Shown: positions 1-64,000 of the stretch, one piece after another
How positions within the stretch are numbered: position 1 is the first letter of the stretch
Layout of the letters: every line of letters starts with the position of its first letter
From: Fundidesulfovibrio putealis DSM 16056
GTDB taxonomy: Bacteria > Desulfobacterota > Desulfovibrionia > Desulfovibrionales > Desulfovibrionaceae
Direction: 5' to 3'
NCBI RefSeq assembly: GCF_000429325.1
Contig: NZ_AUBQ01000004.1
Coordinates: forward strand, 62,001 to 126,000
Length of the DNA stretch: 64,000 bases
Notes under the pieces: model-generated
The model's input: only the letters and a program-made list of their open reading frames with translations
What the model was told of the DNA's origin: nothing
Database searches by the model: none
Position numbers and translations under genes: made by a program

Positions 1-36
1 AATCCGCAGCGTAAGGCGGGCCGTCAGGCGGTCAAG

Positions 37-3000
37 GTGGCGAAAATGCTCCCGTTGGATTCCCATTGGTACCAGAAGACAGTGTTCTATGAGCTGCACG
101 TGCGATCTTTCGCGGACGGCGACGGCGACGGCATCGGCGACTTCAAAGGGCTCATAAAACACCTGGGATACCTCGAACGGCTAGGCATCGGAGCGCTGTG
201 GCTCCTGCCTTTCTATCCGTCCCCGCTGCGCGACGACGGGTACGACATCGCCAATTACATGGGCATCCATCCCGACTACGGCACTCTGGCCGACTTCAAG
301 CGGTTCCTGCGCGAGGCCCACGACCGGGGCATCCGGGTGGTCACCGAGCTGGTGCTCAACCACACCTCGGACCAGCACCCCTGGTTCCAAAGGGCGCGGA
401 AAGCCAAGCCAGGTTCTTCCGCGCGCGACTTCTACGTCTGGAGCGAAACACCGGACAAATTCCGCAAAGCACGGATCATCTTCAAGGACTTCGAGCACTC
501 CAACTGGGCCTGGGACCCGGTGGCCAAGTCCAACTACTGGCACCGATTCTATTCCCACCAGCCCGACCTGAACTTCGATAACCCCACGGTCCGACGCGAG
601 ATGCTCAAGGTGGTGGATCACTGGCTGGGCATGGGCGTGGACGGCCTGCGCCTGGACGCCGTGCCTTACCTCCATGAGAGTGAAGGAACCAACTGCGAGA
701 ACCTGCCGGAGACCCACGCCTTTCTCAAACAATTGCGGGCGCATGTTGATGAGAAATTCCCGGGGAGAATGCTCCTGGCGGAGGCCAACCAGTGGCCCGA
801 GGACGCGGTGAGCTACTTCGGCCAGGGCGACGAGTGCCACATGGCGTTCGATTTCCCGGTCATGCCCCGCATCTTCATGGCCCTGTGGATGGAGGACCGC
901 TATCCCATCATCGACATCGTGGGGCAGACCCCGGCCATTCCCAAAGGCTGCCAATGGGCGGTGTTTTTGCGCAACCACGACGAACTGACCCTGGAAATGG
1001 TCAGCGACGAGGAGCGCGACTACATGTACCGGGCCTACGCGCGGGATTCAAAGGCTCGCATCAACCTGGGGATACGCCGCAGGCTGGCTCCCTTGATGCA
1101 AAACAACCGCAGGAAGATGGAGCTTATCAACTTCCTGCTCTTTTCCTTTCCCGGTTCGCCCATCATGTATTACGGCGACGAACTGGGCATGGGCGACAAC
1201 TATCACCTGGGTGATCGCCACGGCGTGCGCACTCCCATGCAGTGGAGCCCTGACCGCAATGCGGGCTTTTCACCGGCAAATCCCCAGTCCTTGTATCTTC
1301 CGGTCATCATCGACCCGGAATACCATTACGAGGTGGTCAACGCCGAGACAGCGGAACGCAACCCGTCCTCATTCCTGTGGTGGATGCGCAGACTTATCGC
1401 CGTGTACAAGGGGCTGCCGGTCCTTGGCGTGGGAGATTTGGCGTTCATACACACAGAAAACACCAAGGTGCTGAGTTTTTTGCGAACCCACGGAGAAGTC
1501 CGGCTGCTGGTGGTGGCCAATCTGTCCCGGTACGCCCAGGTGGCGGAATTCGATCTGAGCGCCCTGGCGGGCCATACGCCGGTGGAGGTTTTCGGTCGTA
1601 CCCGGTTTCCGGGCATCCGAAAGGAGCCCTACGTCCTCACCATGGGGCCACACGACCACTTCTGGTTCCTGTTGGAGAACGGCTCCGGCAAACCACGTCC
1701 GTCCGAAGTCCAGAGTGTTTCGTCCCTGGCGGTCGATGCCGAGAACGGGTTGCACCATAAGGAAAACCTGTCCCAGCTGGAATCCTCGCTCCTGCCTGTC
1801 GCCCTGGCCAGGGGCATGCGCGGGACGACCATCTCAGGAGCGTTCGGTGAACTGAGAGTCCTGGACGCGCTCCCCCTGAAATGCCATGAACCCGGCGCCA
1901 CCCTGTTCATGGTCGAGGACGTCCAGGGCCTGAGCCCGCAGAACACGCACCTGCTTCTCGTGTCCGTGATCGACGAAAAACGGACGGAAATGTTCGCCGC
2001 GCAGGTTCCAGACGCCGTGTTGGCCAGGCTGGATGGGGTGAACGCCTCGAAAATTCTGGCGGACGGATTCGAGGACACCGAGGCAGTGGTGAGCCTTGCC
2101 GCCCTTCTGGGTTCAAACCGCAAATACCACGGCCAGGCGTCGCGATTTCTGGTGGAGGCTCACGCACCGAAGAGCATGCGCAAACATCTGGCCAACCCGT
2201 CAGGCCAGATTCGCCGGATTCACTCCACGCCCTACACCGCTTCCTATTCTCTGGGGAACTCGGTCTTCCTGAAGATATTCCGCCATCCCGAGGAGGGCAG
2301 CCATCCTGAACTGGAACTGCTGACGGTATTGAACGCGGCTGGATTCACCGGGGTTCCGCGGCTGCTGGCGAGCCTGGCTTATCGGCGACCGGGCAGGGAG
2401 AACATGGTCCTGGCCTTGGTTACGGACTATGTGCAGAACGCGCAGGACGGTTCCGCCTTCGTGCTAGACGCGGTTGACCGATACCTTGAACAGGTGCTGG
2501 CCTCCGGAGCCGCATCGCTTGCTCCGCTGCCCCCCGACCCCTTCGTGCTGCCGACGATTTCGACTGCCCAAAGGGAACTCCTGGGGGAATACACTTTGGA
2601 GTTCTTCCGCCGCCTGGGGCATAGAACGGCGCAATTCCACAAGATACTGGCCGGTATTGGCACCCCTGCCTTCGCCTCGGAGCCGGTGACCAAAATCTAT
2701 CTGCGCTCCCTGTACCAGACCATGCGCAACCTGACCCACCGCACCGAGCTGGCCTTGGGGCTGGCGGCGCGCGCCCAGGGAGAGGACGATGCGCGGCAGG
2801 TCCGAAGCCTGCCCGTGAGCCTTCTGCTGCAACACTTCGCCAAACTCCTGACCATGGAGCCCCTGGGGCAACGCATCAGGTTGCACGGCGACTTCCAGCT
2901 CGACAACGTGCTCCACCTCGGCAAGGACTTCATGCTCGTGGATTTCGACGGCGACGTGCGCATGCCTGTGGGAGAGAGGTCCATCAAGCGTCCGGCGCTG

Positions 3001-3333
3001 CGGGATGTGGCCAGCATGATCTGCTCCATCGGTGTCACCGCCGAGAAGGCCATGCGCAGGCACCTGGAGAGAAACCCCGCCGACCGGGACGGGCTGACGC
3101 CCTGGCTCTCCCTGTGGCGCAGGATGGCGCTGCTCACCTATCTGTCATCCTATCTGGACCATGCGGGCGGGGAAGCATTCTTGCCCCAGCAGGAATCCGT
3201 GGTGCGCCAGCTGTTGATGGTGTTCATCCTGGAGCAGAACCTGCGGTCGCTTATCCGAAGCCTGGATGAAACGTCCAGCGACGTCCCCATCCTTTTGGAC
3301 ACGATGGACTTCATCCTGAAGCGGTTTCCCTGA
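37..3333 (+). CDS. treS: Trehalose synthase (maltose glucosyltransferase) fused to maltokinase
   Basis: Interconverts maltose and trehalose (GH13 domain) and, by its C-terminal kinase, phosphorylates maltose to maltose-1-phosphate, the donor for GlgE in the trehalose-to-glucan route. The GH13 half spans about residues 12-560. Visible catalytic residues are Asp207 (in GLRLDAVPY), Glu249 (LLAEANQW) and Asp315 (LRNHDEL). The C-terminal 450 residues carry an aminoglycoside-phosphotransferase-like kinase with HGDFQLDN at 950-957 and a VDFDGD motif near 970. At 1098 aa it matches TreS-Mak fusions. The start is GTG at 37 or ATG at 46; the frame is open back to the window edge. A TAA at 12-14 in another frame may end the preceding gene. 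It converges with the debranching-enzyme gene. Confidence 0.93.
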   Translation: MAKMLPLDSHWYQKTVFYELHVRSFADGDGDGIGDFKGLIKHLGYLERLGIGALWLLPFYPSPLRDDGYDIANYMGIHPDYGTLADFKRFLREAHDRGIRVVTELVLNHTSDQHPWFQRARKAKPGSSARDFYVWSETPDKFRKARIIFKDFEHSNWAWDPVAKSNYWHRFYSHQPDLNFDNPTVRREMLKVVDHWLGMGVDGLRLDAVPYLHESEGTNCENLPETHAFLKQLRAHVDEKFPGRMLLAEANQWPEDAVSYFGQGDECHMAFDFPVMPRIFMALWMEDRYPIIDIVGQTPAIPKGCQWAVFLRNHDELTLEMVSDEERDYMYRAYARDSKARINLGIRRRLAPLMQNNRRKMELINFLLFSFPGSPIMYYGDELGMGDNYHLGDRHGVRTPMQWSPDRNAGFSPANPQSLYLPVIIDPEYHYEVVNAETAERNPSSFLWWMRRLIAVYKGLPVLGVGDLAFIHTENTKVLSFLRTHGEVRLLVVANLSRYAQVAEFDLSALAGHTPVEVFGRTRFPGIRKEPYVLTMGPHDHFWFLLENGSGKPRPSEVQSVSSLAVDAENGLHHKENLSQLESSLLPVALARGMRGTTISGAFGELRVLDALPLKCHEPGATLFMVEDVQGLSPQNTHLLLVSVIDEKRTEMFAAQVPDAVLARLDGVNASKILADGFEDTEAVVSLAALLGSNRKYHGQASRFLVEAHAPKSMRKHLANPSGQIRRIHSTPYTASYSLGNSVFLKIFRHPEEGSHPELELLTVLNAAGFTGVPRLLASLAYRRPGRENMVLALVTDYVQNAQDGSAFVLDAVDRYLEQVLASGAASLAPLPPDPFVLPTISTAQRELLGEYTLEFFRRLGHRTAQFHKILAGIGTPAFASEPVTKIYLRSLYQTMRNLTHRTELALGLAARAQGEDDARQVRSLPVSLLLQHFAKLLTMEPLGQRIRLHGDFQLDNVLHLGKDFMLVDFDGDVRMPVGERSIKRPALRDVASMICSIGVTAEKAMRRHLERNPADRDGLTPWLSLWRRMALLTYLSSYLDHAGGEAFLPQQESVVRQLLMVFILEQNLRSLIRSLDETSSDVPILLDTMDFILKRFP

Positions 3334-3471
3334 CGCGGCCTTGGCGGATGTCTGTTCGGGCGAAGATTCCTGCGGCCCTGTGTCGGCGGCAGGCGGCGTG
3401 GTCCAGCGAAGGCGCGGAGGCAGGGGAGTCGCTGACGCAGCCTGGCTGGTTTCCATCCCGGTGCGCTTGTC

Positions 3472-5508
3472 TCAGCTCCCAGTCCTCACCCAGATGCGCA
3501 GCGTCTCCGCGACGCTCCAGGCCTGAGCGATGCAGCCGCGCGGCAGATAAGGCGGTTCGGCATCGAAAACCTCGCTGATGGACCCGACGCAGGCCTTGTC
3601 GAGGTTGGCCATGAGACCCGCCAGAAAACCTCTGGCCTGAGTCTGCTTGCCGGGATTGAGCTTGAGCCAGGCGTCCACGTACGGTCCGATGAGCCAGGCC
3701 CAGACCGTGCCCTGGTGGTAGGCAGCATCTCTGGAGCGCAGGTCGCCGTAGTATCTTGCTTTGTATTCGGGGTGGCCGGGGGCCAGGGAGCGCAGACCCA
3801 CCGGGGTCAGTAGCTTCTGGGTCACCACATCCATGACCGGCTGCCACCGGGCCTCGTCGAGAACGGGATGATCCAGGGAAATGGCCAGGACCTGATTGGG
3901 ACGGCAGGCGGTATCGTTACCGCCGTTTTCGGCATCGACCACGTCGTAGAGGTGGCCTCCCGCCTCATACCAGAAGCGCTTGTTGAAGGAATCCCGAACC
4001 TGGTCGGCTCTCTGGCTGATCGCCAGGGCGGCGGCAGGATCGCCCGCCTCCCTGAGCCATTTCTCCAAAAGGCGCAGGGCGTTGTACCATAGGGCGTTTA
4101 TCTCCACGGCCTTGCCCCGCCTCGGCGTGACCACCCAGTCATCCACCTTGGCGTCCATCCAGGTCAACTGGTAGCCCCGCGCGCCCTGGCGGAGCAGGCC
4201 ATCCTCGGGGTCCACCCCGATGCCGAAATCCGTGCCCCGCACATGGTGCTCGATGATGTCCCTGAGCTTGGGGAGAAGAAGCCGTAGCGTGGTTTGGTCA
4301 TTGGTCGTGAGCATGTAGCGGTGAAGGGCATGAAAATACCACAGGGTCGCATCGGCGGTATGGTAAAGTCCCTCTCTTTCCCCCTCCGGGAACATGTTGG
4401 GAATAAGCCCGTTGCGGATGTATTCGGCGAAGGTCCGCAGAATCCAGCCAGCTTCGTTGATGCGCCCTGTCAGGAGGGTCAGGCCCTCGAGGCTGATCAT
4501 GGTGTCTCGGCCCCAGTCGGTGAACCAGTGGTATCCGGCGATGATCGTGCGGATGTCGTCGCCTGCGGCCTTGGCGCGCACGGCGTCCTGAACGCGCCCC
4601 ACGGGGGTGATGAGGAACTGGTCCGCAGCCAGGACCAGCTGGGCGGCGGCCCCGTCCTGGAGTTGCGGAGCGGCCAGACTCAGAAGGATTGCGCACCGAT
4701 CCGATTCGGACCGGTAGGACGCTTCCGGGGACTGGGCCAAGATGACCTCCCACCCTTCGGTCGATGCCACGAGGGTGGTCTGCTGGCCTTGCTCCAGATC
4801 GGTGCGGAAGTAGCCGGGACTCCACAGGGAACCCTGCCAAGGGTATCCCCGGTCGCGTTCCGTGCGATAGGGAATGGTCGGGGTCTCCTTGCGGTCGAAG
4901 GTGAAGGCCGTGGAGGGGCCGTGAAGAATCATGCGCAATTTCGGGTGATGCTCCTCGCCCGAGACTTCGAACTGGTCTTCATAGACCGAAACCCGGTAGG
5001 GCGTTGACGGCATCGGGCAGACCAGTTCGTCATGGGGCCGGAACTGGATGGCCGGGCGCAGATTGAGCCGCAACACGCCGCTTCCGCTCAGCAGGCGGTA
5101 GGTCACATGAACGGTGTTCTGCTGGTACGGCATGAGCAGACGCTTTTCGAGGACGAAGCCATCAACCTCATACCGCCATACCGGCAAACCATGGTCCAGT
5201 CGAAATGAGGTCAGGGGAAACACCTTGTCCGGCGGGACCCCTGCCAGTTCCTCGGCTCCGGTATGGACCACACGCCTGTCTGGCAGCCGCAGACGTTCGG
5301 ACAGACCGTTCAGCATCATCACGCGGCCCAGCGGGTTGGGCAGGGCCGCGATCAGCAGTCCATGATAGCGACGCGTGATTGCACCGACGACGGTGCCGGA
5401 GGCGTAACCGCCAAGGCCGTTGGTGACCAGCCACTCATGGAGCAGATGCGGGTCCTGGCCGGAGGCTTGGCCTTCCTGCCCAGGATGAATGGTGATGGGT
5501 TCAAGCAT
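3472..5508 (-). CDS. Amylo-alpha-1,6-glucosidase (glycogen-debranching enzyme type)
   Basis: Predicted cytoplasmic debranching enzyme that hydrolyses alpha-1,6 branch glucose of glycogen or related alpha-glucans. The N-terminal part (GGYASGTVVGAITRRYHGLL) is the usual entry of bacterial GDE proteins. The C-terminal alpha/alpha-barrel has WFTDWGRDTMISLEGL, the TADATLWYFHAL stretch and GTVWAWLIGPYVDAW. About 678 aa from ATG 5508. A longer reading from 5553 would extend far into treZ, so the 5508 start, overlapping the treZ stop by 8 bp, is preferred. The overlap suggests translational coupling with treZ. The pairing fits use of branched glucan as a source for trehalose. The exact substrate is inferred. 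Confidence 0.9.
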   Translation of the reverse strand: MLEPITIHPGQEGQASGQDPHLLHEWLVTNGLGGYASGTVVGAITRRYHGLLIAALPNPLGRVMMLNGLSERLRLPDRRVVHTGAEELAGVPPDKVFPLTSFRLDHGLPVWRYEVDGFVLEKRLLMPYQQNTVHVTYRLLSGSGVLRLNLRPAIQFRPHDELVCPMPSTPYRVSVYEDQFEVSGEEHHPKLRMILHGPSTAFTFDRKETPTIPYRTERDRGYPWQGSLWSPGYFRTDLEQGQQTTLVASTEGWEVILAQSPEASYRSESDRCAILLSLAAPQLQDGAAAQLVLAADQFLITPVGRVQDAVRAKAAGDDIRTIIAGYHWFTDWGRDTMISLEGLTLLTGRINEAGWILRTFAEYIRNGLIPNMFPEGEREGLYHTADATLWYFHALHRYMLTTNDQTTLRLLLPKLRDIIEHHVRGTDFGIGVDPEDGLLRQGARGYQLTWMDAKVDDWVVTPRRGKAVEINALWYNALRLLEKWLREAGDPAAALAISQRADQVRDSFNKRFWYEAGGHLYDVVDAENGGNDTACRPNQVLAISLDHPVLDEARWQPVMDVVTQKLLTPVGLRSLAPGHPEYKARYYGDLRSRDAAYHQGTVWAWLIGPYVDAWLKLNPGKQTQARGFLAGLMANLDKACVGSISEVFDAEPPYLPRGCIAQAWSVAETLRIWVRTGS

Positions 5509-7396
5509 CCCCTTGCAGCTCCCTTGGAGCCGGGCACAGCGCCACTGCCGCATGGCCCGGAATCTTCCAGTTTTCTTCCGTATCGAGCGTTGGGGTCCCC
5601 GTGCCGCCGTACCTGGGGTCCTCGCTGGACCACAGTATCCGCCACTCCATGCCTTCAGGCGGGGCGAGCAGCGGTTCCGGGGCCGGGTCCAGATGCAGGT
5701 CCCGTCCGAAGTTCACCAGCAGCAGACGGTCGTCGCCGCCGTCGTCGAAAAACCGCAGGAGCAGGCACTCCTCATTGAGCACGGAGCCGTCCAGGCCTCC
5801 GGGTTTCTGTGCGCGAAAGACCGGGTCCTCGCGGCGCAGGCGCAACAGGTCCTTGTGCAGATCGTAGATTGGGCGGTGGCGTTCCCGTTCGCTGAGGTCA
5901 AGTTTGCAGCGCTCGAACACGGACGGGTTGCCTGGGTCCTGGAAGTAGAACTCCATTTCCTTAGTATCCAGGCTGAGGAATTGCTGCCCTGCCAAAGCCC
6001 GCCCTTCCTTGACGAGCCTGGCCAACTTCGGGACGTGGTCGGAAAAGAAATAAAACGGTGCGGAGGCCCCGAACTCCTGGCCCTGAAAGAGCATAGGTGT
6101 TGCCGGAGCAAGCAGCATGAGGGCTGTCATGGCCCGCAGCCGTCCAGGGCTGGTCAGCAGGTGTATCCGATCGCTTCGACCGACATTGGCGATCTGGTCG
6201 TGATTCTGGATGTAGACAACAAAGTTGGCTGGAGGCAGATCCAGGCTCGGTGAACCGCGACGCTGTTTTTGCCATCGGTAGCGCTGTCCCTGGTACAGGT
6301 AGCCGTACTTGAGCATGGAGAGAAATTCTTGCGCCTTGCCCTGGTAATCCGTGAAATATGCCTCGCGGCGTCCGGTCATTGCGACTATGGCGGCGTGGTG
6401 GAAGTCGTCGTTCCATAAGCCGTCCAATCCGTTGCCGCCCGCTTCGACAGGGCGCACCAGCCTGGAGTCCTGGGGCTCGTTCTCGGCCACTACAATGGTT
6501 TTTCGGCCACGGGCAGCTTCGCGCACCCGCCTTGCAATGGCGGTGACGATATATTCCGGCGATTGGTCGAATATCTGCTGGGTGGCGTCCAGGCGCAAGC
6601 CATCAAGGTGATATTCGTCGATCCAGTATGCGGCGTTGGTCAGGAAAAACTCCCGTACCGGCTCCGAGTTCTTTCCATCATAATTGATGGCCTGACCCCA
6701 GTCGTTTTCATACTTGTCTGTGAAATAATCCTTAGAGAATTTATTGAGATAGTTCCCGTCAGGGCCGAAATGATTATACACGACGTCGAGGATGACGCCC
6801 AGGCCGCAATGATGGGCCTCGTCCACGAAGCGGCGGAAATCGTCCGGCTCACCGTACAGCCACACAGGCGCAAACAGTCCTACCCCGTCGTATCCCCATC
6901 CGAAGCGGCCAGGAAAGTCGGCCACGGGCATGACTTCAATGACGGTGATTCCGCAGGCCGCAAGCTCGGCCAATTCCTTTTGCGCGGCGGCCCACGTGCC
7001 TTCTTTGGTGAAGGTGCCGATGTGCATCTCGTAAATGACCTGGCCTGAGATGTTCACCCCTGGCCATTGGGAGTCCCGCCAGGGAAACGCCGAAGGGTCC
7101 ACAACCTGGGAAGGCCCGTGGGGACCGTCTGGTTGATAGCGCGAACAGGGATCGGGAAATGAATCGCCTGCGCTGAGGCGGAAGCGGTACCGGGCGCCTG
7201 CGGCGGCCTGGGCAACCAGTGTCTCGAAGTACCCGGCTTGAAGCCGCTTCATGGGGAGGGTCGCCGGAGCCCCTGGCCCGGATTCCATGACGATATCAAC
7301 CGTGCGGGCGTTGGGTGCCCATACGCGAAAATGGGTTCCTCCCCCAGATAGTATTTCGGCTCCGACAGGGTAGCGCCGTGTTGGCTTTGTAACCAT
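5501..7396 (-). CDS. treZ: Malto-oligosyltrehalose trehalohydrolase
   Basis: Releases trehalose from maltooligosyltrehalose, the second step of the TreY-TreZ pathway. It has an N-terminal E-set (CBM48-like) domain (FRVWAPNARTVDIV, first 100 residues) followed by a GH13 barrel. The nucleophile Asp lies in GLRLDATQQIFD, the acid/base Glu in VVAENEPQD, and the third Asp in IQNHDQIANVG, a TreZ signature. 631 aa from ATG 7396, where similarity to the family begins; the upstream extension to 7462 looks non-coding. It is first in a two-gene minus-strand unit with the debranching gene. No treY is present in this window, so the partner must lie elsewhere or upstream of base 1. Confidence 0.92.
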   Translation of the reverse strand: MVTKPTRRYPVGAEILSGGGTHFRVWAPNARTVDIVMESGPGAPATLPMKRLQAGYFETLVAQAAAGARYRFRLSAGDSFPDPCSRYQPDGPHGPSQVVDPSAFPWRDSQWPGVNISGQVIYEMHIGTFTKEGTWAAAQKELAELAACGITVIEVMPVADFPGRFGWGYDGVGLFAPVWLYGEPDDFRRFVDEAHHCGLGVILDVVYNHFGPDGNYLNKFSKDYFTDKYENDWGQAINYDGKNSEPVREFFLTNAAYWIDEYHLDGLRLDATQQIFDQSPEYIVTAIARRVREAARGRKTIVVAENEPQDSRLVRPVEAGGNGLDGLWNDDFHHAAIVAMTGRREAYFTDYQGKAQEFLSMLKYGYLYQGQRYRWQKQRRGSPSLDLPPANFVVYIQNHDQIANVGRSDRIHLLTSPGRLRAMTALMLLAPATPMLFQGQEFGASAPFYFFSDHVPKLARLVKEGRALAGQQFLSLDTKEMEFYFQDPGNPSVFERCKLDLSERERHRPIYDLHKDLLRLRREDPVFRAQKPGGLDGSVLNEECLLLRFFDDGGDDRLLLVNFGRDLHLDPAPEPLLAPPEGMEWRILWSSEDPRYGGTGTPTLDTEENWKIPGHAAVALCPAPRELQGDA

Positions 7397-7577
7397 GTAT
7401 ACTCTCGCTTGATGGTGCCAGGGATCCTGAGAATGACCAGGGCGAAAAGCAGGTCTTTTCAAGTCGAACCATTATTACCGGCGGATGCTGAAAAGAGTCA
7501 ATGCGGATTTCAGATGATGGGTGTGGGCGGAACTCGATCGGGATGCCAGGTCCGGCTGTCACGCCGGGTGCTGGCGG

Positions 7578-9140
7578 TTATTCCGGTTGAATCACGCAGC
7601 GCTCGTGGGGATGCGGGAGAATGACTGTGACGGTGGTTCCCGTGGCCGCTGTCGAAGTGAACTCGATATGGCCGCCATGGGCTTTCGCGATGAGCTGAGC
7701 GCTGTAGGTGCCAAGCCCTGTTCCGTTGGGTTTTCCCGCAGTGACGAATTTATCAAAGAAGCGGTCACGGATGGATTCAGGCACGACACCTGTATTGTGG
7801 ATGTCGAATCGCCTCTTGTTTCGCTCGATTCGGCTTGAAATCTTGACGTCTCTACCTTCCGGGGATGCCTCGACCGCATTCCGAACGAGGTTCATGAGCA
7901 GATCCTCAATGAGGAACTCTTCGCCGAATACAAGCCGATACTGCGTTGATTCTTTGGAATATAAAATGTCATTCCAAACAATTCGAACTCGTCGCGCCTC
8001 TGTCAAGGAGGCCAGAGAACGTTCAATGTCCTGCAATACGTCTCGCAGATCGAACCATTTAGCCTGGGGCGTGTATTCGCCCTGTTCCATCCTGAGGAGT
8101 TTTCCTGAAGAATCCACGAGGTTGATCACATTACGGAGAGAATGCATGAGTCCGGGGATCAATTCACGGAAGTTGCCGTTCAATTTGTCTTCCAGCGCGA
8201 GAGAAGCCAAGCCATGCAGTCCGATCAGGGGGCTTTTGATGTCATGGCGGATTATGCACTCTACGTCCTCGCGAAACTGTTCAGCCTGCTTGCGATCGGT
8301 GATGTCGCGAAAAATGACGCACCCCTTGAGATCACCTTTGGAGTCTCGGTAAAGTCTTGAGGTCATGTCGGTGATGACGGACGAATCGCCCTTACGCTTG
8401 AAAGGGAGTTCGCAAGAGACATAGCGGCGGGCGGCTTGCTGTTGGAGCATGTCGTGAGTCTCCGGGATCGAGTAGTCAAGGAGCATATGCCAGCCGCCGC
8501 TGCGCAGTTCCTCCTCGGTCCAGCCGAGAATGCGGCACGCGGCAGGATTCGCCTGATGAATACGCCCGTCCGGAGAGATCAGCAAAATGCCGTCGATGCT
8601 TGACTGGAAGAAGGCGCTGTATTTCGCCTCGCTCTCCCGCAGTTTCTCTTCAGCCTGCACCCGTAGGAGTATCTCCTGGCTCAACTTCTGGTTTGTCTGC
8701 AGTTGAGTGTCCAACAGCTTTGCCATCTTCCGAGAGTTGTCGGCAAGTTCTTGGGATCTTTTGTATAGTTCAATAAATATGCAAACTTTTGAGCGGAGTA
8801 TTTCCTTGTTGTATGGCTTTGTAATATAGTCTACTGCACCTGATTGGTATCCATAAGATTGGTTTTCAGTGTCTGAGTGTTTTGCTGTTACGAATATGAT
8901 TGGCAATGGTATGGCACGTTGTGTTTCACGGATCAGCTGTGCAAGTTGATAGCCATCCATGTGAGGCATTTGTACGTCGAGAATTGCCAGGGCAAAGTCA
9001 TGTTTCGTAATCAGCTTTAAGGCTTCCTCGCCGGATGAAGCCTTAATCACGTTGACCTGGAGTGACGCGAGGTCTCGCCATAATGTTTCCAGGCTAATGG
9101 GGTTGTCATCTACGATGAGGATATTCGGTTTCGTTATCAT
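7578..9140 (-). CDS. Hybrid sensor: receiver domain, PAS domain and histidine kinase
   Basis: Signal-transduction protein with an N-terminal receiver domain (residues 5-125; phospho-acceptor Asp in LAILDVQMPHMDG, conserved Lys in YITKPYN). A coiled-coil linker (about 125-165) and a PAS domain (about 170-285, ending CVIFRDITDRKQAEQF) follow. The kinase core has an H-box IIRHDIKSPL and an ATPase domain (LLMNLVRNAVEAS, GTGLGTYSAQLIAKAHGG). No membrane segment, so probably cytoplasmic. 520 aa. It lies alone between treZ and a 0.5-kb gap before opgH. The input signal is unknown; control of the adjacent trehalose or glucan genes is possible but only suggested by position. Confidence 0.9.
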   Translation of the reverse strand: MITKPNILIVDDNPISLETLWRDLASLQVNVIKASSGEEALKLITKHDFALAILDVQMPHMDGYQLAQLIRETQRAIPLPIIFVTAKHSDTENQSYGYQSGAVDYITKPYNKEILRSKVCIFIELYKRSQELADNSRKMAKLLDTQLQTNQKLSQEILLRVQAEEKLRESEAKYSAFFQSSIDGILLISPDGRIHQANPAACRILGWTEEELRSGGWHMLLDYSIPETHDMLQQQAARRYVSCELPFKRKGDSSVITDMTSRLYRDSKGDLKGCVIFRDITDRKQAEQFREDVECIIRHDIKSPLIGLHGLASLALEDKLNGNFRELIPGLMHSLRNVINLVDSSGKLLRMEQGEYTPQAKWFDLRDVLQDIERSLASLTEARRVRIVWNDILYSKESTQYRLVFGEEFLIEDLLMNLVRNAVEASPEGRDVKISSRIERNKRRFDIHNTGVVPESIRDRFFDKFVTAGKPNGTGLGTYSAQLIAKAHGGHIEFTSTAATGTTVTVILPHPHERCVIQPE

Positions 9141-9647
9141 GGGAGGGTACCGTTATGAGCGTTTCTTGTGAGCGGCAGACAGACAGCCAACTACTATCGG
9201 CTGACTGTGGAAAGGGTGGAGATGCAGCATTTTCTTACTCCCATAAAGCTGGTCGACAAATAGATTGCACGGCAGGGCCAGGAGTTGCCTGGGATCAAGA
9301 TGCTCGAAGGCAATTGCGAATCTTCAGCGCTCTGGCCGCTCAAGATGATGAGTTGAGACGCTGATAACATTTGAAATAAATAGTGACGAGAGAAATTTCT
9401 GGATTTTGTTGTTCAGATTGTTTTCGAAATGGCTCATGTCAGTAGTTAGGCATTCATGTGACTGGTAGGCAACTCAGCGCGTTTTTTGGCCGATTGTATA
9501 GGGGGGCATCTACGCCAGTTGATGGCACGGTTGGGTTGGCCGGGCCCCGATGCGTCAAGGCTCCCACGCTTCGCGCTGGGATTCCTCCTCGCCCGGGCCA
9601 TGTACATAGCAGTATTCCCGGCTCGAAATGCACCGACCCGGCCAGGA
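9141..9647. other. Intergenic gap of about 0.5 kb
   Basis: Lies between the receiver-PAS-kinase gene and the end of opgH, both on the minus strand. It must contain the kinase promoter and any opgH terminator. Short open frames (for example 9155-9364 on the plus strand) have no recognisable protein features. No repeat or RNA gene was seen. Confidence 0.6.
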
Positions 9648-12119
9648 TCAGCAGATGTCGACGGACCAAGCTCGGCGCATTTGATCTGTCGGCAGCAGCC
9701 AGACCGCGCGGTGCAGTTCCGTCAGGAGTTCAAAGTCTTCCAGCAGGGCCGACTTCTCTTTGGCGGTCAAACCGGCTGGACCCATCTCCACGGCTTTGTC
9801 CAGCAACTCCCGGCGCAGTTGCCCGTCCGCTATGGTTTTGCGTTCTGGATGGCGCATAAGACCCAGGCGCAGGCCACAGGCCACTGGATCGACCACGGCC
9901 AGGGCCATGCCCTGTCCTTTGGGGATGTGCAACGGTCGGGGGGCTTGCTGGTTCTCCTGGTGCATGGCGCTTAATTCGACCAGTTCCAGAGGAGGATCGA
10001 CTTCCTCGGGAATGAGCACCAATCCAATGCGTCGCAGCCACTTGCCCAGCCTGGGAAGGCTGGTGACCACCGAGAGGGGGATGGAGAGCAGCAGCGGCAC
10101 GAATATCGGGCTGACCCACCAGAAGAACCGGTAGTTCAGATGGTAGAGGGTCGTGGCCCAGAGCCCAGCGACAATAGTCGCGCCCAGGTGGAAACGGACC
10201 GCCTCGGACCAGGGGGTCGGCTTATCCTCGCGGTCTTGCGTCTCCCAGCCGGTCACTTGGCCGAGCAGGGTGGTGAACACGAACTTTGCGTGAAACTGCA
10301 TCCGAATTGGAGCCAGCAGACTGGAGAGCACTATTTCCAGCAGGATGCTCGTCACGAGCCTGACCGCCCCGCCGAAGTGCCTGACCCGTCCCTGGATGAA
10401 CGCCAGCACAAGGCTGAATGCCTTGGGCAAAAACAGCAGCACGCCAGTGGTCAGAAGAAGACTCAAGGCCCACCATGGCTCCCAGATGGGCCATTCCGGA
10501 AAAAGGGATTTGGTGGGCGGGAAGTACACAGCCGGAACCAGGGACTCGATGATCGCCTCGGCAGTGGACGCGGCCAGGAACAAAAACCACAGCAGGGCGG
10601 ACCCGTAGGCCATGACCCCGTTGATGAACAGGAACCGGTGGATGGTGAACAGGCCGCTGCCGAAGACAAGCCGCAGATGCTGCATGTTGCCCATGCACCA
10701 GCGCCGGTCGCGGCTCAGTTCGGCCAGAAGGTTCGGAGGCGTCTCTTCGTAGCTTCCGGGCAGGTCGTAGGCCACCCAGACCCCCCAGCCCGCCCGGCGC
10801 ATGAGCGTTGACTCCACGAAGTCATGGCTGGAGATATCCCCTCCCAAGGGCGGTTTGCCAGTCAGCCGGGGCAGGGCGCAATGACGAATGAAGGGCCGCA
10901 GGCGGATCAGTGCGTTGTGTCCCCAGAACTGGGCGTCGCCCAGAAGCCAGAAATGCAGGCCAGCGGAGAACATGGGGCCGTACAACCGGCTTGAAAACTG
11001 CTGCGCGCGGGCCAGGAGCGTGTCGCGTCCAGCCACTCCCGGAACCGATTGCAGAATTCCCACCCGGCGGTTGCGCTCCATGACCGAGACCATGCGCACG
11101 ATGGTTTGGCCGCTCATGACGCTGTCCGCGTCCATGACCAGCATATAGGTGTAACAGGCTCCGAACCTGCGGCAGAAGTCCGCGATGTTGCCGCTTTTCT
11201 TCTTGGTGTTGGCCTTGCGCCTCCGATAGAAAATCCGGCTCGCCCCTCCCAGCCTGTCGCGCAGGGCCGCCCAGGCGGATTCCTCCTCGGCCCAGGCCTC
11301 GGGGTTGCGGGTGTCGCTCAGGATGAAGAAATCGAAGTTCGCGGCCTTGCCGGTGCGCTTAAGAGAGCTGTGCACAGCCTCGATGCCCGCTGCGACGCGG
11401 TCCATGTCCTCGCCGTACACCGGGTAGACGATGGCGGTGCGGATTCCCGGACGCTCGGGCTTGTCGCCTGGGCGCTCAGCCGTGATGGCGAAACGGTCGG
11501 ACCGTCGGACCAGGGTCACAAATCCGGCCATGGCCGTCCAGAACCCGATGGCTATCCACGCGAACAGGATCGCGAAAATAGCCATCAGGACGAGCTCGAG
11601 AGCGGTTGCCCCCCCGTGCGGCAACAACACGCCCATGCGCAACGTGGCCACGCCAGTGGGGACGACGATGAGCAGGACAAGCATCAACCGGCGTGCGCGG
11701 GCAGTCGCGGTCCAGGACTTGTGCCTGCGCTCCAGGAGCCTGTAGGGCCAGCCGGGAGGCTTGCCCTCCTGCTCGGGAGCAGGCGTGCCGTCCGGTGTTT
11801 TCTTCCCGGAGCCGTTTTTCAGGCGTGGATACTCCGGTGCCATTGGCGTGCGCTTGATCGGAGGGGCGGCGCGCACGTCCGGATCAGGGCCAGGAGCGTG
11901 GAGTCGGCCTAGGAGCAGGCGCATGGCCGCCTGTTCCAGGGGCTCGGACCCAGCGGGCTGCCGGGCCGCGTCAGAGAGCACACTCAGGGCCGTTTCCAGT
12001 CGTTCGGGCTCGGACATGGGCAGCCGCCCCAGATAGGCCAGGAGCCTTCGACCGGATTGGTCCGGGGGGGCGGCGCGCGGCGCTTTGCCCTGCGAGGTGT
12101 GTTCCGGGGTTGTGATCAT
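9648..12119 (-). CDS. opgH: Glucan biosynthesis glucosyltransferase H
   Basis: Inner-membrane GT2-family glucosyltransferase that polymerises the beta-glucan backbone of osmoregulated periplasmic glucans (MdoH). About 823 aa. A cytoplasmic Pro-rich N-terminus precedes two membrane segments near 140-210. The GT2 domain has VYPVYGEDMDRV, the DxD-type MDADSVMSG near residue 330, the DFVESTLMRRAGW block and a QxxRW-like RDRRWCMGN near 470. Several C-terminal membrane segments follow. The start ATG 12119 overlaps the opgG stop by 4 bp (ATGA), so the two are translationally coupled. The upstream in-frame reading to 12146 is not favoured. Such genes are best known from gamma- and alphaproteobacteria. 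Confidence 0.93.
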   Translation of the reverse strand: MITTPEHTSQGKAPRAAPPDQSGRRLLAYLGRLPMSEPERLETALSVLSDAARQPAGSEPLEQAAMRLLLGRLHAPGPDPDVRAAPPIKRTPMAPEYPRLKNGSGKKTPDGTPAPEQEGKPPGWPYRLLERRHKSWTATARARRLMLVLLIVVPTGVATLRMGVLLPHGGATALELVLMAIFAILFAWIAIGFWTAMAGFVTLVRRSDRFAITAERPGDKPERPGIRTAIVYPVYGEDMDRVAAGIEAVHSSLKRTGKAANFDFFILSDTRNPEAWAEEESAWAALRDRLGGASRIFYRRRKANTKKKSGNIADFCRRFGACYTYMLVMDADSVMSGQTIVRMVSVMERNRRVGILQSVPGVAGRDTLLARAQQFSSRLYGPMFSAGLHFWLLGDAQFWGHNALIRLRPFIRHCALPRLTGKPPLGGDISSHDFVESTLMRRAGWGVWVAYDLPGSYEETPPNLLAELSRDRRWCMGNMQHLRLVFGSGLFTIHRFLFINGVMAYGSALLWFLFLAASTAEAIIESLVPAVYFPPTKSLFPEWPIWEPWWALSLLLTTGVLLFLPKAFSLVLAFIQGRVRHFGGAVRLVTSILLEIVLSSLLAPIRMQFHAKFVFTTLLGQVTGWETQDREDKPTPWSEAVRFHLGATIVAGLWATTLYHLNYRFFWWVSPIFVPLLLSIPLSVVTSLPRLGKWLRRIGLVLIPEEVDPPLELVELSAMHQENQQAPRPLHIPKGQGMALAVVDPVACGLRLGLMRHPERKTIADGQLRRELLDKAVEMGPAGLTAKEKSALLEDFELLTELHRAVWLLPTDQMRRAWSVDIC

Positions 12120-13705
12120 TTTTCGCGCGTAAGGTCGTAGTTCCACGTTTCACTCACGGATCCGTCGCCGAACTTGAGAAACGCGCGCAGTTCGATGGGG
12201 TCCCTTTTCTCAGGCATCATGCTCGCGAGGGGCGCCCCCTCCTCGGCCACCGCCCTGAACACCAGCCTCCAGCCGCCGGTCACGGCGTTCTTGTAGACCT
12301 GCTGTTCCTCTATCTTGACGCCAGGTCCGGCGCTGACGAACCCCTGCGGCGGGTCCGTCCTGGGCTTGCCGGGTTTTTCCCCGGAAAAATCGAGGACGAA
12401 GAACTGGGCGTTCGGGCCTTGGCGCGCGACGCGGGTGGCCGTGACTATGGTTTTGGGGGCCAGCGCGCCGAGAGCCGTGAGCCAGCGCATGCGGTAATCG
12501 AAGGAGAGTTGCTTGCCGGGCTCTCCCTGGTCCTTCGGCTGCCAGAAGACCGCGATGTTGTCGTGAATTTCCTTGTCGGAGGGTATCAACACCAGTTTCA
12601 CCTCGCCCGGCCCCCAGTCCCCTTGAGGCTCGATCCACAGGCTGGGGCGCATCTCGTAGCGGGATTCTAGGTCCTGATAGCTGCGGAAATCCGTGTCGCG
12701 CTGCATCAGGCCGAAGCCCTGGACATCATCCGCCTGGAAGGTATGCACCCGCAGCGGCACCGGGTTGCGCAGGGGACGCCAGAGCCATTCGCCGCCGCGC
12801 ATGTGCAGGAGCAGGCCGTCCGAGTCGTGGACTTCGGCGCGCCAGTCCATCCGTTGGTTGGGGAGAGAGTTTTCGCCGTAGAGGAACATGCTGGTCAGGG
12901 GCGCGATGCCGAGAACGTTTACCGGCTTGCGCAGAAAAATCCGGCTGGTCACCTCCACGACGGTCTCTTCCCCAGGCGATGCCTTGAAGGCGTATGCGCC
13001 TGTCATGCTCTCGCTATCCAGCAGGGCGAAAATGGTAAGCTGTTTATCCTTCCTGGTTGGCTTCTGGATCCAGAATTCGCGGAACCAGGGGAACTCCTCG
13101 CCCTTCTGTTCAGCAGTGTCCACGCCCAGGCCCCGGGCCGACAGCCCGTATCCCTGGCCTTTGGCCACGGCTCGAAAATAGGACGCGCCCAGGAAAACAA
13201 GGAATTCATCCTTGTAGGTCGGGGTGTTGACCACGCCGTGGACCCTGAAGCCGGCCGCGCCGAGCTGGACAGGGACCTTTTCCTTGAGCCGACCGGCCTG
13301 GCTGAAATCGAACATGTCCGAGGTCACAGCTACGGGAGTGGCTTTCGCTCCGTCGACGATGTTTATGGAGACGGTCCTGTCGTAGAGGAATCCGGGCGGG
13401 AAAAACTGGAGTTCGAAGGGCAGTTTCTCCTCGCGCCACAGGGATTTGCCAGGGATGAAGCGGATCTTGCGCCAGTCGTCGTAGGAGAGTGAGCGTAGCG
13501 GTTCTTCCACCTGCTTCGGTGCCTGGTATGGTTTCCCGGCCAGGTCCCTGGCCGCTTCGACAACGGAGGCGAAGGAAAACTGTTTCCCCGCCGCCAACGC
13601 GCTTGAGCCACCGATCAGGAAAATTGCCGAAACCATTGCAATAAGTCTCGATAATGCAGAAGTACGACGATAAAGGCCCGATAAGTTTTGTTTCATGTGC
13701 ATCAT
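12116..13705 (-). CDS. opgG: Periplasmic glucan biosynthesis protein G
   Basis: Periplasmic MdoG/OpgG protein, needed with OpgH to build osmoregulated periplasmic glucans. Residues 1-39 form a signal peptide: basic start, hydrophobic LIAMVSAIFLIGG, likely cleavage after SSALA. The rest (529 aa in total) matches the MdoG fold: FSFASVVEAARDLAGKPY, FIPGKSLWREEKLPFELQFF, FQADDVQGFGLMQRD, YEMRPSLWIEP. A purine-rich AAGGA lies about 9 bases upstream of ATG 13705; ATG 13702 and 13696 are in-frame alternatives. A sigma70-like promoter is visible at 13753-13780. It is first gene of the opgG-opgH operon. Confidence 0.93.
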   Translation of the reverse strand: MMHMKQNLSGLYRRTSALSRLIAMVSAIFLIGGSSALAAGKQFSFASVVEAARDLAGKPYQAPKQVEEPLRSLSYDDWRKIRFIPGKSLWREEKLPFELQFFPPGFLYDRTVSINIVDGAKATPVAVTSDMFDFSQAGRLKEKVPVQLGAAGFRVHGVVNTPTYKDEFLVFLGASYFRAVAKGQGYGLSARGLGVDTAEQKGEEFPWFREFWIQKPTRKDKQLTIFALLDSESMTGAYAFKASPGEETVVEVTSRIFLRKPVNVLGIAPLTSMFLYGENSLPNQRMDWRAEVHDSDGLLLHMRGGEWLWRPLRNPVPLRVHTFQADDVQGFGLMQRDTDFRSYQDLESRYEMRPSLWIEPQGDWGPGEVKLVLIPSDKEIHDNIAVFWQPKDQGEPGKQLSFDYRMRWLTALGALAPKTIVTATRVARQGPNAQFFVLDFSGEKPGKPRTDPPQGFVSAGPGVKIEEQQVYKNAVTGGWRLVFRAVAEEGAPLASMMPEKRDPIELRAFLKFGDGSVSETWNYDLTREK

Positions 13706-13752
13706 GGATTGCGTCCTTCTTGCTTTGGACTGAAGTTTCCCAAGTATCGATT

Positions 13753-13780
13753 CTTATACGCTTATCAAATGATATTGCAA
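13753..13780 (-). promoter_or_regulatory. Predicted sigma70-like promoter of opgGH
   Basis: On the minus strand a TTGCAA -35 element (13775-13780) and a TATAAG -10 element (13753-13758) are separated by 16 bases, about 50 bases upstream of the opgG start. This is a pattern match only; no start site is known. Confidence 0.45.
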
Positions 13781-14324
13781 CGGAAGTTTCATTGGGCAAG
13801 GCCTCGTTCAACTGTGCAAAGATGTTCCAGGGTTAGCCCCCTGTTCAAAAGTACTTTCGAGAAATTTTGAATTCTCCGTCGATGCGGAGTTATGCCGATG
13901 GGTTTTGGCGGTCAGGGCGACCCGGCGGGTGGCGGTGGTAAGGAGTTATGACAGCCTAACCCGGTGTGCCCAAATTCGACGATGCCCCCCGAACGGATGG
14001 TCGCCCTTGGCGCGCGAATCCGTCTCAGTAGCCCGACATTCCGACAGTTACCGTGCGTACGTTCATTCCTATTTGGTGGGAGTGATTCTCATATACATTT
14101 CTCACCGGATGATGATGCAGGCCATGTGGCGGGATCTAAAAAGCATAAAGTGAAACAATCGCAGTGGATAGGTGATATGATTTTACGGCATGATTGTTGT
14201 AATATCCCCAGGAAGTTCCTGGATTGGCCTGTTGAAGCTTGTTTTTAGTGGGTATCTCGAGAGAAGAGACAGGCTGTGCTCAGCCTGTTTTGTAGGCACG
14301 TCACGTTTAACCGAAGGAGTACTC
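13781..14324. other. Intergenic region between divergent opgG and the DUF3309 gene
   Basis: About 540 bases without a convincing gene. Small plus-strand open frames (13905-14153, 13964-14248) show no protein-like features. It contains a near-perfect palindrome with 7-base arms CCAGGAA/TTCCTGG at 14208-14222 and a hairpin at 14269-14288 just ahead of the DUF3309 gene, so it probably holds its control region. Confidence 0.55.
14269..14292 (+). terminator. Hairpin with T-run in the leader of the DUF3309 gene
   Basis: ACAGGCT (14269-14275) and AGCCTGT (14282-14288) form a 7-bp stem with a 6-base loop, followed by TTTTG. It ends about 33 bases before the DUF3309 start codon. It may be a weak terminator or attenuator. 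The stem is short. Confidence 0.4.
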
Positions 14325-14483
14325 ATGTCACTCGGAACAATACTGCTCATAGTTTTGGTGCTGGCTCTTGTAGGCGTGATTCCAGTATGGCCGCATAGTC
14401 GTTCGTGGGGCTATGCTCCTGGAGGAATAGTAGGCATCATATTGGTTATACTCCTTGTTTTGTTCTTGCTTGGAAGGATTTAG
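14325..14483 (+). CDS. DUF3309 family small membrane protein
   Basis: 52-aa peptide starting MSLGTILLIVLVLALVG and ending LVLFLLGRI, with the internal PVWPHSRSWGYAPGG stretch typical of DUF3309 proteins as recalled. Two hydrophobic segments flank a short Trp/Pro/Gly-rich turn, so it is probably a hairpin-like inner-membrane protein. Function is unknown. ATG 14325 is preceded by GAAGGAGT at ideal spacing; a longer in-frame reading from 14190 is unlikely. Members of this family often sit among stress genes in soil and water proteobacteria, which agrees with the genes that follow. Confidence 0.85.
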   Translation: MSLGTILLIVLVLALVGVIPVWPHSRSWGYAPGGIVGIILVILLVLFLLGRI

Positions 14484-14650
14484 CGACTGTTGCACGCGGT
14501 AAGCGAGCGGTGTGTGTTGGTGTTTCAGGTTGTAATGGATGAAGAGTGGGCCTGCGCCTATGCGCATGAATGGAAACAACCTGAACCGGACAGCCATCCT
14601 CATGAATTGAGTGGGCGAAGAGTCCCGGCAGGTTCGTCGAGAAACAAACC

Positions 14651-15328
14651 ATGATCGGAGCAGTGATGGATTTCCCCAGGTTCAAGCGCATCCCCGAGCA
14701 CATCGGCGTGATCCCGGACGGCAACAGGCGCTGGGCTGCGGCGCGCGACCTTCCCAAGGAGTCCGGCTACGCGTCGGGCGTGCCGCCCGGTTTTGATCTC
14801 TTTGAGCATAGCCGCTCCTTGGGCATCAAGGAGATGACCCTTTACGGATTCACCCAGGACAACACCAAGCGCCCTTCGGTCCAGACTGCCGCTTTCCGGA
14901 AAGCCTGCGTTGAAATCGCCATGGGCCTGACAGAACGCGATGCGGCTCTTCTGGTCGTCGGCAACACCGACTCTCCCCTCTTTCCTGAGGAACTCATTCC
15001 TTTTGCGCGTCAGCGGCAGGTTTTCGGCAAGGGGTCGATCCGGGTGAACCTTCTGGTCAATTACGGGTGGCTTTGGGACCTCTCGCATGGGGCCTCAGGC
15101 GCGACAAAGCCGTCCGAGTTCACGGGGTCTCTCGCCTCCAGCGATATCTCGCGAATAGACTTGGTCATCCGTTGGGGAGGCAGGCGCCGTTTGTCGGGTT
15201 TTCTTCCCGTGCAGTCGGTCTATTCGGACTTCTACTTCCTTGACGAACTTTGGCCTGACTATTGTGGCGACCATCTGCTGGAAGCCCTCAGATGGTACGA
15301 GGATCAGGATGTGACTCTGGGCGGATGA
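14651..15328 (+). CDS. Divergent undecaprenyl diphosphate synthase-like (cis-prenyltransferase) protein
   Basis: Member of the UppS fold family, which condenses isopentenyl diphosphate to polyprenyl diphosphates. It keeps HIGVIPDGNRRWA (canonical MDGNGRWA), TLYGFTQDNTKRP (canonical TLYAFSxENWxRP) and DLVIRWGGRRRLSGF followed by LWPDY. Several usual catalytic positions differ: Tyr in the GH(x)xG motif (GYASG), Lys instead of the following-helix Arg, Thr for Trp in the ENW motif, and GGR for GGE. At 225 aa it is slightly short for UppS. Best SD fit is CGGAG at 14656-14660 before ATG 14666; ATG 14651 is the longer option. It is probably not the housekeeping UppS. Its product and even its activity are uncertain. 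Confidence 0.8.
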   Translation: MIGAVMDFPRFKRIPEHIGVIPDGNRRWAAARDLPKESGYASGVPPGFDLFEHSRSLGIKEMTLYGFTQDNTKRPSVQTAAFRKACVEIAMGLTERDAALLVVGNTDSPLFPEELIPFARQRQVFGKGSIRVNLLVNYGWLWDLSHGASGATKPSEFTGSLASSDISRIDLVIRWGGRRRLSGFLPVQSVYSDFYFLDELWPDYCGDHLLEALRWYEDQDVTLGG

Positions 15329-15370
15329 TCGCGGCGAAACATCAGGGCAGGGGCGCCATCGAAGCGGAAG

Positions 15371-15540
15371 TGGAGCAGTGCAGTGATGCACTTCCTCTTG
15401 AGCCCCTTCTGGAGCAAAGCCTTTGCCCTGTCAGGAATCGCCCCCAGCTGATCTCCCGAAGTTCCAGAGAGCAAAGTTTCAAGCCTCTCAACCCTACGAG
15501 GATTTGATGGTCTGGAGTTTGGTGGATTTGCACTGCTCCA
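15371..15540. repeat. 170-bp segment bounded by perfect 12-bp inverted repeats
   Basis: TGGAGCAGTGCA at 15371-15382 is repeated as its exact reverse complement at 15529-15540. Nothing coding is recognisable between them. The layout is that of a miniature inverted-repeat element or a decayed insertion sequence, but no target-site duplication was recognised at the edges. Confidence 0.4.
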
Positions 15541-15760
15541 AAACTGTCTAAGTCTAGTGATTTTTCAAGTGTAAAAGAACATTACAGTTTGTCTGCAGCA
15601 TAAAACTGTTATTTTTTAAAAATATTGAATAATGTAATATGTAATACATCTAAAGTTAATGAAAAACAGATTGACTGAGTTAGTTTCTGTGTTATTTATG
15701 TCACACTAGAAGCTCTGTTTATGCAATGAAACGAATTTGTGTGTTTGTCAGTCTGGGTTT
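15541..15760. other. AT-rich non-coding block with repeated AAACTGT half-sites
   Basis: This stretch is much richer in A and T than the rest of the window and has no credible gene. AAACTGT occurs at 15541-15547 and 15603-15609 and inverted (ACAGTTT) at 15584-15590. It leads into a promoter-like sequence at 15671-15698. Likely a regulatory region or an insertion scar. Confidence 0.5.
15671..15698 (+). promoter_or_regulatory. Predicted sigma70-like promoter upstream of the repeat-protein gene
   Basis: TTGACT (15671-15676) and TATTTA (15693-15698) with a 16-base spacer, inside the AT-rich block about 180 bases before the small gene at 15879. Pattern match only. Confidence 0.4.
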
Positions 15761-15878
15761 CTAGCTGGATTTGGAAAAGGGGTTCTCCCCGAACAGTGGG
15801 CCAAGCGCTGCTGCAGTAGATTCTGCATTGTGTATTGTCCCATTCGAACTGAACAATGTAACGATTTCGGAGGATATT

Positions 15879-16103
15879 ATGCCTAATAGCACAAAGAACA
15901 GCGGTCAGCGTGAAGAATCCAAGACTGGTGGTTCAAAGGCCAGTGAGCACCCCAGCACCAAGTCCGGCGAGTCCAAGAAGATGGAACAGCACGGCAGTTC
16001 CCACTCGACCGAAGCCAAGAAGAGCGAGCAGCACGGCAGCGCCCGTTCCGGCGAGTCCAAGAAGAGCAGCCAGCACGCAGGCGCAGCGAAGAATAGCCAT
16101 TAG
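15879..16103 (+). CDS. Small Lys/Ser/His-rich repeat protein
   Basis: 74-aa, very hydrophilic protein without membrane segment, signal peptide or Cys. Residues 29-70 are three 14-residue repeats of the form SGESKKxEQHGS. The start ATG 15879 follows GGAGG (15869-15873) at good spacing. Low complexity and high charge suggest an intrinsically disordered, stress-protectant-like protein, comparable in style to KGG-type or hydrophilin proteins, but no family is assigned. It stands after an AT-rich promoter region and before a 36-base inverted repeat. Function unknown. Confidence 0.7.
   Translation: MPNSTKNSGQREESKTGGSKASEHPSTKSGESKKMEQHGSSHSTEAKKSEQHGSARSGESKKSSQHAGAAKNSH
15963..16088 (+). repeat. 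Three in-frame 42-bp tandem repeats
   Basis: Within the small protein gene, three consecutive 42-base units each begin TCCGGCGAGTCCAAGAAG or a close variant (the middle unit begins TCGACCGAAGCCAAGAAG). The unit is a multiple of three, so the repeat keeps frame and encodes 14 residues. Confidence 0.85.
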
Positions 16104-16204
16104 GGTGGATGGGGAGGCCATGTCGGTTTCTCGTCTGAGGCCAAACCTGAGATGAGTTGAGTCGGCACGACCGAGCATGGACACATTCGGCAAGTGGTAC
16201 GCCT

Positions 16205-16240
16205 CCCGCCGTTCCTGATGTTGTCATCAGGAACGGCGGG
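16205..16240. repeat. Perfect 16-bp inverted repeat with 4-base loop
   Basis: CCCGCCGTTCCTGATG (16205-16220), loop TTGT, then the exact reverse complement (16225-16240). No T-run follows on either strand, so it is a strong hairpin but not a classical intrinsic terminator. It lies between the repeat-protein gene and the first PRC-barrel gene, in a 267-base gap that otherwise shows nothing. Confidence 0.8.
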
Positions 16241-16370
16241 AAATGCCCGCAACACGATGGCCACCCGGCTGTATCGCAATCAGCTCGGATGATGTGTGTT
16301 CAAGAAAGTCAATTTATCATTTCGATTCTCAATCTGATTCGTTCCGGTTTCGGAACAAAGGAACAACTTC

Positions 16371-16700
16371 ATGGAAACGAACCAATCCTACACGTCAGGC
16401 GGCGATACATCCTTGACCACCCAGGACCTCTCCAACCTCACGAAGGGATGGAGTGTCAAGGACGATATTCTGGGCAAGGACATCTATAACGACAACAACG
16501 ACAACATCGGCACCATTCAAGATCTGTATGTGACTCGTGACAAGGCAATTTCATACGCCGTTCTCGGTGTGGGTGGCTTCCTGGGCATGGGGCGCCATGA
16601 CGTGGCCATTCCAGTGTACCAACTGAGAATGACAAACGACCAGATCATGTTGCCCGGGGCCACGCAAGACTCCCTGAAGGCCATGCCGGCTATTGATTAA
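16371..16700 (+). CDS. PRC-barrel domain protein 1
   Basis: 109-aa cytoplasmic protein with one PRC-barrel beta-domain (residues 25-105): GWSVKDDILGKDIYND, DNIGTIQDLYVTRD, GVGGFLGMGRHDVAIPVYQL. PRC-barrels bind RNA, tetrapyrroles or protein partners; in stand-alone stress proteins the partner is unknown. ATG 16371 has AAAGGAAC just upstream. It is the first of three paralogues in 2 kb (others at 17537 and 17974), with the hemerythrin gene in between, and ends before a clear terminator. Confidence 0.88.
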   Translation: METNQSYTSGGDTSLTTQDLSNLTKGWSVKDDILGKDIYNDNNDNIGTIQDLYVTRDKAISYAVLGVGGFLGMGRHDVAIPVYQLRMTNDQIMLPGATQDSLKAMPAID

Positions 16701-16747
16701 TCGTCCTGCAGCGGCTGGACTGAAGAGCCTGGCCCAAACGCAGGGAG

Positions 16748-16779
16748 GACGCCCCAGGCGGACCGGGGCGTCTCTTTCT
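16748..16779 (+). terminator. Rho-independent terminator after PRC-barrel 1
   Basis: GACGCCCC (16748-16755) pairs with GGGGCGTC (16765-16772), 9-base loop, followed by TCTTTCT. It separates the PRC-barrel gene from the hemerythrin gene, which must then have its own promoter. Confidence 0.7.
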
Positions 16780-16836
16780 GATCATAACGTGCGCCCAAAT
16801 CGCACAGACATCCACCCCGAACACACAGGAGCGGTT

Positions 16837-17328
16837 ATGCCCAATATAGCCAAGACAGAGAAATCGCAGGTCATGGAGAAAACACACGAGGCTACGGCGC
16901 TGCTGCGAGCCGACCATAAGCATGTGAGCGACCTCTTTGCCAAGTACGAGGAACAGCAGTCCCCTTCTCAGAAGAGGGCACTTGTAGCCCTGCTATGCAC
17001 CGAACTCAAAATCCATGTGCAGATCGAAGAAGAGATATTCTACCCCGCAGTGAAACAGGCACTGAAGGACAAGGAAATGATCCCGGAGGGATTGGTCGAA
17101 CATGCTGCGATCAGCGACCTGATCAGGCAAGTGGAAAACATTGCCCCCGATGGAGAGATGTTCGACGCAAAGATCAAGGTGATGTCCGAATACGTCAAGC
17201 ATCATGTCAAGGAAGAACAGCAGGAAATGTTTCCAAAGGCGAAAGCCTCCACGCTCGACATGAACGTGTTGGGTGCCAGGATGGTTTTACGCAAAAAAGA
17301 GCTGCTCACTAAAATGACCGGTCATTAA
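16837..17328 (+). CDS. Hemerythrin HHE domain protein
   Basis: 163-aa protein with a four-helix hemerythrin-like domain expected to bind a non-haem di-iron centre. Ligand-type residues are seen in LRADHKHVSDLF, IHVQIEEEIFYPAV, LVEHAAISDLI and YVKHHVKEEQQEMFP. Such domains sense or carry oxygen or nitric oxide, or protect against oxidative stress. The start ATG 16837 follows CAGGAGCGG; an in-frame reading from 16693 would cross the terminator at 16748 and is rejected. Soluble. The location among PRC-barrel and catalase genes supports a stress role, which is inference. Confidence 0.88.
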   Translation: MPNIAKTEKSQVMEKTHEATALLRADHKHVSDLFAKYEEQQSPSQKRALVALLCTELKIHVQIEEEIFYPAVKQALKDKEMIPEGLVEHAAISDLIRQVENIAPDGEMFDAKIKVMSEYVKHHVKEEQQEMFPKAKASTLDMNVLGARMVLRKKELLTKMTGH

Positions 17329-17404
17329 ATCATCGCCATTAGCGGTGGCGCGGTCTGCCGTCGGTGAGCCGGGTGACCTGTTCTTGAGCGGCTTGCGCTG
17401 ACAG

Positions 17405-17435
17405 TGAAGGGGCAGGAGCCTGTCCTGACCCTTCA
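17405..17435 (+). terminator. Hairpin downstream of the hemerythrin gene
   Basis: Arms TGAAGGGGCAGGA (17405-17417) and TCCTGACCCTTCA (17423-17435) pair over 13 positions with one mismatch. The tail is only weakly T-rich, so a transcription-end role is likely but unproven. Confidence 0.45.
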
Positions 17436-17536
17436 TACTCATTCTCCGCGTGTTCTCTCGGCACGAACTGGCAGGGAAAGACTAGCGATTCTTTGAATGA
17501 CTCTCCGAAAGAAATTTACAGGAAAGGAGCACGTAA

Positions 17537-17872
17537 ATGGACAGCAATTCACCCATCTTTTCCGGTGCGAACCAGGGGATTACTGCAGAACAGCTCGAAA
17601 AGGTAGCTCAAGGCTGGAGCATCAAGGAGGATATCCTTGATAAGTATGTGTACAATGACAGCAATGACAACATCGGGACTATCGAGGATCTGCTGGTAAC
17701 GCCAGACGATGCAATTTCCTATGCCATCATCGGGGTGGGCGGCTTCCTGGGCATGGGCCGCCACGATGTGGCCATCCCAATTTATCAGCTGATCATAAAC
17801 AAATCGCAGATCACCTTGCCCGGAGTGACGACTGAGAGCCTCAAGGCCATGCCGGCCTATGAATACAAATAG
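17537..17872 (+). CDS. PRC-barrel domain protein 2
   Basis: 111-aa paralogue of the protein at 16371, with GWSIKEDILDKYVYND, DNIGTIEDLLVTPDD and GVGGFLGMGRHDVAIPIYQL. No signal peptide, so cytoplasmic. ATG 17537 is preceded by AGGAAAGGAGCACGTAA, a strong ribosome site. A terminator follows at 17883. The close identity to copy 1, especially around GFLGMGRHDVAIP, indicates a local duplication. Confidence 0.88.
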   Translation: MDSNSPIFSGANQGITAEQLEKVAQGWSIKEDILDKYVYNDSNDNIGTIEDLLVTPDDAISYAIIGVGGFLGMGRHDVAIPIYQLIINKSQITLPGVTTESLKAMPAYEYK

Positions 17873-17882
17873 CCCCACTCGG

Positions 17883-17937
17883 CCCGGTGGCCAGCTGCCG
17901 TTCGTCCTCCCACGGGATGCGGGCCACCGGGTGTATT
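17883..17937 (+). terminator. Terminator after PRC-barrel 2
   Basis: CCCGGTGGCC (17883-17892) pairs perfectly with GGCCACCGGG (17922-17931), followed by TGTATTTTT. The 29-base loop is long, but the stem and T-run are good. Confidence 0.6.
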
Positions 17938-17973
17938 TTTCCCAAATCAACCCTTCATCAAGGAGAAATTCAA

Positions 17974-18366
17974 ATGAAATTCGCTCTGAAAACCTGCATC
18001 GTCCCTGTCCTCCTTTCCCTTTTCCTATTCGCGGGCGCGGCCCTGGCGCAAAAGGCGCCCGTTGCCGGCATCACCAAAGATGAGGTTTCGGTTCTGGCCA
18101 AGGGCTGGAGCATCAAAAAAGCCATCCTCGACAAGGATGTCTTCAATGAAGCCAACGAAAAAGTGGGCACCATCGAAGACCTCGTCGTGACGCCGGATAA
18201 GGGCATTTCCTACGCTATTGTCGGCGCTGGCGGTTTCCTGGGCATGGGCAAGCGCGATGTGGCCATTCCCGTCAACCAGTTCAGGATCAAAGACAAGCGT
18301 ATCACTTTGCCGGGCGCCACCAAGGAAGTCATCAAGGGCATGCCTGAATTCAAGTACATCGATTAA
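17974..18366 (+). CDS. Exported PRC-barrel domain protein 3
   Basis: 130-aa paralogue with an N-terminal signal peptide (MKFALKTCIVPVLLSLFLF, likely cleaved after GAALA at about residue 24), so predicted periplasmic. The barrel follows: GWSIKKAILDKDVFNE, KVGTIEDLVVTPDKG, GAGGFLGMGKRDVAIPVNQF. ATG 17974 has AAGGAG at 17960-17965. The other two copies lack a signal peptide, so the family here acts on both sides of the inner membrane. Function unknown. Confidence 0.88.
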   Translation: MKFALKTCIVPVLLSLFLFAGAALAQKAPVAGITKDEVSVLAKGWSIKKAILDKDVFNEANEKVGTIEDLVVTPDKGISYAIVGAGGFLGMGKRDVAIPVNQFRIKDKRITLPGATKEVIKGMPEFKYID

Positions 18367-18384
18367 TTTCGCCAAGCCTAACAG

Positions 18385-18428
18385 TCCCGCAGGCAGACTC
18401 GGGCTCTGCCGGGAATTTGCCTGCGGGA
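18385..18428. terminator. Inverted repeat after PRC-barrel 3
   Basis: TCCCGCAGGCA (18385-18395) and TGCCTGCGGGA (18418-18428) are perfect 11-base arms around a 22-base loop, just after the gene stop. There is no T-run, so it may act as an mRNA 3' end structure or a rho-type end. Confidence 0.45.
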
Positions 18429-18560
18429 GCTTAACACGGTGAGGACCAGCCCGGATCACACTGGCTGGCTTGCTCAACCGGACCGGAAGCTGGCTGGCAC
18501 TCGGGCGACCCCAGGGAAGTCCTCTTGATCAAGAAAATGTAACACCAAGGGTTCCGCCTC

Positions 18561-20969
18561 ATGAAAAAAACAAATTCTCCCACGAGTGGTGCTGGTTCAG
18601 TATTGAGTACGATTTCAGGGCCAGCCGGAGCCAAACCACCGTCCAGCCTCGGGAACAAGGAAGCGGCCTCCAGTCGTTTGCTTGAGAAGGTCGCGACCGG
18701 GCAGGACCTCTCGGGCCAAATCCCCTACAACGAGACCAAGTCCGGCGAGTACGGCGATGCTTCTCGAAAGCCCATGCCCGGAGCAACCGGCAAGCCCGCG
18801 AAGCCCTCGGCCACCGCCTCCACCGCCTCAGAGCTGAACGCTTCCCCCAAGGTGGGCGACGGTCAGGTCGAGGTTGGTCTCGATCACACCAGGGAGCCTC
18901 TGGACCGGGTGAGAGTGGACGCAGGCGGCCAAGTGCTCACTACCAATCAGGGCGTGCCCGTTGCTGACAATCAGAATTCCCTGAAAGCCGGACTGCGCGG
19001 CCCCACCGCCATGCAGGACTTCATCCTTCGCGAAAAGATCACCCACTTCGACCACGAGCGGATACCTGAGCGTATTGTCCACGCGCGTGGGTCTGCTGCG
19101 CACGGATATTTCGAATCCTACAAGGACTTGAGCAGCCTGACGCGGGCGGCGCCGTTCTCGCAGGCAGGCAAAATAACTCCTGTGTTCGTGCGTTTCTCCA
19201 CGGTGGCCGGAGAGAGAGGGTCAGCCGACACTGTTCGCGACGTCCGGGGATTCGCCGTGAAGTTCTATACGGACGAGGGCAACTGGGATTTGGTGGGAAA
19301 CAACATGCCGGTGTTCTTCATCCAGGACGCCATGAAGTTTCCCGACCTGGTTCACGCGGTCAAGCCCGAGCCCCATCACGGGATGCCCCAGGCATCGAGC
19401 GCCCACGACACGTTCTGGGATTTCATTTCCCTCATGCCGGAAACCGCGCACATCTTGATGTGGATCATGTCGGACCGGGCCATCCCGCGAAGCTACCGCA
19501 TGATGGAAGGCTTCGGGGTGCACACTTTCCGTCTGGTCAACGAGCAGGGAAAATCGGTCTTTTGCAAGTTCCACTGGAAACCCTTGGCGGGGACGTACTC
19601 GCTTGTCTGGGATGAAGCCGTGAAGATTGCCGGGGCGGATGGCGACTTCCACCGGCGCGACCTTTGGGAGGCCATCGAGGCTGGAGCCTATCCCGAATGG
19701 GAGATGGGATTGCAGGTTTTCACCGAGGAGCAGGCCGAATCCTTCGGCTTCGACGTTCTCGATCCCACCAAACTGGTGCCCGAGGAAATGGTGCCGGTTC
19801 AGTTGGTCGGGAAAATGACCCTGAACCGCAATCCGGACAACTTCTTCGCCGAAACGGAGCAGGTCGCGTTTTGCACCGCCAATGTGGTGCCGGGGATCGA
19901 TTTCACAAACGACCCTCTTTTGCAGGGGCGCATCCATTCCTATGTGGACACCCAGATCAGCCGCTTGGGGGGTCCCAATTTTCATGAAATCCCCATCAAC
20001 GCTCCAGTTGTCCCGGTGTTCAACAATCAGCGCGACGGCATGCACAGGCAGGCCATCCATCGTGGCCGGACCAGCTATGAGCCGAATTCGCTGGGCGGAG
20101 GTTCTCCGGCACAGGCAGGGATGAAGGGCTACACCAGCTACCCGCAGCAGGTGGCGGAGGACATGGTCCGAGGCAAAGCGGAGCTTTTCTCCGACCATTA
20201 TTCGCAGGCGCGCCTCTTCTGGCAGAGCCAGACCCCAACGGAGCAGAAGCATATCGCTTCCGCCTTCCGTTTTGAACTCACGCGGGTGCAGACACCGGCG
20301 ATACGCGAGCGTGTGCTCTCGCTGTTGGTCAACGTCGACCCGGACCTGGCCGCCTGTGTGGCGCGGGGACTGGGGATGGATGTGCCGGCCGCGATGCCGC
20401 TCGCATCTGATCTGCCAATTCCAAAATACGACAATTCTCCGGCCCTGTCGCTGATGTTTCGTCCGGGTCGCACCGGAATCAGCACCAGACGCGTTGCCGT
20501 GCTGGTCGCTCCTGGGGTTCAGGGGGCAACGGTCGAAACGGTATACGAGTCGCTTCTGGTAGGCGGTGCGGTGCCGCGCCTGGTGGGATGCACTCTGGGC
20601 AAGGTTGCCACTCTTGAGGGTGGCTCGCTGGACGTGGAGATCTCCCTCGAGACGGGACCGTCCGTGCTCTACGATGCCGTGGTGGTGCCAGGCGGTGGTG
20701 AGGCTGTGGATGCCTTGCTGCATGACGCTCACGCGTTGGATTTTGTACGTGACCAATACCGGCACTGCAAACCCATATTGATTCTCGGCAGCGAGGGAAA
20801 GAACTTGCTGGATAAAGCTGGCGTTCCCACAAAGCTGCCAGATGGCTCAGTCGATCCAGCGATCATCGGGTTACGCGGGGGAACGGTGGACCAGGCCTTA
20901 GGCGAATTCAAGACAGCTTTGTCCGGACACCGGGCCTACGCTCGCGAGACGGATCCGCACAAGGTTTAG
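18561..20969 (+). CDS. katE: Catalase HPII, large-subunit haem catalase
   Basis: Decomposes hydrogen peroxide to water and oxygen. 802 aa, as expected for large-subunit catalases with a C-terminal flavodoxin/DJ-1-like domain. An acidic-to-neutral, Pro/Ser-rich N-terminal arm (1-130) precedes the catalase core. The core has the catalytic His in [13 protein letters not shown], the Asn in [13 protein letters not shown] and the haem-ligand Tyr in [15 protein letters not shown]. The last 150 residues ([20 protein letters not shown] onward) form the DJ-1/PfpI-like domain. Cytoplasmic. The gene is preceded by 190 bases with the hairpin at 18385. In an expected anaerobe this would be oxygen defence; it sits with hemerythrin and membrane stress proteins. 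Confidence 0.95.
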
Positions 20970-21026
20970 GTCTCGGGCGTACGAACTTCTATGAACTGTA
21001 AAGCACGAACACCTACGAGGCGCACA

Positions 21027-21368
21027 ATGGAACCAAATACAAGTGGCAGTGATCCTTCTGGCATAAATGCCTCCGACAGTTGCTGCACAATGTCATTGGA
21101 GAAAATGAAAGTTCTCGTTGCCGACAAGCTGCACCACTACGCCGGAAAGCTCGCAGAAACAGCAACAGAACATGCGGATTGCAGTGTGGCTCAGCACGGA
21201 AAGCTAGCCAGTGAGTGGCTGGAAAAGTCAGCCGATTACGTTCGGCACTTCGACTATGAAGAGACTAATGCCAAAGTTCGCAACTCCGTGAAACAGCACC
21301 CAGGCCGCGCGCTCTTGATAGCAGGAACTGCAGGGCTGGTAATCGGGGCGATCTGTCGGCGCAGGTAG
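21027..21368 (+). CDS. DUF883-like small membrane-anchored protein
   Basis: 113 aa from ATG 21027 (GAGG at 21017-21020); a start at 20991 is possible. Helical, charged N-terminal part with DSCC (two adjacent Cys) and LHHYAGKLAETATEHAD. The C-terminal part, VKQHPGRALLIAGTAGLVIG then CRRR, is a single membrane anchor with an Arg-rich end, as in ElaB/YqjD (DUF883) proteins. First of four small genes running to 22624. The role, perhaps attachment of ribosomes or stress factors to the membrane as shown for E. coli YqjD, is inference. Confidence 0.65.
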   Translation: MEPNTSGSDPSGINASDSCCTMSLEKMKVLVADKLHHYAGKLAETATEHADCSVAQHGKLASEWLEKSADYVRHFDYEETNAKVRNSVKQHPGRALLIAGTAGLVIGAICRRR

Positions 21369-21384
21369 CAAGGCGGACTGTAAA

Positions 21385-21729
21385 ATGAGCACAGTACTGG
21401 ACAAAAATCCTGCGCCCCAGAGTGAATCATTTACTGAGCTGTTGAGGCAATTGGCGACAAGTTCCGCAACAGTTGTTCAGGATGAGATCGAACTCTTGAA
21501 GCAGGAAGCTAAGGAGAAGGTCAGGAGCATCCTCAGTGGGATGGTTATGGCTGTTATTGGAATAGTTTTGAGTCTTGTAGCCTTGCTATCCTTCAGTGCA
21601 GCCCTGATATTCTATCTGATCCCATATTTGGGGGTCATCAACGCTGCGCTGGCAACCGGGGGTCTCTTTGCTGTGGGAGGGTTCATCTTCATACTCGTAG
21701 GGTACAGTAAGCTGAACAGTAATGCCTAA
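21385..21729 (+). CDS. YqjE / phage-holin-3_6-like membrane protein
   Basis: 114 aa. N-terminal amphipathic helix (SFTELLRQLATSSATVVQDEIELLKQEAKEKV, shown here only as the run starting at residue 15 and ending about 47) is followed by two membrane segments: MVMAVIGIVLSLVALLSFSA and the one around ATGGLFAVGGFIFILVGY. This is the typical layout of the YqjE/holin-X superfamily of proteobacteria. It lies 16 bases after the preceding DUF883-like gene, as yqjE follows yqjD in E. coli. Inner membrane; function unknown. Confidence 0.75.
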   Translation: MSTVLDKNPAPQSESFTELLRQLATSSATVVQDEIELLKQEAKEKVRSILSGMVMAVIGIVLSLVALLSFSAALIFYLIPYLGVINAALATGGLFAVGGFIFILVGYSKLNSNA

Positions 21730-21765
21730 CAGTGAAGGTCAAGATTATTCCAAAGGAGAAAAACA

Positions 21766-22164
21766 ATGACCACAGATTCATATAGATCCTTTACAAGTGG
21801 GTCTCCCACAGAACGAAGCAGTGAAGAAATACGCCAGGATATTTCCAGAGGTGAAGAGAACATCACCAAGGCGATGGAGCAGATCGGAGAGCGTATCAAA
21901 GAGAAGCTTGATTGGCGGGAATACGTGATGGAATCCCCCTATCTTGCTGTGGGAATTGCCGCAGGCCTTGGCTTTCTCGCCTCACGAATGCTCGTGCCGC
22001 GAACCACTCCAATGGAGCGCATCATGGGGTCTGTTGCCGAGGAAGTCCGTTGCTCGCTCGATCATATGAGGGGCTCGTCCCAAGGACCGGGTCTTCTCAA
22101 AGTGGCGTTGGTTGGATTCACCACCAAGGCCGCCGCCAATTGGCTAAAGAAACAAACGTCGTGA
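21766..22164 (+). CDS. DUF3618-like membrane-associated protein
   Basis: 132 aa. The N-terminal pattern EEIRQDISRGEENITKAMEQ is like the REEIRxDIxxTRxxL start of DUF3618 proteins. A hydrophobic stretch YLAVGIAAGLGFLASRMLVP gives one membrane segment, and the C-terminus (VALVGFTTKAAANWLKKQ) is amphipathic. ATG 21766 follows AAAGGAGAAAAAC. Third of four small genes, probably co-transcribed with its neighbours. Function unknown. Confidence 0.7.
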   Translation: MTTDSYRSFTSGSPTERSSEEIRQDISRGEENITKAMEQIGERIKEKLDWREYVMESPYLAVGIAAGLGFLASRMLVPRTTPMERIMGSVAEEVRCSLDHMRGSSQGPGLLKVALVGFTTKAAANWLKKQTS

Positions 22165-22270
22165 AGCGGCGAATACGGGTAACTCACCGACAAGGGGGGG
22201 GCACCCGTTCTTCCCGGAGCATGAATGAATGCTCCTTTCAACAACCTTCAATCTTCTTCAGGGGAGCATC

Positions 22271-22624
22271 ATGAATAACGAAGACAGCAAGATTCAACCC
22301 ATCGGACGGCCAAGTACCGGAGCAACCAGCACTGCGGAGGATGTTCTTAAGAAAACGGCGGATATGGGTGCCGAGACCTACGCAAAAGCCGAAAAGGTCG
22401 TGACCGATGCCTACGGGAAAACTGCTGATGCAGTGCAGAAGACCTACCACCAAGCTGAGAAATTCAGCGTGGAAAACCCTGGTACAACAATACTTATCGC
22501 AGTGGGAGTCGGCGTTGGTTTAGGATTTCTACTGGGTGCCAGCTACCGGCGCGGAGGAGCGGGTCGTTTTGCTCGTCCCGTGGTGCATGCTCTCTCCGAT
22601 ATTGCTTCTGAGTATTTTCGTTAG
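22271..22624 (+). CDS. DUF883 (ElaB/YqjD-type) membrane-anchored protein
   Basis: 117 aa from ATG 22271 (GGGGAG at 22261); a start at 22229 is less likely. Helical N-terminal part with DVLKKTADMGAETYAKAEKV and further Ala/Lys heptads, then a glycine-rich membrane anchor (FSVENPGTTILIAVGVGVGL) followed by ASYRRGG. The unusual tail (FARPVVHALSDIASEYFR) extends past the anchor. E. coli YqjD anchors ribosomes to the membrane in stationary phase; whether this protein does so is unknown. Confidence 0.75.
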   Translation: MNNEDSKIQPIGRPSTGATSTAEDVLKKTADMGAETYAKAEKVVTDAYGKTADAVQKTYHQAEKFSVENPGTTILIAVGVGVGLGFLLGASYRRGGAGRFARPVVHALSDIASEYFR

Positions 22625-23461
22625 GCCGGATAGCTCCAGGCAACGAGGAGTCGTGTATGGGACATCGGCATCGACTACGGAATGGCTACTGAATTATAGT
22701 TGAGGACCATCTCTCAAGAAAGCAGGGTGCCCCAGGCGGGAGTGGCGATGAGAATCGACGTTTCATCGAAGTGCTAAGCAGAGCTCCAGGGCTGTTGCGC
22801 CCTGGAGCGGCTTGACTCCGAGTGTCGGAACAGTCTGCCACTCTCAAGAGATTTGTTCATTGATGGAACAGTGACGCTTTGAGAGAGATCATCAACAGTT
22901 TCTGGGTGATGTCCATACGGAGTGGTTAATACCCAGCAGTATGTTGTGCGAGCTCGTCAACCGTATGTTCGCGCAAAGTTTGGCAGTATAGTCAGGGATA
23001 GATCAATCACAAGTTGGTTGAATACAATAATCCACAGTGTTGTGGATGCTTCGGGGCGCTCTGTCGTGATGTTTTTGCAGGATGTGTGTCAGCTGTCTGT
23101 TTCCAGGCAGTTGATTCTGCTTGAAGGGTGACGGGCAGGAGCGGTCTTGGCTTACAAGGCTCACGTCCCAATCAAATAGTTGGAGTAGATAAAAGTTGGG
23201 GGGCGGAGTTTGATATTCCGCCCATTCCAAAACGAAAGACGCAGGTAAGTCTGTCCGCGTCTGGCTGTGGACGGCGTCTTCGACGTTTCAGCTCATGATT
23301 GGAATCCTGGTCGTGAGCGCGCACATCTGCCACCGCCGCATGCCGCGATGGGCCTCGTCATATATTGAACAACATAAGTACTCCGGCGAGGGCTTCAACT
23401 CGCGCAGAAGAGCGGACGCCATGTTCGCACGCGAGACCCCATAACGAAGGAGACCGACGAT
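22625..23461. other. Gene-free region of about 0.84 kb
   Basis: No convincing coding region. The plus-strand open frame 22922-23131 (69 codons) and the minus-strand frame 23288-23770 lack protein-like features. Contains a perfect 10-bp hairpin at 22783-22808, a dyad ATCCACA/TGTGGAT at 23030-23047 and a hairpin GGGCGGA/TCCGCCC at 23201-23223. The middle part is AT-richer than flanking DNA. It may hold small RNAs or a decayed insert; nothing can be assigned. Confidence 0.5.
22783..22808. repeat. Perfect 10-bp inverted repeat
   Basis: GCTCCAGGGC (22783-22792), loop TGTTGC, GCCCTGGAGC (22799-22808). Lies 160 bases after the DUF883 gene and lacks a T-run. Could mark the transcript end of the small membrane-protein cluster. 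Confidence 0.6.
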
Positions 23462-24544
23462 ATGAACGATTCTCATCTCCGTTTTCTCACCGCGCTGAGC
23501 CTGACCCTTTGGATGGTCTGCGCACCCCGTCCGGCTCTGCCCCACGAGGTTGAGAGTGGAGTTGGCCGTATAGTCTGCAACGAGAGCGAAGTCGTGTGTG
23601 ATGCGGACGGGACGGCTTCCACCCAAGCCGGTTCGGATTCGACCACAGCAGTTGAGGCGACTGCGAGGCAAGTAGAAGCGATGCTTTGGGAGAAGCAGGC
23701 GCGCGGCAGCACTGATCAGGTTGACAGTCGAGAGAACAAGCCCGGCTGGCAGTCTGATGAGGTCGGCCATATGAATGAATGTGCCGGTGGCTCACGTTCG
23801 ACTTCGACGTTATCATCCCAGGAAGAAGATCTTCTTTTGCGTGTGGCTGCTGCCGAATCCAGTCTGACATCGGCTGGGCGAAATATCCCAGTCGCGGTTG
23901 CCGGGCTTGCCATAGAACGGGGTGACGCCAAAGCAGAGCCAGTGGGCACGTTGAGCTGGGTGTATGAATCTGGCGGCAACAGCGCGGCTATCGGGTATGA
24001 CGCCAAAGGTGGAACTTCGTACGGTTTGTATCAGATCGCCTCAAACAGCGGAACAATGAACCAGTTCTTACAATATCTGGCGGCCAAGGCTCCGGATCTT
24101 TACAGTAGGCTGGTTGTGGCTGGTCCAGACAATACCGGCAGTAAATCAGGCGGCAAGCCTGAAGTCTGGAAGCAGATCGCCGCTGAGCAGGATAAGCGAT
24201 TTGCGGCATTGCAACACGATTTCATCCGGGAGAGTCATTACGTACCTGCGGCCAGGAGCATTAGCATGACCTGCGGGATGATCGTTTCAGAGAAGCCGCA
24301 GGCGATCCGCGAGGTGTTGTGGAGCACCTCAGTGCATCATGGAGTGCAACGAGCCACGCAAATATTCCTGACCGCAGCCGACAACCTGCAAGCCAAAGGC
24401 AAAAATGCTCAAAATCTCGATCGGTCTATGATTGAAGAGGTCTATCGACTTCGCAGCGACCTGTTCGGCGGGGCGGGAGAGAAGGCTGCGGCCATACGAA
24501 ATCGTTTGCGCACCGAGAAGGAATACGCTGTAGCCATGCTGTAG
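23462..24544 (+). CDS. Exported muramidase-like (lytic) protein
   Basis: 360 aa. Residues 1-28 look like a signal peptide (hydrophobic FLTALSLTLWMVCA, then PALPHE), so export to the periplasm is expected. Residues 30-150 are polar and low in pattern. The C-terminal domain (about 155-330) has LSWVYESGGNSAAIGYD, GGTSYGLYQIASNSGTMNQF, AAEQDKRFAALQHDFI and EVLWSTSVHHGVQRATQIF. This resembles lysozyme-like peptidoglycan-cleaving domains seen in phage- and secretion-related proteins. The Glu of YESGG is the candidate catalytic acid. AAGGAG lies 10 bases before ATG 23462. Substrate unproven; surrounding genes are not phage genes. Confidence 0.65.
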   Translation: MNDSHLRFLTALSLTLWMVCAPRPALPHEVESGVGRIVCNESEVVCDADGTASTQAGSDSTTAVEATARQVEAMLWEKQARGSTDQVDSRENKPGWQSDEVGHMNECAGGSRSTSTLSSQEEDLLLRVAAAESSLTSAGRNIPVAVAGLAIERGDAKAEPVGTLSWVYESGGNSAAIGYDAKGGTSYGLYQIASNSGTMNQFLQYLAAKAPDLYSRLVVAGPDNTGSKSGGKPEVWKQIAAEQDKRFAALQHDFIRESHYVPAARSISMTCGMIVSEKPQAIREVLWSTSVHHGVQRATQIFLTAADNLQAKGKNAQNLDRSMIEEVYRLRSDLFGGAGEKAAAIRNRLRTEKEYAVAML

Positions 24545-24734
24545 GAATTCGCGGGTTCGGCTGCTTACGCCGTGGCGGAGCCGATCGAATGGAGAATCGG
24601 GCTTGGCCGCCATTAAACCAACGGCATTATGACCGCGGCCTGGTCTGGCATGCTGATAGTCAAGATTGTATTCGCTCGGGCTACTTTGCGAGAAACATCA
24701 ACCCTTGGCTGGTCCATTTCTCGGGAGGGTTACA

Positions 24735-27428
24735 CTAGGTAAGCGACTCCGGCATCCACTCCAGCCCGACATCCCCTTCGGCCAGCCGTCTGGCCAGATC
24801 AAGTTGCTCGGTGCGGCAACTGGCCTTGCCGTCAAGCATCGCTGCCGTGACCGTCTTGAGGATTTCGCCGTAGCGTGGTCCGGGCTGTATGCCCAGATGT
24901 TTCAGGTCGTCTCCGCCAATTTCGATATGTTGCATGCGCAGCGTGGTCAGATACACAGAAATGGAGCGCTGTACAGCCTCTTTGGGATTCCTGGCCATGA
25001 GGTACAAGACTCCTTCCAGGGGCAGGTCCTTCAGGAGAAAATACAGTTCGCTGTAGAGTCCTTTGCGGTATTCCCATTCGTAGATGGATTGCGCTGTGTC
25101 GCGGATGGAGTGGCGCAGCACCAGGAATTCCTGCTCAAGCTTGGAGGAGAAACTCAAGCGCCGGGTGACGCCCCGCACCTCCTCGTCCTCCATGCCCGCG
25201 CACAGCCCCAGGAAGAATATCCGCCAGATTTCCGGCTTGGGCTCCACGTACAGCAGCCGATACCAGGTGATCACCCGGTCGGCCTCGGCCAGCACCGTGT
25301 CCTTGCGCTGGTCCAGGGCCAGAAGCGGGTGGATGGCGGCCAGCAGGCCGAACTCGTCCATGCGCCGGATGCAGGCCAGGGGGTTGTCGTCTTCCATGAT
25401 GTGGCGGATTTCATGGAACACGCGCGGGCCGGAGAGCTTGTGCACGAAACGGTTGGTGATGGCGTTTCGGATGAGCCGCTCGGTCTGCGCGCCGATGCGG
25501 AAATGGAAGCGCTGCTCGAAGCGGATGGCGCGCAGGATGCGGGTGGGGTCCTCCACGAAGGACAAGGAGTGCAGCACCCGGATGACCTTCTCCTTGATGT
25601 CTCGCTGCGCGCCGAAGAAGTCCACCAGCTTGCCGAAACTGTCCGGCGCAATATGCACGGCCAGGGCGTTTACCGTGAAGTCGCGACGATACAGGTCCAT
25701 CTTGATGGAGGAGAGCTCCACAGTGGGCAGCGCCGCCGGATACTCGTAGTACTCCAGGCGCGCGGTGGCCACGTCCACGCGCGTGTCGTCGGGAAGGATC
25801 ACCACGGCGGTCTTGAACTTGCGGTGCGACTTCACGCGCCCGCCCATTTCGCGGGCAAGGGCTTCGGCGAAGATGATGCCGTCGCCTTCCACCACCAGGT
25901 CCATGTCCAGGTTGGGCCTGCCGAGCATGAGGTCGCGCACGAACCCACCCACCACGTAGGCCTCGTAGCCCATGGCCTTGGCCAGCGAGCCTGCGCGCTT
26001 GAGCAGCGCATAGTGCTTGTCGGGCAGGCGGTCGCGCAGGTGTCCGGCCACGCTGCGCTCGGACTTGCGCTCCGCGCCAACGGATTCCGGGATGCGCGCC
26101 GGTTCGCGGATCAGGGTGTTTATGAGGTCCGTGCGCGTGACCACGCCCGTCACCTCGCCGTTCTCCACCACCGGCACCTGGCGCTGACGCTGGCCCAGCA
26201 AGATTTCCATGATGTGGTACAGGTCGGTCTTGGGGGTGATGGTCTGCGCGCCGTGCATCATGTAGTCGCTGGCGTCGGCGGTGGCCAGGCCGTGCTTCAT
26301 GGCCTTGTCCACGATGTCGTGCTCCAGGATGCCCAGGCAGGATTTGTCCTCGGAGCTTATCACCGGCACGGCTTTCAGCCCGAAGCGCGACATGAGCTCC
26401 TGCGCCTCAGACAGGGGCCTGTTGTCCTCGATGACCTGTGCCGGGCGGCTCATGAGGCTCTCGGCCAGGATCTGCGGGTTCACCTGGGAGGAGAGCAGGG
26501 CCAGCAGTTCCTCCTTGGCCTGGGGGAGCGTCTTGTCCTTGATGGAGGCCGAGGCCGCGTAGGTGTGGCCGCCGCCGCCGAGCGAGGCGCAGATGCGCCC
26601 CACGTCCACGTCCGTGGTGCGCGAGCGCGCCACCAGATGCACCCGGTCCTTCATCAGGGCCAGGGCGAACAGCACCCGGATGTTCTCCATGTCCATGAGC
26701 TTGTGGGCCAGCAGGGCGAAATCTCCTACGTAACTGTCCAGCGTGGCCTGGGTTATGACCACCTCCACGCCGTTGAAGTCGTAGGTGACGGCGGATTCGA
26801 TCAGCCCGCTCATGATGGTGATCTGCTCGGAGGACAGCTCGCGCGTCAGCAGCTCGGACAGGGTGGCCAGGTCCATGCCCTGGCCCTTGAGCCAGGCCGC
26901 CGCCGTGAAGTCCTCCTCCACGGTGGAGGAGAAGGTGAAGGAGCCGGTGTCCTCGTAGATGCCAAGCCCCAGGAAGGTGGCCTCGTCCGGCGTGAGGGTC
27001 AGGCCGCGCTCGCGGATCATGTGGGCCAGGATGGTGGTGGTGGAGCCCCAGGTTTTGACCACGCTCACCTGGGCCGGGACGTCCTCCTCGGAGTCGGGGT
27101 GATGGTCGTAGAGGTGCACGGCCACGCCCGGACGTTCCAGCAGCGGGGCCACGTGCGGCACGCGCGACTTCTGGCGCGTGTCCACCATGACCAGCGTCTC
27201 TACGGAGTCCGGGTCGATGTCCTTGAAGGTCTTGAAATTGAAGAGGTACGTGGCGCTCTGGATGAAGAAGTTGCGGATGTTCTTTTCCTGGCTGCCTGGG
27301 AAGATGAGCACGGCTCCCGGATAGAGCTTGCTGGCGGCGATCATGGCCGCCAGGGCGTCGAAATCCGCGTTCATGTGGGCGGTGATGACCGTGGGAGCGG
27401 ACAAGCCTTTTTGAGGCTTGGAAATCAT
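24735..27428 (-). CDS. DHH-CBS-tRNA nucleotidyltransferase/poly(A) polymerase fusion
   Basis: 897 aa with three parts. Residues 10-310 are a DHH/DHHA1 phosphoesterase: AHMNADFDALAAM, VHLYDHHPDS, GGGGHTYAASA. About 315-430 holds two CBS repeats that may bind adenine nucleotides. The C-terminal half is a class II nucleotidyltransferase: AYVVGGFVRDLMLGR, LDMDLVVEG as the metal-binding DxD, RRDFTVNALAVHI, and VEDPTRILRAIRFEQRF. It probably adds CCA or part of it to tRNA 3' ends, or polyadenylates RNA. Start ATG 27428 overlaps the xerD stop (ATGA) and has AGGAAGG upstream; an in-frame extension to 27671 inside xerD is rejected. Such fusions are known in Desulfovibrio and a few deep-branching bacteria. 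Confidence 0.92.
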   Translation of the reverse strand: MISKPQKGLSAPTVITAHMNADFDALAAMIAASKLYPGAVLIFPGSQEKNIRNFFIQSATYLFNFKTFKDIDPDSVETLVMVDTRQKSRVPHVAPLLERPGVAVHLYDHHPDSEEDVPAQVSVVKTWGSTTTILAHMIRERGLTLTPDEATFLGLGIYEDTGSFTFSSTVEEDFTAAAWLKGQGMDLATLSELLTRELSSEQITIMSGLIESAVTYDFNGVEVVITQATLDSYVGDFALLAHKLMDMENIRVLFALALMKDRVHLVARSRTTDVDVGRICASLGGGGHTYAASASIKDKTLPQAKEELLALLSSQVNPQILAESLMSRPAQVIEDNRPLSEAQELMSRFGLKAVPVISSEDKSCLGILEHDIVDKAMKHGLATADASDYMMHGAQTITPKTDLYHIMEILLGQRQRQVPVVENGEVTGVVTRTDLINTLIREPARIPESVGAERKSERSVAGHLRDRLPDKHYALLKRAGSLAKAMGYEAYVVGGFVRDLMLGRPNLDMDLVVEGDGIIFAEALAREMGGRVKSHRKFKTAVVILPDDTRVDVATARLEYYEYPAALPTVELSSIKMDLYRRDFTVNALAVHIAPDSFGKLVDFFGAQRDIKEKVIRVLHSLSFVEDPTRILRAIRFEQRFHFRIGAQTERLIRNAITNRFVHKLSGPRVFHEIRHIMEDDNPLACIRRMDEFGLLAAIHPLLALDQRKDTVLAEADRVITWYRLLYVEPKPEIWRIFFLGLCAGMEDEEVRGVTRRLSFSSKLEQEFLVLRHSIRDTAQSIYEWEYRKGLYSELYFLLKDLPLEGVLYLMARNPKEAVQRSISVYLTTLRMQHIEIGGDDLKHLGIQPGPRYGEILKTVTAAMLDGKASCRTEQLDLARRLAEGDVGLEWMPESLT

Positions 27429-28420
27429 GAATCCTTCCTTGTGGTTCTGGAGCGGGGGTGATGGCTGCGGTGGATGGCGGTCAGCCGGTCCGCCTGGACG
27501 TGGGTGTAGATTTCCGTGGCCGAGATGTCTGCGTGGCCAAGCAGCAGTTGCACGGTGCGCAGGTCCGCGCCGCCCTCCAGCAGATGCGTTGCGAAAGAAT
27601 GGCGCAGGCTGTGCGGGGAGATGTCCTTCACGATGCCCGCGTCCAGGGCGTAGCGCTTGATGAGCTTCCACACGCCCTGGCGGGTGAGGCCCTTGCCGGA
27701 GCGGTTCAGGAACACAAGGTCCGTCACGGGTTTGAAGGCCGGGCGCACGGTCTGGATGTAGCGCGACAGCAGATCCTGGGCCAGGGAGTGGATGGGCACC
27801 AGTCGCTCCTTGTCGCCCTTGCCGAACACGCGCAACACCCCGGACTGGGCGTCGAAATCGAGCGGCGTGAGGCTTATGAGTTCAGTCACGCGCAGGCCCG
27901 CCGCGTACAGAAGCTCCAGCATGGCCCGGTCGCGGAATCCGAGGCTGGTTTCCATGTCCGGGCGAGCCAGCAAGGTTTCCATCTCGTCGCGGCTCAGGAC
28001 GTCAGGCAGGGTGCGCGGCAGCTTGGGGGCCTCGATCAGCGCTGCCGGGCTCAGGTCCAGCCAGCCCTCGGCCACGGCGTGGGCGAAGAAGCCGCGCATG
28101 CTGGACAGATGACGCGCCAGCGACCGGCTGGTCAGGCCCTTCTGGCGCAGGAACATGAGATACAGGAAGATGGTCTGGTCGGACACGTCCTCCACCGAGG
28201 AGGAGCGCTCCGAGAGAAAAACCTGGAAATGTTGCATGTCCTGGGCGTAGGCCGCCAGGCTGTTCTCGGAGAGCCCTTTTATCACCAGAAGGTGCTCGAG
28301 CCATGCGTCCGCCCACGGGTGCAGGGGGGGCAGGGCCGCCGCTTGCTGCTCGGAGCGCGGCGTGCGTTCAGGTTTGGGCGCCTTGGACGGCGTGCGCAAC
28401 GGCTTGGTTTTTATTGACAC
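27425..28420 (-). CDS. xerD: Tyrosine site-specific recombinase, XerD type
   Basis: Resolves chromosome dimers at dif sites with a partner XerC, acting in the cytoplasm. 331 aa, about 30 longer than usual owing to a Lys/Pro/Arg-rich N-terminal tail. The core-binding domain (HPWADAWLEHLLVIKGLSEN) precedes the catalytic domain with Arg in AAGLRVTELISL, Lys in GKGDKERLVP, HSLRHSFATHLLEGG, HADISATEIYTHV and the Tyr nucleophile. The start codon at 28420 is GTG with no evident SD, and the dapL -35 box lies across it. It is translationally coupled to the following nucleotidyltransferase. Confidence 0.92.
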   Translation of the reverse strand: MSIKTKPLRTPSKAPKPERTPRSEQQAAALPPLHPWADAWLEHLLVIKGLSENSLAAYAQDMQHFQVFLSERSSSVEDVSDQTIFLYLMFLRQKGLTSRSLARHLSSMRGFFAHAVAEGWLDLSPAALIEAPKLPRTLPDVLSRDEMETLLARPDMETSLGFRDRAMLELLYAAGLRVTELISLTPLDFDAQSGVLRVFGKGDKERLVPIHSLAQDLLSRYIQTVRPAFKPVTDLVFLNRSGKGLTRQGVWKLIKRYALDAGIVKDISPHSLRHSFATHLLEGGADLRTVQLLLGHADISATEIYTHVQADRLTAIHRSHHPRSRTTRKDS

Positions 28421-28442
28421 TGCTGGGGCCTCTTTTTATGAC
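28414..28442 (+). promoter_or_regulatory. Strong sigma70-like promoter of dapL
   Basis: TTGACA (28414-28419), 17-base spacer, TATGAC (28437-28442), 58 bases before the dapL start codon. The -35 element overlaps the GTG start of the divergent xerD gene. Best promoter match seen in the window. Confidence 0.65.
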
Positions 28443-28499
28443 CGGGGCTTCTTTATTCCATTTCTTGCGCCCGCGCGCAATCGCCCCAAGGAGCGTACC

Positions 28500-29672
28500 A
28501 TGCCTCAGTTCAAGATGGCCGATCGTCTGGCCGCACTTCCTCCGTATCTTTTCGCCGAGATCGACCGCGTCAAAAACGAGGTGAAGGCTCGCGGCGTGGA
28601 CATCATCAGCCTCGGCATCGGCGACCCCGACATGCCCACCCCCGACTTCATCGTGGACGCCCTGTACGCCTCCGCCAAGAAGCCCGAGAACCACCAGTAT
28701 CCATCCTATGTGGGCCTGCGCACCTTCCGGTCCGCCGTCTCCACCTGGTACAAGGGCCGCTTCGGCGTCGACCTCGACCCCGACAACGAGGTCGTGAGCC
28801 TTATCGGCTCCAAGGAAGGCATCGCGCACTTCCCCCTGGCCTACGTGAACCCCGGCGATCTGGTGCTGGTGTGCACCCCCAACTACCCCGTGTACAACGT
28901 GGCCACCGGGTTCGCGGGCGGCACCACCAAGTTCCTGCCCATGACCGACGCCAACGACTTCCTGCCCGACCTGGACAGCGTCACCGACGCAGAATGGGAC
29001 AAGGCCAAGATGATCTTCACCAACTTCCCCAACAACCCCACCTCGGCCTGCGCCCCCAAGAGCTTCTACGAGAAGCTGGTGAAGAAGTGCCGCGAGACCA
29101 ACACCATCCTGGTGGCCGACGCCGCCTACACCGAGATGTACTACAACGAGGCCGCCAAGCCCATCTCCGTGTTCGAGATCCCCGGCGCCAAGGACGTGGC
29201 CATCGAGTTCCACTCTCTGTCCAAGACCTACAACATGACCGGCTGGCGCATCGGCATGGCCGTTGGCAACGCCGATTTGGTCAAGGGTCTGGGCAAGATC
29301 AAGGAAAACGTCGACTCCGGCATCTTCCAGGCCGTGCAGGAAGCGGGCATCGCGGCCCTTGAAAAGGGCGACGCCTATGCTGAACAGTTCCGCGCCGTCT
29401 ACAAGGAGCGCCGCGACACCCTGGCGGCGGGCCTGAAGAAGATCGGCATCGACTTCCGCCTGCCCGAGGCCACCTTCTACTTCTGGTGCAAAGTCCCCCA
29501 GGGCCACGAGACCAAGGCCTTCGTGACCAAGGTGCTCCAGGAGACCGGCGTGGTGGTCACCCCCGGCAACGGCTTCGGCTCCCCCGAGGCGGGCGAGGGC
29601 TACTTCCGCATCGCCATGACCGTAGGCAAGGAGAAGATCGAGGAGGCCCTGTCACGTCTGGCCAAGATGTAG
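28500..29672 (+). CDS. dapL: LL-diaminopimelate aminotransferase
   Basis: PLP enzyme converting tetrahydrodipicolinate directly to LL-diaminopimelate, a shortcut in lysine and peptidoglycan precursor synthesis. 390 aa. Diagnostic stretches are ISLGIGDPDMPTPDFIV, NHQYPSYVGLRTFR, LIGSKEGIAHFPLAYVNPGD, and FHSLSKTYNMTGWRIG with the PLP Lys. ATG 28500 has AAGGAGCGTACC upstream; the in-frame start at 28362 is upstream of the promoter and rejected. DapL occurs in Desulfovibrio, chlamydiae, cyanobacteria and some archaea, which supports the taxonomic guess. folK follows directly. Confidence 0.93.
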   Translation: MPQFKMADRLAALPPYLFAEIDRVKNEVKARGVDIISLGIGDPDMPTPDFIVDALYASAKKPENHQYPSYVGLRTFRSAVSTWYKGRFGVDLDPDNEVVSLIGSKEGIAHFPLAYVNPGDLVLVCTPNYPVYNVATGFAGGTTKFLPMTDANDFLPDLDSVTDAEWDKAKMIFTNFPNNPTSACAPKSFYEKLVKKCRETNTILVADAAYTEMYYNEAAKPISVFEIPGAKDVAIEFHSLSKTYNMTGWRIGMAVGNADLVKGLGKIKENVDSGIFQAVQEAGIAALEKGDAYAEQFRAVYKERRDTLAAGLKKIGIDFRLPEATFYFWCKVPQGHETKAFVTKVLQETGVVVTPGNGFGSPEAGEGYFRIAMTVGKEKIEEALSRLAKM

Positions 29673-30199
29673 CGGCCTTTGTCGCCCTGGGCTCGAACCT
29701 GGGCGAACCTGCTGCGATACTCACGCGGGCTGCCGGGCGCATGGACGGGATTCTTCCCGGCGTGCGGCTGGCGGCCCGCTCGCGCATCTATCACAGCGCG
29801 CCCCATGAACTGGCTCGCCTGGAGTACCCCTGGGCGGAGGTGTTCCGGACGGTGAGGGAGGAGCCTCCGGCAACGCCCTGGTACGCCAACATGGTCGTGC
29901 GCCTGGGCTGCGTCCCGCAGGTGACGCCTGAAGCCTTGTTCGAAGCCCTGATGCGCCTGGAGGCGCAGCTCGGGCGAAACCGGCTGATGGAGCCGCGCTG
30001 GGGTGCGCGTTTCGTGGACATCGACCTGCTCGCTTTCGGGCGGGAGCGCCGCAGCACTGAACGCCTGACCCTGCCGCATCCGCGCATCGCGCAGCGGGCC
30101 TTCGTGCTGCTGCCCCTTGCGGAAATCGCGCCGGAGGAAGTTTCGCCGGAACTTTTCGAAGGTTTGTCTTTTTCAGCGTGCGATACTATGATATTCTGA
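29669..30199 (+). CDS. folK: 6-hydroxymethyl-7,8-dihydropterin pyrophosphokinase, start codon unclear
   Basis: Transfers pyrophosphate from ATP to 6-hydroxymethyl-dihydropterin in folate synthesis. HPPK motifs: AFVALGSNLGEP at the N-terminus, NRLMEPRWGARFVDIDLLAFG in the centre (only its core is quoted from Arg to Leu), and LPHPRIAQRAFVLLPLAEIAP. Homology begins at or just after the dapL stop, but no ATG, GTG or TTG exists in frame between GTG 29486 (deep inside dapL) and the conserved FVALGSN. The given start is therefore where similarity begins, not a real start codon. AGGAGG lies at 29641-29646, so a non-standard start such as GTC 29651 or ACG 29654 is possible. About 175 aa. Confidence 0.8.
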   Translation, partial: VAAFVALGSNLGEPAAILTRAAGRMDGILPGVRLAARSRIYHSAPHELARLEYPWAEVFRTVREEPPATPWYANMVVRLGCVPQVTPEALFEALMRLEAQLGRNRLMEPRWGARFVDIDLLAFGRERRSTERLTLPHPRIAQRAFVLLPLAEIAPEEVSPELFEGLSFSACDTMIF

Positions 30200-30227
30200 A
30201 CGTCAGCAAAAAAGGACCGAGCGCATC

Positions 30228-30500
30228 ATGTGGAAATTCGTCATCTTCGCCGTCGCCGCGTTCATCCTCTGGAAGATGTTCGCCGGCGACATGAAGCGTC
30301 GCAAGGAAGAAGCCAAAAAGGAACAGGAAACCCTTATCGCCAAGGGCGAGATGGTCAAGGACCCGGCCTGCGGCTCCTATGTTTCCCCGGACAACTCCGT
30401 ACGGCTTCGGGAAGGCGACAGGACGCTGCACTTCTGCAGCTACGAATGCCGCGACAAGTACCTGAAACAACTTGAGTCCTCGAAAACGAAAGAGGGGTAA
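30228..30500 (+). CDS. Membrane-anchored YHS/TRASH-like metal-binding protein
   Basis: 90 aa. An N-terminal membrane segment (MWKFVIFAVAAFILWKMF) is followed by a Lys/Glu helix and then a small Cys domain: VKDPACGSYVSP, LHFCSYECRDKYL. The Cys pattern and the DPxCGxxV start are those of YHS/TRASH domains, which bind metal ions. The domain probably faces the cytoplasm. It lies 29 bases after folK and 3 bases before the aldolase gene, so probably co-transcribed. Function unknown. Confidence 0.75.
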   Translation: MWKFVIFAVAAFILWKMFAGDMKRRKEEAKKEQETLIAKGEMVKDPACGSYVSPDNSVRLREGDRTLHFCSYECRDKYLKQLESSKTKEG

Positions 30501-30503
30501 CGC

Positions 30504-31151
30504 ATGAAATTTTTCCTCGACAGCGCAAGCCTGGATGAGATCAAGGCAGCCAAGGACATGGGCATGCTCGACGGCGTGACCACCAACCCTACCTTGTTTT
30601 CCAAGGAGAAGGGCAACTGGCACAAGATCGCCGAGGCCATCTGCAAAGAGGTCGACGGCCCGGTGAGCCTGGAAGTGGTGGGCACCACCGCCGAGGAAAT
30701 GCTCAAGGAAGCCAAGGATCTGGTGAAGTTCGGCCCCAACGTCGTGGTCAAGATCCCCATGCTGCTGGAAGGCCTGAAGGCCGTGCGCCAGTTGAAGGCC
30801 CAGGCCATAGACGTGAACGTCACCCTGATTTTCCAGCCCCTCCAGGCCCTCATGGCTGCCAAGGCGGGAGCGACCTTCGTGAGCCCCTTCGTGGGGCGCA
30901 TTGACGCCATCGGCGGCGACGGCATGGCCGTGGTGGAAGAGATCGTCACCATCTTCCAGAACTACAGCCTGGAAACCCAGGTGCTCGTTGCCAGCATCAG
31001 GAACCCCACTCACATCGTGCGCGCGGCCCTGATGGGCGCGGACGTTTGCACCGTGCCCTTCTCCGTGATGAAGGAGCTCATCAAGCATCCCCTCACGGAC
31101 CTTGGCCTCGATGCCTTCCTCAAGGACTGGGGCAAGGTGGAGAAAGGCTAG
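30504..31151 (+). CDS. fsa: Fructose-6-phosphate aldolase / small transaldolase
   Basis: Class I aldolase of the TalC/FSA type: splits fructose 6-phosphate to dihydroxyacetone and glyceraldehyde 3-phosphate, or acts as a transaldolase. 215 aa, the normal subfamily length. MKFFLDSASLDEIKAAKDMG, GVTTNPTLFSKE and the Schiff-base Lys in VVVKIPMLLEGLKAV are present, followed by NVTLIFQPLQALMAAKAGA. Cytoplasmic. AGAGGGG precedes ATG 30504. Whether it acts as FSA or transaldolase cannot be decided from the sequence. Confidence 0.92.
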   Translation: MKFFLDSASLDEIKAAKDMGMLDGVTTNPTLFSKEKGNWHKIAEAICKEVDGPVSLEVVGTTAEEMLKEAKDLVKFGPNVVVKIPMLLEGLKAVRQLKAQAIDVNVTLIFQPLQALMAAKAGATFVSPFVGRIDAIGGDGMAVVEEIVTIFQNYSLETQVLVASIRNPTHIVRAALMGADVCTVPFSVMKELIKHPLTDLGLDAFLKDWGKVEKG

Positions 31152-31475
31152 CTCCGCGCGGCATCTCCCCTTCGGGATATAATTTCGCTTCGCATCGGCG
31201 AGGCCAGCGAAACCAGCGAGGCCCGCGAGGCAGGATTAGGCGACCCAGCCTCTCCGGCCTTGCGGGCTCGTGCGAGACAGGCCCGAGCGTCATGGATGCT
31301 AGACTGAGGGTATGTGCGACTTCAGGGGCATAGTCATGAAGATAATGAAAGCTCGATTCGCAGACGCCGCATCGGCCCGCTTCCTCCTGGCCGCGTCTGG
31401 ATTGTCCCGACTGACAGCGCCGGGCATTCCGGGATGCTTCGGCAAGGCCATCCAACCCGTGAACCGGTTCCTGCC

Positions 31476-32123
31476 GTGACGCTCTCCGCTCCAACTCCCG
31501 CGCTCGACTGGCGCAGCGCCGACGCCGTGCCCTCCAGCCTCCCCATGCCGGAGCTCTTCCTTGGCGCGTTGCGTCCTGGCATGCGCGTGCTGGACGTCGG
31601 CTGCGGCGAGGCCTGGATTGGCTGCGAGGTGGAGCGCTGCGGCGTGCGCTATGTGGGGGTGGACGTGAACCGGGCCAGTCTGGCCCGCGCCAGCAGCCGC
31701 CGTCTGGTTGTAGCCGGGGAGGGCGGGCGTCTGCCCTTTGGCGACAGGGTGTTCGACATGGTGATGCTGCGGGCCGTGTTGACCGTGCTGGTGGATGAAG
31801 GCGAATTGGCGGACGTGTTGCGCGAGGCCTTCCGGGTGTGCCGGGGCGTGGTGGGCATCCAGGACTTTCTTCAGACCTGGGAGAATCCGGTTTACAGCGC
31901 GCGCTACGAAGAGGGGCTCAGGCTCACCGGGCGTCACGGCGTATTCCCTGTGCGCGAGGGCGGCACGCTGCTCTATTGGGCCAGGCATTTCACCCTGGAC
32001 GAGCTGTCCGGTCTGATCGCCCAGGCGGGCGGGGATGTTGCCGAAGTGGTGGAGGGGCCTTCGCCCACGCGCAGCGGCAATCTCATTCGTGGCGTGGCGC
32101 TTCTGGCGAGCCCGCAGGTGTAG
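31476..32123 (+). CDS. Class I SAM-dependent methyltransferase
   Basis: About 215 aa from GTG 31476. Motif I MRVLDVGCGEAWIGCEV, acidic loop YVGVDVNRASL, and LPFGDRVFDMVMLR identify a Methyltransf_11-type fold. The substrate is unknown. The longer in-frame reading (ATG 31314 or 31434) has a composition unlike the rest and no ribosome site, so the GTG start is preferred with low certainty. Converges with the alcohol dehydrogenase gene across a set of hairpins. Confidence 0.75.
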   Translation: MTLSAPTPALDWRSADAVPSSLPMPELFLGALRPGMRVLDVGCGEAWIGCEVERCGVRYVGVDVNRASLARASSRRLVVAGEGGRLPFGDRVFDMVMLRAVLTVLVDEGELADVLREAFRVCRGVVGIQDFLQTWENPVYSARYEEGLRLTGRHGVFPVREGGTLLYWARHFTLDELSGLIAQAGGDVAEVVEGPSPTRSGNLIRGVALLASPQV

Positions 32124-32135
32124 TCTTTCACTCAC

Positions 32136-32200
32136 CAGGGCTCTGCCCTGGACCCGGCAGGGCTCCGCCCTGCACCTGCCAGGGGGATGATCCCCCTGGA
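32136..32200. repeat. Three consecutive hairpins between convergent genes
   Basis: CCAGGGC/GCCCTGG (32136-32152), GCAGGGC/GCCCTGC (32158-32174) and CCAGGGGGAT/ATCCCCCTGG (32180-32200) stand in a row. Each has a loop of three bases or fewer. Related GC-rich hairpin strings are recalled from Desulfovibrio genomes between genes. May act as a bidirectional terminator. Confidence 0.75.
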
Positions 32201-32228
32201 CCCTCAGTAGGCTTCGCGTCGCGTGTCG

Positions 32229-33173
32229 TCACAATGTCGACGGCATGCGCACCAGCACCTTGCGCGCTCCGGGGCGCGCTGCCAGCCTGAACGCTTCCTC
32301 CACGTCTTCGAAGGGCAGGACGGCTTCCACCAGTCCAGACGGATCGACCAGGCCATGAGACAAATGGTTCAGGGCCAGGGCAGTGTCCCCGCAACGTGAG
32401 CCGATCAGGGTGATCTCACGCACCACGATGCGCGAGATGTCCAGACAGGACGCCGCCTCCGTGGTGGATTTCAGCACGATCACCCCTTCGTCGCGCACAA
32501 GCGCCATGGCCGAGGTGATGCCCTCCGGCCTGCCCGTTGCTTCCACCACCACGTCGAACGGGCCGGAAATATCCCCTGCCAAAGCCGTGCGCACGCCTTG
32601 GGCAGCGGCGATGGCCAGCTTGTCCTGGTGTTTGCCCACAAGAACGACGCCTGGGCACAGATGCCGAAGTGCAAGCGCGATGAGCACTCCCAGTTTGCCG
32701 TCTCCAAGCACCGCCACCCGGTCACCTGCGCGCAGGTGTACCTGTTGGCCCACTTCCAGGGCTGCCGCCAGAGGCTCGGCGAACACTGCTGTCTGGTCGT
32801 TCACGTTGTCCGGCACGATATGGCAGTTCCAGACGGGCAGGGTGAGGTACTGGGCGAAGGCCCCGTCCTTGCCCAGGATGCCGAGCACGGTCCTGCCTGG
32901 GGCGTGGCGATTGTCGCCGGGGCCGGAGCCGATGTTGATGTCTCCCACTACGCGCCTGCCGACCAGCTCCGGGCGAGAGGGTGCGGATTCCACCAGCCCC
33001 ACGAACTCATGCCCGGGGATGCCGGAAAAGTTCATGTATCCTTTTAAGAGTTCCAGGTCTGTGTTGCAGATGCCTGCCATCAGCACGCGGATCAGTGCCT
33101 CGTGCGTCTCGGGGCATGGCATGGGAGCATCTGTCAGCCGCAGGGAGCCTTCTGAAATGCGTACTGCTTTCAT
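32229..33173 (-). CDS. Medium-chain zinc-type alcohol dehydrogenase-like protein
   Basis: 314-aa NAD(P)-dependent dehydrogenase of the MDR superfamily. Catalytic zinc ligands look present: Cys in MAGICNTDLELLKGY, His-Glu in IPGHEFVGLVE, and Glu in VFAEPLAAALE. The Rossmann motif is VAVLGDGKLGVLIALAL. The four-Cys structural-zinc loop is absent (GSGPGDNRHAPGRTVLGI occupies that place), making the protein shorter than typical ADHs. Substrate unknown. Transcribed convergently to the methyltransferase gene and divergently from the RluD-CoaE gene. Confidence 0.85.
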   Translation of the reverse strand: MKAVRISEGSLRLTDAPMPCPETHEALIRVLMAGICNTDLELLKGYMNFSGIPGHEFVGLVESAPSRPELVGRRVVGDINIGSGPGDNRHAPGRTVLGILGKDGAFAQYLTLPVWNCHIVPDNVNDQTAVFAEPLAAALEVGQQVHLRAGDRVAVLGDGKLGVLIALALRHLCPGVVLVGKHQDKLAIAAAQGVRTALAGDISGPFDVVVEATGRPEGITSAMALVRDEGVIVLKSTTEAASCLDISRIVVREITLIGSRCGDTALALNHLSHGLVDPSGLVEAVLPFEDVEEAFRLAARPGARKVLVRMPSTL

Positions 33174-33257
33174 TGTGAATATTCTCCGAAAAGGCTTGGT
33201 TCAGGGGCGGTATTTCGGGTTTGTGCCATTATCCGCGTTGACCCGCCAACATTTTCC

Positions 33258-34865
33258 ATGCATCCACAGCCTATGTCACACACCACGGCCATAGCCGCAG
33301 CCCCTGGCCGTCTCGACCAGTTCTGGGCAGAGACCCTTTCGCAGCAGTCTATCACCCGCGCCAAGATCCAGGAATGGATCAAGGCCGGACACGCCACGGT
33401 GGATTCCGCCGTGATCTACAAACCTTCCCACAAGCTTCGCGGGGGCGAGTCCCTCGAACTGACCATGCCCGAAGGGTGCGCCGCGCCCGAGGCGGAAGAG
33501 GGCGGCCTGGTCGTCCTGTACCTGGACGAGGACGTGGCCGTTCTGGACAAGCCCTTCGGCCTGACGGTGCATCCCGCGCCCAGTTGCCCCGAGGGAACGT
33601 TGGTCAACCGCCTGCTGCACCATTTCCCGCAGCTGAAGAACATCGACGGCGAGCGCCCCGGCATCGTGCACCGCATCGACAAGGACACGTCCGGGCTTCT
33701 GGCCGTGGCCCTGAACGAGCCGGTTCGCCTCAAGCTCTCGGCCGCCTTTGCCGAGCGCGAAGTGAAGAAGACCTATCTGGCGCTCCTGCACGGCCGCCCC
33801 GCCAAGGACGAGGCCGTGATCGACGCCCCCGTGGGGCGCGACTCCGGCCACAAGACCCGCATGGGCGTGGTGCCGAGCGGGCGAGAGGCCGTGAGCAGCT
33901 ACCGCATCGTCTGGACCTCGCCCGACAAACGCGTGAGCTTGGCCGAGGTGGACATCGCCACCGGGCGCACCCACCAGATACGCGTGCACATGGCCCATGT
34001 GGGGCATCCGCTTTTGGGCGACGCGCTCTACGGGCCGCACAAGGTGAACATGCTCAGGCGCGAGGACCCCATGCTCCTGAAGCTTGCTTCGCGCCAGATG
34101 CTGCACGCCTGGAAGCTGAGTTTCACCCATCCCGTTTCCGGCGAGATGATGGACTTCACCTGCAAGCCACCGCGCGATTTCTGGCGCATCCCCCTGCACC
34201 TGAGCCGCAAGCTTCAGCGCGTGGGCGTGCTGGGCCTGCCGGGCAGCGGAAAGAGCACCGTGCTGGACGCCCTGGCGGAGCGCAAGTGGGCCACCTGGAG
34301 CGCAGACCGCTGCGTGGCCGAGTTGTACCAGCCCGGAGCGGACTGCTGGCACATGTTGAGCTCGCGCTACGGGGAGCGTTTCGTGCCCGATGCCGAGTCC
34401 CCCGTGAACAAGGCGGCGTTGCTGGAAGCCATGCGCACGTCCGAGAGCTTCCGCCGGGAGCTCATGGATGTCCTCTATCCCATGGTGCTGCACAAGCTGC
34501 GTGCCTTCTGGGAGGCGCAGGGCGAAGCCCGCGCGGCCTTCGCGGAAATCCCCATGCTGCTGGAGGCCGGGTGGCTGGGTTCCGACGTGGTGGACCTGGC
34601 CGTGGGAGTCTCCTGCCCAGGCGAGCTTCGCCATAAGCGCCTTGCTGAAAAACGCGGCTGGGACGAGGCAACAATCGCTCTGTTCGACGCATGGCAGTGG
34701 CCCGAGGACAAGAAGCTCGGCGCGTGCCGCCACATTGTGGACAACTCCGGCTCCATCGACCAGACCCGCGCGGGCGTGGACGAACTGCTGACCAAACTGC
34801 GCTGCGAACGCGCAGGCGAGATCTGGAAGCTCCTGGCCTGGATGCGTTCGAAGGACTACGCGTAA
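33258..34865 (+). CDS. RluD-type pseudouridine synthase fused to dephospho-CoA kinase
   Basis: 535-aa bifunctional protein. Residues 15-60 form an S4 RNA-binding domain (QQSITRAKIQEWIKAGHATV). Residues 80-310 form the RluA/RluD catalytic domain with HRIDKDTSGLLAVAL and TGRTHQIRVHMAHVGHPLLG, which makes pseudouridine in rRNA. From residue 320 a CoaE domain begins: P-loop VLGLPGSGKSTVLDAL, then WSADRCVAELYQPGA, EIPMLLEAGWLGSDVV and the CoA-kinase lid. CoaE carries out the last step of coenzyme A synthesis. There is no stop or frameshift between the halves. Start ATG 33258; MSHTTAIAAAPG at 33273 is an alternative. Confidence 0.93.
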   Translation: MHPQPMSHTTAIAAAPGRLDQFWAETLSQQSITRAKIQEWIKAGHATVDSAVIYKPSHKLRGGESLELTMPEGCAAPEAEEGGLVVLYLDEDVAVLDKPFGLTVHPAPSCPEGTLVNRLLHHFPQLKNIDGERPGIVHRIDKDTSGLLAVALNEPVRLKLSAAFAEREVKKTYLALLHGRPAKDEAVIDAPVGRDSGHKTRMGVVPSGREAVSSYRIVWTSPDKRVSLAEVDIATGRTHQIRVHMAHVGHPLLGDALYGPHKVNMLRREDPMLLKLASRQMLHAWKLSFTHPVSGEMMDFTCKPPRDFWRIPLHLSRKLQRVGVLGLPGSGKSTVLDALAERKWATWSADRCVAELYQPGADCWHMLSSRYGERFVPDAESPVNKAALLEAMRTSESFRRELMDVLYPMVLHKLRAFWEAQGEARAAFAEIPMLLEAGWLGSDVVDLAVGVSCPGELRHKRLAEKRGWDEATIALFDAWQWPEDKKLGACRHIVDNSGSIDQTRAGVDELLTKLRCERAGEIWKLLAWMRSKDYA

Positions 34866-34916
34866 CGATGCCGGGCGCGGCACGGTCCGCGCCCGCAAGC
34901 GATATCACGAGCGATC

Positions 34917-35639
34917 ATGATACCCCTGAAGGACAACATTCCCCGCATCCGGCGGCCCGTGGTGGTGATCACGCTCTTCGTGCTGAACCTGCTGGTGTTC
35001 CTTTTCGAGCAGGCCATGCCGGAGAATATGCTGAACATGTTCCTGCACTTCTACGGGGCTGTGCCTCTTCGGATCATGGACCCGGAGTGGGCCGCCATGA
35101 TGGGCTATCCGGCGGACGGGTGGCTGAGCGCGGGCACGTACATGTTCCTGCACGGCGGCTGGCTGCATTTTCTTCTGAACATGTGGGTGCTCTGGGTGTT
35201 CGCAGACAACGTGGAGGACGCGCTGGGCCACTGGCGTTTCCTGGCCTTCTACCTGCTTTCGGGCGTGGCGGCGCTGGTTCTGCATGTGCTGTTCAACACC
35301 ACCTCCACCATGCCGGTGGTGGGCGCGTCCGGGGCCATTGCCGGGGTGATGGGGGCCTATTTCCGCCTGTTCCCCCAGGCGCGCGTCATCGTGCTGATCC
35401 CCATTTTCTTCATTCCCTGGATCGTGGAAGTGCCTGCCGTGATTTTCCTGGGGCTGTGGTTCCTCATCCAGGTGACGTCCGGACTGATGGCCGCCTCGCC
35501 GCTGACGGACGGGCAATCCGTGGCCTGGTGGGCGCACGCGGGCGGCTTCGCTTTCGGCATGCTGCTGGTGCGGTTCTTCGGCAGGCTCGACTGCCGCTAC
35601 TGCTACTTGCCGGAGAGCCGGTCCTACGAACGCCAGTGA
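34917..35639 (+). CDS. Rhomboid family intramembrane serine protease
   Basis: 240 aa, six or more membrane helices. Catalytic Ser in VVGASGAIAGVMGAY, catalytic His in WWAHAGGFAFGMLLVRFFG, and the oxyanion-region motif LHGGWLHFLLNMWVLWVF. Cleaves membrane proteins within the bilayer; substrates unknown. The C-terminus has CRYCYLPESRSYERQ with a CxxC-like pair. It lies 51 bases after the RluD-CoaE gene on the same strand. Confidence 0.9.
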   Translation: MIPLKDNIPRIRRPVVVITLFVLNLLVFLFEQAMPENMLNMFLHFYGAVPLRIMDPEWAAMMGYPADGWLSAGTYMFLHGGWLHFLLNMWVLWVFADNVEDALGHWRFLAFYLLSGVAALVLHVLFNTTSTMPVVGASGAIAGVMGAYFRLFPQARVIVLIPIFFIPWIVEVPAVIFLGLWFLIQVTSGLMAASPLTDGQSVAWWAHAGGFAFGMLLVRFFGRLDCRYCYLPESRSYERQ

Positions 35640-35732
35640 TCCGTCCGCGCTGGACAACGGCGGGCATCTGACTTACCCAACCTTTTTTTCAGCGGTTTTA
35701 GCGTTTTGTCCCGACCCAAACACGAGGCTTCA

Positions 35733-36491
35733 ATGCTCATCATAGAAAATCTGCACGTGACCATCGGCGAGAGGGAAGTGCTCAAGGGCATCGACCTGGA
35801 GATCAAGGAAAACGAAACCTTCATCCTGTTCGGCCCCAACGGCTCCGGCAAGACCACCCTGCTCATGACCCTGATGGGATTTGGCAACTACACCATCACC
35901 AAGGGGCGCATCCTGTTTCGCGGGCACGACATCACCCACGCCCCCATCTACGAGCGCGCCAAGCTCGGCATCGGCATGTCCTTCCAGCGTCCGCCCACCA
36001 TCCACGGCCTGAAGCTCCGGCATCTGGTGAGCATGGCCGCCCAGGGCAGACCCGTGGCCGTGGACGCCATGGCCAAGCGCGTCAATATGACCGATTTCCT
36101 GGAGCGCGACGTGAACGCCGGGTTCTCCGGCGGCGAGATCAAGCGCTCGGAGCTGCTTCAGCTTATGAGCCAGCAGCCGCACATGGTGCTCTTCGACGAG
36201 CCCGAATCCGGCGTGGACCTGGAGAACATGAAGCTCATCGGCCACACCGTGCGCGAGCTCTTGGGCGGCGAGTGCGCCATGGGCACCGAGCGCAGCCTGC
36301 GCATGGCCAAGTGCGGCCGCCACGTGGCCGGGCTCATCATCACCCACACAGGCTACATCCTGGAGTACATCAACGCCGACCGCGGCCAGGTGATGTACGA
36401 AGGCAAGCTGTGCTGCGAATCCAACCCCCGCGACATCCTGGATCACATCACCCGCTTCGGGTACCAGGAATGCCTGCGTTGCCTGGCCTAA
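35733..36491 (+). CDS. sufC: SufC-type ABC ATPase of a minimal SUF system
   Basis: 252 aa from ATG 35733 (GAGG at 35722-35725). Walker A FGPNGSGKTTLLMTLMGF, signature FSGGEIKRSELLQLM and Walker B MVLFDEPESGVDLENM are those of SufC, the soluble ATPase of Fe-S cluster assembly scaffolds, rather than of an importer ATPase. The protein is followed 13 bases later by the SufB/D-like gene and no other suf gene. This two-gene layout matches the minimal SUF-like (SmsCB) systems of anaerobes and archaea. Confidence 0.9.
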   Translation: MLIIENLHVTIGEREVLKGIDLEIKENETFILFGPNGSGKTTLLMTLMGFGNYTITKGRILFRGHDITHAPIYERAKLGIGMSFQRPPTIHGLKLRHLVSMAAQGRPVAVDAMAKRVNMTDFLERDVNAGFSGGEIKRSELLQLMSQQPHMVLFDEPESGVDLENMKLIGHTVRELLGGECAMGTERSLRMAKCGRHVAGLIITHTGYILEYINADRGQVMYEGKLCCESNPRDILDHITRFGYQECLRCLA

Positions 36492-36504
36492 ACGGAGTGC
36501 CCCA

Positions 36505-37662
36505 ATGAAGCCCATCAATCTGAAAGAATTCGACTTCAACGCCCCGGCTCCCGGCCAGATCGCCGACCTGAACACCCTGAGCGAGGCCGACAAGCACCAG
36601 CTGCTCATGGCCGGGGTGGACGTCTCCACCGACGCGGTCAGCGGCACCTACATGCACATGGACCACGGCGCGGTGCACTGCAAATCCCGCCGCGCAGGCG
36701 TTGAGATCATGGACATCAAGGCGGCCATGGCCAAGTACGACGGCCTGACCGAATACATGTGGAAGCTGATCGACAAGGACAAGGACGAGTTCACCCGCGC
36801 CGCGTACGACAACCTGCACGGCGGCTACTTCATCCGCACCGAGAAGGGCGCGAAGATCACCGAGCCGGTGCAGTCCTGCCTGTTCATCAAGGGCGACATG
36901 ACCGGCCAGGCCGTGCACAACATCGTCGTGGTGGAAGAGGACTCGGAGCTGCACATCATCACCGGCTGCTCAGTGGCGCACGATTCCAAGGGCGCGGCCC
37001 ACATGGGCATCTCCGAGTTCTACGTGAAGAAGAACGCCAAGCTCACCTTCACCATGATCCACAACTGGGCCGAGAACACCGTGGTGCGTCCCCGTTCGGC
37101 TGGCGTGGTGGAAGAGGGCGGCGTCTACCTCAACAACTACGTGCTTTTGAAGCCCGTGCGCGACCTCCAGATGTACCCCACCATCACGCTCTCGGGCAAA
37201 GGCGCTGTGGCCCGGTTCAACTCGGTCATGGTGGCCCCCGAGGGCTCCTACCTGGACACCGGCAGCCGCATCCTCCTGAACGCCCCGGACACCAGGGGCG
37301 AGATGATCGCGCGCACCATCACCACCGGCGGCCACATCATCGCCAGGGGCCACATCGCGGGCAACAGCGTGCCTGCGCGCGGCCACCTGGAGTGCAAGGG
37401 CCTGATCCTTGGCGGCGGCATCATCCACGCCATCCCGGAGCTGGAAGCCACCGTGGACGGCGTGGAGCTCTCCCACGAGGCGGCGGTGGGCAAGATCGCC
37501 CAGGAAGAGATCGAATACCTCATGGCCAGGGGCCTGAACGAGGAGGAGGCCACCTCCACCATCGTGCGCGGCTTCCTGAACGTGGACATCATGGGGCTGC
37601 CGCCCAAGTTGCAGCAGGTGATCGACGAGACCATCAGCGAATGCGAAAAGGACTTCTTCTAG
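36505..37662 (+). CDS. sufB: SufB/D-like Fe-S cluster scaffold
   Basis: 385 aa, shorter than SufB of the full SUF system. The beta-helix core has VVVEEDSELHIITGCSVAHD, KLTFTMIHNWAENTVVRPRS and GSRILLNAPDTRGEMIARTI. The C-terminal block ARGHLECKGLILGGG contains the likely cluster-ligand Cys, followed by VELSHEAAVGKIAQEEIEYL and TIVRGFLNVDIM, conserved in SufB. Forms a complex with the ATPase encoded just upstream and assembles Fe-S clusters in the cytoplasm. A terminator follows. Confidence 0.9.
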   Translation: MKPINLKEFDFNAPAPGQIADLNTLSEADKHQLLMAGVDVSTDAVSGTYMHMDHGAVHCKSRRAGVEIMDIKAAMAKYDGLTEYMWKLIDKDKDEFTRAAYDNLHGGYFIRTEKGAKITEPVQSCLFIKGDMTGQAVHNIVVVEEDSELHIITGCSVAHDSKGAAHMGISEFYVKKNAKLTFTMIHNWAENTVVRPRSAGVVEEGGVYLNNYVLLKPVRDLQMYPTITLSGKGAVARFNSVMVAPEGSYLDTGSRILLNAPDTRGEMIARTITTGGHIIARGHIAGNSVPARGHLECKGLILGGGIIHAIPELEATVDGVELSHEAAVGKIAQEEIEYLMARGLNEEEATSTIVRGFLNVDIMGLPPKLQQVIDETISECEKDFF

Positions 37663-37695
37663 GTCCGGACGGCGAAACTTCTGCTTGAGACTACA

Positions 37696-37736
37696 AGCCG
37701 GGGCGGGATGCGCGAGCAGCCTGCCCCGGCTTTTTC
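37696..37736 (+). terminator. Rho-independent terminator of sufCB
   Basis: AGCCGGGGC (37696-37704) pairs with GCCCCGGCT (37723-37731), followed by a run of T. Lies 34 bases after the sufB-like gene. Confidence 0.8.
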
Positions 37737-37837
37737 GTTTGTATCGGAGTACCCGGCTGTCAGGATTTTCGACTTTTCGAGTCGGGATGCGTCCAGGCAG
37801 GCTTGCCAGCCTGACCGGCCCGATGCTACCAAGACCC

Positions 37838-38287
37838 ATGCCCGGATTCAAAGGACATATCGCCGGATCGCTGGCGGCCACGGGAGCGGTCCTCGGCGGT
37901 GCGTGGTGGCTTGGAGTGTACAGGCCGGAGCCCAAGGTCATGGCCATGCTGGCCGTGCTGGGGGTGCTCGGGGCGCTTTTCCCGGACGTGGACACCAACT
38001 CGAAGGGGCGCCACCTCTATTACGGGGCGGCGGTCATCGCGGACGCGGTGCTCATCCTCAAAGGGGAGTACCGCTACGCGGCGCTGCTTGGGTTCTGCGC
38101 CATACTGCCCGCCGTGGGGTCGCATCGCGGCTGGACGCACACCTGGTGGGCGGCGCTGGTCATCCCGAGCCCCATCCTGATCGCGCCCATAATCCTCATG
38201 GGCATGACCTGGCAGCCGCTCATGCCCTTTTATCTGGCGGCGGTGCTGGGGTATTATTCCCACCTGTTCATGGACGGGATGATCTAG
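37838..38287 (+). CDS. YdjM-type metal-dependent hydrolase-like membrane protein
   Basis: 149 aa from ATG 37838. Features of the YdjM/LexA-binding inner-membrane family: MPGFKGHIAGSLAATGAV, FPDVDTNSKGR and GSHRGWTHTWWAAL, then GYYSHLFMDGM. His/Asp clusters suggest a metal site next to four hydrophobic segments. Biological role unknown. An in-frame extension to 37685 runs through the sufB terminator and is rejected. Convergent with the next gene. Confidence 0.8.
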   Translation: MPGFKGHIAGSLAATGAVLGGAWWLGVYRPEPKVMAMLAVLGVLGALFPDVDTNSKGRHLYYGAAVIADAVLILKGEYRYAALLGFCAILPAVGSHRGWTHTWWAALVIPSPILIAPIILMGMTWQPLMPFYLAAVLGYYSHLFMDGMI

Positions 38288-38303
38288 CGCTTCACCTGCT
38301 CGA

Positions 38304-38765
38304 TTATTTCTCTTTGCTCTCAAACCTGTCGTGCACGTCGATGCCGTGGAAGGTGAACACCACTGGAGAACAGGTCCCGGCGGTGATGAGGTGCAACTCT
38401 GTCTTGAACTGCGCGCCGGGCCGGACACCGTACTTCTTCAGGAACGCGGGGCCGGGGGCTTCGCCTCCGGCGAGGGTCAGTTCGTAGGTCTTCGCGGGCT
38501 TGTAGAGCGGGTGCCTCACGGCTCCGGCTGGCGTGAAGGTGAAGACCACCCGGTAGGACTGATAGGGAGGGGCAGGCGCGCCAGCGCCTGCGCGCGGAGC
38601 AGGCTGCACGGCGATCACGTCAATCTTTCCCGGAAAATCAGCGTAGGAGCAGGGGCCGCCCACACGCTGGGCTTGTGCTGCCTGCGTTGCTAGAAACACT
38701 ACAAGAAACGTTGCCATCAGCAACCGGCACATGGTCGCAATCCGGCGCTTTGCGTCTGAGAGCAT
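38304..38765 (-). CDS. Small exported protein of unknown function
   Basis: 153 aa with a signal peptide (CRLLMATFLVVFLATQAAQA, likely cleaved before QRVGG, about residue 32). The mature part is beta-rich by eye: SYRVVFTFTPAGAV, TYELTLAGGEAPGP, SPVVFTFHGIDVHDRF. Two Cys residues (in GGPCSYAD and TAGTCSPV) could form a disulfide. AGGAGG lies 8 bases before ATG 38765. No family recognised. Confidence 0.75.
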   Translation of the reverse strand: MLSDAKRRIATMCRLLMATFLVVFLATQAAQAQRVGGPCSYADFPGKIDVIAVQPAPRAGAGAPAPPYQSYRVVFTFTPAGAVRHPLYKPAKTYELTLAGGEAPGPAFLKKYGVRPGAQFKTELHLITAGTCSPVVFTFHGIDVHDRFESKEK

Positions 38766-38993
38766 GCTGAGGACCTCCTGCGTGGGGATCTGTACGAAAC
38801 GGAACGAGACCGCAAAACAGCAAGGGTGCTCAGAGCCCCGCGAGATCGGACCCCGTGTTCTTTCTTCCAGGAGATTTATTATAGGCTCGATTCAGATATC
38901 GTGCTAGGTTGAAATGGTGGCCTTTCCCTGGGTATCCGAGATATCAGGAAAAGCTCACCTTGACCGAGCCACCCCTGGCAAGGAGCGGTCCAG

Positions 38994-41054
38994 ATGAATA
39001 CCAAACAAGAGAGCACCATCTCCAACGGCCATATTCTGATCATCGACGACAATGAGAACAATGTCGAGCTGCTGGAGGTGATTTTGAGCACGGCGGGCTA
39101 CCTGGTGCGCTCCACCCCAGACGGTGCCCAGGGCCTGGCCGCCGCCAGGGCCGACCCGCCTTCATTGATCCTCCTGGACATCCTGATGCCCGGAATGGAC
39201 GGATTCGAGGTCTGCCGCCGCCTGAAGGACGATGAGGCGACGCGGGACATACCGGTCATCATCCTGAGCGCCCTCATGGAAACCGCCGACAAAACCAGGG
39301 GGTTCGACCTCGGTGCCGTGGATTATCTGACCAAGCCCGTTCAGACGCAGGAAGCCTTGGCCCGGATCAAAACCCATATGGCCTTGTCCAGCGCCACGAA
39401 GCTGCTACGCACCCAGAACCTGCAGTTGAACCGGGAAGTCGCCGAGCGCAAACGGGCCGAGGATGAGTTGCGGCGGCACAAGAACAACCTCGAGGTGGAG
39501 GTTGCCGCGCGCACCCTGGAACTGACGGAGGCGAATCAGAAATTCCGTGCAATCTTCACCGAGGCCAGGGACGGCATCGTGTTGACCGACCCGGAGACGG
39601 GTTTTGTGGTTGATTGCAACCCCGAATTCCAGCGGCAAAGCGGCAGGGATTATCAGGCCCTCCGGTACATGCGCATCTGGCAGCTGCTGCCCGAGGCGCA
39701 CTCCAAGGAAGGCAGGAATGCCTATGACGCCATAGTCCGGACAGGTGAAGGCAGCCTGGAGATCGAGTTGCGCAGGCCCGACGGGTCGGTGCTCATTGCT
39801 GAGTATATGGCCAAGGTGGTCGTTCTCCCCGACCGCAGCTTCGTGCAGTTCATCGTGAGGGACGTCACCCAACGCAGGAACCTGGAAGAGGAACTGGCCA
39901 AGGCGCACCACTACATCACGAACCTCTTTGACTCCATGCCGTCGCAAATCATCGGAGTGGACCCGCAGGGCAAGGTGACGCACCTGAATCTGGCGGCTAG
40001 TGCGGCAGTCGGGCACACGGTGGAGTCGGTCGAAGGCAAGTCGCTGGAGGACGTGATTCCACGGTTCGCCGACCACATGAAGAGCATCAAGCAGGCGGTC
40101 CTGGAACGAAGACCTGTCAGCATCGAACGGCAACCCTGCTGGGAAGGCGGCCAGCTGTGCTATCAGAACATCATGTTCTATCCCTTGGTTGCCGACGGTA
40201 TCGACGGCGTGGTCATCCGGGTGGATGATGTCACTGAGCATGTGCGGATCTCGGACATCTTGATCCAGTCGGAGAAGATGGCCTCGGTGGGTGGCCTAGC
40301 CGCCGGCATGGCCCATGAGATCAACAACCCGCTGGGCAGCATCGTCCAGTCGGCCCAGGTGCTGCAGAAGCGGTTCGAGCCTGATCACCCGACGAACGTC
40401 AAGGCGGCGGAGGAATGCGGTTGCACGATGCAGAGCATCAGTTGCTATGTTGAAAAAAGAGAGGCGATGCAGTTCCTGGCTTCCATTCGGGAGTCGGGGG
40501 GGCGGGCCTCGAAGATAGTACGGACCATGCTTGATTTCAGCCGAAAGAGCGACACAGTCCGCGCCCTGGTCAACATGAACGACGTTCTGGACAAAGGTCT
40601 CGAGCTCGCTTCGTCCGATTACGACCTGAAGAAGAAATACGACTTCCGTCGCATTACAGTGGTTAAGCAATACGGTGCCGACCTGCCGCCGGTTTCCTGC
40701 ATTCAGTCGGAAATCGAGCAGGTTATTCTGAACCTCCTCAAGAATTCGGCCCAAGCCATGGCCGAGCATGCTTCCGGGGACAGGGTGCCGACCATCACCC
40801 TTGCGACCAGCCGCGAGGGGGACAAAGTCAGGATCGTTGTGGAGGACAACGGTCCGGGCATAGCGGATAACATCCGCAGGCGCATCTTCGACCCCTTCTT
40901 CACCACCAAACAGTCGGGGGAGGGAACCGGCCTGGGCTTGGCCGTCTGCTACTACATCATCAGCACGAACCACGACGGTACGATCGTTATGGAGTCAGAA
41001 CCGGGCGCCTGGACCAGGTTCATAATCGAATTGCCTTTTCAGGCGCAGGCCTGA
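38994..41054 (+). CDS. Hybrid sensor: receiver, two PAS domains and histidine kinase
   Basis: 686 aa, soluble. Receiver domain at 10-130 (Asp in LILLDILMPGMDGFEV, YLTKPVQTQ). Coiled coil about 130-185, PAS domains about 185-300 and 310-420. The kinase core has QSEKMASVGGLAAGMAHEIN as H-box and NLLKNSAQAMAEHA, VEDNGPGIADNIRRRIFDPF, GTGLGLAVCYYI for ATP binding. The H-box to ATPase linker carries an extra Cys-containing segment (ECGCTMQSISCYVEKREAMQ). ATG 38994 has AAGGAGCGG upstream. Signal unknown. Convergent with the response regulator gene 14 bases away. Confidence 0.92.
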   Translation: MNTKQESTISNGHILIIDDNENNVELLEVILSTAGYLVRSTPDGAQGLAAARADPPSLILLDILMPGMDGFEVCRRLKDDEATRDIPVIILSALMETADKTRGFDLGAVDYLTKPVQTQEALARIKTHMALSSATKLLRTQNLQLNREVAERKRAEDELRRHKNNLEVEVAARTLELTEANQKFRAIFTEARDGIVLTDPETGFVVDCNPEFQRQSGRDYQALRYMRIWQLLPEAHSKEGRNAYDAIVRTGEGSLEIELRRPDGSVLIAEYMAKVVVLPDRSFVQFIVRDVTQRRNLEEELAKAHHYITNLFDSMPSQIIGVDPQGKVTHLNLAASAAVGHTVESVEGKSLEDVIPRFADHMKSIKQAVLERRPVSIERQPCWEGGQLCYQNIMFYPLVADGIDGVVIRVDDVTEHVRISDILIQSEKMASVGGLAAGMAHEINNPLGSIVQSAQVLQKRFEPDHPTNVKAAEECGCTMQSISCYVEKREAMQFLASIRESGGRASKIVRTMLDFSRKSDTVRALVNMNDVLDKGLELASSDYDLKKKYDFRRITVVKQYGADLPPVSCIQSEIEQVILNLLKNSAQAMAEHASGDRVPTITLATSREGDKVRIVVEDNGPGIADNIRRRIFDPFFTTKQSGEGTGLGLAVCYYIISTNHDGTIVMESEPGAWTRFIIELPFQAQA

Positions 41055-41068
41055 GGCCTGACCAGGCG

Positions 41069-41437
41069 TCAGGCGGGGAGAAACGAGCGGATCTGGTCCG
41101 GGAAGGCGCGGGTGTCGATCGGCTTGGTGATGTACCCGTCGAAACCTGCCTCGAGGGCTTTTTCCCGGTCGCCCTTCATGGCGAAGGACGTCACGGCGAT
41201 GATCTTGATGCCGCTGGTCTCCGGATCCTTTTTGAGCTTCCGCATGGCCGTCATCCCGTCCATGACGGGCATCTGCATGTCCATGGCAATCAGATCCGGT
41301 TTGTTGGCGCGCGCCATGCTGACGCCGGATTCCCCGTTCTCCGCTTCCAGAACCTCGTAACCGTGATACCGCAGGAGGAAGCTCAACAGTTCACGGTTCG
41401 AAAGAGTGTCTTCCACTACCAGGATGGTGGCGGGCAT
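41069..41437 (-). CDS. Single-domain response regulator
   Basis: 122-aa CheY/DivK-like receiver: ILVVEDTLSNRELLSFLL, phospho-acceptor Asp in LIAMDMQMPVMDGM, IIAVTSFAMKGD and YITKPIDTR with the conserved Lys. No output domain, so it acts through a partner. The start at 41437 is 1 base after the stop of the sensor kinase, so the two are one operon and probably partners. Confidence 0.93.
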   Translation of the reverse strand: MPATILVVEDTLSNRELLSFLLRYHGYEVLEAENGESGVSMARANKPDLIAMDMQMPVMDGMTAMRKLKKDPETSGIKIIAVTSFAMKGDREKALEAGFDGYITKPIDTRAFPDQIRSFLPA

Positions 41438-41438
41438 C

Positions 41439-43442
41439 TCAACCTCCTGTGCCTAGCGGCAGCACGAACGTGAACATGCTCCCTTTACCGGGTTCGCTGA
41501 CCACCCATATCCTGCCGCCATGGAGTTCGACGAACTTCTTCGTCAGAGCTAGGCCGAGACCGACCCCTTGATACCGTTTGTCGTACGGGGACTCGAGCTG
41601 GGAGAACTCCTTGAAGAGCAGGGGAATATCATCCGCATTGATGCCGATTCCCGTATCAGACACGGAAATCCGGACGAATTCTCCCGACAGGTCCTTGAGT
41701 TCCAGGGCGTGCCCTTGGTCCTCCGTGAAATCTCGGGGCAGCGACACCCGCGATGTGTGGATGTGCACCGCTCCGCCATCCTGCGTGAACTTGAGCGCGT
41801 TGCTGAGCAGATTGAACAGTATCTGCTTCAATTTTCTGCTGTCGGCCCGGAGCATGATCTCCGGGCCGGGGTCAATTTCATGGCTGACGGAGATGTTGTG
41901 CTTCAGTGACTTTTCCCTGAGCATGGCAATGGATCCGTTCATGATGTCGGTAAGTGGGAACTCGGACTCATCCAGTTCCATTTTTCCGGATTCCACTTTG
42001 GCTAGGTCCAGGATGTCGTTGATCAGGCTCAGCAGGTGCTTTCCGCTCTCGTAGATCATGCCCATGAATCGCTGCTGTTTTTCGGTAAGCTCCCCGGTGA
42101 GGCCGTCGATAATGGCCTCGGAAAAACCAATGATGGAGTTGAGCGGCGTACGCAACTCGTGGCTCATGTTGGCCAGAAAGTCCGACTTCGCCCGGTTGGC
42201 GATTTCGGCCTGCTGCTTAGCGGCTTCGGCTTCTCGTTTACGCGAGGCGAGTTCGACCTCGGTTTCCTTGCGCTGGGTGACGTCCCTGATCGCGGCGCTG
42301 ACCAACAATCCATCGGCGGTTCGCAGGGGGCTCAGGCTTATCTCAACGGGGAATTCCGTCCCGTCCTGGCGCTGGCCATAGAGTTCGAGACCGACGCCCA
42401 TGGAGCGCACCTTGGGGTTCTGGAAATAACCTGCCCGGTGTTGCTTGTGCCTCTCCCTGAGCCGTTCGGGCACCAGTATGTCCACCTGGAAGCCCAGAAG
42501 ATCCGAGCGTCGGTATCCGAAGAGGCTTTCCGTCTGGGCGTTCACCAGCTTGATCTCGCCGTTCGTGTTCACAATGACCATGGCGTCCGGTGCGCTTTCC
42601 AGCAGGCCCCGGAACATGGCCTCCGCCTTGTTGCGCTGGGTGACGTCCCTTGCGGCGGCGAACACGCCCAGCACATTGCCCCGCAGATCCCTGTACACCG
42701 ATGCGTTGTACATGACGTCCACCTGCCGACCGTCCCGGTGGCTGATGGTCAGGGGGTAGTCGGTGACGAACCCCTTCTCGAAAACCTGGAGGTAACCGTC
42801 TCGGGCCTTTTGTGGCTCGGTGAAATAGTTGGAGAAATCCGAACCGATGAGTTCGTCGCGAGACCTGCCCGTCAGAGTGATCGTTGCCTCGTTGATGTCT
42901 GTGATCTTGCCTTCGGAGCTGATGGTGACCAGGGGGTCCAGGCTGGCTTCAATGAGGCTTCGCGCGTACCGGGAAGCCTGCTTCTGCACCGTCACGTCGC
43001 GCACGGCCGCTATCACCAGCAGGCCCTCGGCGGCATGCAGCGGGCTCAGACTAATCTCCACGGGGAATTCCGTTCCGTCCTGGCGCTGTCCGTACAGTTC
43101 GAGGCCCACCCCCATGGCCCGCACCTTGGGGTTCTGGAAATATCCAGCCCGGTGTTGCCTGTGCTTCTCCCTGAGCCGTTCGGGCACCAGCATGTCCACC
43201 TGTAAGCCCAGAAGATCCGAGCGTCGGTATCCAAAGAGGCTTTCCGTCTGGGCGTTGACCAGCTTGATCTCGCCTCTCGTGTTCACGATGACCATGGCGT
43301 CCGGGGCGCTTTCCAGCAGTCCTCGGAACATCTGCTCGGTCTGCATGTCCTGGGCGGAGACCGGAACGGAAAGGGGGACGCTTCCCGGGCCAGCCTGTTC
43401 AGTGGTTGTTTCCTGGAGATTCCAGTCGTCTTTGGTTGTCAC
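41439..43442 (-). CDS. Triple-PAS sensor histidine kinase
   Basis: About 667 aa from GTG 43442, which has AGGGAGGTTAT immediately upstream; the longer in-frame reading to 43637 lacks support. Three PAS domains: copies 1 and 3 are nearly identical ([29 protein letters not shown]), and PAS 2 between them differs ([19 protein letters not shown]). The kinase has [20 protein letters not shown] and ATP-binding [16 protein letters not shown] and [15 protein letters not shown]. No membrane segment. Co-transcribed with the response regulator downstream. Confidence 0.92.
42263..43331 (-). repeat. Direct duplication of a PAS-coding unit (copies 42263-42617 and 42977-43331)
   Basis: Two in-frame blocks of about 355 bases, 714 bases apart, encode almost the same PAS domain. 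The DNA is also alike, with long identical runs such as CTGAGCCGTTCGGGCACCAG. Points to a recent internal duplication, or to gene conversion. Confidence 0.85.
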
Positions 43443-43695
43443 ATAACCTCCCTGATGCGAAGCCAGAGGCGGTGCGCAGGGCGGAGGCGTTCGCACGAGG
43501 CCAGCAGGAGCACACGCCCAGGGAAAGCCGCGCGCAAAGGAATGGCGGATAATAGCATTATTGCGTGACAGGGCAAGAGGGAAACTGTGCAAGGAAACGC
43601 ACGTCGACCCTGCGGCGCAATGCCACAGTCTGGACAAAGGCCGGAACCGCTCAGGCTGCCCCCGGCAATTCCCGCCATATGTCGACGATTCGTCT
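43443..43695. other. Intergenic region before the triple-PAS kinase
   Basis: 253 bases on the upstream side of the kinase gene and downstream of the DnaJ-domain gene (both minus strand). Expected to hold the kinase promoter and a dnaJ-side terminator. No clear hairpin or gene seen; the minus-strand open frame 43439-43975 is judged a shadow. Confidence 0.5.
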
Positions 43696-44469
43696 CTATC
43701 CGATGGTCAGGCGCAGGTACAGGTCGCCCTTCCAGGGGCCGAGCCTGCGGCCAAGCCCCTTGAGCCTTATGGACTGGCCCAGCGTGTAGTCGCGGGGCAG
43801 GGTGAATTCCACGGTCTTTTGTTCGCCGGAGAGCCCTTGGGAAACGCCGACCCGAAGCTTCGCGCCCGGCAGGATGCTGGTGGGAGGGACCTGCACGGTC
43901 TGCTCGTCGTCGAGCTGCTTGAGCAGCATCCCCTTGATGCCGCCGAGCACGCCCTCGGAGAGGTCCATGGACCACTTGGACTTGCCCACGCGCACGTCCA
44001 GGGTGCGGCTGGTGGAGCTCCTTGGTTCGCCCTGGGGCTGGCCCGGCGACTGGCCCTGGTGGCCGGGCTTGTGCAGCTCGTTGTAGATGTCCTCGAAGAC
44101 CTGGCGTGCGAAGGCGTCTTTCAGCAGGTCCTGCAGCACGTCCTCGCGCCGGAAGTAGTAGTTGGTCTTCTGGGTGTCCTGGGTGGAGGCCTTGGTGTAG
44201 GCGGTCTTGGCCTTCTTGCGCGTGGTGGCGTCGGGCTCGGGCTTCGGCTTTTCCGGGCGGCGTGCGGCCTTGGGCGGGCCTTCGGCCATCACCTGCTTGA
44301 GCAGCAGGTAGGCCTCGTTCAGATGCTGGAACTTTCGCTTGGCCAGGTTGTCGCCGGGGTGCAGGTCCGGGTGGTAGCGGAAGGCCAACAGGCGGTAGCT
44401 CTTTTTGAGCTCCTCCGGCCCTGCGTCGGGAGACAGGCCCAGGATGCGATGGGCCTCGGTGACGTTCAC
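43696..44469 (-). CDS. J-domain co-chaperone-like protein
   Basis: 257 aa. N-terminal J-domain (residues 2-65) with the HPD motif in [15 protein letters not shown], which stimulates DnaK ATPase. The middle is Lys/Pro-rich. The C-terminus (about 190-257: [37 protein letters not shown]) looks like the DnaJ C-terminal beta-domain but no Cys-rich zinc region is present, so it is a type II/III J-protein (CbpA-like). The start overlaps the YkgJ-family stop by 4 bases (ATGA). Confidence 0.85.
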
Positions 44470-44933
44470 GGCTTGCCTATCCCGTCCAGGCGCAGGGCGC
44501 AGGGCGCGTCAGGGTCGCCGGTGACGCCCACGTCCTGTTTCCTGAGAGCTTCCAGGCCCTGACGGACAAATTCCTGGTGCGACAGGTTGGGGTTGATGCC
44601 TGCGCAGTACTCCAGGGACATCTCCCAGCTGGAGTCGTCCAGCAGGTTGCCCCGGAAATAGGGCCAGGCCCGGCAGATGTCGGGCCGGGCGGGGTGGATG
44701 GCGCAGCCGTCCTGGAAGAAGAGGCAGAAGCCGTCTTCGCGCACGCCCAGGTGCACCTTCTCGCCCTTGCTGGTGGTGTGCTGGGCCACGAGCTCTGCCA
44801 CGGCGATGCCCAGATGTACGGCCAGGCGTTCCTGGTCCTTGACCGTGAGCACGATGCCGCCTTCGCCCTGACAACAATGGCCGCAACGGCGGCACTCGAA
44901 AGCGCTGGGTTCCTGGCTCATGTCAGTCGGCAT
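44466..44933 (-). CDS. YkgJ family Cys-cluster protein
   Basis: 155 aa with the zinc- or Fe-binding Cys pattern of the UPF0153/YkgJ family: ECRRCGHCCQGEGGIV and GFCLFFQDGCAIHPARPDIC followed by RAWPY. The metal (probably zinc or an Fe-S cluster) and function are unknown. It overlaps the CoA-binding gene upstream by 11 bases and the J-protein gene downstream by 4 bases, so the three are one operon. Confidence 0.88.
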   Translation of the reverse strand: MPTDMSQEPSAFECRRCGHCCQGEGGIVLTVKDQERLAVHLGIAVAELVAQHTTSKGEKVHLGVREDGFCLFFQDGCAIHPARPDICRAWPYFRGNLLDDSSWEMSLEYCAGINPNLSHQEFVRQGLEALRKQDVGVTGDPDAPCALRLDGIGKP

Positions 44934-45342
44934 GGAAGAGGCGGCGGTGCTCGACCATCAGGCAGAGGTCCTCGAACACCTTGATGGGCGACCCGACGAG
45001 GATGGAGCGGGCCTCGAAGCTGAAGATGCCCGACTGCATCCAGAATATCCTGGGTGGAACGGAGAGCTTCAGGGTTTCGCGGGCGTGCTCGGGGCAGTTG
45101 TCCGCAGCCCGGAAAAGATCCACGATGTCCACGGGATGCGGGATATCTGCGAGGTTCGCGTAGGTGGTGAGCCCCCACACGTCCTTGCGCACGGGGTGCA
45201 CCGGATAGACCGTGAAGCCGCTTTCGATCAGATAGCGCCCCACCCGGTCCACGGGGCTGCCGGGCTTGTCCTTGGCCCCGACGATGGCCACGGAAGAGCA
45301 CCCGGCAAGAGCCTGGCGCATGTCGGCGTCGCCTACGAGCAT
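44923..45342 (-). CDS. CoA-binding domain protein
   Basis: 139-aa CoA_binding_2 (YccU-like) protein. Rossmann fold with VAIVGAKDKPGSPVDRVGRY, YPVHPVRKDVWGL and DIVDLFRAADNCPEHARET. Related to the CoA-binding domain of succinyl-CoA synthetase but without the catalytic part. Function unknown. First gene of the minus-strand operon with ykgJ-like and J-protein genes. Confidence 0.88.
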   Translation of the reverse strand: MLVGDADMRQALAGCSSVAIVGAKDKPGSPVDRVGRYLIESGFTVYPVHPVRKDVWGLTTYANLADIPHPVDIVDLFRAADNCPEHARETLKLSVPPRIFWMQSGIFSFEARSILVGSPIKVFEDLCLMVEHRRLFHAD

Positions 45343-45434
45343 GTCTGCCGCCTTTACGTCAATTATACGGTGTGCATGAAACGTGGGCCGATATGGCCCG
45401 CTCCGGCCCTTCTAACCGCAAAGCGAGGGCGTCC

Positions 45435-46322
45435 TCAAGGGGAATGTCCGCTCAGGCGCGCACCGGCCAGAACCAACGCGATTCCGAGCCATTGCCACCC
45501 GGCCACGGTCTCGCCCAGGAGCAGCCAGCCAAGCGCCAGGGTGAAGGCCGGGATGAGGTTCACCGCCCCGGCCACCCGCGCGGCGGTGAGCTTGGAGAGG
45601 CAGTAGTTGTAAAGCGAATAGGCTCCCACGCTCACCCCGAGCCCGAGATAGGCGATGGCGGCCAGGGCCTCCCAGCCAAGCGATCCCGGCCAGGGCGAGA
45701 TGAGCAGGGCGGGCGTGAAGAACACCGCCCCGGTGACCACCTGGAAGGCCGTGAGAAAGAGCGGCGAGAAGTGGCGCACCAGATGCTTGACCATGAGCGT
45801 GTACACCGTGGCGCAGGCCATGGCCGCGAACTCCAGGAGGTTGCCGAGCACGGGGTCTGGCGAGTATGGGTCTTCGGGCGCGAAGGCGCTCAGGACCGCC
45901 GCGCCCGAGACGCCCAGGCACAACCCGAGCCAGCCCAGGCGCGAGGTGCGCTCCCCCTGGAAGAGTCCGGCGGCGCAGACCACCATCACCGGCAAGAGCG
46001 ACGTGATAACGCCAGCCTGGGATGCTTGGGTGAGCGTGAGCGCCTTGGCCTCGAACACGAAGTAGAGGCAGGGCTCGCACAGGGCCATCACCAGGAGTTT
46101 GGGCAGATGACGGCGCAGGTCGCCGATGGGCGGGATGCGCCTGAAGAACAGGCTGAAGGCGGCAGTGGCCAAGAGCATCCGCCCGAGCACGATCAGCCAG
46201 GGATCGAGAACCTGGACGGCGGCCTTCATGGCCACGAAGGAGCCGCCGTACAGCAGCATCGCCGTCACCAGGGCGGCGTATGCGTAAACGTTTACCGGAG
46301 TACCCGACATGTTTGAAGCCAT
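45435..46322 (-). CDS. EamA/DMT-family membrane transporter
   Basis: 295 aa, about ten hydrophobic helices in two EamA repeats: YAALVTAMLLYGGSFVAMKA at the start and LGLGVSVGAYSLYNYCLSKL in repeat 2, then TLALGWLLLGETVAGWQW. DMT exporters move small metabolites (amino acids, purines, drugs); the substrate cannot be read from sequence. The 5' end overlaps that of the divergent M24 peptidase gene by 14 bases; ATG 46310 would remove most of the overlap. Confidence 0.88.
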   Translation of the reverse strand: MASNMSGTPVNVYAYAALVTAMLLYGGSFVAMKAAVQVLDPWLIVLGRMLLATAAFSLFFRRIPPIGDLRRHLPKLLVMALCEPCLYFVFEAKALTLTQASQAGVITSLLPVMVVCAAGLFQGERTSRLGWLGLCLGVSGAAVLSAFAPEDPYSPDPVLGNLLEFAAMACATVYTLMVKHLVRHFSPLFLTAFQVVTGAVFFTPALLISPWPGSLGWEALAAIAYLGLGVSVGAYSLYNYCLSKLTAARVAGAVNLIPAFTLALGWLLLGETVAGWQWLGIALVLAGARLSGHSP

Positions 46323-47532
46323 TGAAGTGATGCCCGCCGAGGAGGTTTCCCGGCGTCATGCTGTGTGCCGCCAGCTCATGGACTCGCAGCTTCCCGAGGC
46401 CGGGGGGCTGCTGGTGTTTTCCCGGCTGGCCATCTACTATTTAACCGGAACCTTTGGCAACGGCGTCTTCTGGCTGCCGCGCGAAGGCCAGCCGGTGCTC
46501 ATGGTGCGCAAGGGCATGGAGCGCGCCCGGATGGAATCGCCCCTTCCGACCATCGTGCCCTTCCGCTCCTACTCGGACATCCCCGGCCTGTGCGACGGGG
46601 CCGGTTCGCCGCTTTCCCAGGTCGTCGGCGCTGAGATGAACGGCCTGTCCTGGAACCTGGCCAACCTCATCACCTCGCGCCTGAGCGACGTCCGATTCGT
46701 GTCGGGCGACATGGTCCTCACGCGCGCCCAGGCCTTGAAAACCGAATGGGAGCTCTCCAAGATCCGCCTGTGCGGCCAGCGCCACGCCAAGGCCATGGCC
46801 GAGTTGCTGCCAGCGCGTCTGCGCGTGGGCATGAACGAGCGCCAGGTGTCCCACGCGGTCTGGGAGGTCTTCTTCGAGCTTGGCCATCCGGGTATGATCC
46901 GCATGGGCGCCCACGGCGAGGAGATCTTCCTGGGGCACATCGCGGCGGGCGATTCCGGCAACTACCCCAGCGTGTTCAACGGCCCCCTGGGGCTTCGCGG
47001 CGAGCACCCGGCCATCCCCTTCATGGGCTATGCCGGGCAGGTGTGGCGCAAGGGCCAGCCCTTGAGCGTGGACTGCGGCTTCGCCCTGGAGGGCTACGTC
47101 ACGGACAAGACGCAAATCTACTGGGCCGGCCCCAAGGATTCCATCCCGGACGAGGTGGCTTCGGCCCACGCTTTCTGCATGGACGTGCAGGCCTACGTGG
47201 CCGAGCATTTGAAGCCGGGGAGCATCCCCGCCGAGATCTACGCCCATTGCCTGGAGTGGGCCAAGCGCGAAGGCTTCGCCGAGGGGTTCATGGGCCTTGG
47301 GGGCAACAAGGTGCCCTTCCTGGGGCACGGCATCGGCCTGGTGGTGGACGCCTGGCCCGTGCTGGCCAAGGGCTTCGATGAGCCTTTCCAGGAGGGCATG
47401 GTCATGGCCGTGGAGCCCAAGATGGGCGTCGCGGGGGTGGGCATGGTCGGCGTGGAGAACACCTTCGAGGTCACACCGTCGGGGGGCGTGTGCCTGACGG
47501 GCGAGAGCTACGACATGATCTGCGTGGAGTAG
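46309..47532 (+). CDS. M24 family metallopeptidase (Xaa-Pro type)
   Basis: 407 aa. The N-terminal creatinase-like domain (to about 160) is followed by the pita-bread fold. All five metal ligands of family M24B appear: Asp in SVDCGFALEG, Asp in YVTDKTQIYW, His in LGHGIGLVVDAWPVL, Glu in VMAVEPKMGV and Glu in GVENTFEVT. Likely splits X-Pro dipeptides or N-terminal X-Pro bonds. Cytoplasmic. ATG 46309 or 46330 (MPAEEVSRR). Ends at a strong hairpin shared with the convergent CBS gene. Confidence 0.9.
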   Translation: MFEAIEVMPAEEVSRRHAVCRQLMDSQLPEAGGLLVFSRLAIYYLTGTFGNGVFWLPREGQPVLMVRKGMERARMESPLPTIVPFRSYSDIPGLCDGAGSPLSQVVGAEMNGLSWNLANLITSRLSDVRFVSGDMVLTRAQALKTEWELSKIRLCGQRHAKAMAELLPARLRVGMNERQVSHAVWEVFFELGHPGMIRMGAHGEEIFLGHIAAGDSGNYPSVFNGPLGLRGEHPAIPFMGYAGQVWRKGQPLSVDCGFALEGYVTDKTQIYWAGPKDSIPDEVASAHAFCMDVQAYVAEHLKPGSIPAEIYAHCLEWAKREGFAEGFMGLGGNKVPFLGHGIGLVVDAWPVLAKGFDEPFQEGMVMAVEPKMGVAGVGMVGVENTFEVTPSGGVCLTGESYDMICVE

Positions 47533-47549
47533 CCCTGGCAAAACCACGA

Positions 47550-47595
47550 CCGCGCTCCCGGGCGTAACCGGGCAGGGAGCGCGGCCCTCTTGTCA
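47550..47595. terminator. Hairpin terminator between convergent genes
   Basis: CCGCGCTCCC (47550-47559) pairs perfectly with GGGAGCGCGG (47575-47584), followed by CCCTCTTGTC. It can serve the M24 gene on the plus strand and, with a weaker tail, the CBS gene. Confidence 0.65.
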
Positions 47596-47616
47596 TTCGT
47601 GGCCGGAGAACGGATT

Positions 47617-48048
47617 TCAGTCCTGGCCTTCGATGGCGTCCATGAGGCTTATGGTCAGGCGCAGGAAGTCGGCCTCGGTGATGATGCCCACGAGCTTTTT
47701 CCCGTCCACCACTGGCAGGCAGCCGTATTTGTGCTCCAGGAGCATGTGGGCTGCGTCGCGCAGGAGCGTCTCGGGGCTCACCACGGCCACGTCGGTGCGC
47801 ATGATCTCGTGCAGCGGAGTGCCCGCATCCAGTTCGTCCTGGGTGGACGGATCGATGTCGGACAGCTTGGACACGGCCAGGGCCAGCATGTCCCGGTGGG
47901 TTATCAGGCCGATGAAGGATTCGTTGGCATCCACGATGGGCACGTGGCGTACCCTGGCCATCTCCATGATCTGCTTGGCGGTGTACAGGGAGTCGGACTC
48001 CAGGAGCGTGAAGACCTTGGTGGTCATGAGATCGCCGACGGTGAGCAT
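47617..48048 (-). CDS. Two-CBS-domain protein
   Basis: 143 aa from ATG 48048, with AAGGAGAACGG upstream; the in-frame start at 48159 is rejected. Two CBS motifs: VGDLMTTKVFTLLESDSLYT with HVPIVDANESFIGLITHRD, and MRTDVAVVSPETLLRDAAHM with GCLPVVDGKKLVGIITEADF. CBS pairs bind adenosyl compounds and sense energy state; in stand-alone form the partner is unknown. Confidence 0.9.
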   Translation of the reverse strand: MLTVGDLMTTKVFTLLESDSLYTAKQIMEMARVRHVPIVDANESFIGLITHRDMLALAVSKLSDIDPSTQDELDAGTPLHEIMRTDVAVVSPETLLRDAAHMLLEHKYGCLPVVDGKKLVGIITEADFLRLTISLMDAIEGQD

Positions 48049-48225
48049 GGCCGTTCTCCTTTTTGGATTCCTATTCATTCCAACCCTGAAACGCTTTCCT
48101 GTCAAGAGCCAGGGGCATTTCCGGCATGAGCCCGGTGTCCGGGCGGAAGATTTCGACAAGGCGTTGACTTGCGTGGGGAAATCTGATTTTTCTTGTCAGT
48201 TGGCCGATCAGGCCCGGAAAGCAAG

Positions 48226-48870
48226 ATGGAAATCGATCCCAGACGCAGCAGAGAGCGCATGGTGCGCGAACAGATCATGGCCAGGGGCCTGTCCTCTCCG
48301 GCCGTGCTCGCGGCCATGCGCAAGGTCCCGCGCCATCAGTTCGTGGAGCAGGCCCTGAAACCCCAGGCCTACGAGGACCATCCCCTGCCCATCGGGCAGG
48401 GCCAGACCATCTCGCAGCCGTACGTGGTGGCCTGGATGACCGAGCTTCTGGACGTGAAGCCCGGCATGAAGGTCCTTGAGATAGGAACCGGTTCAGGCTA
48501 CCAGACGGCGGTTCTGGCCGAGATGGGCGCGACCGTCTTCAGCGTGGAGCGCGTGCCTGAGCTCCACCAGCTGGCCAGGACCCGCCTTTCGTCCATGGGC
48601 TACGGCAACGTGCAGCTGAAACTCGACGACGGAACCCTCGGCTGGCCCGAGAAGTCGCCCTTCGACCGAATCCTGGTCACGGCGGGCGGTCCCAAGGTTC
48701 CCGAGCCCTACATCGACCAGTTGGCCGACCCGGGGCAGATGGTCATCCCGGTGGGCGTGGAACGTCGCAGCCAGATGCTTATGGTCATACGCAAACAGGA
48801 AGGGAAGATCGGGCGCAAAACGGTGGGGCAGGTCATGTTCGTTGACCTTGTGGGCCGTCACGCCTGGTAG
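48226..48870 (+). CDS. pcm: Protein-L-isoaspartate O-methyltransferase
   Basis: Repairs isoaspartyl residues in aged proteins with SAM. 214 aa from ATG 48226. Signatures: [59 protein letters not shown] and [20 protein letters not shown]. Cytoplasmic. A start at 48193 is possible but lacks support. mrp follows 20 bases later. Confidence 0.93.
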
Positions 48871-48890
48871 TCCGTCCGGAGGAAATACTT

Positions 48891-49847
48891 ATGAAGATCA
48901 AGATGAAGGGAAAAGAGAGCCCGTCCACCTGCAAGACGTGCGCGAAGTCCAGCTCGTGCAGCTCCAAGCCCGCCTCGGGCGAATGCAAGGACGCGAAATC
49001 CGCCGAGAAGGACGCCAAGACGCAGCAGCAGGACGCCCGCATCTCCTCCACCCTGTCCAGGATCAAGTACAAGCTCTTCGTCATGAGCGGCAAGGGCGGC
49101 GTGGGCAAGAGCTCCATCACCGTGAACCTGGCTGCGGCCCTGGCCCGCAAGGGCCACAAGGTGGGCATCCTGGACGTGGACCTGCACGGGCCGAGCGTGC
49201 CGCGCATGCTGGGCCTTTCGGGCAACCTGGAAGGCAACGCCCAGGGCGAGGTGTCCCCCAAGGCCTGCGGCGAGAACCTGTACGTGGTCTCCATGGAGTC
49301 GCTCCTGAAGGACCCGGATCAGGCCGTCCTGTGGCGCGGCCCCATGAAGACTTCCGCCATCCGGCAGTTCATCGGCGAAATCCAGTGGGGCGAGCTCGAC
49401 TACCTGGTGATCGACTCCCCTCCGGGAACCGGAGACGAGCACATGACCGTGCTGCGCACCATCCCCGACGCCCTGTGCGTGGTGGTCACCACCCCGCAGG
49501 AGGTGTCCCTGGCGGACGTGCGAAAGGCCATCAACTTCCTGCAGTACGCCCAGGCCAACATCCTGGGCATCGTGGAGAACATGAGCGGGCTCATCTGCCC
49601 GCACTGCTCCAAGGAGATCGCCCTGTTCAAGAAGGGCGGCGGCGAGGAGCTGGCCAAAAAGTACGGCATCGAGTTCCTGGGCGCCGTGCCCCTGGACCCC
49701 ATCACCGTGGTGGCCGGGGACGTAGGCAAGCCCGTGGTGCTCATGGACGAGCCGTCCCCGGTGAAGGACGCGCTCATGGCCCTGGCCGACACCATCGACA
49801 ATGCCGCCCAGTCCAGCCTGGAGGCCCACGCCACCACGCGGCGCTAG
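48891..49847 (+). CDS. Mrp/NBP35-type Fe-S cluster carrier ATPase
   Basis: 318-aa P-loop ATPase of the ApbC/Mrp family that carries Fe-S clusters to target proteins. A Cys-rich N-terminal arm (Cys14, 17, 23, 32; STCKTCAKSSSCSSK) precedes the ATPase: SGKGGVGKSSITVNLAAAL near residue 64, VDLHGPSVPRMLGL and DSPPGTGDEH. The C-terminal CxxC lies in GLICPHCSKEIALF, the usual cluster site. The extra N-terminal Cys region recalls Nbp35-like proteins and Desulfovibrio Mrp. GGAGG precedes ATG 48891. Confidence 0.92.
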   Translation: MKIKMKGKESPSTCKTCAKSSSCSSKPASGECKDAKSAEKDAKTQQQDARISSTLSRIKYKLFVMSGKGGVGKSSITVNLAAALARKGHKVGILDVDLHGPSVPRMLGLSGNLEGNAQGEVSPKACGENLYVVSMESLLKDPDQAVLWRGPMKTSAIRQFIGEIQWGELDYLVIDSPPGTGDEHMTVLRTIPDALCVVVTTPQEVSLADVRKAINFLQYAQANILGIVENMSGLICPHCSKEIALFKKGGGEELAKKYGIEFLGAVPLDPITVVAGDVGKPVVLMDEPSPVKDALMALADTIDNAAQSSLEAHATTRR

Positions 49848-49985
49848 GACGAAACAGTTCGTTCATGTTCTTGCCCCAACCGGTGCTGCATTGATTTGGG
49901 GATGTGATGTCAGGGAGAGATCCCGATGGCCTAGAACGGCAACAAGAAGACGGCGGACGCCGCCCGCGCCATAATAAGGACGCAT

Positions 49986-50534
49986 ATGATGAACCTCCCC
50001 AACATACTGAGCCTGGCCCGCATCGGGATCGTTCCCGTGCTGGTGCTCATGCTGTATTTCCCTGGGCAGGCCATGTGCGTCGCGGCCTTGCTGGTTTTCG
50101 TGCTGGCGTCCGTGACGGATATCGTGGACGGCCTGCTGGCGCGGCGCATGGGGTTGGTCACCAACCTGGGCAAGTTCCTGGACCCGCTTGCGGACAAGCT
50201 GCTCATCGGGTCGGTGCTTATCATGCTGGTGCATCTTGGCTGGGTGGAGGCCTGGGTGGCCGTGCTCATCATCGGCCGGGAAATGGCCGTGACGGGGCTT
50301 CGGGCCGTGGCCTCGGATTCCGGTATCGTCATCGCCGCCGATCGCTTCGGGAAGCTCAAGACCATTATCCAGAGCGCCGCCCTGTGTCCGCTCATCCTGC
50401 ACTACCCCGTGTGGGGCATCGATCCGGGGCCGTTCGGGGATATGCTGTTGTATGTGGCGCTGGGCCTGACCATCGGCTCTGGGGCCAATTACATGTATAC
50501 GTTCTTCAAGAACTGGTCGCCCGAGAAGGCGTGA
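49986..50534 (+). CDS. pgsA: CDP-diacylglycerol--glycerol-3-phosphate phosphatidyltransferase
   Basis: Makes phosphatidylglycerophosphate, the first step to phosphatidylglycerol, in the inner membrane. 182 aa, about six helices. CDP-alcohol phosphotransferase motif: DIVDGLLARRMGLVTNLGKF, then LDPLADK, giving the DG...AR...G...D...D pattern. Starts at ATG 49986 or 49989, then NLPNILSLARIGIVPVLV as in PgsA. Strand-mates run on to the ftsB region. Confidence 0.92.
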   Translation: MMNLPNILSLARIGIVPVLVLMLYFPGQAMCVAALLVFVLASVTDIVDGLLARRMGLVTNLGKFLDPLADKLLIGSVLIMLVHLGWVEAWVAVLIIGREMAVTGLRAVASDSGIVIAADRFGKLKTIIQSAALCPLILHYPVWGIDPGPFGDMLLYVALGLTIGSGANYMYTFFKNWSPEKA

Positions 50535-50727
50535 CGCCGCGCAGGCCGGGCCATCCGCCGGACAGCCGGGCAGGGTGGGGCGGGCGTCTGGATCGAGCCT
50601 GGGGTGCCGGTTTTTTCATCCTGGCGGATACGGCGTCGGGATTGCCTTCCCGGCTGAAGTGGCTTAAGGTTTTCTGGTCCCATCGGCGGGTTGTTCGCCG
50701 CCAAAGATGGAACAGGACAGGGTCGTT

Positions 50728-51006
50728 ATGAAAAACGTCAAATCTTCTGTTTTTGCCGCGCGCATCACGAACTGCCTCCAGACCATTCTGGAGCTGGAGC
50801 CGCTGCTTCGCACCATTGATTCCGGACATCTGCTGCTGTCGGAATTCAAGGTACTTCGGGCCTTTATGGACGATATGGACAGCGTCTCGCTTGACGAGGA
50901 TGATGTGTCGCGTATAGAGACGGCTACTGAACGTTTCCTGCAGGAACTGAAGACGCCCGTAACGCTCACGCGTCAGGGCGCAACACGCAACATTACGTTC
51001 CAATAG
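50728..51006 (+). CDS. Small hypothetical protein
   Basis: 92 aa from ATG 50728 (an in-frame ATG at 50707 is possible). Soluble, helical by eye: FAARITNCLQTILELEPLLR, SEFKVLRAFMDDMDSVSLDE. A Cys is the only distinctive residue. No family recognised. It is 8 bases before the FtsB-like gene and probably in one operon with it. Confidence 0.7.
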   Translation: MKNVKSSVFAARITNCLQTILELEPLLRTIDSGHLLLSEFKVLRAFMDDMDSVSLDEDDVSRIETATERFLQELKTPVTLTRQGATRNITFQ

Positions 51007-51014
51007 GCCCATAC

Positions 51015-51326
51015 ATGCGGCGATTGCTCCTGGCGCTCATCCTGACATGCAATGCCGTCTTGCTGTATAATCTCCTCTGGAGCGACAAGGGCGTATTCGC
51101 CTACCTGGATCTGAAAAGCCATCAAAAGCAGTTGAAGCTCAGGCTGGAAAACCTGGGCGGGCGTTCCCTGGATCTGAGCCAGGAAATCCGCTGGCTCAAG
51201 TCCGACAGGGCCTTCACGGAGAAGATGACCCGTGCCCACGGCAACTATCTGCGCGACAATGAAATCATTTATCTCTTTCCCGGACACACCCCCGAAGGAA
51301 GCGTAGGCGATGACATCAAAAATTGA
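51015..51326 (+). CDS. FtsB/DivIC-like septum formation protein
   Basis: 103 aa. One N-terminal membrane helix (LLLALILTCNAVLLYNLLWS) followed by a coiled coil (LKSHQKQLKLRLENLGGRSL, LSQEIRWLKSDRAFTEKMTR) and the short beta-like tail DNEIIYLFPGHTP. This is the layout of FtsB/DivIC (Septum formation initiator family), which links FtsQ and FtsL at the septum. Overlaps the next gene by 17 bases. Confidence 0.82.
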   Translation: MRRLLLALILTCNAVLLYNLLWSDKGVFAYLDLKSHQKQLKLRLENLGGRSLDLSQEIRWLKSDRAFTEKMTRAHGNYLRDNEIIYLFPGHTPEGSVGDDIKN

Positions 51327-52161
51327 ATTCTACCGCGAAGTCCTCTCCGACGATCCGAACTCACGGGTATTTTTCCCCCTGGCCAAAATGCTGGCCGAGC
51401 AGGGTGACGCCGAAGGCGCGGTTTCCGTCCTGAGGCGCTCCATCGGTTTTCACTCCGGCCACCTGGAAGCCCGCTTCCTGCTGGTCGAGATGCTTTCGCG
51501 CCTGGGGCGCGAGGGTGAAGCGGCCGAAGCCTTCGAGGGCCTGACCTCGCTTCTCTCCAACTACCCCTCGGTCTGGAGCCTGTGGGCTTCCAAGGCCACC
51601 GGACTCTCACGCGATTCCTCCCTGGCGCTGCGTTTCCTGGCGCTCTCCCTCCAGGGGCAGGACGTGTCCTGGCTGGGGCTCATGGAGCAGGGCCTCGCCG
51701 CTGTTTCCGGCCAGGTCAAGCCCGCCGAGCCTGTCGAAGATGCTCCGGTCGGTCCAGACGGCGAATCCCCTGAAGGCTTCAGCCTGCGCGGCGCCGACGA
51801 AGTCCTGGCCCTCACCCAGCAGATCGAGGCCGAAGAGCGCCGCGCGCCTGCTGACCAGCTGCCGCCCGAGTGCGTGTCCGAAGCTTCGGCCACGGTGAAG
51901 ACCAGAACCATGGCCGACCTGCTCGCCCGCCACGGCGACTACTCCTCGGCGCTGGACATCTACGCCGAATTGCTGCGTCTGGCCGTCACTGATACCGACA
52001 AGGCGGCGCTCTCCTCCCGCATCGACGAGATCAAGTCCCTCATGGCCGCCGGAACCTCTCCTGCCAAGCCCGAGTCGGCCCAGCAACCAAAATCCAAGGC
52101 CAAACTGGTCAGCATGCTGGAAACCCTGGCCACACGCCTGGACGCGCGGGCAACAGCCTGA
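51310..52161 (+). CDS. TPR-like protein of unknown function
   Basis: 283 aa, soluble. The first 130 residues have TPR-like helical pairs (FFPLAKMLAEQGDAEGAVSV, ARFLLVEMLSRLGREGEAAE). The centre is acidic and Pro-rich, and the C-terminal part has HGDYSSALDIYAELLRLAVT, again TPR-like. Overlaps the ftsB-like gene by 17 bases, so coupled. A similar TPR protein after a cell-division gene is common in Desulfovibrio as recalled; function unproven. Confidence 0.75.
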   Translation: MTSKIEFYREVLSDDPNSRVFFPLAKMLAEQGDAEGAVSVLRRSIGFHSGHLEARFLLVEMLSRLGREGEAAEAFEGLTSLLSNYPSVWSLWASKATGLSRDSSLALRFLALSLQGQDVSWLGLMEQGLAAVSGQVKPAEPVEDAPVGPDGESPEGFSLRGADEVLALTQQIEAEERRAPADQLPPECVSEASATVKTRTMADLLARHGDYSSALDIYAELLRLAVTDTDKAALSSRIDEIKSLMAAGTSPAKPESAQQPKSKAKLVSMLETLATRLDARATA

Positions 52162-52250
52162 GCCGTTTGAATTCACCTACACTAGAGGGTAGACAGCCAC
52201 GGCACGCCCGCAGCTGCCTCGTCACTCACCTGCCAACAAGGATCGGCGTC

Positions 52251-53072
52251 ATGCTTAAGCGTGTTATCCTGGCCATACTGGCCTGCAGTGTTCTTGCGGC
52301 TTCGGGCTGCGACACAGTCAAGCCTTATGTGAAGAGCACCAAGAAGCTCTACAAAGAATACGTCAACGTTGACCCCTCCATTGATCTGACCGATCCGGGC
52401 ATCTCGGATCCTTCGATCAACAAGCTGGCCGCGCTGTTCGCACCCGTGGACGAGCGGGTGGAGTTCCTCCTGCGCGCCCTTTCCGCACAGGACCTCCCCC
52501 CCAGCCGCGAGTGGTGCCAGTCCTTCATGGACTCCTTCCCCTGGCTTTCCGGTGTGGCTGTGGTGACCGAGTCCGGGGCCGTCTCCTTCAAGCTCCCCAT
52601 GTTCACCATCAAGCAGGTGGACTACGCGCCGCTTCTGGAACTCGAGAATCTGTACAAGGCCCGCAAGATGGGCGCGTACGTCGCCGCGTCGGAACTGGGC
52701 GCGGAGATCATGGTTGCCAAGCCCCTGTTCGTGGACAACGAATACAAGGGCTTGCTCGTGGCCTCCTTCGATCCGGGCAGCCTGGCCAAGTTTTCGCCTG
52801 AACCGGGGAGCCTGCTGATGTTCATCCCTGGCGCGACCCTCTGGAGCGGCGACGACTCCGGCGCGGCCCAGGCCCTGGCCCAGATGAACTGGAAGAACCT
52901 GCTCAAGAGCGACGTCGCGGGCGAGCAGGCAGTGGGCGGCACGCGCTACCTGTGGCAGTCGCGCTATCTGGCCCAGGTGCGCCTCATCTATGCTGTTTCC
53001 GCCGTCACCGCTCCTGCCAAGGCTGCCAAGCCCGAACCGAAACCGGCTCCCGCCGCAGCCCCAGCCCCCTAA
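52251..53072 (+). CDS. Lipoprotein with a possible Cache-like domain
   Basis: 273 aa from ATG 52251; the in-frame reading from 52167 is unlikely. The first 20 residues are a lipoprotein signal with lipobox LAASGC. The mature part (about 70-260) has [40 protein letters not shown] and [17 protein letters not shown]. The pattern of a ligand-binding PAS/Cache-type beta-domain is suspected but not certain. The C-terminus is Ala/Pro/Lys-rich. Probably anchored in a membrane of the envelope. No further function assigned. Confidence 0.7.
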
Positions 53073-53095
53073 CCGCCATGCAAGGAGCCGGAAGC

Positions 53096-54109
53096 ATGAA
53101 ACAGGTCACGGTCACCGAACACCTTCTGCTTCACCAGAAAGAATCGCCCATGGCCACCGGGCGCTTCACCAGCATGTTCAACGAGCTCATCCTGGCGGCC
53201 AAGATCATCTCCCGCGAGGTGAACAAGGCGGGCCTGGTGGACGTCCTGGGCCTCACCGGCGAGGTGAACGTGCAGGGCGAAGCCGTGCGCAAGCTCGACG
53301 ACTACGCCAACGCCGTGCTCATCCACCGCATGCAGCGCGCGGGTGTCCTGTGCGCCATAGGGTCCGAGGAGAACGCCGACCTCATCGAGATTCCCGACCA
53401 TCTGCCCAAGGGCGACTACATCCTGATCTTCGACCCGCTCGACGGCTCCTCCAATATCGACGCCAACGTGAACGTGGGCACCATCTTCTCCGTCCTGCGC
53501 CGCAAGGAGAAGAGCGAGTGCGCGGCGCGACTGTGCGAGGTGTTGCAGAAGGGCTACGAACAGGTGGCGGCGGGCTATTTCCTCTACGGCTCCTCCACCA
53601 TGATGGTCTACACCACAGGCCGGGGCGTCAACGGCTTCACCCTGGACCCCTCCGTGGGCGAATTCCTGCTGTCGCACCCCGACATCAAGACCCCTGAGCG
53701 CGGCAAGATCTACTCGGTCAACGAGGGGTACTGGTCCTTCTGGGACGAGGCCACCCGCGAGGCGGTCAGCTATTTCAAAGGATCGGACAACGAGCGCGGC
53801 AAGCCGTACTCAGCCCGCTACATCGGCTCCCTGGTGGCCGACTTCCACCGCAACCTGCTTTACGGCGGCATCTTTCTCTATCCCGCCGACATGCAGGACC
53901 CCAAGAAGCCCAAAGGCAAGCTGCGCCTGATGTGCGAGGCCAGCCCCCTGGCCTTCGTGATCGAGCAGGCCGGCGGAGCCGCCTCCGACGGAGAGCGCCC
54001 CATCCTGGACATCGAGCCCACGGAGCTTCACGAGCGCGTTCCGCTGTTCATCGGCAGCAAGCGGGACGTGGAGAAAGTGGTGGAGATCTACCGCAAGCAC
54101 AAAAAATGA
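53096..54109 (+). CDS. fbp: Class 1 fructose-1,6-bisphosphatase
   Basis: Gluconeogenic hydrolysis of fructose 1,6-bisphosphate to fructose 6-phosphate. 337 aa. Metal/phosphatase motif [60 protein letters not shown] and [30 protein letters not shown] precedes ATG 53096; a start at 52952 is in another gene and rejected. The stop overlaps the tsaD start (ATGA), so the two are coupled. Confidence 0.95.
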
Positions 54110-55164
54110 TCTGCCTGGGCGTTGAAACCTCCTGCGACGAGACCGCGCTGGCCCTCGTTCAGGACGGCAGGCTCGTTTGCGAGAAGATGGCCAGCCAGGA
54201 ACGGTTGCACGCCGTTTTCGGCGGAGTGGTTCCGGAGCTGGCCTCCCGCGAGCACCTGCGCAAGGGCGTGCTGCTGTACCGCGCACTCCTGAAAGAGTCC
54301 GGAATCGCCCCTGCCGACATCGGCTGCGTGGCCGTGGCGCGCGGCCCGGGCCTCCTGGGCAGCCTGCTGGTGGGCATGAACCTTGCCAAGGGGCTCTCGC
54401 TCGGCCTGAACGCCCGGCTCGTGGGCGTGAACCATCTGCACGCCCATCTTATGGCCGCCTCGCTGGAGCGAGAGATACCCTTTCCCGCGCTGGGGCTGCT
54501 CATTTCCGGCGGCCACACCCACCTCTATCTGATCCGTTCGCACATCGAATTCGAACTCCTGGGACGCACCTTGGACGACGCCGCAGGGGAAGCCCTGGAC
54601 AAGGCCGCCAAGATGGTGAACCTGCCGTATCCTGGCGGGAAATTCGTGGACCAGCTGGGCCGCCTCGGCGTGGCGGACGAGTCCCTGTTTCCCCGCCCCC
54701 TTACCGGAGTGCCCGGGCTTGATTTCAGCTTCAGCGGTCTGAAAACCTCCGTGGCCCGGTACGTGTCGCAGCATCCCGGCCTGCGCCTGGAGTCGCTCCC
54801 CGGCGAGGACGTGTCGCAGCTTGCGGCCATGCCCGGCCTTGCCGATTTCTGCGCCTCCATCAACTGGACCGTGGCGGATACGCTTCGCATCAAGACCCAG
54901 CGGGCACTGACCGCCCACGGCCGGGTCCGTTCGCTCATCGTGGCGGGCGGGGTGGCCGCGAACTCCGTTATCCGCCGGGTTATGCTCGAATTGTGCGGGA
55001 AATTCGGCGTGGAGCCTGTGTTCCCGTCCATGACCCTCTGCACGGACAACGCCGCCATGATCGCAAACCTTGGCTGGATGCTCTTCCGGGACGGCTATTG
55101 CCATGGACAGGATCTTGAGGCTATCCCGCGAGGACGTGTGGTTCCTTTCGATTATCACGCATGA
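54106..55164 (+). CDS. tsaD: tRNA N6-adenosine threonylcarbamoyltransferase
   Basis: Makes the t6A37 modification in ANN-decoding tRNAs, with TsaB and TsaE. 352 aa. [30 protein letters not shown], the metal His pair in [27 protein letters not shown] and [13 protein letters not shown] are conserved. Start ATG 54106 overlaps the fbp stop. Essential in most bacteria. Confidence 0.96.
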
Positions 55165-55185
55165 TGACATTAGGTGTGACCCCAT

Positions 55186-56448
55186 ATGGAATCATCGCTG
55201 AGTTGCCATTTGCACGATGACGACGGGGTCATCAGCCTGGGTGGCCTGACCCAGCAGATGATCAGGATCGGGCTCGCCCTGACCAGCACCCGCGAGCTGG
55301 ATGAACTCCTGGAACTCGTGCTGCTGGAGGCCAGGAAGCTGACCGGAGCGGATGCCGGCTCGGTGTATCTGGTTGATGGCGACAGCCTGCGCTTTGAGAC
55401 AAGCCAGAACCAGTCCCTTTTTGATCGACTGGGCGAGGAAAACGTCCGGGCCATGTTCAAGAGGTCCACGTTGCCGCTGGACAGCCGGTCCATCGCCGGC
55501 CATGTCGCCCTTAGTCGGAAAATTTTAAACATCTATGATGTTTACGATATTCCTTCTGCCGCTCCCTACAAATTCAATCCCGACTGGGACTTCGCCAATG
55601 CCTACCGCACCCAGTCCATGCTGGCGATCCCCATGCTGGACCAGTCCGGCGTCGTTGTCGGCGTGGTTCAACTTATAAACGCCCAGGCCAGAGGGGAGAC
55701 CGTTCCCTTCGACTACCGCTTCACGCATGTGGTCAGCGCCTTCGCCTCCCAGGCTGCCGTGGCCATCGTCAACGCCAGGCTCACGCAGGATCTGCACGCT
55801 GCCTGGCTGGACAGCCTTTTCCGGCTTGGCCTCGCCGCCGAGTATCGCGACAAGGAGACATCCAATCATATCAAACGGGTGTGTGAGTATTCCGTGCTGA
55901 TTGCCAGGCACGCGGGTGTCAGTGGTGAAGAGCTCGAACACCTGAGATGGGCCGCAGCCATGCACGACTGCGGAAAACTCGGCATTTCCGACGCCATTTT
56001 GCACAAGCCCGAGGCCCTCACCCCCGAAGAGCGCTCCACGATGGAGTACCACACGCTTGTGGGCGCGCAGATCCTCCAGGGGGGCGGCAATCCCCTGATG
56101 AAAGCGTCCCAGTCCGTGGCCCTGTCGCATCACGAGAAATGGGATGGCTCGGGGTACCCCCGCAAACTATCAGGAGAGGACATCCCGCTTTTCGGACGCA
56201 TCGTCGCCCTGGCGGACGCTTTCGACGCCATGTGCTCCAGGCGCGTGTACAAGCCGGCTCATCCCATGGATGAGGTCGTCAAAAGAATAGAAACCGACCG
56301 GGGAAAGCATTTTGACCCCACTCTGGTGGATATTCTTCTGCAGCACCTGGACGAGGTCGATCGCATCCGGCTGGCCTATCTGGACAACGACGCCGATTTC
56401 GAAAAATTCAGAAATTATTCACTTCTCAAAATCAACTCGGTTCTGTAA
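55186..56448 (+). CDS. GAF and HD-GYP domain protein (predicted c-di-GMP phosphodiesterase)
   Basis: 420 aa. GAF domain about 25-190 (ELVLLEARKLTGADAGSVYL, SMLAIPMLDQSGVVVGVVQL). The HD-GYP domain follows (about 215-400): MHDCGKLGISDAILHKPEAL, YHTLVGAQILQ, LSHHEKWDGSGYPRKLSGED, IVALADAFDAMCS. The full HHExxDGxGYP motif is present, so c-di-GMP hydrolysis is plausible. No membrane segment or receiver domain. The ligand of the GAF domain is unknown. Confidence 0.92.
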   Translation: MESSLSCHLHDDDGVISLGGLTQQMIRIGLALTSTRELDELLELVLLEARKLTGADAGSVYLVDGDSLRFETSQNQSLFDRLGEENVRAMFKRSTLPLDSRSIAGHVALSRKILNIYDVYDIPSAAPYKFNPDWDFANAYRTQSMLAIPMLDQSGVVVGVVQLINAQARGETVPFDYRFTHVVSAFASQAAVAIVNARLTQDLHAAWLDSLFRLGLAAEYRDKETSNHIKRVCEYSVLIARHAGVSGEELEHLRWAAAMHDCGKLGISDAILHKPEALTPEERSTMEYHTLVGAQILQGGGNPLMKASQSVALSHHEKWDGSGYPRKLSGEDIPLFGRIVALADAFDAMCSRRVYKPAHPMDEVVKRIETDRGKHFDPTLVDILLQHLDEVDRIRLAYLDNDADFEKFRNYSLLKINSVL

Positions 56449-56547
56449 GAACGAACAGGTCGGAGCGCCCTTGTCCCGGCTTGTTTGAGTGCGTGCGAAG
56501 CTTGGCCTTCGCTGCCGTTGTCACGACACTGCATAAGGAGAATACGA

Positions 56548-56868
56548 ATGGCCATTCAAGTCACCGACGCTACTTTCGAGGAAGAGATTCTCAAGTGCCA
56601 GCTCCCCGTTCTGGTCGATTTCTGGGCTCCCTGGTGCGGACCCTGCCGCGCCATGGGACCGGTGATCGACGAGTTGGCCAACGAGTATACCGGCCAGGTC
56701 AAAGTGGCCAAGATGAACGTGGACGAGAACCCCTCCACGCCCAGCAAGTACGGCATCCGCGCCATCCCCACCCTGATCCTGTTCAAGGGCGGCGAAGTGG
56801 TCGAGCAGATCACCGGCGCTGTCTCCAAGTCCTCCATCAAGGAAATGATCAGCCAGAAGGCTCTGTAA
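56548..56868 (+). CDS. trxA: Thioredoxin
   Basis: 106-aa cytoplasmic redox protein that reduces disulfides. Active site WCGPC with Cys30 and Cys33 in FWAPWCGPCRAMGPVI, and the cis-Pro in IRAIPTLILFKGGEVV. AAGGAG at 56535 precedes ATG 56548; the longer frame from 56485 is rejected. 3 bases before trxB, so one transcription unit. Confidence 0.96.
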   Translation: MAIQVTDATFEEEILKCQLPVLVDFWAPWCGPCRAMGPVIDELANEYTGQVKVAKMNVDENPSTPSKYGIRAIPTLILFKGGEVVEQITGAVSKSSIKEMISQKAL

Positions 56869-56871
56869 TCC

Positions 56872-57801
56872 ATGAAGAGTTACGACGCCGTGGTCGTGGG
56901 GGGAGGGCCGTCCGGCTTGACGGCCGCCCTCTATCTGGCCAGATCCGGGTTGAGCGTGGCCCTCATCGAGAAGGTGGCTGCGGGCGGTCAGGTGCTCATG
57001 ACGCATTTCATCGAGAACTATCCCGGCTTTCCCGAAGGGATCGAGGGATGGAAGCTTGCCGACATATTCTCCAAGCATCTCGATGCCTATCCCGCCATCG
57101 ACAGGATAAGCGGCGACGTCAAAGCCATCGAGCCCAAGGAAGGAGCGCACCGCGTCCTGGTCGATGCCGAATGGATCGAGGCCAGGGCTGTGATCATCGC
57201 TTCCGGCGCCCGCTACAAACGTGTGGGCATCCCCGGCGAGAAGGAACTGCTTGGCAAGGGCGTGTCCTACTGCGCCCTGTGCGACGGCAACTTTTTCAGG
57301 GGACAGGACGTTGTGGTCATCGGCGGCGGTAACTCCGCCATGGAGGAATCGCTCTATCTTGCAAGACTGGTCAAAAAACTCTACCTGATTCACCGGCGCG
57401 AGGACTTCCGCGCACAGCGCTGTTATCAGGATCGGTGCGGGATCAATCCTGTCATCCAGATCATGCGCAGCTCCGTTGTCGAAGCCATCGAGGGAGAGAA
57501 CCAGGTCGAAGGCGTGACAGTCCGTAACCTGAAAACCGGAGAGGTCACGCGCCTTGATGTGGAAGGCGTTTTCGTCTTCGTGGGCTACGAACCCCAGGGC
57601 GGCTTCTTCCCGCCGGATATCGAACTGGACGCGTCTGGGTTCATCGTAACGGACCAGAACTTCCGCACAGCGATTCCGGGCGTGTACGCAGCCGGAGACG
57701 TCCGTTCCAAGCATGTGCGCCAGGTGGCCACTGCGGTTGGCGACGGAGCAGGGGCGGCCAGCACCGTCATAAGCTATCTGGAGACTTTGGACAGCCATTA
57801 A
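56872..57801 (+). CDS. trxB: Thioredoxin reductase
   Basis: 309-aa flavoenzyme that reduces thioredoxin. FAD motif VVVGGGPSGLTAALYLARSG, redox pair Cys134 and Cys137 in SYCALCDGNFFRGQ, NAD(P) motif VVVIGGGNSAMEESLYLA, and C-terminal FAD motif GVYAAGDVRSKHVRQV. The active site reads CALC, where CATC is usual. Directly after trxA. Whether it uses NADPH or NADH is not clear: the GxGxxA loop is followed by IHRREDFRAQ, as in NADPH enzymes. Confidence 0.95.
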   Translation: MKSYDAVVVGGGPSGLTAALYLARSGLSVALIEKVAAGGQVLMTHFIENYPGFPEGIEGWKLADIFSKHLDAYPAIDRISGDVKAIEPKEGAHRVLVDAEWIEARAVIIASGARYKRVGIPGEKELLGKGVSYCALCDGNFFRGQDVVVIGGGNSAMEESLYLARLVKKLYLIHRREDFRAQRCYQDRCGINPVIQIMRSSVVEAIEGENQVEGVTVRNLKTGEVTRLDVEGVFVFVGYEPQGGFFPPDIELDASGFIVTDQNFRTAIPGVYAAGDVRSKHVRQVATAVGDGAGAASTVISYLETLDSH

Positions 57802-57862
57802 CCTCACGGCCTCCTGGACCCTGGGGCCCGGGCCACCATTAACACAGGCTCAACGCACACAC

Positions 57863-58597
57863 ATGACCAGAAAAAATTTCCTGCGCGCCCTGTCTTCGGC
57901 GCTCCTTCTCTTTGGCCTTTCAGGCTGTGGGTTCATCGATACGTACTTCCTGCCCCCGTCTGAAGACACCGCCCAGGAGCTCTGGGAGGCCGGTCGCGAC
58001 GCCATGAAGGAAAAGCGTTACAGCGATGCCGAGGAATATTTCCTCAAGCTCAAGGACCGCTACCCCTTCAGCCCCTACACTCCTGACGGACTGATCGGCC
58101 TTGGCGACGCCTACTTCATGGACGAGAAGTACTTGCAGGCCACTGATGCCTACAAGGAATTCGAAGCCCTGCACCCGCGCCATGAGCAGATTCCCTACGT
58201 GCTCTACCAGATCGGCGTGTCCACCTTCCGCAGGCTGGAATCCATCGACCTGCCCCAGGACGGCCTGCAGGAGTCCATCCAGTACTTCACTCTCCTGAAG
58301 GACGCCTACCCCACCTCCCAGTGGGGACAGGACGCGCCCAACTGGATCGTGAAGTGCCGTACCAGGATGGCCACACATGAAATATTCATCGCCGATTTCT
58401 ACTGGAACTCGGGCCGTTACGGGGCCGCCTGGCGCCGCTACATGTACGTGGCCGAGAACTTCAAGGATCTCGAAGAGATATTCAAGTACGCCAAAGACCG
58501 GGCACAGCTGTCTTACCTGGAATACCAGAAGACGCTCTCGGAAGCCGAACGCCGCGAGGTGGAAGGCAGTTGGCGCAAGTATCTGAAGTGGCTCTAA
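57863..58597 (+). CDS. bamD: Outer-membrane assembly lipoprotein BamD
   Basis: 244 aa. Lipoprotein signal with lipobox near residue 20 (LLLFGLSGCGFID). TPR repeats follow: LWEAGRDAMKEKRYSDAEEY, LKLKDRYPFSPYTPDGLIGL, DAYFMDEKYLQATDAYKEFE, and AFYWNSGRYGAAWRRYMYV-like region (seen as FYWNSGRYGAAWRRYMY). Part of the BAM complex inserting beta-barrel proteins into the outer membrane. Indicates a diderm bacterium. Confidence 0.93.
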   Translation: MTRKNFLRALSSALLLFGLSGCGFIDTYFLPPSEDTAQELWEAGRDAMKEKRYSDAEEYFLKLKDRYPFSPYTPDGLIGLGDAYFMDEKYLQATDAYKEFEALHPRHEQIPYVLYQIGVSTFRRLESIDLPQDGLQESIQYFTLLKDAYPTSQWGQDAPNWIVKCRTRMATHEIFIADFYWNSGRYGAAWRRYMYVAENFKDLEEIFKYAKDRAQLSYLEYQKTLSEAERREVEGSWRKYLKWL

Positions 58598-58601
58598 AAC
58601 G

Positions 58602-58625
58602 AGGCGGCCTCCGGGCCGCCTTTTG
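58602..58625 (+). terminator. Rho-independent terminator after bamD
   Basis: AGGCGGCC (58602-58609) pairs with GGCCGCCT (58614-58621), loop TCCG, with TTTTG behind. Ends 25 bases before the next gene. Confidence 0.75.
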
Positions 58626-58649
58626 CTTCGCATGCCAAAAGGTGCCGAC

Positions 58650-59468
58650 ATGAGCACGCCCACACGCGATGCCCTTTTCGAAGCGTTCGACTCCTGGCGC
58701 GTGAGCGACTCCAGGTTTGCCAAAGCCTACGCCGCGACCGGCGACGGCAACCGCGCCTTGCTGAAGACCTGCATTGCCGCCCTGTTTCAGGCCAGTCAGC
58801 AGGGCGCTTTGCCTGCGAGTTCTTCCACGAGCGTGTTTCACGACGGCGGCGAGCGAACGGAGAGCCGGGCAAACCGCCCATGGTTCGCACTGGTTCTGGA
58901 TCCCGCCGTGGCCGCCCCTGCCCAGGTGCTGGCCGCGCTTCTGCCCGCAGTCTGCCGACGCATCCCCCTGGTGGCCGTGATCAGGCCGCGCTCCCGGACA
59001 GTCTGGCCCGCGCCGGTGCTCACGGCCCTGGAGTTGTGCGGAGTGGAACAGGTGCTTGAACCGTCCGGGCGCGACCTCGTCCAATGCCTGGCTGCATTTC
59101 GTTCCACACTTGGCCCCGGCGGCCTGGCCTGCCTGGGGTCCGAAGCGTTCTGGAGCGGCGTGCGCGGCGCGGCCGAGAAATCAGGCGCTGCTCATTGGCT
59201 CAAATCTCCCGAGGTTGTGGGACTTCTCGCCGGAGAAGGCCTTGCCTGGAACCGCGAGGCTCTTTCGGTGTCCCACGCGGGTGTTGAGATTCGTGAATAC
59301 GGCACGCCGCAGGCCCTGGACGCGGCAAGGCACGACGCCGTCTTTGCTCCTGCCGGCCTCGCTCCGGTCACGGCGTCTTTGGTGCTCGAGCCTGGGCGCG
59401 AAGTCCTGTGGGATTGGCCGGACATGCCCGGCGAGCTTTTCTTTGCGCGCCGTCTCGTCTATAGCTAG
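58650..59468 (+). CDS. Hypothetical protein between bamD and the EF-G gene
   Basis: 272 aa from ATG 58650; an in-frame ATG at 58623 falls in the terminator and is rejected. Ala/Leu/Gly-rich, soluble. Visible patterns: [80 protein letters not shown]. No catalytic motif or family recognised. Two hydrophobic patches are too short for membrane helices. Seven bases separate it from the EF-G start, so probably co-transcribed. Confidence 0.75.
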
Positions 59469-59475
59469 CGGCCAC

Positions 59476-61545
59476 ATGTCTTCACAACACCCCCCCGTCG
59501 CCGCAGAGGGCGCACGTTCGCCACGCGCCCAGAAAGGCCTGCATTCCCTGCGCAACATCGGCATCATCGCCCACATCGACGCAGGCAAAACAACGCTGTC
59601 CGAGCGCATCCTGTACTACGCGGGCAAGATCCACCGCATGGGCGAGGTCCACGAGGGCACGGCCACCATGGATTACCTGCCCGAAGAGCAGGAGCGCGGC
59701 ATCACCATCACCTCGGCCTGCACCACCTGTTACTGGGCCGGACGCCAGATCAATATCATCGACACTCCCGGCCACGTGGACTTCACCATCGAGGTGGAGC
59801 GCTCCCTTCGCGTCCTGGACGGGGCGGTGGGCGTGTTCTGCGGCGTGTCCGGAGTGGAGCCGCAGTCCGAGACGGTGTGGCGCCAATCCGAGCACTACCG
59901 CGTCCCCAAGCTGGCTTTCGTCAACAAGATGGACCGCCCCGGCGCGGACTTCGAGGCGGTGCTGGGGTCCATGCGCCAGCGCCTGGGCGCAAATCCCCTG
60001 GCTATTCAGGTCCCCGTGGGCTCCGGTTCTGATTTTTCCGGCGTCATTGACCTGGTACGAATGGAAATGCTGACTTTCCCCGGAGACGAGGTGCTGCGCG
60101 CCCCGCTTACGGACGAGCAGCGCGCCCTGGCCGAGCCCTGGCGCGACAAGATGCTGGAGACACTGGCCGAATTCGACGACGCCCTGATGGACGCCTATCT
60201 TTCCGGCGAGGAAATCGCCGTCTCGACGGTGGTGCCCATCATCCGCAGGGCCTGCATAGGGCGCGGCGTCGTGCCTGTGCTTGTCGGATCGGCCCTTCGC
60301 AACATGGGCGTGCAGCCGGTGATGGACGCGGTGTGCGAGTATCTGCCGAGCCCTGCCGACATAGGCCCGGTCCACGGCCTGGACCCGGCCACGCACAAGC
60401 CCGTGGAGCTTGCGCCCGACCCGACGGCTCCGCTGTCCGCCTTGGTGTTCAAGGTCATCATGGAGGCCGGACGCAGGCTGGCCCTTGTGCGGGTCTATTC
60501 AGGAACCCTGGCCGAGGGGGCCGACGCCCTGAACGTCACTCAGGGCAAGGCGGAGCGCATCGGCCGCATCTTCCATCTGCACGCCGACCAGAAGGAACCG
60601 CTTTCAAAGGCCGGACCTGGCGAGATCGTGGCGCTTACCGGCATGAAGCTGCCGCGCACCGGCGACACCCTGGCGGACAAGGCCCATCCCATCCTTCTGG
60701 AGAGCATATCGCAGTACAAGCCGGTTCTCTCCATGGCCCTGGAACCGCGCAACACCGAGGAGCTCGACAAGCTGGTTGAGGCGCTGAACCGTCTGCTCCT
60801 GGAAGATCCGACCCTGACCAGCGCGCGCGACGAAGACTCCGGCCAGCTGATCCTTTCCGGCATGGGCGAATTACACCTTGAGGTCGTGCTGGAGCGCATC
60901 CGGCGTGAACACGGCCTCTCGCCACGGGCGGGCAAGCCCCAGGTGGTCTGCCAGGAAACCATCACCCGCGAGGCGCGCGGCGAGGCCGAGTTCCATCGCG
61001 AACTCGGCGGGCAGATGCACTACGGCAAGGTCCTCCTGAGCGTGGCCCCGCGTCCCCGTGACCAGGGCAACGAGGTACACGTGCCTCTGGACATGACCGC
61101 CTGGCCCAAGCCCTGGTTGGACGCCCTGGCGGAAGGACTGGAGGACGGCTTGCTTTCCGGCGCGTTGCAGGGCTTCCCCGTGCAGGACGTGTCGGTGCGC
61201 GTCGAGGAACTTGGCCGCCTTGAAGGTCAATCCTCTGCAGTAGGTTACCGCATGGCCGCGTCCCAGGCCCTGAAGAACGCTCTGCGCGAGGCGCGTCCCG
61301 CCCTGCTTGAGCCCATCATGTACCTGGAGATCGGCGTACCCGACGACTTTGTGGGCGACGTGATCGGCCTTTTGGGCAGCAAGGGCGCAAAAATCGAGAA
61401 TCTTTTCGACCGGGCCGGGCAGAAGGTCGTCCAGGCCCTCACGCCGCTTCGCAGGCTGTTCGGTTTCTCCACGGAGCTTCGTTCGGCCACGCAGGGCAGG
61501 GCGGGCGTGGTGATGAAGTTCGCTCGCTTCGACCTCATGGACTAG
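59476..61545 (+). CDS. Elongation factor G-type GTPase
   Basis: 689 aa, translational GTPase that drives translocation or ribosome recycling. G1 [21 protein letters not shown]2/G3 [15 protein letters not shown] and [17 protein letters not shown]4 [12 protein letters not shown]. Domains II-V follow, ending with [20 protein letters not shown]. The start ATG 59476 fits best. Because EF-G is usually in the str operon with ribosomal genes, this one among other genes may be a second copy (FusA2-like). Its 20-residue extra N-terminus ([19 protein letters not shown]) supports that. Not certain. Confidence 0.92.
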
Positions 61546-61548
61546 CCG

Positions 61549-62145
61549 ATGCGTATTCTCGGCGGACGATTCAAGGGGCGGGACCTCCCCACGCTCACGG
61601 GCGACGGCTGCCGCCCGGCCATGGCCAAGGTGCGCGAGGCGCTCTTCAACATGCTGGCGGCCAGGGGGCTCCAGGTGGAGGGCGCGCGCGTGCTCGACGT
61701 GTTCGCGGGCACAGGCAGCCTCGGCTTTGAATGCCTGAGCCGGGGCGCGCGTTTCGCGCATTTCGTGGAGTTCAACAAGACCCTCGCCCGGCGCATCGCC
61801 GACAACGCCCGCATGCTGGGGCTTGCCCCCCGCGAATATTCGGCTGTCACGTCGGATGCGCTGAAGCTTCTTTCCCGTCCTCCCGTGCAGCCCTTCGATC
61901 TGATTTTCGTGGATCCGCCTTATGGGCGCGATCTGCTGGCCCCCGTGCTGGACCTCATCTCGGCCAAACATTGGCTGGCCCCCGACGGGCTGCTGGTGGC
62001 CGAGGTGGAGAAGGCGCTCACCCCGCAAACCTGGCCCGCCTCCCTGGAACTGGAGACGGACCGACTCTACGGACAGACCAGGATACTCATATGGACCCCC
62101 GCAAACCCTGCATCGCCGTCTACCCCGGAACCTTCGACCCCCTAA
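61549..62145 (+). CDS. rsmD: 16S rRNA (guanine-N2) methyltransferase
   Basis: 198 aa. Methylates G966 of 16S rRNA with SAM. MRILGGRFKGRDLPTL, PAMAKVREALFNML, VLDVFAGTGSLGFECLSRGA and the catalytic FVDPPYGRDLLAPVLDL. The C-terminal tail (NPASPSTPEPSTP) is Ser/Pro-rich and runs over the coaD start. coaD begins within this gene 55 bases before its stop. Confidence 0.93.
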   Translation: MRILGGRFKGRDLPTLTGDGCRPAMAKVREALFNMLAARGLQVEGARVLDVFAGTGSLGFECLSRGARFAHFVEFNKTLARRIADNARMLGLAPREYSAVTSDALKLLSRPPVQPFDLIFVDPPYGRDLLAPVLDLISAKHWLAPDGLLVAEVEKALTPQTWPASLELETDRLYGQTRILIWTPANPASPSTPEPSTP

Positions 62146-62603
62146 CCATGGGACATCGCAGCCTTGTGCGCCGGGCGCTCAAGGTGTTCGACCGGGTCAT
62201 CGTGGCCGTGGCGGAGCAGACCCCCAAGCAGCCCCTGTTTTCCCTGGACGAACGCGTCGGAATGATCCGCGAGGTCTTCGCCAACGAATCGCGCGTGAGC
62301 GCCGAACCCTTCGGCGGCCTGCTGGTGGATTACGTGCGCTCCACGGGCGCGTGCGTCATCCTGCGCGGCATGCGCGCCGTGTCGGACTTCGACTACGAAT
62401 TCCAGATGGCGCTCATGAATCGCCGCCTGGACAAGGATATCGAAAGCGTCTTCCTGATGACCGACTTCAAGTGGCTCTACATAAGCTCCACCATCATCAA
62501 GGAGCTGGCCCGAGCTGGCGGCAACTACGAGGGGCTGGTGCCCGAACCGGTGATGCGCCGACTGGTGGAGCGCTTCGGTCCGCCCAACGGCAAGCGCAGA
62601 TGA
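62091..62603 (+). CDS. coaD: Phosphopantetheine adenylyltransferase
   Basis: 170 aa. Penultimate step of coenzyme A synthesis: adenylates 4'-phosphopantetheine. Motifs AVYPGTFDPLTMGHRSLVRR, EFQMALMNRRLDKDIESVFL, SSTIIKELARAGGN. ATG 62091 overlaps rsmD by 55 bases in another frame. The next step, CoaE, is the fusion at 33258. Cytoplasmic. Confidence 0.95.
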   Translation: MDPRKPCIAVYPGTFDPLTMGHRSLVRRALKVFDRVIVAVAEQTPKQPLFSLDERVGMIREVFANESRVSAEPFGGLLVDYVRSTGACVILRGMRAVSDFDYEFQMALMNRRLDKDIESVFLMTDFKWLYISSTIIKELARAGGNYEGLVPEPVMRRLVERFGPPNGKRR

Positions 62604-62631
62604 ACCAGCGACCGCTCCACATGTTGTCCCT

Positions 62632-63585
62632 ATGAGCGGAATCACGGCACTGTGCCTGCTAGGCCCCACCGGCACGGGCAAGACCGAGGCCGCGCTGGCG
62701 CTGGCGGACGCCTTCAACGGCTCCGTGGTGAACTTCGATTCCCGCCAAGTGTATCAGGGAGTGGGAGTGACCACCGCCCAGCCCTCGCCGCAGGAGCAGG
62801 CCCGCTGCCCGCATCATCTCTATGGATTCCTGCCGTGCGGCGAGGCCATCTCTGCCGGGATTTACGCGGAACTGGCCGCGCCGGTGATCCGCGAGGTGGC
62901 CGCCCAGGGGCGCATGCCCATCCTGGTGGGCGGTACCGGGCTCTATCTGCGCGCTTTGCTGGAGGGGATCGCCCCCATCCCGGACATCCCCCAGCCCATC
63001 CGGGAGAAGATCCTGGACGAGGTGGACCGCCTGGGGCCGCAACTCCTGCACGAGCGCGTGCGCCGGATCGATCCGGCCTACGCGGACAAAATCCATCCCA
63101 ATGACCGCCAGCGCGTGGCGCGCGCCCTGGAGGTCCACGAGGCCACCGGGAGGACCTTTACCGACTGGCACGGGGCCACGACCAAACTAGTGGACATCCG
63201 CTGCCTGAAGCTGGGCATCCGCATGGGCAAGCCGGACCTGGACGCAAGGCTTGCCCGGCGCATCACCCTGATGCTTGAACAGGGGGCGCTGGAGGAAGTC
63301 CGCGCCGCCCTGGACGCCTGTCACCAGCGCGGGCTGGACGAGCGCGCGCCCGGCCTTTCCGGCATCGGGTGCGCCGAATTGGCCGCGCACCTTCTCGGGA
63401 GGATCAGCCTGAAGGAAGCCCTTGCGCTGTGGCTTGCCAACACCAAAGCCTACGCGAAGCGGCAGATGACATGGTTCAAGATGGACCCGGAGGTGCGCTG
63501 GTTCGGGCCGGGCCAGCCCGGGGCCATGGCGGATTCTGCGCACGGCTGGCTGGAAGCCCAGGCATCGTCGCCCGGGAAGGGCTGA
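62632..63585 (+). CDS. miaA: tRNA dimethylallyltransferase
   Basis: 317 aa. Adds dimethylallyl to A37 of tRNAs reading UNN codons. P-loop LLGPTGTGKTEAALALA, NFDSRQVYQGVGVTTAQPSP, HHLYGFLPCGEAISAG and LVGGTGLYLRALLEG. YAKRQMTWFKMDPEVRWFG near the C-terminus is as expected. GGCGGGTT-like RBS is weak; ATG 62632 chosen. Confidence 0.95.
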   Translation: MSGITALCLLGPTGTGKTEAALALADAFNGSVVNFDSRQVYQGVGVTTAQPSPQEQARCPHHLYGFLPCGEAISAGIYAELAAPVIREVAAQGRMPILVGGTGLYLRALLEGIAPIPDIPQPIREKILDEVDRLGPQLLHERVRRIDPAYADKIHPNDRQRVARALEVHEATGRTFTDWHGATTKLVDIRCLKLGIRMGKPDLDARLARRITLMLEQGALEEVRAALDACHQRGLDERAPGLSGIGCAELAAHLLGRISLKEALALWLANTKAYAKRQMTWFKMDPEVRWFGPGQPGAMADSAHGWLEAQASSPGKG

Positions 63586-63597
63586 CGGGGGGCCCGG

Positions 63598-64000
63598 ATG
63601 GACGTTTCGCCGTCTCAGTTGCTTGAGCAGTACGGGTATCTGGCGGTGTTCGCCGGGAGCCTCCTGGAGGGCGAGACCATCCTGTTGCTGGCCGGATTCG
63701 CGGTCCACCAGGGATACTTGGCGTTGGGGCTGGTGGTTGCCTGCGGCGTCTGCGGCGGCACGTTGGGCGACATGATGTTCTTTCTGATCGGGCGGCGCTA
63801 CGGCAACGCACTTCTCACGCGTTTTCCGCGTTTCACGCCGCGCATCGAGCGCTTCAACGCGCTCCTGCGCCGTTATCACGGACCTGCCATCATCCTGGTC
63901 CGTTTTCTTTACGGGCTGCGCATCGCCGGACCAATGGCCATCGGCGCGGGCGGCATCGCCTTCTGGCGTTTCCTGTTCTTCAACGTGATCGGGGCCATGC
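63598..64000 (+). CDS. DedA/VTT family inner-membrane protein, cut by window end
   Basis: At least 134 aa are visible. MDVSPSQLLEQYGYLAVFAG, LLEGETILLLAGFAVHQGYL, GGTLGDMMFFLIGRRYG, PAIILVRFLYGLRIAGPMAI. The Glu-containing membrane segment, GDxxxFxIGRxxG and RF(x)(x)G(x)R are DedA hallmarks; DedA proteins move phospholipids or support undecaprenyl phosphate recycling. The 3' end lies outside the window. Confidence 0.88.
   Translation, partial: MDVSPSQLLEQYGYLAVFAGSLLEGETILLLAGFAVHQGYLALGLVVACGVCGGTLGDMMFFLIGRRYGNALLTRFPRFTPRIERFNALLRRYHGPAIILVRFLYGLRIAGPMAIGAGGIAFWRFLFFNVIGAM

Follow-up and report, generated by a model that had tools for sequence, protein, structure and literature searches.

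The gene for IF3, infC, starts at AUU, AUC or AUA and is autoregulated by its own product. All 64 codons were reportedly covered in E. coli by Hecht (2017), and data on Deinococcus are reported by Baudet (2010). According to a review, the central U is the only start-codon base that is universally conserved (PMC4611024). In Streptomyces the start of sigR is reported to be GTC in 32 of 34 species and GTT in 2 of 34; it follows AGGAGGTG, the second residue is threonine, and initiation is repressed by IF3 (PMC5472188). Because threonine codons are ACN, the base after the sigR GTC is A. This start was proven by mutation and N-terminal data, and its authors knew of no GTC start documented earlier (PMC5472188). 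Weak starts are also reported for staphylococcal ccpN (AUA) and cvfC1 (AUU), where they give about 10% of the output of AUG in poor medium (PMC13009471).

The window analysed here is a 64,000 nt stretch of Fundidesulfovibrio putealis DSM 16056 DNA (contig NZ_AUBQ01000004.1). On its forward strand, dapL (28500..29672, stop codon TAG 29670-29672) encodes an LL-diaminopimelate aminotransferase of 390 residues, identified from its open reading frame and a match to NCBIfam NF006756 (608 bits, cut-off 507). The folK frame, in the -1 phase relative to dapL, is open from 29384 to a TGA ending at 30199. Its translation matches Pfam PF01288 over the full length of the model (91.7 bits, cut-off 25.7) and NCBIfam TIGR01498 (88.9 bits, cut-off 54.1), and aligns to HPPK structures of the E. 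coli type. The LGSN strand and the GxR..D-D region form invariant columns of the alignment, and this is the sole folK match in its own genome. The HPPK domain begins at AFVALGSN, whose alanine codon at 29675 lies just past the dapL stop.

The first-pass annotation had remarked that folK lacks a standard start codon at its N-terminus, and this holds. The nearest candidates are GTG 29486, 63 codons upstream of the alanine of AFVALGSN and deep in dapL, and ATG 29741, 22 codons past that alanine and within the HPPK domain. An AGGAGG that it had placed at 29641-29646, inside dapL, was found there in the window sequence. This predicted folK Shine-Dalgarno sequence, whose GGAGG is conserved in relatives, precedes a GTC at 29651-29653 by 4 nt and an ACG at 29654-29656 by 7 nt. 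A rare start codon of the GTC or ACG type, a -1 frameshift from dapL and a sequence error had been offered as explanations. If folK starts at the GTC, read as fMet, it encodes 182 residues (29651..30199) and overlaps the 3′ end of dapL by 22 nt (29651..29672).

Two genes after folK lies a fructose-6-phosphate aldolase/transaldolase gene (30504-31151, TIGR00875). Between them, an ORF of 90 codons (30228-30500) encodes an N-terminal hydrophobic stretch and a CSYEC motif, and gave no Pfam or NCBIfam match. The family of the D. vulgaris transaldolase gene DVU1658 is reported to cluster with folK in several organisms, and the same 2007 study proposed a D. vulgaris relative as a missing dihydroneopterin aldolase (PMC1971073).

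Relatives were sought in 59 genomes, including that of the window, and in 199 of the family, of which 179 matched. The folK set comprised one locus from each of 165 fetched genomes in 47 genera, a part of all matching genomes. In 86 of the 165, folK abuts or overlaps the 3′ end of dapL. Only 6 of these 86 have an ATG, GTG or TTG within 20 codons before the domain; the other 80 have none, and in 61 of them the open frame upstream is wholly without a standard start. The 80 genomes span 22 genera, one of another family. The absence of a standard start is thus beyond chance, being common to 80 of 165 surveyed genomes. The suggestion of a sequence error is excluded, since dozens of independent assemblies lack an ATG there. 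Overlapping relatives include Pseudodesulfovibrio sp. MAG6 (L207), with ATC at the site described below, and Desulfovibrionales DJKA126 (L209), with GTC followed by A; in Desulfovibrionaceae nDJH2bin10 (L208) folK is detached. From these three named records we take the family to be Desulfovibrionaceae, a large group of sulfate reducers.

Lineages with standard folK starts exist alongside (for example G183, G197 and G004). Among the other 79 genomes, 61 have a standard folK start and no dapL found upstream. In 14 dapL lies further away, with a standard folK start in 10 and none in 4. The last 4 have neither dapL nor a near standard start, two of them having a distant TTG at -24 or GTG at -37. 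The four detached genomes in which no ATG, GTG or TTG lies within 20 codons (G001, G003, G005 and G011) do not have ATC, or GTC/GTT followed by A, at the dapL site. In the sister species G005, folK is located beyond the dapL stop and has no standard start; an ATA after AAGGCGAGAAC is the best candidate (L002:1477-1479). In G001 and G003 (L005, L007) a GC-rich inverted repeat, GGGCTCCCC...GGGGAGCCC, lies between dapL and folK. In genus g50 (L325, L326, L327 and L328) the profile match to folK falls in two same-frame pieces separated by about 20–30 additional residues; the middle of HPPK carries a lineage-specific insertion there.

A start further downstream was considered as a general answer and rejected. 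Twenty-three of the 80 genomes have no ATG, GTG or TTG within 29 codons past the alanine of AFVALGSN. Downstream starts would also cut into the conserved first strand; in 9 of the 80 such a triplet occurs no more than 4 codons past the alanine.

The dapL–folK junctions of the 80 genomes were aligned by the dapL frame, and the folK-frame column containing the window GTC 29651 was examined. It holds ATC in 53 genomes, GTC in 15 and GTT in 12, and ATG, GTG or TTG in none of the 80. Alignment of relatives, which the first-pass annotation had put forward as a check, thus gave a conserved codon and no ATG in that column. GGAGG lies exactly 4 nt before the site codon in 75 of the 80 genomes and no further than 17 nt upstream in 78 of them, compared with 6 of 20 controls; the two that lack GGAGG retain GAGG. 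With a conserved ATC, GTC or GTT adjoining the Shine-Dalgarno sequence in 80 of 80 genomes, a rare start codon is strongly supported.

The codon alone proved too loose as a signature: GTC is present at the aligned position in 6 of 14 detached dapL genes, where it arises from CTG or TTG followed by TC. GTC or GTT is followed by A in all 27 overlapping genomes that have it, and requiring this A reduces the matches among detached dapL genes to 1 of 14. The base after ATC is A in 25, C in 18, T in 7 and G in 3 of 53 genomes. The signature of ATC, or of GTC/GTT followed by A, was scored in the 104 genomes with dapL minus 4 without a folK locus in the set. All 80 overlapping genomes that lack a standard start carry it, compared with 3 of 20 detached or standard-start genomes (Fisher p = 1.7e-16, ignoring kinship, by which genome counts are inflated). 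Among outgroup dapL genes (80 loci, 79 usable), ATC, GTC or GTT was found in 4; these include the overlapping family members L207 and L209 and the detached family member L208. A pair test was made on supported branches of a DapL tree built without the last 14 codons. It gave 5 pairs for the signature, 0 against and 3 ties (p = 0.0625), which is consistent with the association but not significant alone. The Shine-Dalgarno sequence gave a weak result as a tree-based test.

Thirteen further genomes lay outside the first folK set, G123 and G134 having earlier entered through dapL only. The folK gene overlaps dapL in 12 of the 13; in G227 it is detached, with an ATG. No nearby standard start is present in 11 of the 12, and all 11 carry GTC or GTT followed by ACG (confirmed in G126). 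Most of these genomes belong to genera of the first set and so are not independent lineages. G162 has a GTG over a TGA stop, yet retains ATC at the site.

The codon after GTC or GTT is ACG in all 27 genomes, and GTC/GTT genomes, the window included, might start at this ACG (29654-29656), with only the ATC genomes starting one codon earlier. ACG is itself near-cognate, its 7 nt spacing from AGGAGG is better than the short 4 nt spacing of GTC, which counts against the latter, and it recurs in the 11 further genomes. It also follows GTT in G086, where the coding constraint of dapL is gone. A start at ACG would not, however, need the preceding G-T-pyrimidine, which is invariant in the GTC/GTT class. 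Genomes with ATC have ACG but often also CAG, TCG, CCG or GCG as the next codon; where one of these four follows, ATC is the sole candidate start, which points to the earlier codon as the site. The universality of the central U (PMC4611024) and the proven sigR start, GTC with threonine as the next residue (PMC5472188), likewise favour GTC. We therefore regard initiation at ACG as unlikely and ACG as probably codon 2 (Thr).

Among columns from -12 to +9 codons, none is comparable to the site except the NTA column over the dapL stop, the only other -1-frame column rich in ATN or GTN (62 of 80). Ribosomes ending dapL might restart at this NTA (GTA 29669-29671 in the window), which occupies the usual place of ATGA/GTGA overlaps and is replaced by GTG in G187, G061 and G162, where the stop is TGA. 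We think this extremely improbable. The first base of the column varies (GTA 49, ATA 13, CTA 12 and TTA 3 of 80) while the bases after it are fixed by the stop codon, and a restart there would leave unexplained both the ATC/GTC/GTT site and the species without dapL described below.

Preference for GTC, GTT or ATC as the folK start also accords with codon usage in dapL. The site codon is ATC where dapL has GTA followed by TCN, or GCA followed by TCA; GTC arises from NNG followed by TCA, and GTT from GTG followed by TTA. In the ATC class, all 11 genera with valine at the site encode it by GTA, whose share in any of the 17 remaining valine columns does not exceed 0.229. Likewise, all 9 genera of the GTC/GTT class with serine at the site use TCA for it, against at most 0.157 in the 10 other serine columns. 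All 12 genomes of genus g29 have TTA at the site, and none elsewhere in the part of dapL scanned. The two glutamate columns that form GGAGG are the most GAG-biased of 12 (0.967 and 0.909; next, 0.693). The folK start thus appears, from these sequence comparisons, to shape dapL codon choice. By the genetic code, an NTG start in the -1 phase is possible only over a TGN in dapL, which is Cys, Trp or the stop codon TGA, so that a standard start is rarely available. This requirement accounts for ATC, GTC or GTT inside dapL and for the rare GTGA at a TGA stop in G187, G061 and G162.

A dapL ortholog is missing from four species of genus g25 (G086, G145, G204 and G211), where the best matches are paralogs of 38–44% identity; the G204 assembly is only 69% complete. 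Orthologs of 77–78% identity are present in G030, G107, G183 and G197 of the same genus. In the species without dapL, the DNA before folK bears a TTGACA motif. Their folK start regions retain a Shine-Dalgarno sequence and read GGAGGCGCC-GTT-ACG (G086), GGAGACTCC-ATC-ACG (G145), GGAGGAAGCGCC-ATC-TCG (G204) and GGAGGAAGCGTC-ATT-TCG (G211), and in G086 and G211 the whole folK open frame is without ATG, GTG or TTG. Loss of dapL lifts the bar that the overlap sets on ATG, yet none has evolved, which supports both the site and some use for the weak start. This persistence suggests that the weak start is also retained for its own sake, for whatever benefit it may bring. Two g25 genomes have a second, ATG-started folK in a different context (L301/L302 in G190 and L289/L303 in G183), which is either a true duplicate or contamination.

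The four species without dapL also bear on the proposal that programmed -1 frameshifting towards the 3′ end of dapL yields a DapL–FolK fusion protein. Such a fusion is suggested by the position of folK in the -1 frame of dapL, by the open -1 frame before it and by a Shine-Dalgarno-like sequence internal to dapL and upstream. However, the folK start region is retained where the dapL ortholog is missing. Slippery heptamers are not conserved: just 22 of the 80 overlapping genomes contain a strict X XXY YYZ, mostly CCCGGGC. The -1 frame ahead of the dapL stop may be open for as few as 28 nt. When the window and one relative were folded (100–110 nt each), the window RNA gave a z score of -0.47 against shuffles. 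Frameshifting would also leave the rule of ATC, or GTC/GTT followed by A, without explanation. The fusion is not supported, and we consider it most improbable.

Taken as a whole, the comparisons indicate that folK is probably translated from its own start inside dapL, at GTC 29651-29653, to give a protein of 182 residues. AGGAGG 29641-29646, formed by the dapL Glu-Glu codons, would position the 30S subunit at this GTC; initiator fMet-tRNA would read the triplet as a start, against IF3, so that FolK would begin M-TSGQDVAAFVALGSN. Ribosomes stopping at dapL codon 29670-29672, which begins 19 nt past the GTC start, may assist by restarting. Across the family the start triplet is AUC or GUC/GUU, with AUU in one relative; all of these have U in the middle and end in a pyrimidine. 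As triplets of this class are repressed by IF3, FolK output is probably low and IF3-sensitive, a prediction made from codon class.

The folK site shares sequence features with known non-canonical starts: it is near-cognate, with a central U and a third base other than G, it is conserved across species behind a strong Shine-Dalgarno sequence, and no usable ATG, GTG or TTG is present. The sigR start resembles it in its GTC with a minority of GTT, threonine second, a strong AGGAGG-type Shine-Dalgarno sequence and conservation across species. In contrast, sigR encodes a sigma factor, and its start is reported as conserved within one genus and experimentally proven (PMC5472188). The folK start is predicted from comparison of genomes, and AUC and GUY alternate there across a family. 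It is also embedded in dapL, whereas the excerpted text of the sigR report does not mention embedding in an upstream gene (PMC5472188). Staphylococcal ccpN and cvfC1, as reported, share with folK a conserved weak start and a strong Shine-Dalgarno sequence, but have other codons, are other genes, and their output was measured experimentally (PMC13009471). Like folK, the downstream genes of ATGA/GTGA overlaps, a form taken by G187, G061 and G162, lie in the -1 frame and begin at the end of the upstream gene. Unlike them, the 80 genomes all have TAA or TAG as the dapL stop, and their folK is predicted to start some six codons before it, with a non-standard triplet.

The infC gene of the window's own genome (L287:1471-1473, contig C3) has no ATG, GTG or TTG in its open frame. 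ATA is the only near-cognate codon in frame among the triplets scanned; it lies behind GAGGAGG, 10 codons before the domain match, and overlaps the end of thrS, in line with known infC starts. infC and folK thus share a non-standard third base, a strong Shine-Dalgarno sequence and overlap with an upstream gene. infC is autoregulated by its own product, whereas FolK has no such direct link.

An indirect link can be imagined. FolK is needed for folate, from which fMet-tRNA obtains its formyl group. In E. coli, according to a review, initiation becomes less faithful when one-carbon metabolism is disturbed (PMC7949028). The weak folK start might then act as a folate gauge, a feedback loop in the start codon, although we consider this quite improbable. 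If it were true, a fall in folate would relax discrimination against AUC, GUC and GUU, FolK would rise and folate would be restored; the loop would also account for ATC, ATT or GTT in species without dapL, which are free to regain ATG.

Starts of this kind are known from infC, sigR and ccpN. In the open-access literature searched, neither a non-standard start of folK nor the dapL–folK junction was described, and the folK instance appears to be undescribed there. It stands out in being embedded in another gene and conserved across genera. Gene finders limited to ATG, GTG and TTG would misplace or lose folK in many species. The overlap reveals selection on the start codon through the bent codon usage of dapL, offering a route from sequence to other hidden starts, and the invariable A after GUY can be tested as a rule for how initiator tRNA reads weak starts. 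If confirmed, folK would add a second family to the natural GUC/GUU starts, one in which AUC and GUY interchange over long evolution.
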